Below, in pieces: positions 1 through 24,645 of a stretch of DNA of 24,645 nt. Made by a program: the position numbers and the translations under genes. The notes below the pieces were generated by a model. The model had not been told where the DNA came from and made no database searches. It was given only the letters and a program-made list of their open reading frames with translations. Positions within the stretch are counted from its first letter, which is position 1; each line of letters starts with the position of its first letter. Source of the stretch: a virus; the IMG/VR virus record IMGVR_UViG_3300033147_000109, positions 1-24,645 of that record; one strand, 5' to 3'.

Positions 1-858
1 GCAGTTGCTGAAACTCTATTAGAGCAAGGATACTCAGGATTACTATCAAGTCCAGACTATGGTGGTGGATATGTTGATGAAATTCTTGATACAGAAGCAG
101 TTTATTTTAGTTTAGTTTACGACGCAGGTTATCCATCTGATGTTAAAACTGCAATATTAACTCTATGTCAAACACGTAGAGACTGTGTATGTATTTTGGA
201 TAATGGTGATAATAATTCTGTTGAAGCATCTCTTGATAGCAGAAATAATAATCATCTATATAACAGTTACTTTGGTGCATTGTATGAGTCGTATAGTAAA
301 GTTTCAGATCCATTTACTGGAGCTGATGTTTGGTTTAGTCCAATTTATCATATGTCATACATTATTCCAAGAAATGATAATGTTGCTGAATTGTGGTTTG
401 CCCCTGCTGGTTTCAATAGAGCGGCAATCAACAATATTAAAGAGTTACGATTCAATCCAAGATTGGGTCAAAGAGATCAAATGTACTTGAAACAACTGAA
501 CCCAATTGTAAGGTTCGCTCAAGGATATACGGTTTGGGGTCAATTAACAACTCAAGCCAAAGCAAGCGCACTACAAGACCTTAACATTGTTAGACTTGTT
601 CTGTACTGCAAGAGAGCGATTGAGCAATTTTGTCGCTTCTTTATCTTTGAACAAAACGATCCAATTACATGGGGTCAAGTTGGTGGTGCTATTACTCCAT
701 TCCTTGAAGTCATTAAAGCTAAACGCGGTTTGACTGACTATCAAGTAGAAGTTGGTGCCACAGCGTACGAACAAAAAACGAAGAAATTCCATGTTAATAT
801 TACTCTAACACCAACCAGAACGGTTGAACAAATTGAGTTGAATTTCTTTATTCAATAA
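1..858 (+). CDS. Tail sheath protein, C-terminal part (T4 gp18-like), cut by window edge
   Basis: The frame is open from base 1 and runs 285 codons to TAA at 856-858, so the N-terminus lies outside the window. Sheath subunits form the contractile outer cylinder of myovirus tails. The visible part has the usual sheath C-terminal order: a segment on a recent-event style fold (VYFSLVYDAGYPSDVK, residues about 35-50), then WFAPAGFNRAAINN (about 138-151), which matches the conserved W-x-A-P-A-G-x-x-R-G/A pattern of phage sheaths, and the final domain with LYCKRAIEQFCRFFIFEQND and a closing beta-rich stretch ending in ELNFFIQ. The tail tube gene at 4136 supports the call, although a reverse-strand cassette separates the two. 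A hairpin follows 8 bases after the stop. The family call is confident; no symbol is given because the T4 resemblance is distant. Confidence 0.9.
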   Translation, partial: AVAETLLEQGYSGLLSSPDYGGGYVDEILDTEAVYFSLVYDAGYPSDVKTAILTLCQTRRDCVCILDNGDNNSVEASLDSRNNNHLYNSYFGALYESYSKVSDPFTGADVWFSPIYHMSYIIPRNDNVAELWFAPAGFNRAAINNIKELRFNPRLGQRDQMYLKQLNPIVRFAQGYTVWGQLTTQAKASALQDLNIVRLVLYCKRAIEQFCRFFIFEQNDPITWGQVGGAITPFLEVIKAKRGLTDYQVEVGATAYEQKTKKFHVNITLTPTRTVEQIELNFFIQ

Positions 859-866
859 GAAGCAAA

Positions 867-905
867 AAAATGAGCTGCTCGGGGACAACTTGAGCAGCTC
901 ATTTT
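867..905. terminator. Bidirectional intrinsic terminator between convergent genes
   Basis: A 14-bp perfect stem pairs 867-880 (AAAATGAGCTGCTC) with 892-905 (GAGCAGCTCATTTT) around an 11-base loop. The A-run on one side and T-run on the other give a U-tract in both directions. It lies between the stop of the plus-strand sheath gene (858) and the stop of a minus-strand gene (909), so it can end transcription from both sides. Confidence 0.88.
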
Positions 906-908
906 CCG

Positions 909-1433
909 TCATTTAGAACTATATATTTCTAAGGTATCTTCTAACTCTCCTGCATAATCTTCTGCTTTTGTTATAGCTTCAATTACCGGTTCCAAAATAC
1001 CTTCTTCTACCAGCTTATATAAATTAATAAATATAACAGTCATATCAATTGTGGGTTTTCCATCCGCATTTTTAAAGGTTGTATTCTTTAATATAGCTTC
1101 ATATGACTTTACGTCAACTGGTAGAAAATTAGAGAATGCTTTTATAGTCAAACCAACCTGTTTAAATATCTCAATAACAAATAGCGCAGATGCACAGTAT
1201 GTGCCGGTTGGTGATGAAAGAGTGAATACTGGTCCTTCTTTAACTGCTTCGGCAATGAGAGTGACGCTTTTAAGAGTAATGTCATGACTCATAAACATTC
1301 CTGTAACTTCTCTCATAGATAAGTAAGATTTTATATCAAAGTAACTTGGGATTGCCACAAATTCAATATGAACCGGATGGTTATTGTGCCCCCTTCTGCT
1401 TTCATCCCCGTAATATTCATGTTGTCGGACCAT
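909..1433 (-). CDS. Uncharacterised protein, last gene of reverse cassette
   Basis: A 174-aa protein I do not recognise. The start ATG at 1433 has a strong ribosome site (AAGGAGA, 6 bases before ATG), and that site overlaps the TAA stop of the upstream gene, so translation is probably coupled. The sequence looks like a soluble mixed alpha/beta protein. It has a polar, His-rich N-terminus (HEYYGDESRRGHNNHPVH), a central part with a single Cys in TGTYCASALFVIEIFKQVG, and an acidic C-terminal helix (KAEDYAGELEDTLEIYSSK). There is no signal peptide and no clear catalytic motif. It is the promoter-distal gene of the four-gene cassette that also encodes a radical SAM enzyme, and it ends at the bidirectional hairpin. 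It is a real gene by ribosome site and packing; its function is unknown. Confidence 0.75.
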   Translation of the reverse strand: MVRQHEYYGDESRRGHNNHPVHIEFVAIPSYFDIKSYLSMREVTGMFMSHDITLKSVTLIAEAVKEGPVFTLSSPTGTYCASALFVIEIFKQVGLTIKAFSNFLPVDVKSYEAILKNTTFKNADGKPTIDMTVIFINLYKLVEEGILEPVIEAITKAEDYAGELEDTLEIYSSK

Positions 1434-1442
1434 ATCTTCTCC

Positions 1443-1964
1443 TTAATGTTTGCTAATTTTTATATGAGTAACTCTCCGAAAAGTTCCTCCATGTTCCATT
1501 TCGCTCATGAACTGGCCGTCTTCATCCCCATAATGAAACATGTACATATACATACCATCGTTCTGTTCAATAAATTCATTTGCTTTCTTCAAACATGCTT
1601 TCATTGTAGCAGCTTCATATTCATTATAAAATGCTTGCTGCCATGCTCGATTATCATATAATTCTCGAATTTCGATTCCTTCTCGTTTACAGAAGCCATC
1701 TTGATACTTACTATAATCCAATCCTACTAAATCATCAGCAAACCCATGAGTTAATTCTTCTGCTATCTTATCAGCAATTCTGGACTTTGTTTTATCCAAC
1801 TTTACTGGTCTCTGTCCCAAAGCATCTTTTAATACTTGTTGTGCTTTAGTTTCTGTCCCGGGTATGAGATATTGTACATCTGAGAATTGAGTAATCTTTT
1901 TATCAAATACAACAATGAAAGAGGAAGAACTTGAGTTTGTTACAAAATCAGTTTTTATTTTCAT
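1443..1964 (-). CDS. Protein with N-terminal TDFVTNSSSSSF motif
   Basis: A 173-aa protein starting MKIKTDFVTNSSSSSFIV. I recall this N-terminal string (K-I-x-T-D-F-V-T-N-S-S-S-S-S-F/Y) from many otherwise dissimilar uncharacterised proteins of bacteria and phages, which suggests a conserved N-terminal tag; its role is unknown to me. The rest is hydrophilic, with a helical middle (IADKIAEELTHGFADDLVG), an aromatic segment (YMYMFHYGDEDGQFM, about residues 138-152) and a basic His-containing tail. The start is one base after the TAG of the radical SAM gene (TAGGATG), so it should be co-translated with it. No good Shine-Dalgarno is visible beyond that coupling (GGGGTTGTAGG lies just before). Its neighbour makes modification of the Ser-rich motif an attractive but untested idea. 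Confidence 0.82.
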   Translation of the reverse strand: MKIKTDFVTNSSSSSFIVVFDKKITQFSDVQYLIPGTETKAQQVLKDALGQRPVKLDKTKSRIADKIAEELTHGFADDLVGLDYSKYQDGFCKREGIEIRELYDNRAWQQAFYNEYEAATMKACLKKANEFIEQNDGMYMYMFHYGDEDGQFMSEMEHGGTFRRVTHIKISKH

Positions 1965-1965
1965 C

Positions 1966-3024
1966 CTACAACCCCACTGGACAAGAGCATGGATTTTTCT
2001 TTAGTCTGGAACGGAATTGTTTAAACTTCATAGATCTATTCCATATATAATCAATGTCTCGCTTCTTTGTTATTTGAACTCCCCACTCCGGATGATCTGC
2101 AAAACTACATGGGATTAGCTGCATTGATGGACTAATATAAACAGACATCCTTGAAGATTCACATGTATCAATTGCCATCTTTTGTAACTCAGATGGTTCT
2201 GAGTATTTTAATACATGATTGATCAAACAACTATCCATTCCAATTTTAAATTTAGCTTTCGGTTGAAAAGCAAGATCAGCAAATGATTGTATTTGCATCT
2301 TGCTGGGAATTAATTCCCTTTTATCTCTTCCTTGACCTTGAGGTTTAAATAGAAGGAAAACAACGGCATTTAATTTGTCAATATCAATTTGTGATATTTT
2401 TCCTTCACCAACTTTAATTTTATTCCAAGGATTGTAACCATGTAATATTTTCATTGATCTATCAAAGTTAGGGCGTGAGAATATAAGATGAATATTTGTT
2501 TTGATTTTTGCATCCATCAATTTTGAAATAGCTTCATATGTATCTGGAGTACGATAATCACTTACTGCTACGGCACCACACATCTTTGATATTTCAATTT
2601 GTTCGTCTGTCAATTGACATCCGCTAGTTGTATAATTTGGGATGACTCCATTGTTTCTAGCGTATTCTACAATCTCTTTAAATTGAGGGTGTAGATTTGG
2701 GTCTCCTCTACCTCCCAATGCTACTTGATTTACATGATGCTTTACCTGATCTATAATACTCTTGAAGTTTTCAAGAGTCATATGAGGTTCCTCAACTCTT
2801 CCCTGATAACAAAAATAACAAGAGTTTAAACAACTCCCCATAATACCAACGTCAATTAATAGTGGTAATTCTGTTTTAAAGGGATCTTTTCCATTTTTAC
2901 CTTTGACAACTTCTAGTCCTGTTTTTGTATTGAAATGGACTTCGTATTCAATATTCTCAAAGTGTTTGTCAAAACTCCCTTTAATAAAAATAGTACCTTC
3001 CGAAATAATCATTTTTTGAAACAT
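1966..3024 (-). CDS. Radical SAM enzyme with SPASM-like C-terminal cysteines
   Basis: A 352-aa radical SAM protein. The signature C65-x3-C69-x2-C72 (CLNSCYFC) binds the catalytic 4Fe-4S cluster, and GGRGDP at about 104-109 sits at the SAM-binding GGE-like motif. The C-terminal part has five more cysteines (about 266, 288, 306, 346, 348), ending in PCSCPVG, which resembles the auxiliary-cluster SPASM or twitch domain of peptide- and protein-modifying radical SAM enzymes. The frame is open to an ATG at 3078, but that overlaps the upstream gene by 44 bases and lacks a ribosome site. The ATG at 3024 has GAAAGGAAAAGT before it and sits 10 bases after the upstream stop, so I chose it. The substrate is unknown. 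It lies between two small proteins that both begin with a Ser-run followed by FI. The superfamily is certain; the subfamily is inferred. Confidence 0.93.
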   Translation of the reverse strand: MFQKMIISEGTIFIKGSFDKHFENIEYEVHFNTKTGLEVVKGKNGKDPFKTELPLLIDVGIMGSCLNSCYFCYQGRVEEPHMTLENFKSIIDQVKHHVNQVALGGRGDPNLHPQFKEIVEYARNNGVIPNYTTSGCQLTDEQIEISKMCGAVAVSDYRTPDTYEAISKLMDAKIKTNIHLIFSRPNFDRSMKILHGYNPWNKIKVGEGKISQIDIDKLNAVVFLLFKPQGQGRDKRELIPSKMQIQSFADLAFQPKAKFKIGMDSCLINHVLKYSEPSELQKMAIDTCESSRMSVYISPSMQLIPCSFADHPEWGVQITKKRDIDYIWNRSMKFKQFRSRLKKNPCSCPVGL

Positions 3025-3034
3025 ACTTTTCCTT

Positions 3035-3469
3035 TCATAGTTTTTTGAATAAAGGATCGTCATCTTCAGATTCATCATCCAGTGCTTTCAATCCATCATC
3101 AAAATCTTCTAATGTAGTAGATTTTTCTTCAGATTCTTTTTTCATCCTTTCACCAAATTCCTTATCGGTTTCAAGTGTTGGATCTACATCAGGAGCTACA
3201 ACCACTTCCTGACTCTCCGGGTCATTAAATTCTTTAACTATTTCTTCCTTCGCTTTAACCAACGCACCCTTCGCCTTCTCTATTGCTTCTTTAAATTCAT
3301 CTTTGACATCTGAAAATGTGCGGTCGACATCTTCGCTGACTATCGGATTTTCGTCAACTTTTACCTCAACATCTTTCTTTTCCTCATCGTCATCAAAAAA
3401 TATATTATACATGACTACAAGAAAAATAATTGTGGGTAAACTTATGAAACTACTACTACTCTTTGACAT
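3035..3469 (-). CDS. Acidic N-terminally membrane-anchored protein
   Basis: A 144-aa protein with a probable transmembrane anchor near the N-terminus (ISLPTIIFLVVMYNIFF, residues 9-25) followed by a highly charged, mostly acidic and probably disordered or helical tail (DDDEEKKDVEVKVDE, then repeated E/K/D-rich stretches to DPLFKKL). With only eight short residues before the hydrophobic stretch (MSKSSSSF), the tail orientation cannot be fixed from sequence. The start at 3469 has AAAGGAGACAAAT before ATG, a strong ribosome site. It is the first gene of the reverse cassette, and the next gene (radical SAM) starts 10 bases after its stop. The short N-terminus SSSSFI also occurs in the Ser-motif protein at 1443-1964, encoded by different codons. 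I do not recognise the family. Confidence 0.8.
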   Translation of the reverse strand: MSKSSSSFISLPTIIFLVVMYNIFFDDDEEKKDVEVKVDENPIVSEDVDRTFSDVKDEFKEAIEKAKGALVKAKEEIVKEFNDPESQEVVVAPDVDPTLETDKEFGERMKKESEEKSTTLEDFDDGLKALDDESEDDDPLFKKL

Positions 3470-3508
3470 ATTTGTCTCCTTTCTAAAAAATAAATGGTTC
3501 TCTTAGTA

Positions 3509-3567
3509 ATTTATATATATAGTTTTTCACCACTAATATACCATTATATTTAGAACAAAATATAAAT
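3509..3567. promoter_or_regulatory. Possible divergent T4-late-like promoter pair
   Basis: The 118-base gap between divergent genes starting at 3469 (minus) and 3588 (plus) is very AT-rich. TATAAAT occurs on each strand pointing at the adjacent gene: minus at 3515-3509 and plus at 3561-3567. T4-type late promoters are little more than a TATAAATA box, and a divergent gap must contain promoters for both sides. The distances to the start codons (39 and 20 bases) would allow a leader. In DNA this AT-rich the box also arises by chance, so confidence is low. Confidence 0.35.
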
Positions 3568-3587
3568 CTTATACTAATGGAAAAAAA

Positions 3588-4124
3588 ATGGATCTACAAA
3601 TCTACTTAGATATGGTTCAGGGCGATGGTGGTGCAACTACTTCGTCAGGAAACGCATTTGGTATGGATTCATTTCCAGAAGTCCCAAGGAAAAAAAAGAA
3701 AAGAAGTATAATACGAACAGTATATCCAGAAATGCTATTACTCTTTCATGAGAAAAGAGCAATGATAGATTTGGACCAAACTATCCATAAATATTCAAAA
3801 GGATATGAAGATGGCACAATCTATGATGAACCATTTAAAGGTGCTCGTAACGCAATCAATTGGTTGAAAGACCAAGGATATGAAATTGTTATTTTTTCAA
3901 CCAGAGCATCTCCGGAAAATGCTTCAGAAATGGGTGGCGACCAGAAGAAAGAAATTGGAAAAATAGAAGCATGGTTAAAACACCATGACATATACTTTGA
4001 TAGAATTACAGCGGATAAAATTGCCGCAGATTTTTACATTGATGATAAAGCCATTCCAATTCATAATGGAAACTGGGACGCTGTATTAAAAGTTGTTAAA
4101 AAAAGAATGAAGTATGATTCTTAG
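3588..4124 (+). CDS. HAD-superfamily phosphatase-like protein with N-terminal extension
   Basis: A 178-aa protein with the HAD motifs in order: motif I D61-L-D63-Q-T65, motif II Ser/Thr at 104-105 (IFSTRAS), a Lys near 144 (TADKIAADF) and motif IV acidic pair D152-D153 (YIDDKAI). These fit a small phosphohydrolase using Asp61 as nucleophile; the substrate is unknown. The first 56 residues are not part of the HAD core: a short helix (MDLQIYLDMVQ), a Gly/Ser/Thr-rich linker and a basic KKKKR patch at 35-39. The ATG at 3588 has only a weak A-rich upstream region (TGGAAAAAAA). Met59 at 3762 would give an almost bare HAD core but has no convincing ribosome site. The stop lies inside the ribosome site of the tail tube gene, linking the two. 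Confidence 0.8.
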   Translation: MDLQIYLDMVQGDGGATTSSGNAFGMDSFPEVPRKKKKRSIIRTVYPEMLLLFHEKRAMIDLDQTIHKYSKGYEDGTIYDEPFKGARNAINWLKDQGYEIVIFSTRASPENASEMGGDQKKEIGKIEAWLKHHDIYFDRITADKIAADFYIDDKAIPIHNGNWDAVLKVVKKRMKYDS

Positions 4125-4135
4125 GAGGATTCATA

Positions 4136-4858
4136 ATGGCTGTAAAAAATTCATTTGCGAACGTAGCCAACAATATCTTAAGTCGTAACTTCGGTGGTAC
4201 TGTCGCAGGAGTGGCTGATCCATACGTAACTGGATATCATTTTATCTGGTTTGCAAAATTGCCTCCTAAATTAGCTGAGTATGCAAATTTAGAAAACAAT
4301 GCAATAATAAGCAATCTTCTTGCTGGAGCGTGCTTATCAGTAACACCACCAGGTGGAACTTTGAATAAAGTTGAGTTTACAGGATTAGGTGGTATTAAAT
4401 GGGCAGTACCTGCAAATGTTGATTACGGAAACTCTGTCTCTGTTAAGTTTTTAGAGTTCAACGGAACTCCAATGCTTAATATTTTTCACGGATGGATTAA
4501 GATGATTCGGGATTATCGTTCCGGAGTATCTAATCTAGTAGATGGTGAAGACTTGAGTGGATATACCAAATCGACATATGCCGGTTTAATGTATTACTGG
4601 ACTACTGCTCCGGATGCAAAAACGGTTGAGTATTATGCTGTTTATGATGGCGTATTCCCAACAAAAGATCCACAAGATTTATTTACAAGTGATGTTGAAA
4701 CAATCGGTCGTCTAGATAGTGAAATTGAATTTAACGTTGACTATGTATGGCACGAAGATTGGGTCAAAGATAAGTGTACAGAATACGCAGAAAAAGTATT
4801 CTCAGTTAAAGCAGACGTCATTGAAAGATATGGCGATGCAATTAAATCATCAAGCTAA
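4136..4858 (+). CDS. Tail tube protein (T4 gp19-like)
   Basis: A 240-aa protein whose subunits should stack to form the inner tube through which DNA leaves the virion. Supporting features are the length, the compact beta-rich central part with PPGGTLNKVEFTGLGGIKW (about 70-88) and YGNSVSVKFLEFNGTPMLNIFHGWIKMIRDYRSG (about 99-132, given as the region), and the later segment on PTKDPQDLFTSDVET followed by FNVDYVWHEDW. This layout of beta segments followed by a helix and a DY/DF loop is typical of gp19-family tubes. The start at 4136 has a near-perfect AGGAGG site that overlaps the stop of the HAD gene. In T4 the tube gene directly follows the sheath gene; here about 3.3 kb with an opposing cassette lies between them. 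A good though distant match. Confidence 0.82.
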   Translation: MAVKNSFANVANNILSRNFGGTVAGVADPYVTGYHFIWFAKLPPKLAEYANLENNAIISNLLAGACLSVTPPGGTLNKVEFTGLGGIKWAVPANVDYGNSVSVKFLEFNGTPMLNIFHGWIKMIRDYRSGVSNLVDGEDLSGYTKSTYAGLMYYWTTAPDAKTVEYYAVYDGVFPTKDPQDLFTSDVETIGRLDSEIEFNVDYVWHEDWVKDKCTEYAEKVFSVKADVIERYGDAIKSSS

Positions 4859-4889
4859 AAATTATTACAAACATAAAGGAGAGAAAAAA

Positions 4890-5930
4890 ATGTTTATTAC
4901 AGAAAATCAAAACGTTGGAGATTCAGTTCTATTTTTACTTTCTTCTCGTGAAGCTCTTGCCAACATTGTAGAACATTCTAAAACAGAGAATGCAGATTCT
5001 CTGGTTAAATTTATTTACAATGAAGCATCAGATTATGAAATTATGCATCTGTTGTTAAATGGAAGCTTACCAGAAGAAAAATATAATGACGTTGCAGAAA
5101 TGATACTGTTCAGCGACTTCAAACAAAGTATGCTTATAAATAAAGACTTCGTTACTGAAATGGTCGGTGAAGATATTTTTGATAACATTCTTAATGAAGT
5201 AGATTGTCTTTATATGGCAGGTTCTACTGCGCGTCCAGTTCTTGAGTTTCTATCTCAAGACGATATGGAAGTTACATTGGCCATGATGGTTAGTGAACAA
5301 GGTGGAAATATTGGTGCGGCTGGGAGAAAAGCTTTAGCGTATAAATCCAAGATGGCCGCTGCTGGAAGACAAACAGGAATGGGTGGAGAAACAAGCAAAC
5401 TTACTCTTTGGAAATCAAAGTTGGCTTCTGCTATTAAAACTGGTAAAGCTGATGTTGCTGCAAAGTATAAAGCTATGATCGCTAAAGCTCAAGCAGCATT
5501 GAAGACAGCTACTGCTGGCGCAAAAGGTGAAATAACAGGTAAAGGCGGAAGAGCTGCTCCTACTACAATGGCTAAAGTAAAAGCTGCTGGTAAGTATGTA
5601 GGTGGAAAAGCCGCTGCTTTTGCTAAAGCCCATCCAACTGCTGTGAAAGCTACCGGTGGTGCTGCTGGTGCTGCTCTTGCTATTTATGCAGGTGCTAAAG
5701 TCTATAAGAGATTTTTCAGTCAAGCTGCTAAAGCGTGTGGTGGACAATCTGGCGCTTCAAAAACACAATGTATGGGAAAATATAAGAAACAAGCAATCAT
5801 GAAACAAGCAGCTGCTATTCAATCAGCTTCTGGAACATGTGCTAAATCAAAGAACCCTGAAAAATGTAAAGCAGGTGTTGCTACGAAAGTACAAGCTCTT
5901 AAAGCTAAAGCTGCTCAAATTGCTGCTTAA
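4890..5930 (+). CDS. Ala/Lys-rich virion-type protein with C-terminal cysteine quartet
   Basis: A 346-aa protein starting at ATG 4890 after AAAGGAGAGAAAAAA. The frame is open further upstream, but that would overlap the tube gene and lack a ribosome site. Residues 1-135 form an acidic helical domain. Residues 140-280 are rich in Ala, Gly and Lys, with a Gly/Ala hydrophobic stretch at about 253-270 (ATGGAAGAALAIYAGAK) that could insert into a membrane or pack as a glycine zipper. The C-terminus holds four cysteines at 283, 294, 317 and 326 in a K-rich helical context (CGGQSGASKTQC, CAKSKNPEKC), a pattern I recall from hypothetical proteins of large T4-like phages. Its place directly after the tube suggests a tail or neck component, but the function is not established. 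A strong terminator follows. Confidence 0.75.
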   Translation: MFITENQNVGDSVLFLLSSREALANIVEHSKTENADSLVKFIYNEASDYEIMHLLLNGSLPEEKYNDVAEMILFSDFKQSMLINKDFVTEMVGEDIFDNILNEVDCLYMAGSTARPVLEFLSQDDMEVTLAMMVSEQGGNIGAAGRKALAYKSKMAAAGRQTGMGGETSKLTLWKSKLASAIKTGKADVAAKYKAMIAKAQAALKTATAGAKGEITGKGGRAAPTTMAKVKAAGKYVGGKAAAFAKAHPTAVKATGGAAGAALAIYAGAKVYKRFFSQAAKACGGQSGASKTQCMGKYKKQAIMKQAAAIQSASGTCAKSKNPEKCKAGVATKVQALKAKAAQIAA

Positions 5931-5943
5931 TATAGAAAGATTT

Positions 5944-5966
5944 GAGGGGTGGCTAAACCACCCCTC
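5944..5966 (+). terminator. Intrinsic terminator after tube operon
   Basis: A GC-rich perfect 9-bp stem (GAGGGGTGG at 5944-5952 with CCACCCCTC at 5958-5966) closes a 5-base loop, 13 bases after the stop at 5930. It is followed by only a short T-run (TTACTT), so it may act as a terminator or as an RNA 3'-end stabiliser. It separates the tube operon from the gp26-type baseplate operon. Confidence 0.82.
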
Positions 5967-6043
5967 TTACTTAAAAGGATAATTTATTGAGGATTGTAGT
6001 ACCGAAATAATTATATAGACTCGAATTGAAAGGAGGACGTACC

Positions 6044-6829
6044 ATGTTTAAAGGGTTTGATGTGAAGTTACCGGAATATGAAGTTATTACACCACAGACG
6101 CATCTTTCATTTACTGTGAGATCGCTGAATGTCAAAGAAGAAGAAAGACTTAAAGGGAGTTTAATGACTCCTAATAAAATTCATGAACATCTAAATAAAT
6201 GCATATTTGACTCCATCGTACAAAAACCTGAACAAGTAACTGACTATGATAGCTTTTTAAAAGCTGTTACATTGAAAGATAGAGATGCTCTTTTATACGG
6301 ACTGTATCATATTTCTTATGAAGAAATAAGAAACTATGATGTTACATGCGGTAGTTGTACTAAAGAATATCCAGTTACTGTTCAAGCCTCATCAACATTC
6401 AACTACCTACCATATCCAGATAAAAATGTATTGACCAAAAAAATTCCAATTGATCTTGTTGCGACTGAGGGAGTTACCTGTACCATAAAACAACCAACGT
6501 TGTTTGAGGAAATGGTTGGAATTAAAAGTATGGTTGGAAGTGTTGATAAGAGTATGGATTTAATTACAGAGACTTTGATTATTGATAAGTTTCAACAAAA
6601 TCCAGACGAGGGTGATACAGTTATATATTCAGAAAGATCTGATGTTGTTGATGCTTATCTATCATTACCTGCTAAAGATAAAAGGCAGATCCATAAAGAG
6701 TATAGGGACAAGTTTGGACAATACGGAATCCAACTCAAAATGAAAAGTAATTGTATTCATTGTGGGGAAGAGGAAGAAATTGATCTAGATCTTGTAGCAA
6801 ACTTTTTTCGCATGGTCTACACTTTCTGA
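6044..6829 (+). CDS. gp26-type baseplate/tail assembly protein with zinc ribbon
   Basis: A 261-aa protein in its own frame. The start ATG at 6044 has AAAGGAGG 7 bases upstream; a TTG at 6026 in the same frame lies before the ribosome site and is rejected. It has the look of the T4 gp26-type baseplate/hub assembly family: a beta-rich N-terminus (LPEYEVITPQTHLSFTVRSLNV), a helical middle, and two CxxC knuckles at C102/C105 and C237/C240 that would bind one zinc, followed by an acidic helix ending EIDLDLVANFF. Related proteins continue past FF with a helical chaperone tail. Here the frame stops six codons later, but the expected tail is present in another frame (6810-7013), joined at a T6 run. 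The short form (261 aa) and a frameshifted form (about 322 aa) may both be made, as with the lambda G and GT chaperones. Confidence 0.8.
   Translation: MFKGFDVKLPEYEVITPQTHLSFTVRSLNVKEEERLKGSLMTPNKIHEHLNKCIFDSIVQKPEQVTDYDSFLKAVTLKDRDALLYGLYHISYEEIRNYDVTCGSCTKEYPVTVQASSTFNYLPYPDKNVLTKKIPIDLVATEGVTCTIKQPTLFEEMVGIKSMVGSVDKSMDLITETLIIDKFQQNPDEGDTVIYSERSDVVDAYLSLPAKDKRQIHKEYRDKFGQYGIQLKMKSNCIHCGEEEEIDLDLVANFFRMVYTF
6803..6809 (+). promoter_or_regulatory. Candidate programmed ribosomal frameshift site TTTTTTC
   Basis: In the zero frame the ribosome reads AAC TTT TTT CGC at 6800-6811. Slipping by +1 (TTT to TTC) or by -2 on the T6 run puts it in the frame that is open from 6798 to the TAA at 7011-7013. 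The zero-frame stop is only six codons downstream. CGC, an uncommon-looking Arg codon in this AT-rich genome, sits in the A-site position and could slow decoding. The site resembles the Mu tail-gene slip site GGGGGGCGA (homopolymer of six followed by CG), reported to shift -2. Confidence 0.6.
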
Positions 6830-7013
6830 TGCGATAAATAAATATCGAAATACCCTTGAACAAAACATATTTTCTTGTATGGAGATGAGCAAGCAAGGGT
6901 ATCAGGATGTTGTAGATATGCCAATTAAAAGATTTTACAATTACCTCAAATGGAAAAGTGACTTAGAAGAAGATAAGAAAAAGATGATCGAGGAACAGAT
7001 TAAAGGTGGATAA
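6810..7013 (+). CDS. Frameshift-encoded C-terminal extension of the gp26-type protein
   Basis: This open stretch of 67 codons starts right at the T6 run and ends at TAA 7011-7013, two bases before the gp25 ATG. It encodes a helical tail: AWSTLSDAINKYRNTLEQN, then a conserved-looking SKQGYQDVVDMPIKRFYNYL and an E/K-rich end. The S..DV..MP..R pattern is what gp26-type and tape-measure chaperone proteins carry at their C-terminus. There is no usable ribosome site before the internal ATGs at 6879 or 6885, so separate translation is unlikely. The simplest reading is a fused product of about 322 aa made by frameshifting; a one-base sequencing error in the T run would give the same picture. The gp25 ribosome site lies in its last codons. 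Confidence 0.65.
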   Translation, partial: AWSTLSDAINKYRNTLEQNIFSCMEMSKQGYQDVVDMPIKRFYNYLKWKSDLEEDKKKMIEEQIKGG

Positions 7014-7015
7014 TC

Positions 7016-7456
7016 ATGGCAAATTTACTTGATCGTTTCAAGACTCAAGTTATTGGATCAGAAGAAAGTTTGCGTGATTATCTTTCGATTATTGCAGCTA
7101 TCGGAGATTTTAAAAGGATAGATGATTTAAATGTTATAATCAATTCATGGAACAATATATTATTAACTCCGAGAGGAACTTATTTACACGATCCTGAATT
7201 TGGTAGTGATCTGTATAAATATGTTTTTGAACCAGCAGATGATTCTACAGTTGATGGTATAAAAAGAGAAGTAGTTGATAGAATTAATTTATATGATGAT
7301 AGAGCAGCTATAGAGGATGTTGAGGTCACCATTTCAAACAACGGTAAACAAGTTAACATATCAATATTTGTAAATTACCAAGGTGAAAAAGGTATTTTAG
7401 ATGTTAAGTTTGATGATACTACATTTGCTGATTTCTTAACGAGGACAGCTACATAA
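7016..7456 (+). CDS. Baseplate wedge protein gp25-like (GPW/gp25 family)
   Basis: A 146-aa protein matching the GPW/gp25 family, a small wedge protein that clamps the gp6-type arms and starts sheath polymerisation on the baseplate. The diagnostic run LLTPRGTYLHDPEFGSDLYK (residues about 50-69) contains the conserved L-x-T-x-x-G and P-E-F-G elements, followed by VFEP. A C-terminal beta-rich part with VEVTISNN and VNISIFVNYQ completes the fold. The length is close to the T4 protein (about 130 aa). AAAGGTGG lies 7 bases before ATG 7016. Its stop overlaps the next start (TAATG at 7454-7458), so the next gene is translationally coupled. Its place before a gp6-type gene is what is expected for a baseplate cluster. 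Confidence 0.93.
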   Translation: MANLLDRFKTQVIGSEESLRDYLSIIAAIGDFKRIDDLNVIINSWNNILLTPRGTYLHDPEFGSDLYKYVFEPADDSTVDGIKREVVDRINLYDDRAAIEDVEVTISNNGKQVNISIFVNYQGEKGILDVKFDDTTFADFLTRTAT

Positions 7457-8109
7457 TGTCAACTCAAAAATATACTAGAATATACGATTACATTCATGAA
7501 TATCAAAGATTAATTTATGATTTTTATAGTAAGGATGTAGTCGCATTCCTAACAACTTATTATCATATTGACGCAGAAGAAACCGTATGGGAAGATGAGA
7601 AAGTCTTCGGAGGTTCATACGATAGAGTTGGTGAATTTTCTGGTGTCAAATGGAATAAAATATTATTACTTCCAGTATATTATATTGAAGATATTGTTAC
7701 CGCCTTTGATGGTCAGGATATAGGTTATATAAAAGAGAATGAAACAAGATTTGTTATTCCAAGTACTTACAACTTTACTCCTTTACCAAACGATAAAATA
7801 AAATTAGAGTCAGCTTATTTAAGACCTGTGAATGATACATACCCTATATATAATATTTCAGGAGTTGAAAAATCTGTTAATGCTGATAGATTATTTTGGA
7901 AATTGAAAGTAGATGTTGAACAAAGTGTAACAGAGAATGATTTAAATTTACAGGTATTAGATACATATGCATTTTATGATTATGATAAAAAAATTCACGA
8001 ACTAGAAGACGCGGAGTATTTAACTAAACTTCTAAGCAAAAATCAAATATTACGAGATAGATGTAAGCGTGAACTGTTTGATTCAAACAGTGGATTCTAT
8101 CTAGTATAA
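7456..8109 (+). CDS. Probable baseplate structural protein, unrecognised
   Basis: A 217-aa protein between gp25-like and gp6-like genes, with its ATG overlapping the gp25 stop. The N-terminus is helical and aromatic (YTRIYDYIHEYQRLIYDFY, residues 6-24). The centre is beta-rich with VFGGSYDRVGEFSGVKWNK (about 50-68) and IPSTYNFTPLPNDKIKLE (about 98-115), and the end is charged and helical (DAEYLTKLLSKNQILRDRCK) before FDSNSGFYLV. I do not recognise the family with certainty. By position it could stand in for the T4 wedge protein gp53 (196 aa), but no LysM-like motif was seen, so this is only a positional guess. Tight coupling to two wedge genes makes a baseplate role likely. Confidence 0.7.
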   Translation: MSTQKYTRIYDYIHEYQRLIYDFYSKDVVAFLTTYYHIDAEETVWEDEKVFGGSYDRVGEFSGVKWNKILLLPVYYIEDIVTAFDGQDIGYIKENETRFVIPSTYNFTPLPNDKIKLESAYLRPVNDTYPIYNISGVEKSVNADRLFWKLKVDVEQSVTENDLNLQVLDTYAFYDYDKKIHELEDAEYLTKLLSKNQILRDRCKRELFDSNSGFYLV

Positions 8110-8120
8110 GGATATTAAAT

Positions 8121-10631
8121 ATGGCAGAGATTCCTATTTCACAAAAGGTAGCCCTTTCCAGAGAAGAAAACAGAAATATGATCATAGCGGAATTAAAGAA
8201 ATATCTAGAACTAGAAAACGTTGATCTTACAAAGTCATCATTTCTATCTTTTGTTGTAGAAGCATTAGCTACTCTTACAAGTAATTTAATGTTTTATCAA
8301 ACATCAGTATATCGTGAATTTTTCCTTACCAAAGCACAACTCCCGGAATCAATTTATAACTTAGCTGCATTTCTTGGTTATGAGGGTGGTTTGGCATCAT
8401 TTTCTAATGTTGATGTTTTGTTTACTATGCCTTTTGGTTTCTCTGAAGATACAACATTTATAATACCGGAAGGGTTTAAAGTAAATGCAAATGACGGTGT
8501 TGAATTTTTGACATATTATAAAACAACAATTACAATTGAAGGTAACTCATCAGTAGTTATAACAGCTCAAGAAGGTACTAAAGTTTTTAATGTACCCGTT
8601 GTAATTGAAGATAGTGTATTTTCATTTGCTTTAAATTTTAAACAATTAACTTTTGATATACAAGAATTTCAAATACCATCCGATCTACAAATATATCAAT
8701 TTTATTCAACTGCAGTTCCTTTTGAGGCAAAGTTGGCTGAAATTTTAGTTGAGGTAAGAGAACCAGGAGAAACTGGATGGGATACATATACAGAATATAG
8801 TAGCTTATATTTGATGGACGAAAATACAAGAGGATATGTTGGAAGGAGAAGTGATACAGGAATAGATCTATCATTTGGTAATGGTATTATTGGTTATCAA
8901 CCTCCTGCTGGAAGTACTGTTCGTGTAACTTTAACACTTACACAAGGAGAAGATGGAAATGTAATTGCCGGTTCAATAAGAACTGGTGATAGGATTTATA
9001 ATGAAACTGATGCTGGTGTTACAGAAATAGTTAGTTATGATATTGTAAATACCATTGCAGCTACTGGTGGTTCTGATGAAGAAGGCGTAGAAGAAATAAG
9101 ACGTAATTCAATAGCTAATATTGCTGCTCTTGAAAGAACTGTAACTGAACAAGATTATGTTGATTCCAATATTATTATTGATGATTCTCCAATAGGTCCA
9201 AATTCACTTCCTGTATTAAAACGATCTGATGTAAAGGTCAATGAAATAGATTTGTTTATAACTCTTTTATATCAAGGTCTTATTGTTCCAACTAGAAATG
9301 CATTTGAAACTTTTAATAATACAGTAATTCCGAGAAAAACAATACTTGATATTAATGGAGTTGATTTTTATACTTTATTTGATATGATTATTGATTCCCT
9401 TAATACTGTAGCTGATTATAATTATGTTATGTTTCAAATTGAACAAGTCCCTACTTTAGTTACAAGTTTTAATTCTGATTATAGTTTATATGCAGATAAT
9501 TTAATTGTGACAACAGCAGGAACTAGTCAAGCTGAATATAGGTTACTTTATAATACTACAGCAGATGATCCTGAAGATGTTACTGCAAAAATGTTGATTT
9601 TAGAAACAGGGGCAGAATATGATATGGTTAACGACTCTTCTGCTAATGAATTTGTTTTAATCTTTCCTGATTATACTGCAATTGATGAGGGTGAGTTAAC
9701 ATATTTCTTTACACTTGAACATCCATCTGAGGGGTTGATTGGAAGGTATCAAAATAGTTTTATTTTAAGACAATCATTGGAGAATTATACTAGATCAAAT
9801 GTTTTTCAAGACGGAACCAATTATACGGTATATGACATTCCTGTGATTGAAAAAGATTATTATGATGGAGTTGATCAACGAGAATTTGAAACTCAAGTTT
9901 TACAGTCATTATTATCAAGTATGACATTTGAAGATTATAAAATGATGACTGATTTTGTCAATATAAAATTCGGTAATACAACTGGTCGTATGCAGAATAT
10001 GCAACTTAACGATGTTAATACTCAAGCTGTTATTGATTTTAGATCTGATCCTGGTGATCCTTGTGGTCCGGTCGGCAGTCAATGTACCCAAGGTCAAAGA
10101 TATATTGTATTAAATGGTCGAGGAGAATTTGAAGGTCATGATAATGATATTGCAGAGTGTACTAGAACTACTTCGGATTCAACTGCCGCTGATTCAACTG
10201 CTGTAACCTGGGTATATACAACACCAAATACAGATGATATGGTATATGTAGATCTAAAAGGTTTTAAATATATTTATGGTGCTGGCGGATGGGTATTACC
10301 TAATTACTTAATACCATTACAATTAAAATTAGATGTATTTCAAACTAGTGAATATACGGGATCTATATCCACTCTTGCTACTACTATACGGGATACTTTA
10401 GTTGCGGCGTTTGCGGATAGATTTGGTATTGAAATTAACCTTTATCGGTCTGAAATAATTGAGGTTGTTCAAGAAATTGATGGAGTAGATCATTGTAGAT
10501 TACTTGACCCTGGTTCAAATATTTTCTTTAATTTTGATTTAACAGAATTGACTCAAGAGCAGCTTTTAGAATATGGTCCAGAATATATATACTTCACAAC
10601 AGATGATATTGAGATCAAGATATTTAAATAA
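8121..10631 (+). CDS. Baseplate wedge protein gp6-like (baseplate J family) with inserted domain
   Basis: An 836-aa homologue of T4 gp6 (660 aa), which forms the dimeric ring of wedges around the hub. The N-terminal part is typical: a helical segment (REENRNMIIAELKKYLEL, SFLSFVVEALATLTSNLMFYQ, about 14-68), TKAQLPESIYNLAAFLGYE (about 74-92), then the beta domain and the J-type region with LSFGNGIIGYQPPAGSTVRV (about 251-270) and GSDEEGVEEIRRNSIAN, ERTVTEQDY. The ribosome site is AAGGATATTAAAT before ATG 8121. It is longer than T4 gp6, partly because of an extra small beta domain at about residues 640-725 containing GQRYIVLNGRGEFEGHDNDI and GAGGWVLP, which looks like a DUF2793-type module. The last base pair of its stop is shared with the next ATG (TAATG). 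Confidence 0.9.
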   Translation: MAEIPISQKVALSREENRNMIIAELKKYLELENVDLTKSSFLSFVVEALATLTSNLMFYQTSVYREFFLTKAQLPESIYNLAAFLGYEGGLASFSNVDVLFTMPFGFSEDTTFIIPEGFKVNANDGVEFLTYYKTTITIEGNSSVVITAQEGTKVFNVPVVIEDSVFSFALNFKQLTFDIQEFQIPSDLQIYQFYSTAVPFEAKLAEILVEVREPGETGWDTYTEYSSLYLMDENTRGYVGRRSDTGIDLSFGNGIIGYQPPAGSTVRVTLTLTQGEDGNVIAGSIRTGDRIYNETDAGVTEIVSYDIVNTIAATGGSDEEGVEEIRRNSIANIAALERTVTEQDYVDSNIIIDDSPIGPNSLPVLKRSDVKVNEIDLFITLLYQGLIVPTRNAFETFNNTVIPRKTILDINGVDFYTLFDMIIDSLNTVADYNYVMFQIEQVPTLVTSFNSDYSLYADNLIVTTAGTSQAEYRLLYNTTADDPEDVTAKMLILETGAEYDMVNDSSANEFVLIFPDYTAIDEGELTYFFTLEHPSEGLIGRYQNSFILRQSLENYTRSNVFQDGTNYTVYDIPVIEKDYYDGVDQREFETQVLQSLLSSMTFEDYKMMTDFVNIKFGNTTGRMQNMQLNDVNTQAVIDFRSDPGDPCGPVGSQCTQGQRYIVLNGRGEFEGHDNDIAECTRTTSDSTAADSTAVTWVYTTPNTDDMVYVDLKGFKYIYGAGGWVLPNYLIPLQLKLDVFQTSEYTGSISTLATTIRDTLVAAFADRFGIEINLYRSEIIEVVQEIDGVDHCRLLDPGSNIFFNFDLTELTQEQLLEYGPEYIYFTTDDIEIKIFK

Positions 10632-11746
10632 TGGAGACACTATTAAAAGAATCTAACATAAACCCATCAAATCTTCAAAGAGTTGTTTTGAAGATGGCTT
10701 CTAATGATGTGAATAATTTGTCCCAACCTTGCTACATCCCCGGTCATAAAAAAGAATATCATACCTTATTAAATGCCACTGGTTTGACGGATAAAAATAT
10801 TAAAGATTTTGCCAAAAGAACATATAAAGGAACTATTGCACAAGCTTTTAATATTGCAAACGAACCAGGAACTAATTTATTATTGTTTATTATGTGGTAT
10901 GCATTAAGAAAGAGAAATAAAACTTTATATCATGGTACTCTGCTTTATCATATGATTAGACAATATGGTCACGTTATGATGAGACACTTCAAGAAATTTT
11001 GTAGTGAAGAGGTGTTTTCTTATGCGTTGGAAACTTTAACTAAAACACATTTATTTTCAAGAGAAAAAACAATTGCTAATAGTTTATTTCATTTAACAAG
11101 AGAGTTACAAAAAAAATATACTCGAGATATTCAAACATTTAATGTTGATGGAATTATTCAATTCATATCAGGATCTCGACATAGAATAAGTCAGAGCGTT
11201 AAGAGTTTTGCTGAGCATTATTACAGAGCTTATAAAGCTGGAGATGCTTTGAAAACTCAGACAGATGAAACTGACCCAGAAACTAATGCTTATCAAGCAC
11301 AGTCTCAAGAAAGAGGTAAGAAAATCATTGATGCAACTGTTAGAAAATTAACAGTATATAAAACTATTGATGATAGAGCGATGCGGGAAGCTAAACAAAT
11401 AACTAAAATCAAAACAGTTATAGCTGATCTTATTACAAGACAATTAAAGGATATTAAATATGCGGATGAGATTAGATTGATTTTGCAGATGTTTGTTAAA
11501 GATACAACTGATGCATCTATGTTTTGTGGTAAAAATTATTATGCTTATGTTAGAAAATTAATGGCTGTAAAAAGAACAAGAGCAAGAATATATTTCAAAC
11601 AACAGATAAATATTTTATTAATGAAAGTTTTAAAAGATATAGGATATACAAAAACATTCAATTCTTATACAACTCAAACTCAATTTATTATTCATTCCTA
11701 CCTTGCATACTATCTAACATTATGTATGCGTAATATTATATGTTAA
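10631..11746 (+). CDS. Unknown basic helical protein downstream of gp6-like gene
   Basis: A 371-aa protein I do not recognise. It is coupled to the gp6-like gene (TAATG overlap) and has no strong ribosome site of its own. It is mostly helical and basic, with repeated K/R-rich segments (YALRKRNKTLYHG, HFKKFC, REKTIANSLFHLTRELQKKY, KLMAVKRTRARIYFK), a polar low-complexity stretch at about 205-230 (TQTDETDPETNAYQAQSQE) and scattered Cys residues. It has no signal peptide; a hydrophobic segment near 80-92 (TNLLLFIMWYAL) is short. The position suggests a virion component, possibly one that contacts DNA or the baseplate periphery, but nothing in the sequence proves it. Its TAA shares three bases with the stop of the opposing gene. 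Confidence 0.75.
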   Translation: METLLKESNINPSNLQRVVLKMASNDVNNLSQPCYIPGHKKEYHTLLNATGLTDKNIKDFAKRTYKGTIAQAFNIANEPGTNLLLFIMWYALRKRNKTLYHGTLLYHMIRQYGHVMMRHFKKFCSEEVFSYALETLTKTHLFSREKTIANSLFHLTRELQKKYTRDIQTFNVDGIIQFISGSRHRISQSVKSFAEHYYRAYKAGDALKTQTDETDPETNAYQAQSQERGKKIIDATVRKLTVYKTIDDRAMREAKQITKIKTVIADLITRQLKDIKYADEIRLILQMFVKDTTDASMFCGKNYYAYVRKLMAVKRTRARIYFKQQINILLMKVLKDIGYTKTFNSYTTQTQFIIHSYLAYYLTLCMRNIIC

Positions 11747-13053
11747 CCAAAAGGATTAAGATCTTTTAACCTGTCATATACTTCTTCCGCCGCAGCACTG
11801 ACTCTTGATTTAGGATCATCGTCTGCTCCAGATGCTGTAGCAGATCTTTTTGGACTTATTCCTCTACTAATATTAGTATTTCCAATTCCCCTACCAGTAC
11901 CAACCCCTGTTGTTTCACCAAATGCATCTGTTCCAAATTCTGTTAATCCCACATCTCTATCACCAATTTTTTCTTGTTTAGAACCGGTACCGATATTTTT
12001 ATTATCATATTCTCTTGTAGATACTTCTATTTCTTTAGTTAGATTCTCCCCATATTGCCTAACAGTTGGTCTTCTTGATGTAACTTTTAATGAAGAACCC
12101 ATCATGCTACTATATAAACTTCCAATGTCTATTCTAACATCGACAATTCCTAATCTTTGTTGAAGGGAAATTTGTTGTTGATCCCCTCCTTTTATAACTG
12201 TAATATTGCTTATAAATCCAGGATCTAATTCAAATATACCAGGACATTCAATTCGATGTAAAAATGGCCATGTGTAAGTTTGACTATCTTGAGCTCTTGG
12301 TACACCCATTAGCATTATAGCAACTATTGGCCCAACAATAAATCTTCTTGTTGCTTCTTTGCTTTGAGGAAATGGATTATATAATCTTATAGTTAATGAA
12401 TAAGATGGTTGAAATCCACTGGTTTTCCACACCATAGGAAAATCAATTCTAGAACCAGCTGCTAATCTATCTATTAAATTTATTCCAGCTGAAGTTGCCC
12501 CTCCAATAGCAGGAATTGATGATGCTGCATTTTTCAAACCTCCAGCTAATTCTCCAAACCCTCCCATTATGGTTGCTAACCACCCAGACATAGTACCACC
12601 ACTTTCTTTTAGATTTTTTTGCACAGCTTTCCACGCCTCAGATGCACTTGTAGCACCCATCATTTGAGTTATTGACGCGGCTCCTTCTGATGCCATATTT
12701 GTCATTTTTTGTAAAAAGTTTTCTCCATATTCATTTGTAAATGAATCAGTCGGAAAGTTGTCAGCAAGAAATGCTAATTGGATTCCTTCCCCAGATTTAT
12801 TATTAGTAATATAACCATTTTCTTCTAATAAATTTGTATAAGCGAACCATGCAGGAGCTAAATTAAATAAATCTAATCCGGCTTGAAATCTTGGAGTAGA
12901 TGGAAAAAACTTTACTAAAGGCATAGATTTTTTTATCATTTGGTTAGTTCTTGGTTCTAAATTATCCGGAGGATACCCAAATACTTGTTGAAGTGATATT
13001 ACTTTTTCCTGAAATGTTTTTTTAGGTGCTATTGTTCCTTTTCCACCGGCCAT
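11743..13053 (-). CDS. Tail tube/baseplate junction protein, gp48/gp54-like
   Basis: A 436-aa protein that ends the minus-strand tail operon, directly after the tape-measure gene. T4 has gp48 and gp54 in that place, the proteins that cap the hub and start the tube. The N-terminal third is helical and aromatic (KSMPLVKFFPSTPRFQAGLD). Residues about 115-190 are Gly/Ala-rich and hydrophobic. The core at about 205-315 is beta-rich with WKTSGFQPSYSLTIRLYNPF, VGPIVAIMLMGVPRAQ and LHRIECPGIFELDPGFISN, which resembles tube-fold proteins. The last 100 residues are Gly/Thr/Ser-rich and probably flexible. The ATG at 13053 follows AAGAGGATAAATAAAA. Assignment to gp48/gp54 rests mainly on synteny and general fold impression; a generic baseplate protein remains possible. 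Confidence 0.6.
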   Translation of the reverse strand: MAGGKGTIAPKKTFQEKVISLQQVFGYPPDNLEPRTNQMIKKSMPLVKFFPSTPRFQAGLDLFNLAPAWFAYTNLLEENGYITNNKSGEGIQLAFLADNFPTDSFTNEYGENFLQKMTNMASEGAASITQMMGATSASEAWKAVQKNLKESGGTMSGWLATIMGGFGELAGGLKNAASSIPAIGGATSAGINLIDRLAAGSRIDFPMVWKTSGFQPSYSLTIRLYNPFPQSKEATRRFIVGPIVAIMLMGVPRAQDSQTYTWPFLHRIECPGIFELDPGFISNITVIKGGDQQQISLQQRLGIVDVRIDIGSLYSSMMGSSLKVTSRRPTVRQYGENLTKEIEVSTREYDNKNIGTGSKQEKIGDRDVGLTEFGTDAFGETTGVGTGRGIGNTNISRGISPKRSATASGADDDPKSRVSAAAEEVYDRLKDLNPFG

Positions 13054-13067
13054 TTTTATTTATCCTC

Positions 13068-16000
13068 TTAATCAGAATCTAATCTATATACAATATTATT
13101 AAAATAATCCATACCCGCTGTACCAGCTCGTCGACCTGCATCCAATCCTCCTTGAACTGTTGAACTCTGCTGTATAGTTGTTATAGCATTATTTGTTGCT
13201 TGAACTACTATAGCAGATCCTTCTGCTCCAGTTTTCTTAGCAATATCTCCAAGTTCTTTTGATTGTTCTTTAATTGCATTACCAATTTCTTTTCCTATTT
13301 TTTTACCACTTGCCAATTCTAATTCGGTAGCATTAATAATTATTTTTTTTGCTTCCATAACTTGAGGAAGTCTATCTTTATATTCTTCTTTTACTCCTTT
13401 CGCAAATGTTTTATATGTTTGTGGGTCGGTCATCATTTGATATCTATCACCCATCTTAGATACTATACCTTGTAGTTGGGCATCTGCTTCAGCTTCTGTC
13501 ATACCAAGTTCTTTTGTATAGAATATTTTAGCTTCCTTAAATATTGCTTTTGATTTACTATCTAATTTATTCCACCAGTTTTTTCCAAGACCTTTAGCAA
13601 GCATTAACGATTGAAGTATTTTATTGTCATAGTGTTCTTTTTTTCTTTTTACTGCTTCTATAATACCAGGTTTTTCAAAGGATTTCATCCTTTCTTCTTT
13701 AGATGAACTCCACTTAACAGATCCTTGTTTTCTTAGATCTATTTGTTGTGTTTTTAGAGCTTCTAATCGTCTTTTCTCTTTTTCTTTTGCAGCAAGTACT
13801 GGACCAAGCTGTTTTACGTCTCCTGCTAATTTATATTTATCTCCATAACCTCTAAGATAGTTAAGAAATGTTTTTTCTCTAAATCTACCATACTCAAGTG
13901 CAGTTTCACCTCTTACCACATTTCTTGTTCTGAAATGACGTTTATCCCATTCATTTCTCAGGGCAGTAACACCCTGAGGATCATATAATAGATATTCATG
14001 CATTTGACTATCTCTATATTGTTTCATGCCTGCATGAATATCAGCTAATTCTGGTTCGCCATAGAAACCCACTCCTTGCATCTGTTGTGTAGCTGTGGCA
14101 CTCATTCCAAGTCTCTCAAGTTTCGTTTTTACTCTACCCTTATGCTGGGTGTAAAGTCCTTTTATATCCGCAGCAGATTTAGGTTGAGTTCTAGCTTCTT
14201 GAACTGATACTTTTAATTTCTTAGCTTGTAATGCGTCAAATTTCGCTTGTCTTTCTCTTTTCTCTTTCTCTTTTCTCTTAATATATGGGTCAATAATCCA
14301 CTTTTGTATAGCTGTTCCAATCCCAGCCCCACCCAATGCTGCAATAACTGGAAGCCAAAGTGCAGAGGTTCCTAATGCAGTCATAATCGTAGGACCAAGA
14401 CCCATAATAGCAGTCATGATCACACCACCAGTTGCAAACATACCGCCGATAGCAGCTCCAACAGTACTAAATAAACCTGATATAAAAGTTCCTGCCAACA
14501 TAAGCCATCTCATTATTCTATCTCTTGTCAAGAATTTTCTTAAACGAGATGCCATAGAAATTGAAGAACTAGCAGCTCTTTCAAATAAGTTTTTTCTTTT
14601 TTTCTCTTTCTTTTTATTTTTTCTTTCTTCTATAAGTTTTGGAAGCTCCTCTTTTGCTTTTTCATATTCTAATGAAAGAACTCCGCTTTCGAGATTTTTT
14701 CTTTCTATCTCGTTTCGCATATCCGTCAGCTTCCATTCAGTAATTTCTTTCTGTTGTGTTATGTACTCTTGATATACAGGGAGAAAGTTTTTATAATAAT
14801 CTTCAAGCTGTTCTTGTATTCCTTTAATTGTTACTGTTATTCCTTTTTCCCCAGTTCCTGGACCATGCCCCTTAGCTTCTCCTATCAGGGTTTGAGATTT
14901 TTGTTTGATAAACAGGTCTCTGATTAAACCTGGAGCTCTTGAGAACGTACCCGGACTATCGTCTGCAGGTCCGCCGCCAGTTATTAACCATTTGGCAAGA
15001 CTTGATCCTATATCCCCACCTTTCTTCATTCCTGCGCCGAACTTCCCACCCACTTTTTTACCAATTGCTTTAGCTCCTTTAGCAGCACCACCAATAGCTA
15101 ATCCAGGAACAAGACCAAGAGCTGCAGACGCTACTTGATTAATAGACCATTTCTTTTCTTTCGGAATACCTTTGACTCTTTGATATGAATTACCTGTTAA
15201 TTTAGCAGCGGTATCTCTATTAGCTTGAGCTGATAATTTGATGAGAGGCATCATATTATCTAGACGCCACATTAAATCAACATAAAGAGTTGCTATATTT
15301 TCTGCTGTAGCTTGTAATGGATTTTTAGCTTTAGATAGTTTAGTTCTATATCCACCGAAACCCCTTACTCTCATAAAAGCTCTTACTATTTTATATGGAG
15401 TTGTTAATGCTCCAGCAGTTGCTTTCCAAGCCAATTTCATTTTTACAAGAGTTGGATGGTTAGCTAACATTTCATCCCATACTTGTTTTTGGGTACCGAT
15501 TTGAGCTCCAAGAATATCCTGAATAGCAAGTAACGATCTAGCCATACGTTCAACTGGTTGTTCTGTAAATGCTCGCTCACCTACTTCCTTGTAGGTTCTA
15601 ATAAAACTACGAAATATATTCATCTGACTTTTATCAGATGCCGAGCTACTCTTAATGTAACCCTTCAAATCTGTTGTCATATGTAGAGCAGTTTTTTCAG
15701 TAATCTTTGCTAAATCTTTAGTAGTAGAGATACTATCGTCGATTCGCTTTAGGATTTTTTCAATAGGAGCTACAATTTCTCCAGCATGAAGCTCTGTCAA
15801 ACCTCCCTTCTTTACAAAACCACCAGATTGCATCTTTGGAATATTTGTATCAGCACCAGGTCCCTTACCACCTCGTCTGAAAATTCCAGCCAAACTACCA
15901 AACGCTTTTCCGATAGATGTTTTCATTCTCTCAGCAGCTTTTTTGAAAACATCCGTCTCCATAAATTTAGCGGCGAAATACCCATATATAGGAGTTGTTT

Positions 16001-16379
16001 TTGCTAATGCCATTGCAACCGTATTTTGTTTGTTAAAGCTAATATCCTCACTAATAGCTTTTCCATATTGCGCTATGGTGTCTTTGGTTGCTTTTGCTGT
16101 ATCGACCGTAATAGTTTTTACACCCGCAGAAAGAGCACCAACAGTATCAGCAAGTTTATCTAAGACTGTCGTCATAGATTTTTGAACCATACTTATTTGT
16201 TGCCCCTCATCTACTGCAGTTTGGGTTTCAGTAATTCTCTGCTTTACATCCTTTTGCATATTGGATACAGTTTTAGAGACATTACTAATATTCCCAATAC
16301 GATCAATATTAGAATCAGCGGTTTGTGTAATACTACCCGGAGTGTTTGCTGGGGGAATATTGTCACCTCGTATAGCCAT
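13068..16379 (-). CDS. Tape measure-like tail protein
   Basis: A 1103-aa protein, the longest in the window, with tape measure character. The N-terminal 120 residues are coiled and polar (VSNMQKDVKQRITETQTAVD). GGFVKKGGLTELHAGEIVAP at about 184-203 matches the Gly-rich 'G-x-V-x-x-G-x-x-x-x-x-x-G-E' motif common in tape measure proteins. A long K/E-rich coiled coil lies at about 545-605, followed by a cluster of hydrophobic helices at about 620-690 (MLAGTFISGLFSTVGAAIGG, VIMTAIMGLGPTIMTALG) suitable for membrane insertion on DNA ejection, then another charged helical half. At about 1.5 angstrom per residue this would measure a tail of roughly 165 nm. T4 gp29 is about 590 aa, so this tail would be longer. 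TAGGAGTAACAT precedes the ATG at 16379. It lies between hub-side and tube-cap genes, as expected. Confidence 0.75.
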   Translation of the reverse strand: MAIRGDNIPPANTPGSITQTADSNIDRIGNISNVSKTVSNMQKDVKQRITETQTAVDEGQQISMVQKSMTTVLDKLADTVGALSAGVKTITVDTAKATKDTIAQYGKAISEDISFNKQNTVAMALAKTTPIYGYFAAKFMETDVFKKAAERMKTSIGKAFGSLAGIFRRGGKGPGADTNIPKMQSGGFVKKGGLTELHAGEIVAPIEKILKRIDDSISTTKDLAKITEKTALHMTTDLKGYIKSSSASDKSQMNIFRSFIRTYKEVGERAFTEQPVERMARSLLAIQDILGAQIGTQKQVWDEMLANHPTLVKMKLAWKATAGALTTPYKIVRAFMRVRGFGGYRTKLSKAKNPLQATAENIATLYVDLMWRLDNMMPLIKLSAQANRDTAAKLTGNSYQRVKGIPKEKKWSINQVASAALGLVPGLAIGGAAKGAKAIGKKVGGKFGAGMKKGGDIGSSLAKWLITGGGPADDSPGTFSRAPGLIRDLFIKQKSQTLIGEAKGHGPGTGEKGITVTIKGIQEQLEDYYKNFLPVYQEYITQQKEITEWKLTDMRNEIERKNLESGVLSLEYEKAKEELPKLIEERKNKKKEKKRKNLFERAASSSISMASRLRKFLTRDRIMRWLMLAGTFISGLFSTVGAAIGGMFATGGVIMTAIMGLGPTIMTALGTSALWLPVIAALGGAGIGTAIQKWIIDPYIKRKEKEKRERQAKFDALQAKKLKVSVQEARTQPKSAADIKGLYTQHKGRVKTKLERLGMSATATQQMQGVGFYGEPELADIHAGMKQYRDSQMHEYLLYDPQGVTALRNEWDKRHFRTRNVVRGETALEYGRFREKTFLNYLRGYGDKYKLAGDVKQLGPVLAAKEKEKRRLEALKTQQIDLRKQGSVKWSSSKEERMKSFEKPGIIEAVKRKKEHYDNKILQSLMLAKGLGKNWWNKLDSKSKAIFKEAKIFYTKELGMTEAEADAQLQGIVSKMGDRYQMMTDPQTYKTFAKGVKEEYKDRLPQVMEAKKIIINATELELASGKKIGKEIGNAIKEQSKELGDIAKKTGAEGSAIVVQATNNAITTIQQSSTVQGGLDAGRRAGTAGMDYFNNIVYRLDSD

Positions 16380-16388
16380 ATGTTACTC

Positions 16389-17291
16389 CTATGCCATGTC
16401 TTTAAACATCTTCTTTATTTTAGAATGTGTTGGTTTCATTTCAGCAAGGACGCATATAACTTCAGATACAGATGACAACTCTTGATAAGGTGTGGTATAT
16501 TTATTTCTCTTTCCGAATGCTTCTTGGTATGCTCTATCAAGTGGGCCAAGTACTTGTTTATATTGTCTATACATCCTTACAAATACTGAAAAATTTATTA
16601 GATATACTTTAATTATAACTATTAAATCTGTCAATATTTTAGTAAACTCCTCATTATTTAAAATGGTATGAGGTTTTAATGTTTTCTCTAATAAGCTATA
16701 GTATGCGGATAGCTGTTTATTCATTTGTTCCGATCTTTTATACTCGAAGGCAGAAATGAACTTAACTATAGCATCAACATTTGGTTTAGTTTTTAGACTA
16801 AATACTCTTGAAAAATATGAGATATAATATCTAGATAATTCTTCTTTAAATGTTTTGATGAATTTGCCTTTCATTCTATCAGCATATAAATGGACACATT
16901 CATGCATTGTAGTGCTTGCTAAAAAATCATTCTGCGCAGTACCGATTGCAGAGATTGTATTGTCAATTAATATAAAAACTCTTTTTTGTGTCATATGATA
17001 GAAACCTAAAACTGATTTATCTTCAGCTTTTCCTATCGTTTTATGAACAAAGAAACGAAACATATTTTTAGTAAGATAACAAGGAACCAACAGCTTTTTC
17101 TTCATAACTAAACTTTCAATTTGTTTATAAATTCCAGCTGATCTTCCGGTTGATCCAATAGATTTAACAAATGCTTCCTTAATTTTTTGAGAGGAATAAA
17201 ACTTTTGACCATCAACTACAGCTTCTACTTTCATTCCAATAGGAAGCGAGAATAACTCGTTTAAGTATTCTTCATCAAAGTATCTATCCAT
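16389..17291 (-). CDS. Putative HExxH zinc metallopeptidase-like protein in tail operon
   Basis: A 300-aa protein with H130-E-C-V-H134 in a helix preceded by STTM and followed by LYADRMKGKF, the classic layout of a gluzincin/zincin active site (two His ligands and a catalytic Glu). A third ligand is not obvious; candidate glutamates are E150/E151 in TFKEELSRYY or E271/E277 in PYQELSSVSEVICVLAE. The segment before the motif is beta-rich (KRVFILIDNTISAIG), again typical. The C-terminal half is helical. There is no signal peptide. The ATG at 17291 uses AAGGAA, which lies in the last codons of the terminase gene. A packaged or assembly protease is one possibility; a structural protein with a degenerate site is another. 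I do not know a T4 counterpart at this position. Confidence 0.7.
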   Translation of the reverse strand: MDRYFDEEYLNELFSLPIGMKVEAVVDGQKFYSSQKIKEAFVKSIGSTGRSAGIYKQIESLVMKKKLLVPCYLTKNMFRFFVHKTIGKAEDKSVLGFYHMTQKRVFILIDNTISAIGTAQNDFLASTTMHECVHLYADRMKGKFIKTFKEELSRYYISYFSRVFSLKTKPNVDAIVKFISAFEYKRSEQMNKQLSAYYSLLEKTLKPHTILNNEEFTKILTDLIVIIKVYLINFSVFVRMYRQYKQVLGPLDRAYQEAFGKRNKYTTPYQELSSVSEVICVLAEMKPTHSKIKKMFKDMA

Positions 17292-17295
17292 ATTA

Positions 17296-18957
17296 TTATT
17301 CCTTGTTATATAACTCCATGATATCTACAAAGCCAAGATTTTTATCTAAATTCTTTTTAACAGATTTCATTATTGATTCATTGGTTATTTCCATTGGAAC
17401 ATCTGTATTATAAGTTACAATATCTTTAAACATATCCATGGTTCCAGAATATTGTCCTTCTGCTGCTTCTAACATCATTGGAGGATCATATTTTCTTACA
17501 TACATACAACATGCTGCAGATAATGCTAAGTCGTCGTGGCATCCTGTATCAGCTTCTACTCTACCGCTTGATTTAGATACAAGTCCTGTAAGTTCAAGAG
17601 CGAGTCTTTGAGATCTAACAGATTCAGGAAATTGAGTCATATATGAATATAGAGCATCAATCATTAAAGGTCTTGTCTTTGCATTATTTGAGAGACCCGG
17701 AACAATTGTATGTGGTCCTCTTTTTTCTCTATATAATCTATGAGAGAAAGAACTGGTACCTAAATGTTCTACAACCTGATTTCCATATGAATTTGATTCA
17801 ACAATTATTGGTCCATTTGCATATGCAGTAGCGGCAAGTTGTACTACCTTTAAGAAATCAAGGACTTTACATTTACCTTGATATTCCCAAACCTGTTCTA
17901 ATGTTTGATAATCCCATACTGTAATCGCTGATTTATCTATACCATGTTCTGGAGCTGTATCAACACCAATCATATAAGTTCGTTGAGGTAATGCTTCTTG
18001 AAATTTCCAAATTTCTCCATTAAATAATTTAAGAGTTTCAATTGGAGTAACACATGAATCTTGCATTTTTTCAACTGTATCTGCTTCAAAGAATGACCCC
18101 TCTGCTGGCAAGAATTTTAATTCTAATTCCTGAGCGATTTTCTTTGGATCATTATTGAACAATCTACATTGTGTATCATACCAAAATGGATCTTCAGCTA
18201 ATTCAGGAATCATTTTCCAATGAATTATAAATGGTTCAAAAATATCATCTCTTGAAATAGCTCGCATATATTGTTCAAAATACCATTGACCTATTCCAAT
18301 AGTTTTATTTGGAGTTGAAAGGACTACAGTTCCAAATGGTATTCCTGCTTTTCTTGCTTGCATTTGGTTTGTTGATAATGCAGGAACCATTGAAGTCCAA
18401 GCTGATTCAACATGAGTGACAAATGCTCCCTCGTCTATAACCAAAAATGTTAATGCTTTACCACGAAGAGTTTTATCAGGAGCGTTTGGGTTAACAGGCG
18501 AAGCATATACTTTACTTCCATTTGTTAAAATAAATGAACGCTCAGTTCTTTTTGTTAAACCACGACCCTGAGAACCACCAATAGGTTTCATCCAATCCGG
18601 AAGTTTTTCAAACATTCCTCTAATAATTCTTGCAAAATCAGTAGCCTCAGCTCCATCCTTTGAAATAATTCCAATTACAACATTGTTATAAAATGTTGTT
18701 AACCAACAAGAGTATGCTTGAATAATAGTTGAAATACCAATCTGTCTACTTTTCAAAACTAAAACATATTTCTTTCTTTCGATTGTATCAATTAATTCTG
18801 ATTGTTTACCATAAGGTTTTAATAGTATATCTTTTCCTGGTATTTCAATATAAATATAATGACTGGAAAAATAGTGAAAGTCATTTTTACATCGTAAATA
18901 CTCCGCAACATAATCGTCTGCTACTGTTAGTGGATTTGCTGCGGATATTGCTACCAT
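17296..18957 (-). CDS. terL: Terminase large subunit (T4 gp17-like)
   Basis: A 553-aa DNA packaging ATPase/nuclease that docks on the portal and pumps DNA into the prohead. ATPase motifs: adenine-binding Q-motif near LKPYGKQSEL (46-55), Walker A K69-S-R-Q-I-G-I-S-T77, Walker B FLVIDEG (171-177) with catalytic E176, and coupling motif STPN (214-217). RNase H-fold nuclease motifs: D333 in MIGVDTAPEHG, E387 in PIIVESNSYGN and D475/D476 in TGCHDDLALSAA. All catalytic residues are present and the length is near that of T4 gp17 (610 aa). AAAGGAGAATAGT precedes ATG 18957. The gene lies among tail genes, between hub and HExxH protein; no small terminase was recognised in the window. Confidence 0.97.
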   Translation of the reverse strand: MVAISAANPLTVADDYVAEYLRCKNDFHYFSSHYIYIEIPGKDILLKPYGKQSELIDTIERKKYVLVLKSRQIGISTIIQAYSCWLTTFYNNVVIGIISKDGAEATDFARIIRGMFEKLPDWMKPIGGSQGRGLTKRTERSFILTNGSKVYASPVNPNAPDKTLRGKALTFLVIDEGAFVTHVESAWTSMVPALSTNQMQARKAGIPFGTVVLSTPNKTIGIGQWYFEQYMRAISRDDIFEPFIIHWKMIPELAEDPFWYDTQCRLFNNDPKKIAQELELKFLPAEGSFFEADTVEKMQDSCVTPIETLKLFNGEIWKFQEALPQRTYMIGVDTAPEHGIDKSAITVWDYQTLEQVWEYQGKCKVLDFLKVVQLAATAYANGPIIVESNSYGNQVVEHLGTSSFSHRLYREKRGPHTIVPGLSNNAKTRPLMIDALYSYMTQFPESVRSQRLALELTGLVSKSSGRVEADTGCHDDLALSAACCMYVRKYDPPMMLEAAEGQYSGTMDMFKDIVTYNTDVPMEITNESIMKSVKKNLDKNLGFVDIMELYNKE

Positions 18958-18984
18958 ACTATTCTCCTTTATTATTTGTTCTAA

Positions 18985-20244
18985 TTATTGCATCGCAATA
19001 TTTGTTCTTGATAGATAAATTTTTGCTCCTGCTTCCCACGTTCTTGCTTTCATAAATTGAATATTGCTTCCTTTTAATATATATGCTCCACCTAATTTTA
19101 GATGATCATCAACGTGGCTAATTACTTTAACATGTTCTCCAACTTCCATAAGATTCAATACGGGCAAATTTCCTTCGATGTCTGCAGATAATGTTGACAT
19201 ATCAACAATTCGTGAAGACAGATTTGCGTTTATAAATGTTTGGTCAGTATCATAACCAGTTTGATCTTTATGATATGAAATTCTTTTAGTTGAATTTATA
19301 GTTTCCTTGTTATAGTATATAGATGGATTATTTTTTTCAATAATTCCATATTTTTTTGCAAATGATTCAAGATTAATATCAATATTTTGATATAAAGTAT
19401 TTCTTGGTTTTACAATATATTTTCTAATTGGAGCCTCGGCAGCAAATATAGAATTACCCTGGTATGCGCTACCTACTGCTGATTTTGTATAAAAAAATAC
19501 AACTTCGTTTTCGTCTCTATCTTTAAATACATCACTCTCATTATTTTTTCTATCTGTAGCTAGTAAATATAATGTAAATGTTTGTGCGTCTCTTACTTTG
19601 GTTGTTAAATTTTGTACCTTAACTTTATTATCAAATGAGCAATGAAATCCGAGAGCCCCATCAAAAATTCCATATGTTTGATCTAAATATGTTACTACTC
19701 TATATATAGTAGTTGGAGGTATTAATAATTGATCAATTGCAAGAGAACTTCGCCCCAAAGTATCATAATTTAATTCTGCTGTATTACCAATTAAATCTGA
19801 AATTATAGAATTTGGTGTTGAATTGAAATATATATTATTAACCATCTTTGACATTGTTTGGTATGGTTTTGATATTACTGTGTTTAATCTAACCAATGAT
19901 CTTTCCAACTGATCAGTTATATAACTTTGTTGAGCGGGTACAAATTCGCTTTCTGTATTAATATACATTAAATCAAATTCAACGTTATCTGCATACCCTT
20001 CTACCTCTTTTCCTTTCAACCTTATTATAAGTTTTAAAGGTTGTTGACCAAATAATTCCTCCGATAAAATATCTCTTGGGTCCATATAAATATCGAGAAG
20101 TATATGTTGATATGGTAGATTAACAGCTGATCTAATTTCAACTCTTACTAAGTCAGTTGAGTAATCATTTTCACCTATTCTTAACGTAAAATCATATGTT
20201 ATGTCTGCATGCCAATGACTAATTAACGGACTGTTTGATGCCAT
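18985..20244 (-). CDS. Baseplate hub protein, gp27/gpD-like
   Basis: A 419-aa protein, first gene of the minus-strand tail operon. The length (T4 gp27 is 391 aa) and pattern fit the hub that joins tube and baseplate: an N-terminal beta barrel (YDFTLRIGENDYSTDLVRVEI, with LPYQHILLDIYMDP at about 42-55), a helical middle (TMSKMVNNIYFNSTPNSIIS), IPPTTIYRVVTYLDQTYGIF (about 174-193), which is a hallmark segment of gpD/gp27-like hubs, and a C-terminal barrel with LPVLNLMEVGEHVKVISH and GGAYILKGSNIQF. A modest AAGGAATAGAGA site precedes the ATG at 20244. A strong terminator for the upstream gene lies 28-100 bases upstream, so this operon probably has its own promoter, which I could not place. Good family-level confidence. 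Confidence 0.8.
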   Translation of the reverse strand: MASNSPLISHWHADITYDFTLRIGENDYSTDLVRVEIRSAVNLPYQHILLDIYMDPRDILSEELFGQQPLKLIIRLKGKEVEGYADNVEFDLMYINTESEFVPAQQSYITDQLERSLVRLNTVISKPYQTMSKMVNNIYFNSTPNSIISDLIGNTAELNYDTLGRSSLAIDQLLIPPTTIYRVVTYLDQTYGIFDGALGFHCSFDNKVKVQNLTTKVRDAQTFTLYLLATDRKNNESDVFKDRDENEVVFFYTKSAVGSAYQGNSIFAAEAPIRKYIVKPRNTLYQNIDINLESFAKKYGIIEKNNPSIYYNKETINSTKRISYHKDQTGYDTDQTFINANLSSRIVDMSTLSADIEGNLPVLNLMEVGEHVKVISHVDDHLKLGGAYILKGSNIQFMKARTWEAGAKIYLSRTNIAMQ

Positions 20245-20271
20245 TCTCTATTCCTTTTTTATATTTTGTTC

Positions 20272-20344
20272 CAAAAAAAAAGTGAAGAGTGGGGAGTATA
20301 TTCAGCCGCTGGTGATCAAATCCAGCAAATATACTTTCCCACTC
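20272..20344 (-). terminator. Strong intrinsic terminator with nested hairpin
   Basis: Read on the minus strand, GAGTGGG (20344-20338) pairs with CCCACTC (20293-20287) and AGTATATT (20335... 8 bp) pairs with AATATACT at 20302-20295, with a small internal loop between. Inside, GCTGG (20326-20322) pairs with CCAGC (20312-20308), leaving 5 unpaired bases on one side only. A run of nine T residues (forward A at 20273-20281) follows 5 bases after the stem. It should end transcription of the gene at 20402-21316 before the hub gene. Confidence 0.85.
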
Positions 20345-20357
20345 AACACCCAACCAC

Positions 20358-20403
20358 CCGACTTTCGTCGGTACAAAAGGAGGAATCCTATGCAAGACTC
20401 CTT
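20358..20403 (-). other. Two further 3'-UTR hairpins after the DUF932-like gene
   Basis: On the minus strand, AAGGAG (20403-20398) can pair with CTCCTT (20382-20377); this hairpin includes the stop codon. Next, CCGAC (20371-20367) pairs with GTCGG (20362-20358) closing a GAAA loop, a GNRA-type tetraloop that is unusually stable in RNA. With the terminator just downstream, the 157-base gap between genes is almost wholly structured RNA. The same loop on the other strand would be TTTC, so the minus strand is favoured as the functional one. Role inferred: mRNA 3'-end protection or processing. Confidence 0.5.
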
Positions 20404-21316
20404 ATGATGACTGAAGTTCATCTAGAACTTCATACATCCTTCTTGGGATTACCAGGACGCTTTCTGCTGCGTTTTCCAGTAATCTTTTCATATTAAGATT
20501 CGGTTCGAAACTACTATATCTAACAATAGCTAAGAAGACCTGCCAAGCTGAAGGTAACCCAGCTTCAGCAGGTTGAATCTCTGCTAATAGAGTTGAGATT
20601 GCATCTCGCCTCTTTCGGCCATAATTATCAATAACATCAAGAACTGCTAACATATCATCTTCTGTTACTGTGCTGCTGAAACTCTCGGTTATCATATCAG
20701 CAATGTTTTCTGAGAACACTTGCATATAGGATGTTACTGCTGCTCGCATTTCCGTTGTGGAACTTTGAATATGTACCTGGCGCATTTCACCAAGAGAAAA
20801 AGCGAAAATAGTCCTATTATTGTTGTACTCCATAGCAAGACCAAAAGCAATGGTAGCAGCACGAGTTCCGTTGTAGCTATTATTGATAACCATAACGGGT
20901 AGAATATCCCCCGCTTGGGCGTGGTTCTGACTACTTTGGATAATGATTTCATTTCTCATCCTCGTATGATCCCAACTCATTATTGCTTGCTCTTCCAACA
21001 TTGGGATTCCGACTGAGGTGATTGAATTTCTAACTCTATCACACAGTACGGCGTTTCCAATAAATTGATAAAAATCTGAGACGTATCCAACGTATTTAAA
21101 ATCTACGTCTGCTGTAGGTCTTGTATAAATGGCAATGAGTGGAGTCGGACTTCCATCAGTTTCATGTCTGTCTTCCTCATTAACATTTATAAATCCTGTG
21201 TATAATTGTCTGTAAACAAGTTGAGAATATTGATCCTCATATGTAAACAGACCCTTATGTGCTCCTATCACAGTTAGACCCATCTCCTGCGCTCTTTGCG
21301 CAAATGGCTCTCTCAT
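20402..21316 (-). CDS. DUF932-like protein
   Basis: A 304-aa protein. The segment AGDILPVMVINNSYNGT (135-151) followed by TIAFGLAMEYNNN resembles the core of DUF932 phage/plasmid proteins, where 'V-x-N-S-x-D-G-T' is followed by a beta strand and 'R-x-V-C-x-N-G'; here the VCSNG part is replaced by YNNNRT. LPSAWQVFLAIVRYSS near 253-268 matches the family's late 'LW-x-x-x-N-A-x-T-R' helix. The biochemical role of DUF932 is not known to me. The ATG at 21316 has GAAAGGGGATTATT upstream. It overlaps the preceding gene by 62 bases, which is long but tolerable because the ribosome site is good. The gene looks richer in GC than the tail genes, and it is followed by a structured 3' region and terminator, both hinting at strong expression. 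Confidence 0.6.
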   Translation of the reverse strand: MREPFAQRAQEMGLTVIGAHKGLFTYEDQYSQLVYRQLYTGFINVNEEDRHETDGSPTPLIAIYTRPTADVDFKYVGYVSDFYQFIGNAVLCDRVRNSITSVGIPMLEEQAIMSWDHTRMRNEIIIQSSQNHAQAGDILPVMVINNSYNGTRAATIAFGLAMEYNNNRTIFAFSLGEMRQVHIQSSTTEMRAAVTSYMQVFSENIADMITESFSSTVTEDDMLAVLDVIDNYGRKRRDAISTLLAEIQPAEAGLPSAWQVFLAIVRYSSFEPNLNMKRLLENAAESVLVIPRRMYEVLDELQSS

Positions 21317-21626
21317 AATAATCCCCTTTCAAGGTATTTGTTATTTCTTCGTGAAGGAGTTGACATAGTCCTTCTTTAAACATATCGAGCTTTGTATCTT
21401 TTAATTTTAAATCAGCAATTATTTTTGAGAAGATCGGAATGACTTGTTCAATAGAAACTAATCCCTTAACATCTTCCCAACGATTTTTAGCAATTTCAAT
21501 TGAACCATCTGGATATATATAAAAACAATATGCAGCATTATGCATTTTTTGTAATGATCCAGATCTCTTTGAACGGTATCCTCCGCCCCCACCACCATCA
21601 AGAGTTACTTTTGAATGTAGTATCAT
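21255..21626 (-). CDS. Small uncharacterised protein
   Basis: A 123-aa protein with its ATG overlapping the stop of the preceding gene (ATGA at 21626-21623). It has a six-glycine run (LDGGGGGGYRSKRSG, residues 9-23), a Tyr/Phe-rich strand (NAAYCFYIYPDGSIEIAKNRWEDV, residues 30-53 as a region) that looks like a small beta hairpin, and a helical part (IPIFSKIIADLKLKDTKLDMFKEGLCQLL). The last 20 residues fall in the overlap with the DUF932-like gene and may be less constrained. Several cysteines are present but form no recognisable knuckle. I do not know the family. Its ribosome site is weak (AGAAAGA), consistent with translational coupling. Confidence 0.65.
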   Translation of the reverse strand: MILHSKVTLDGGGGGGYRSKRSGSLQKMHNAAYCFYIYPDGSIEIAKNRWEDVKGLVSIEQVIPIFSKIIADLKLKDTKLDMFKEGLCQLLHEEITNTLKGDYYERAICAKSAGDGSNCDRST

Positions 21627-22210
21627 ATTCTTTCTGCCCAGAATCTCATATATATATCCCGACCATCAAATTCATAATTTTCAATTACATCTTCCACTTT
21701 AAATCTTCCTTCTAATTCCATGAAATATCTGGCTCGAGCTGGGGTCCATATTGAAGCATGTGGACATGATGGTTCATTGAGAAGCTCTGTAGTTAATAAA
21801 ATATTATCAGCTTCAAAATTTCCAGCAAGTGGAAGTTCATTTAAAATTAGTCTCGCTAATGTTTCATAATTAGGAACTATAATATCAACCCATGCTCCTG
21901 GTTCAGTGATGGTGGAAAGAAGATATATAAAATATTGAACCTGTGTGAAGGATATGTGTTCAAGAAATCTGTATATGCAGATCTTATTAAAGGACATTCT
22001 AGTTCTTTCCATAAACGAAATAGCATCTTCCTGACAATAAAAGGTTTGATTTATTGTTTGAATCCAATCATCGTACTCTTGTTCAATAACTGCTGGATCG
22101 CTGATTCGATAATACATGGTATCCAAATTAACTAGAAAATATGGATCCATATCTGTTAATCCTACTGGTTCAAATTTTCCTGCTGCAATGTTTAATATTA
22201 TCTTTGACAT
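21623..22210 (-). CDS. Compact SAM-dependent methyltransferase-like protein
   Basis: A 195-aa protein starting at ATG 22210 after GAGGTGATA; a GTG two codons earlier overlaps the upstream stop and is less likely. It looks like a reduced class I methyltransferase: motif I LNIAAGKFEP (6-15, compare L-N-x-G-x-G), an acidic D20-M-D22 at the end of strand 2, then RFLEHISFTQ (81-90) and TEPGAWVDIIVPNYETLARL (102-121), which matches the 'L-K-P-G-G-x-x-x-x-x-x-P-N' motif of methyltransferases acting on small molecules or sugars. The usual GxGxG is degraded to AAGKF, so activity is uncertain. It is in a tight operon with genes of unknown function. The fold is a fair call; the substrate is unknown. Confidence 0.6.
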   Translation of the reverse strand: MSKIILNIAAGKFEPVGLTDMDPYFLVNLDTMYYRISDPAVIEQEYDDWIQTINQTFYCQEDAISFMERTRMSFNKICIYRFLEHISFTQVQYFIYLLSTITEPGAWVDIIVPNYETLARLILNELPLAGNFEADNILLTTELLNEPSCPHASIWTPARARYFMELEGRFKVEDVIENYEFDGRDIYMRFWAERI

Positions 22211-22212
22211 TA

Positions 22213-22944
22213 TCACCTCACAAATTCATATACTATACTTTTAGTGAACGGCACAATATAGAAATCAAAATATCTTTTCTTATCAATATCATCCGTATCC
22301 ATAATTTTCAATGTTTGTTCGGATACCTGCATTTCCCCATATCGTGTAAGAAAAACATTAAATTTCCCATTTTTTAAAGGAACTCCAAACAATTTAGAAT
22401 CATTCGAGTTCAAGAAAGCGTCTTTTATATTTTGCAACCCTCTGAATATAGCTCCCTTCTTTCCAAAATTTAACTTACATATTTTTTGATAGACGGAATC
22501 TATATGCGGGTATCTAAATGGTATTCCTTTAATAGAAGTCTTCTCTGTGCTGTCTAATGATATATATTTTGATCTATCAATTGAAGCAATAAATACTTGA
22601 TAAAATCTTCTACGATTTAAAGGAAGCTGCCCAACATTTGTTTCTTGTAACCCCCTGGTCAGTATCATACCATCATATTGTCTAATAACAATTTCATCAT
22701 CTTCAATATTATTTCTTCTTATATATTCATCAATGATGGAGCGAGTTGTATTTCTTATAACGGATGTTAATCTGGGATTCTTTCTCATCATTTTACCTAT
22801 TTCAATATTTCTTCCGAGTTTATCATTTTCATCCAAGTTAGAAATATCCAATCCCATTTTTTTCACTATGTTGTAGTGACACGCTTCAATGTCATATAGA
22901 TATAAATCTTTTAACACTAATTTTAAGTTTTGGTTTATTTTCAT
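22213..22944 (-). CDS. Uncharacterised protein with polymerase-palm-like motifs (tentative)
   Basis: A 243-aa protein. The ATG at 22944 has a modest site (TTTCAGGTAAAAC), directly after a large hairpin in the leader. Two short segments recall nucleic-acid polymerase palms: YLYDIEACHYNIVKKMG (about 15-31, like the D-x2-x-x-Y-P-x-I of motif A) and EIVIRQYDGMILTRG (about 84-98, like a Y-x-D turn between two strands). A basic helical region (NPRLTSVIRNTTRSIIDEYIRR) lies between them. The C-terminal part is mixed and basic. The protein is too short for a full polymerase, and the second acidic residue of a palm is not clear, so this may be coincidence. The methyltransferase-like gene follows two bases downstream. 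It is a real gene; the function is not established. Confidence 0.6.
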   Translation of the reverse strand: MKINQNLKLVLKDLYLYDIEACHYNIVKKMGLDISNLDENDKLGRNIEIGKMMRKNPRLTSVIRNTTRSIIDEYIRRNNIEDDEIVIRQYDGMILTRGLQETNVGQLPLNRRRFYQVFIASIDRSKYISLDSTEKTSIKGIPFRYPHIDSVYQKICKLNFGKKGAIFRGLQNIKDAFLNSNDSKLFGVPLKNGKFNVFLTRYGEMQVSEQTLKIMDTDDIDKKRYFDFYIVPFTKSIVYEFVR

Positions 22945-22958
22945 GTTTTACCTGAAAG

Positions 22959-23023
22959 GGGATGGACGGAATAGGGCCTGAGTTGTTTAACGGGGGTGAC
23001 GCTAAACATATTCCGCCCATCCC
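22959..23023 (-). other. Large nested hairpin between two genes
   Basis: GGGATGG (22959-22965) pairs with CCATCCC (23017-23023), and after one mismatch CGGAATA (22967-22973) pairs with TATTCCG (23009-23015). Inside, TGTTTA (22984-22989) pairs with TAAACA (23003-23008), extended by CG/CG, with a 7-base loop and 10 unpaired bases on one side. There is no T-run after it on the minus strand (CCTTTCAGG), so it is an RNA processing, stability or attenuation element rather than a standard terminator. It starts 8 bases after the gene at 23031 and ends 15 bases before the next ATG. Confidence 0.7.
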
Positions 23024-23030
23024 AAGTCAT

Positions 23031-23792
23031 TTACGACAAGATATTGATAATGACGTTGTCAATTTGCAGGTGATGGTTGATGTCTGTAACTTCGCTTTGG
23101 CGAGCCAGCAACCAATCTACTGCTGTTTGATTTGTTGTCATTTCTTCTACTGCTTTGCTGCTTTGTTTGTAAAGCAATTGCAAAGCTTCCAGGTCAGCAC
23201 CCTGAGTCAGTTTGATAGCGACGGCTGCTGGATCTGAACGTACAACCTCAACAGCTTCGTCTTTTCTCTTTACCTTAACGACCTGGTAAGGAATTGCTTG
23301 AGCTGCAATTTGGTTACAAAATACACAGATAAGACCTGTTCTCACACCATAAGATTTGACAACGATGTTGTCGGCGTAAGGGGAAACCAGTCGGAATCCG
23401 TTGTTGTAAATCTGCATATCAGTTGATGCAAGATCCAATACCGGTTGGATGTCTGCATTTTTGAAGACCTGGAGATCCCTGCTTGGGTTCCCATTGATCT
23501 CGTCTTGACCATCAAGTACTGCCATGATCAAAGTTTTTGCGGAATCCACTCCACGAATTTCAACCTGAACTCGATTGACATTCTGAAATGCTGCGGAGTT
23601 TGCTTCAAACCATGTGTTAAGCGGAGCAATTGCAATTGCCTCCACCTGAGGTTCCTCTGCTACAGCTTCCTCTTCTGTGACAGCTTCGGCAGCGGCTTCT
23701 GTTTCCTCCGGAAGATCCAAATTGGATGTTTCAAATACCGGTGCTTCATCTTGTCTGATCATGTCTGATAAATTTGTTTCTTGTTGTTCCAT
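23031..23792 (-). CDS. Uncharacterised protein with Ala/Glu-rich N-terminus
   Basis: A 253-aa protein. AAAGGAGAATAACTCA precedes ATG 23792, a strong ribosome site. Residues 1-56 are an acidic Ala/Glu-rich segment (ETEAAAEAVTEEEAVAEEP) that is likely disordered. Residues 57-180 look globular and beta-rich, with VQVEIRGVDSAKTLIMAVLD (75-94), VSPYADNIVVKSYGVRTGL (136-154) and a C156-x2-C159 pair. The C-terminal 70 residues are helical (ADLEALQLLYKQSSKAVEEM). The gene uses more G and C, including CTG and GCC codons, than the tail genes. With its strong start and the large hairpin after its stop, this suggests an abundantly made protein. I do not recognise the family. The preceding gene overlaps it by 34 bases. 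Confidence 0.75.
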   Translation of the reverse strand: MEQQETNLSDMIRQDEAPVFETSNLDLPEETEAAAEAVTEEEAVAEEPQVEAIAIAPLNTWFEANSAAFQNVNRVQVEIRGVDSAKTLIMAVLDGQDEINGNPSRDLQVFKNADIQPVLDLASTDMQIYNNGFRLVSPYADNIVVKSYGVRTGLICVFCNQIAAQAIPYQVVKVKRKDEAVEVVRSDPAAVAIKLTQGADLEALQLLYKQSSKAVEEMTTNQTAVDWLLARQSEVTDINHHLQIDNVIINILS

Positions 23793-24355
23793 TGAGTTAT
23801 TCTCCTTTGAATTTTTACTCTTTCCATTTTCTCATGCACGCTTCTAAATCTTCCAGCACCTGCTAGTGCCATAATTTTAATTACTTCTTCATATGCTTTA
23901 ACTGGTGCAGTTCCATCCTGCTCATATTCCTTGCAGCTTAACAGCCACGGAGGTAACTCAGTGTCCCATTTTCCTGTGTAGGAAGATAAAGCTTTTTCGA
24001 CATATTCCTTTAAAAATAGAAGGAAGCTTGCGAAGTTTAAAGCTTTGATTTGTTCATAATCTCCGAACACACAGGTTTCGTAATGTCTTTCTTTTTTATA
24101 GACTTCAATAATGTCTTCAATTTTCATATGGCAATTTTCCTCACGAGATTTTCTAAGAAAACTTCCTATATATTGGTATGGACATTTTATATAATACTTT
24201 CTCATATGTCCAATCTTACTTCCTGTTAGCATCATAATGAATGTACCATAATCTCTGAAAATACAACAGTCTTTATATTTTGTCCATTTATATCTTGCTA
24301 GAACTATTGCATAGTTGTTTCTTGCATATATTAAGAAACCAAGTTTGCCAACCAT
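23759..24355 (-). CDS. Uncharacterised protein, start uncertain
   Basis: A frame open from 24355 to TGA at 23759, giving up to 198 aa. It is basic and Cys-containing in the first half (YKWTKYKDCCIFRDYG, RKYYIKCPYQYIGSFLRKSR) and helical in the second (IKALNFASFLLFLKEYVEKAL), with WDTELPPWLLSCKEYEQDG before a helical end. The ATG at 24355 has no visible ribosome site and lies 68 bases inside the preceding gene. Either the true start is elsewhere, or the two frames are one protein interrupted by a frameshift. I do not recognise the family. Codon use and packing argue that the frame is coding. Confidence 0.6.
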   Translation of the reverse strand: MVGKLGFLIYARNNYAIVLARYKWTKYKDCCIFRDYGTFIMMLTGSKIGHMRKYYIKCPYQYIGSFLRKSREENCHMKIEDIIEVYKKERHYETCVFGDYEQIKALNFASFLLFLKEYVEKALSSYTGKWDTELPPWLLSCKEYEQDGTAPVKAYEEVIKIMALAGAGRFRSVHEKMERVKIQRRITQWNNKKQIYQT

Positions 24356-24569
24356 CTACTTTACGAACATGATATCCTTTACCAAATTTTACAACATCAC
24401 CAAGTTTCCATTGTGACCTATTATAATTTTTAAGAGTTTCAAATACCGCTTCATAGCTATGAGAAAACGAATGTCCACGCCTTCTTCTTGTAACATGTCT
24501 ATGTGTTGAATAGATCATATGTTCCCATGGTTTAAATGGTACGTTTAGGATTTCTTCCACTGGGTCCAT
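24288..24569 (-). CDS. Small basic uncharacterised protein
   Basis: A 93-aa frame with ATG at 24569 preceded by AAGAGGTTACTTT. The N-terminal half has an Arg/His-rich patch (STHRHVTRRRRGHSFSHS, residues 21-38), and the second half has short strands (WKLGDVVKFGKGYHVRKVDG, about 54-73) like a small SH3-type or KOW-like barrel, with TWFLNICKKQ after it. The last 22 residues overlap the next gene in another frame. The beta pattern ends abruptly at the overlap, and the other frame continues with FLIYARNNYAIVLARYKW, which would extend it naturally. No family recognised. The start overlaps the end of the partial gene at the window edge by 38 bases. Confidence 0.5.
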   Translation of the reverse strand: MDPVEEILNVPFKPWEHMIYSTHRHVTRRRRGHSFSHSYEAVFETLKNYNRSQWKLGDVVKFGKGYHVRKVDGWQTWFLNICKKQLCNSSSKI

Positions 24570-24645
24570 AAAGTAACCTCTTTATATACTCCGCATTTTG
24601 GTAGAGTTTATGTCGCCATTCGGGCATATATTCAAGAACAATATC
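24532..24645 (-). CDS. C-terminal end of a gene cut by the window edge
   Basis: A minus-strand frame open from the last base of the window to TAA at 24534-24532: 37 codons, starting DIVLEYMPEWRHKLYQNAEY and ending GRNPKRTI. The residue mix and the typical 38-base overlap with the next gene suggest it is the end of a real protein, but too little is present to name it. An internal ATG exists (codon 7) with no ribosome site. Confidence 0.4.
   Translation of the reverse strand, partial: DIVLEYMPEWRHKLYQNAEYIKRLLYGPSGRNPKRTI

Follow-up and report, generated by a model that had tools for sequence, protein, structure and literature searches.

In a viral genome fragment (the window, a 24,645-base IMG/VR virus record), a radical SAM gene is flanked by two genes whose products share the hexapeptide SSSSFI near their N-termini, which raises the question of whether the enzyme acts on a serine-rich tag and, if so, on which proteins. 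The three reading frames named in the original prediction were recovered at the same positions, all on the minus strand, and the minus-strand cassette runs in the order small membrane protein, radical SAM enzyme, tag protein and orphan. The membrane-anchored protein is acidic, comprises 144 amino acids (3035..3469) and begins MSKSSSSFISL. The enzyme (1966..3078, 370 amino acids) has a reduced SPASM/twitch tail and belongs to PHROG 7293 (1.7e-25), and the tag-bearing protein (1443..1964, 173 amino acids; phrog_7397, 2e-14) has the N-terminus MKIKTDFVTNSSSSSFIV, residues 1–17 of which form the tag MKIKTDFVTNSSSSSFI (1914..1964). PHROG 7293 and PHROG 7397 are both without an assigned function, and the PHROGs entries consulted neither link the two families nor mention the tag. 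The downstream orphan gene (909..1433) is likewise functionally unassigned, and similar genes are also found 3′ of the enzyme in loci without a tag gene. Elsewhere, the window encodes a tail sheath (PF17482, PHROG 23), a HAD-type phosphatase-like protein and virion structural proteins, with the cassette lying between these genes. The phosphatase-like gene (3588–4124; PHROG 1238, with a weak match to NCBIfam EcbF-BcbF) stands opposite the cassette and recurs in 29 loci of the same phage group.

The enzyme itself was recognized by the Pfam Radical_SAM model PF04055 (E 1.2e-8, 35.8 bits against a cut-off of 29.5), and its SPASM match was weak (17.5 bits, under the 21.5 cut-off). No NCBIfam model scored above its own cut-off for the window enzyme, and TIGR04085 matched 40 of 58 family members at E 1e-3. 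Its start is more likely at 3024 (352 amino acids) than at 3078, because an AGGA box lies a few bases before that ATG and because residues 1–18 of the longer reading are predicted with a pLDDT below 50. The canonical CX3CX2C cluster motif is read as CLNSCYFC (2809..2832, residues 83–90 of the 370-residue frame), and the 58 aligned members share C83, C90, C284, C306, C324 and C366 together with QxALGG and DSC motifs. Cluster-site spacing varies within this one family, which is unusual: among 110 unique full-length homologs, CX7CX6C occurs in 74, CX3CX2C in 28 and CXCX3CX3C in 8, the enzyme of L182 has CX3CX2C, and those of a T4-like and a Vibrio phage (L003 and L002) read CX7CX2C by eye. The tree separates a jumbo-phage type (support 100/100), a bacterial and phage-array type (98/94) and a STAND-associated type (99/96, five rows); the T4-like type lies far from these. 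One phage homolog (L031:3795-6131) is split by an apparent intein just before the invariant ALGG motif.

The predicted structure of the window enzyme (pLDDT 89.6, pTM 0.87) adopts the radical SAM barrel fold. Its closest solved folds are SuiB (Z 24.9 over 303 residues), SkfB (24.2), PqqE (20.3) and anSME (19.7), with ChlB and the thioether-forming maturase 5why also among the nearest. As regards a possible RiPP recognition element, the enzyme has N-terminal strands at residues 20–60, and the SuiB and SkfB alignments begin at model residues 29–35. SuiB and SkfB also rank first in sequence-profile comparisons. The radical SAM-SPASM maturases SuiB, SkfB and PqqE, which act on ribosomal peptides encoded nearby, are thus the best structural neighbours, at 14–16% identity to the window enzyme; their known substrates are short precursors, whereas here one tag is carried by many folded proteins. 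Viperin-like folds are also found among the structural neighbours, but identity as a viperin is not supported, as NF038283 reached only 22.6 of the 180 bits of its cut-off and PADLOC pVip matched over the core only (7.9e-9).

The original idea was that both proteins flanking the enzyme might share the serine-rich stretch as a tag. Its codons are as first described (AGT four times in the membrane protein and AGT/TCT/TCC/TCT in the tag protein), and the membrane protein is conserved 5′ of the enzyme in the phage group of the window (19 family members including its own). However, SSSSFI is not kept among the 18 other homologs of this protein. Only L188 comes near (MSKKSSSFIF), L180 and L191 read NKSSFIF, and the others start MSKSSKGGLG, MARRSGRASF, MTKSSGSIIG and similar. 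Since these 18 homologs are without it, the shared hexapeptide looks like a chance resemblance, and by this comparison the membrane protein appears to stand outside the tag system. That both flanking proteins, MSKSSSSFISL included, are substrates through SSSSFI is accordingly barely credible: the two hexapeptides do adjoin the enzyme in the one genome of the window, but the serine run is unconserved in the upstream family, which largely refutes the idea, and we rejected it.

The longer tag of the downstream protein behaves differently from a chance string. We searched at the DNA level for TDFVTN followed by five serine-like codons and F, and obtained 60 stretches in a viral collection and 111 in a collection of bacterial and archaeal genomes, 171 in total, whereas the reversed control pattern gave no matches in any pattern search of genomes. 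The tag begins at residue 5 in 239 of the 243 tag open reading frames and is mostly preceded by MK[IVFL][RK]. On these three counts (the 171 stretches, the fixed start and the empty control), the long tag is far beyond chance, and its expected recurrence at the N-terminus of many proteins is borne out in both collections.

These stretches were found by the tag only, and the enzyme was then sought among their open reading frames with the window enzyme as query, yielding homologs mostly at E 1e-40 to 1e-165. A homolog lay within 3 kb in 87 of the 111 bacterial and archaeal stretches and in 42 of the 60 viral ones, and tag and enzyme were on the same strand wherever both occurred in one stretch (129/129). 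The radical SAM enrichment anticipated beside tag-bearing proteins is therefore strongly upheld. The gap between the enzyme and the nearest tag gene was at most 100 nt in 78/87 bacterial and 24/42 viral loci. Because the stretches are short pieces, the whole genome or record was searched for the 42 stretches without an enzyme; the enzyme turned up in this way for 14 of the 24 genome stretches and 11 of the 18 viral stretches that had lacked it, bringing the totals to 101/111 genome and 53/60 viral stretches. It was not found in the genomes of ten of the 111 stretches, most of which are draft assemblies (L065, L070, L078, L112, L121, L130, L133, L138, L139 and L148), and the seven enzyme-negative viral records span 4–65 kb. 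These counts include loci that are not all independent, as some contigs contributed more than one stretch (L077 and L113 are an example), and L115 was counted with L067, with which it shares a contig. Apart from the tag reading frames themselves, the enzyme is the only family present in more than five loci that is common to phage and bacterial loci. Carriers of both tag and enzyme include Agrobacterium Ach5, Schaedlerella, Anaerotignum and Klebsiella phages of the Slopekvirus group.

Whole genomes gave a consistent picture. In 14 genomes chosen by the tag, none of the 28 tag sites is more than about 5 kb away from an enzyme gene, with one enzyme gene per genome (one genome has a second, split match) and with as many as ten tag sites in one genome and five in another. 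In a Gastranaerophilales genome (L117:319-5080), ten tag sites follow in a row behind one enzyme gene, and one of these tag proteins has a Cys-rich, zinc-finger-like start. As a background sample we took 200 genomes of Lachnospiraceae, the family of the tag carrier L103. The enzyme was rare there: it was present in six, the tag pattern in five and both in four (Fisher p 1.2e-6; 3.1e-5 once the centre genome, selected for its tag, is left out), and every tag site in the four doubly positive genomes was within about 2 kb of the enzyme. The matches in the two enzyme-only genomes are partial, and in the single genome with the tag pattern only, the matching string is DFVTNSTST, possibly a chance occurrence.

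The coupling of tag and enzyme, enormous as it is, is not strict. When the viral collection was scanned twice with the enzyme as the starting point, 78 additional loci were obtained, some on contigs already met through the tag. Among the 71 of these that are of the jumbo-phage type and have at least 1.5 kb downstream, a tag reading frame lies within 4 kb in 40, usually as the next gene, and no tag was found nearby in the other 31. A relaxed tag pattern gave no match in the 31 tag-less records searched, all of them fragments of 5–42 kb, and strict adjacency in all phages was rejected on these grounds. In the listed loci without a tag, other genes occupy that place, often similar to that at 909–1433 in the window. 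These loci are the main evidence against a strict pair, although all are fragments.

In T4-like phages the pair is conserved in altered form and at a distance. Relatives of the enzyme occur in 172 phage records and of the tag protein in 165, almost wholly in phages of Klebsiella, Enterobacter, Cronobacter, Citrobacter and Escherichia. In these phages the enzyme is divergent and the tag is a variant, GFVSNSSSSSF. The three Straboviridae examined were Nando, CPRSB and Maroon; their tag reads MKIRSGFVSNSSSSSF, and each has two tag genes, separated from the enzyme by about 20 kb in the two phages in which the place of the enzyme was looked at. The same co-occurrence of variant tag and divergent enzyme was seen in Vibrio phage D479, where one of five tag-pattern matches is less than 2 kb from the enzyme and four are about 8–10 kb away. 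For Citrobacter phages, the tag-protein search returned 4 records against 11 for the enzyme search, a shortfall attributable at least partly to search sensitivity, since Citrobacter phage Maroon does have tag genes.

The tag, MKIKTDFVTNSSSSSF, is thus an N-terminal element of dozens of otherwise unrelated phage and bacterial proteins. We collected 351 tag proteins (299 unique) with at least 9 of 12 matches, at least 60 amino acids and the tag at residue 5. With the first 17 residues removed, their bodies fell into 66 BLAST clusters, of which 35 were singletons; this number rests on BLAST at E 1e-3 and may shrink with profile methods. The consensus is [KR]xDFVTNSSSSSF, with the variants xGFVSNSSSSSF and xDFVSNSSSTSF. 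With one protein taken per cluster, positions 6–13 (DFVTNSSS) carry 4.1–4.3 bits and are nearly invariant, F7, N10, S11 and S12 being fully so, positions 14–16 carry 3.1–3.8 bits, and from position 18 onwards the value is 0.5–1.4 bits, falling to about 0.5–0.9 beyond that position; as the set was picked by the tag's own pattern, this apparent conservation is inflated, and conservation of this kind fits a modified site and a recognized site equally. The serines at 11–13 use TCN and AGY codons, both in large numbers, which indicates selection on the protein, since a copied DNA element would not show such a mix.

Behind the tag stand folded proteins. The AlphaFold2 model of the window tag protein (pLDDT 92.5) shows a folded alpha/beta body with its first beta-strand at residues 13–20, and residues 1–10 are predicted to be disordered (pLDDT 48); a Foldseek search of this body against the PDB returned no solved relative (best E 0.27). 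Tag proteins are mostly about 100 to more than 900 amino acids long, with 60 as the lower limit for inclusion, and thus do not resemble the short precursor substrates of RiPP enzymes, the modelled one being folded. Most of the 99 representatives searched in Pfam had no match, and the few that did had LRR, BRCT or beta-propeller domains (LRR_5 in three, BRCT in two, others single). In two proteins (L098:5832-7811 and L159:1822-3849), a hydrophobic segment that ends in ILASC comes after the tag and resembles a lipoprotein signal, so that the tag may precede an export signal there.

In some bacteria and archaea the pair is part of a larger operon. At 13 loci, tag protein and enzyme are encoded behind an Avs2-like STAND NTPase gene. 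Nine genome loci (L069, L079, L086, L089, L092, L097, L101, L157 and L167), from Bacteroidales, Paludibacteraceae, Sulfurimonas, Desulfobacterales, Methanosarcina and Clostridia, have two genes in common upstream of the tag gene, one for the large NTPase and one for a small protein that lacks the tag; no STAND gene was found in the L151 stretch. Among plasmids, 7 records were found to carry the enzyme, and the four examined (three Rhizobiaceae and one Rhodobacter) have the same gene order, a SMEK/REase-like STAND protein (two reading frames in L270) and the tag MK[IL]K[LM]DFVSNSSSTSF. The small untagged protein is related to the body of the tag protein (hhalign probability 93.8, E 1.8e-7). The tag proteins of these operons (L069:5257-5670 and relatives) mostly end in Trp, as NDGW, NDAW, NCYW or PSYW. 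Six genome-locus NTPases scanned in Pfam mostly have NACHT/STAND-like cores, and three of the six have N-terminal trypsin, DUF4062 or TIR domains, the TIR match being just under its cut-off. PADLOC Avs2 profiles matched the NTPase core in four genome-locus proteins (5e-17 to 6e-26) and, over eight NTPases from four genome contigs and the four plasmids, gave 4e-16 to 8e-27. These proteins resemble Avs2/AVAST in their NTPase core and swappable N-terminal effector domains, but they are about 820–930 amino acids long against profile lengths of about 1300–1580, with the Avs sensor part missing, and their scores reach at most 70.2 bits against the NCBIfam Avs2 cut-off of 1000, which places them outside Avs2; the operons here also encode a radical SAM enzyme and two small proteins in addition to the NTPase. 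Judged from gene order and profile matches, the STAND-tag-enzyme operon is a predicted defence operon in which the small proteins would take the place of the missing sensor part. We make no such claim for the Firmicutes cassettes, as neighbours of loci without a STAND gene gave only scattered PADLOC matches. Among 84 of 149 neighbouring reading frames scanned at such bacterial loci, the commonest domains were LRR_5 (8), BRCT (5) and HTH_3 (4).

From the genomic coupling, the conservation of the tag, its predicted disorder before an ordered body and the fold class of the enzyme, we infer that the enzyme is a radical SAM protein maturase with the N-terminal tag as its dedicated substrate, a reading to which, as a whole, we give a probability of about 0.72. 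The enzyme would bind the tag as a disordered tail that precedes folded proteins unrelated to one another, and the 5′-deoxyadenosyl radical would then alter the invariant core around N10-S11-S12-S13, possibly by crosslinking, oxidation or epimerization. One enzyme would serve one tag protein or several, whose genes adjoin its own or, as in T4-like phages, act in trans. Within the predicted Avs-like STAND NTPase defence operon of some bacteria, the subunit for sensing or regulation would be the tag protein, and phages would put the same chemistry on their own small proteins. This account is the strongest and simplest because the NSSS core is invariant although its tail is disordered, no other partner is widely shared, tag and enzyme have changed jointly in T4-like phages, and the enzyme has the fold of a maturase. 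The original idea of a peptide-maturase-like enzyme acting on the tag therefore stands in outline, and its extension to both flanking proteins falls.

Leader-guided RiPP enzymes work through a conserved leader and a modified remainder, and the clusters of one tag with many bodies would fit a tag that serves for recognition only, with the modified residue lying in the variable body. The bodies, however, are folded, range from 60 to more than 900 amino acids, form up to 66 clusters and share neither a motif nor an obvious acceptor residue, which makes such a leader unlikely. A little less likely still is an enzyme directed at a small molecule, an RNA or another protein, with the tag proteins docking as partners, inhibitors or scaffolds; viperin-like folds among the structural neighbours, phage enzymes with no tag gene in view and the tolerance of several Cys spacings would suit this reading, but the top fold matches of the window enzyme are peptide maturases, and a substrate is the better fit for a near-invariant NSSS that sits in a disordered tail, is carried by unrelated proteins and comes in arrays with as many as ten members in a genome.

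A described parallel is found in the radical SAM-SPASM peptide-processing modules of VMAP/FtsH ternary conflict systems (Kaur et al. 2020, PMC7159879). They likewise combine a radical SAM enzyme with a conserved peptide motif on variable precursors in an NTPase conflict context, but their motif is C-terminal (FxSxx) and accompanied by a metallopeptidase, whereas the tag here is N-terminal, of another sequence and also phage-borne. Among the papers listed by searches of the open-licence PMC literature for the tag string and the topic, none describes the tag, the sole string match being a food-peptide paper; the passages of PMC10853773 are unrelated to the tag-enzyme system.

If the enzyme does modify the tag, the protein-tagging system would be new. 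For the many 'hypothetical' phage and bacterial proteins that have only 16 residues in common, the tag offers a function-level lead and a likely enzyme. It also draws attention to a STAND-type defence operon that has not been described and to a module that phages and bacteria share. To protein engineers, a modified tag would be of interest as a substrate for radical chemistry that could be transferred among folded proteins. More tentatively, and with the odds against it, the tag may be portable, the enzyme converting the NSSS core of the 16-residue tail on any carrier protein, from phage arrays to the STAND sensor subunit, with the same modification in phages and in bacteria of many phyla; if so, it would be a chemically new handle shared by phages and a new class of STAND defence.

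Follow-up and report, generated by a model that had tools for sequence, protein, structure and literature searches.

The tail assembly chaperones G and G-T of phage lambda and its relatives were reportedly the subject of work by Xu et al. in 2004. They are two products with a common N-terminus, obtained by recoding close to where the first ORF ends, and for phage tail genes in general −1, −2 and +1 shifts have been listed, with T4 named as the exception (PMC5009743). For the halovirus HSTV-2, the recoding of a tail gene is described as very likely +1 (PMC5009743). According to Vladimirov 2022, as relayed in PMC10885494 and PMC12846349, the T4-type proteins gp26 (short) and gp51 (long) are also tail assembly chaperones, and T4 itself has a short gene and a fused long gene. 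In viruses of eukaryotes, UUU_CGN is the +1 motif of influenza A PA-X and of plant amalgaviruses, with all four CGN codons in use, and in reticulocyte lysate the influenza site gave about 1–2% shifting (PMC5052127).

The window analysed here, a 24.6-kb IMG/VR contig (24,645 nucleotides), contains a contractile-tail module in which the end of a sheath gene (1–858, phrog_23) and a gene for a putative tube protein (4136–4858) precede a gp26-type gene. The latter is directly followed by the gene for the baseplate wedge protein gp25 (7016–7456, plus strand; PF04965 at 7.3e-09, phrog_261 at 1.7e-21), and a gp6-type wedge protein is encoded at 8121–10631. The large terminase lies on the strand opposite to the tail module, and a tape-measure candidate with a weak match only is found on the other strand (13068–16379). 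The gp26-type gene adjoins gp25 and not the tape-measure candidate, a point against the chaperone reading given below, whereas lambda G/G-T is located directly upstream of its tape measure gene and uses a −1 shift. The tail module also holds a radical SAM-like gene (1966–3078; phrog_7293, phrog_16999). The gene 5′ of gp26 (4890–5930) encodes a Lys/Ala-rich protein whose C-terminal part is conserved and contains Cys; in one relative (L235, 323–2972) the gene is present as two to three tandem divergent copies.

The gp26-type gene occupies positions 6044–6829 of the plus strand and codes for a protein of 261 aa, beginning with ATG 6044 and ending with TGA 6827–6829. The candidate shift site AAC TTT TTT CGC (6800–6811) consists of the codons AAC 6800–6802, TTT 6803–6805, TTT 6806–6808 and CGC 6809–6811, after which frame 0 reads ATG GTC TAC ACT TTC TGA (MVYTF-stop, 6812–6829) and overlaps the +1 frame. 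The +1 frame reads GCA TGG TCT and onwards from GCA 6810, and it remains open for 67 codons up to TAA 7011–7013, two bases ahead of the gp25 start codon at 7016. Joined to frame 0, this extension (6810–7013) gives a long form of 322 aa. An earlier, sequence-only reading of this DNA had described a stop six codons after the T run, an open stretch of 67 codons ending two bases before gp25 and a D-V-V-D-M-P-I-K-R string in the shifted frame, all of which are found as described, the string being in the +1 frame.

That reading had also assigned the gene to the gp26 type, and the family searches bear this out. The 261-aa body matches PF12322 (T4_baseplate) over residues 10–256 with 48.8 bits (9.5e-13), above the curated cut-off of 24.5 bits, as well as the baseplate hub family phrog_150 at 1.1e-14, and both T4 gp26 and T4 gp51 match PF12322. 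The zinc-ribbon label that it had attached to the protein fares less well: two CxxC pairs, its sole basis, are present, and the searches called no zinc family. The long form was modelled with AlphaFold on a relative (L016), and the model has a pLDDT of 72, with low values around the junction. In a viral structure library the model matches T4-type hub chaperones and other proteins of large phages, and its best two matches among solved structures, both modest and covering residues 1–93, are yqbN and the HK97 tail assembly chaperone gp13, with Z values of 4.8 (3klu) and 4.7 (2ob9_A). The best reading of the gene is that of a tail assembly chaperone with a short gp26 form and a long form that carries a gp51-like tail, and the analogy to the lambda chaperones G and G-T drawn in the sequence-only reading is supported.

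The likeness of the extension to gp51 is fainter than that of the body. T4 gp51 matches phrog_150 over residues 3–248 (2.6e-84) and, with its C-terminus, the small-gp51 family phrog_634, and so is a gp26-like body with the tail joined in frame. The +1 extension, which is helical in the AlphaFold model of the relative, aligns colinearly with the gp51 tail domain (phrog_634) over 61 profile columns with a score of 19, a weak value given a null of 10.6 ± 2.8 with a maximum of 21.9. Profile comparison of the extension with the T4 gp51 tail directly found nothing, and a BLAST search among named phages with the fused protein matched the body and never reached the tail. The profile of cyanophage gp51 links to T4 gp51 (probability 92) and weakly to the +1 extension.

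Scans of viral contigs and genome contigs yielded 125 unique loci with both parts of the gene, and two more that are cut by contig ends and lie outside this set, of which one (L131) nevertheless has the site. In 125/125 unique relatives the break is at the identical residue, TTT_CGN stands at this place and the extension is in the +1 frame, not in the −1 frame that goes with a canonical −1 heptamer. None of the 125 has the two frames joined without a slip site, and the only joined arrangement is that of gp51, the second gene of T4. A sequencing error or a decayed gene could be imagined from the homopolymer at the break and from one assembled contig, an idea that has next to no probability left and is refuted by the relatives, in which the same break recurs across many metagenomes and the sequence to either side of it is under purifying selection.

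On the 125-taxon tree, the slip codon is the sole codon of 255 with zero third-base changes (median for third codon positions, 31 changes), and the C and G that follow it show 0 changes, compared with 37 at the N. The codon preceding the slip codon is TTT in 119 of the relatives and TTC in the other six, the latter resulting from about four independent changes, and the frame-0 stop lies at a near-constant distance (7 codons in 108/125). Arginine is encoded by CGN at 60/60 slip sites versus 97/593 Arg codons in the rest of the gene. Among the sequences listed, the residue that GNN specifies in the +1 frame can be Ala, Val, Gly or Glu; since this residue varies and AGA would also serve for the frame-0 Arg, the invariance of CG is not accounted for by either protein. 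The codon before the T run also departs from the usage of the gene (AAC 85 : AAT 12, versus 275 : 973), and with AAC preferred over AAT, a T_TTT_TTT −1 site does not arise.

Purifying selection acts on the extension, also on the part that precedes any ATG. Pairs with at least 72% identity give an omega of 0.13 in the body, 0.11 between the frame-0 stop and the first Met of the extension, and 0.10 in the remainder of the extension, while the other two frames of the extension give 1.2 and 1.5. Within the overlap after the slip, pS drops to 0.02 in the +1 frame, as one would expect where bases serve two frames. These values bear on the notion that the downstream frame is a gene in its own right, started independently, as might be supposed from the small genes annotated here in related phages (PBS1 gp121, AR9_g230, cyanophage gp51). 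Conserved +1-frame peptide is present ahead of the first ATG (6879), where omega is 0.11, and ATG 6879 has no good ribosome site, as the sequence-only reading had noticed of the internal ATGs; a separate gene is thus very unlikely, and an internal start for the extension was rejected. The programmed recoding that had been proposed is strongly supported: the site and extension common to all relatives and an omega of about 0.11 in the extension frame versus 1.2–1.5 in the others go far beyond chance.

As to how the shift occurs, the gene very probably encodes a two-form tail assembly chaperone by means of a +1 slip of tRNA-Phe at UUU_CGN. Most ribosomes would make the short form of 261 aa. A fraction would pause with tRNA-Phe on UUU (6806–6808) in the P site and the Arg codon CGN in the A site, whereupon the tRNA could slide one base forward and re-pair with UUC (6807–6809), so that decoding would restart at GCA and lead to the long form of 322 aa with its helical, gp51-like tail. 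If the two forms act like lambda G and G-T, the tape measure protein would be held by the part common to both, and the rarely made tail would bring in the tube subunit. A +1 slip predicts the junction peptide SNCIHCGEEEEIDLDLVANFFAWSTLSDAINK (FFA), and a −2 slip predicts FFFA.

The sequence-only reading had left the direction open between +1 and −2, citing phage Mu as a parallel for the latter. A −2 shift on the T6 run, as reported for Mu, would reach the same reading frame, and the run is kept in 119/125 relatives. For re-pairing, though, it needs a UUU two bases upstream, and this is missing in the six relatives with TTC TTT CGN, where tRNA-Phe would land on UCU; moreover, the invariant element reaches into CG, which −2 re-pairing does not need. 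A move of the Phe tRNA from UUU to UUC by +1 is possible in 125/125. Because TTC TTT CGN permits a +1 move, spoils a −2 move and breaks the T6 run, +1 recoding is favoured, a −2 shift is very improbable and the Mu parallel is not supported, the invariant core being the +1 motif TTT_CGN. The same variants weigh against slippage of the polymerase on the six-T homopolymer found in most relatives, by which a mixed mRNA pool would be translated normally. The run is broken in six relatives that retain the +1 extension, AAC rather than AAT keeps it short, and the invariance of CG would have no explanation, all of which makes transcriptional slippage a highly improbable source of the long form.

The site assigned to the +1 slip of tRNA-Phe shares with influenza PA-X and the amalgaviruses the sequence UUU_CGN with any N, the +1 frame and the move of the Phe tRNA from UUU to UUC. 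It differs in that those viruses use eukaryotic ribosomes and unrelated genes and that the phage site adds a near-constant TTT in front. No stimulatory structure was found at the phage site: a conserved hairpin or pseudoknot downstream was sought by folding single sequences, but the folds did not outdo those of shuffled ones and varied from relative to relative, and Rfam gave no match. Avoidance of TTT_CGN in other genes was looked for in two relatives' genomes and not found (25 seen versus 31 expected, and 38 versus 30); since the motif is not rare there, it may be weak by itself, and a further stimulator is possible. HSTV-2 is similar in its very likely +1 recoding of a myovirus tail gene and different in its archaeal host.

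Among homologous genes, the T4-type gp26/gp51 pair is one of the closest, sharing PF12322 and phrog_150, a short form and a long form that ends in a small helical tail, and a break at the matching place beside a poly-T stretch. In contrast to the +1 shift at UUU_CGN of the clade studied here, T4 has two separate genes, and its T4-type relatives go into the −1 frame: for cyanophage, rhizobial and Aeromonas members, 81/82 unique loci have the end of gp26 at U_UUU_UUC (or UUG), and the −1 frame runs from there into small gp51. The sequence-only reading had seen in a recoded gp26-type gene of a T4-like phage an extension of the strategy to a different tail lineage; such recoding has precedents, given the published T4-type chaperones and the canonical −1 heptamer at the same place in T4-type cyanophages. 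The bases TTTTTTCG are frequent at the T4-type −1 site (T_TTT_TTC_G; L264, L269–L348), and in its common form the +1 site (TTT_TTT_CG) always consists of them, with registers one base apart; a one-base indel could link the two modes. In Aeromonas phage 65.2 (L267, 2190–2354), the −1-frame gp51-like tail is unannotated despite T_TTT_TTC and an open frame.

A homologous body with a similar helical tail in another frame at the matching residue is also found in PBS1, AR9, BpSp, S6, MarsHill, SA1, Machias and phiR1-37, where, in contrast to the present clade, the tail is in the −1 frame, after CTT TTT or CTT TTC, and is annotated as a separate small gene. Independent sequences from these phages are few, and their −1 tail is suggestive. 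In the AR9/PBS1/S6/phiR1-37-type jumbo phages, the gp26-type gene and its shifted tail, the latter annotated as a small hypothetical gene, lie directly upstream of the phage GroEL gene (L070, L071, L073, L074, L077, L349, L350, L351).

Regarding the host, tmRNA is a bacterial molecule, and its presence in a relative of 248 kb, next to about 30 tRNAs including Phe(gaa) and Arg(acg), makes a bacterium the most likely host of that phage. The same genome (L239, 6784–6860) has a tRNA with a CTA anticodon, called tRNA-Pyl by ARAGORN and possibly an amber suppressor. The only relative from the genome collection (L235) was placed in the bin of a Thermoplasmatales archaeon and is probably a mis-binned phage contig.

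The T4-type gp26/gp51 chaperones and their link to G/G-T were known; what appears to be new is the +1 variant at UUU_CGN, found in a clade of large, uncultured jumbo phages. With confidence slightly better than even, we propose that the UUU_CGN shift, otherwise known from eukaryotic viruses, is used by a clade of bacterial viruses through slippage of a CGN-stalled tRNA-Phe without another stimulator, and that recoding of one homologous chaperone gene has switched among −1, +1 and gene duplication with the junction residue fixed. The 125 unique sequences form a large natural data set for a phage +1 site defined base by base, a site that matches the influenza PA-X motif on what are most likely bacterial ribosomes. 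The small orphan genes after the gp26-type genes of AR9, PBS1, S6 and phiR1-37 are probable C-terminal parts of one protein, and the T4-type tail chaperone would keep its two-product design while the way of making the second product changes.
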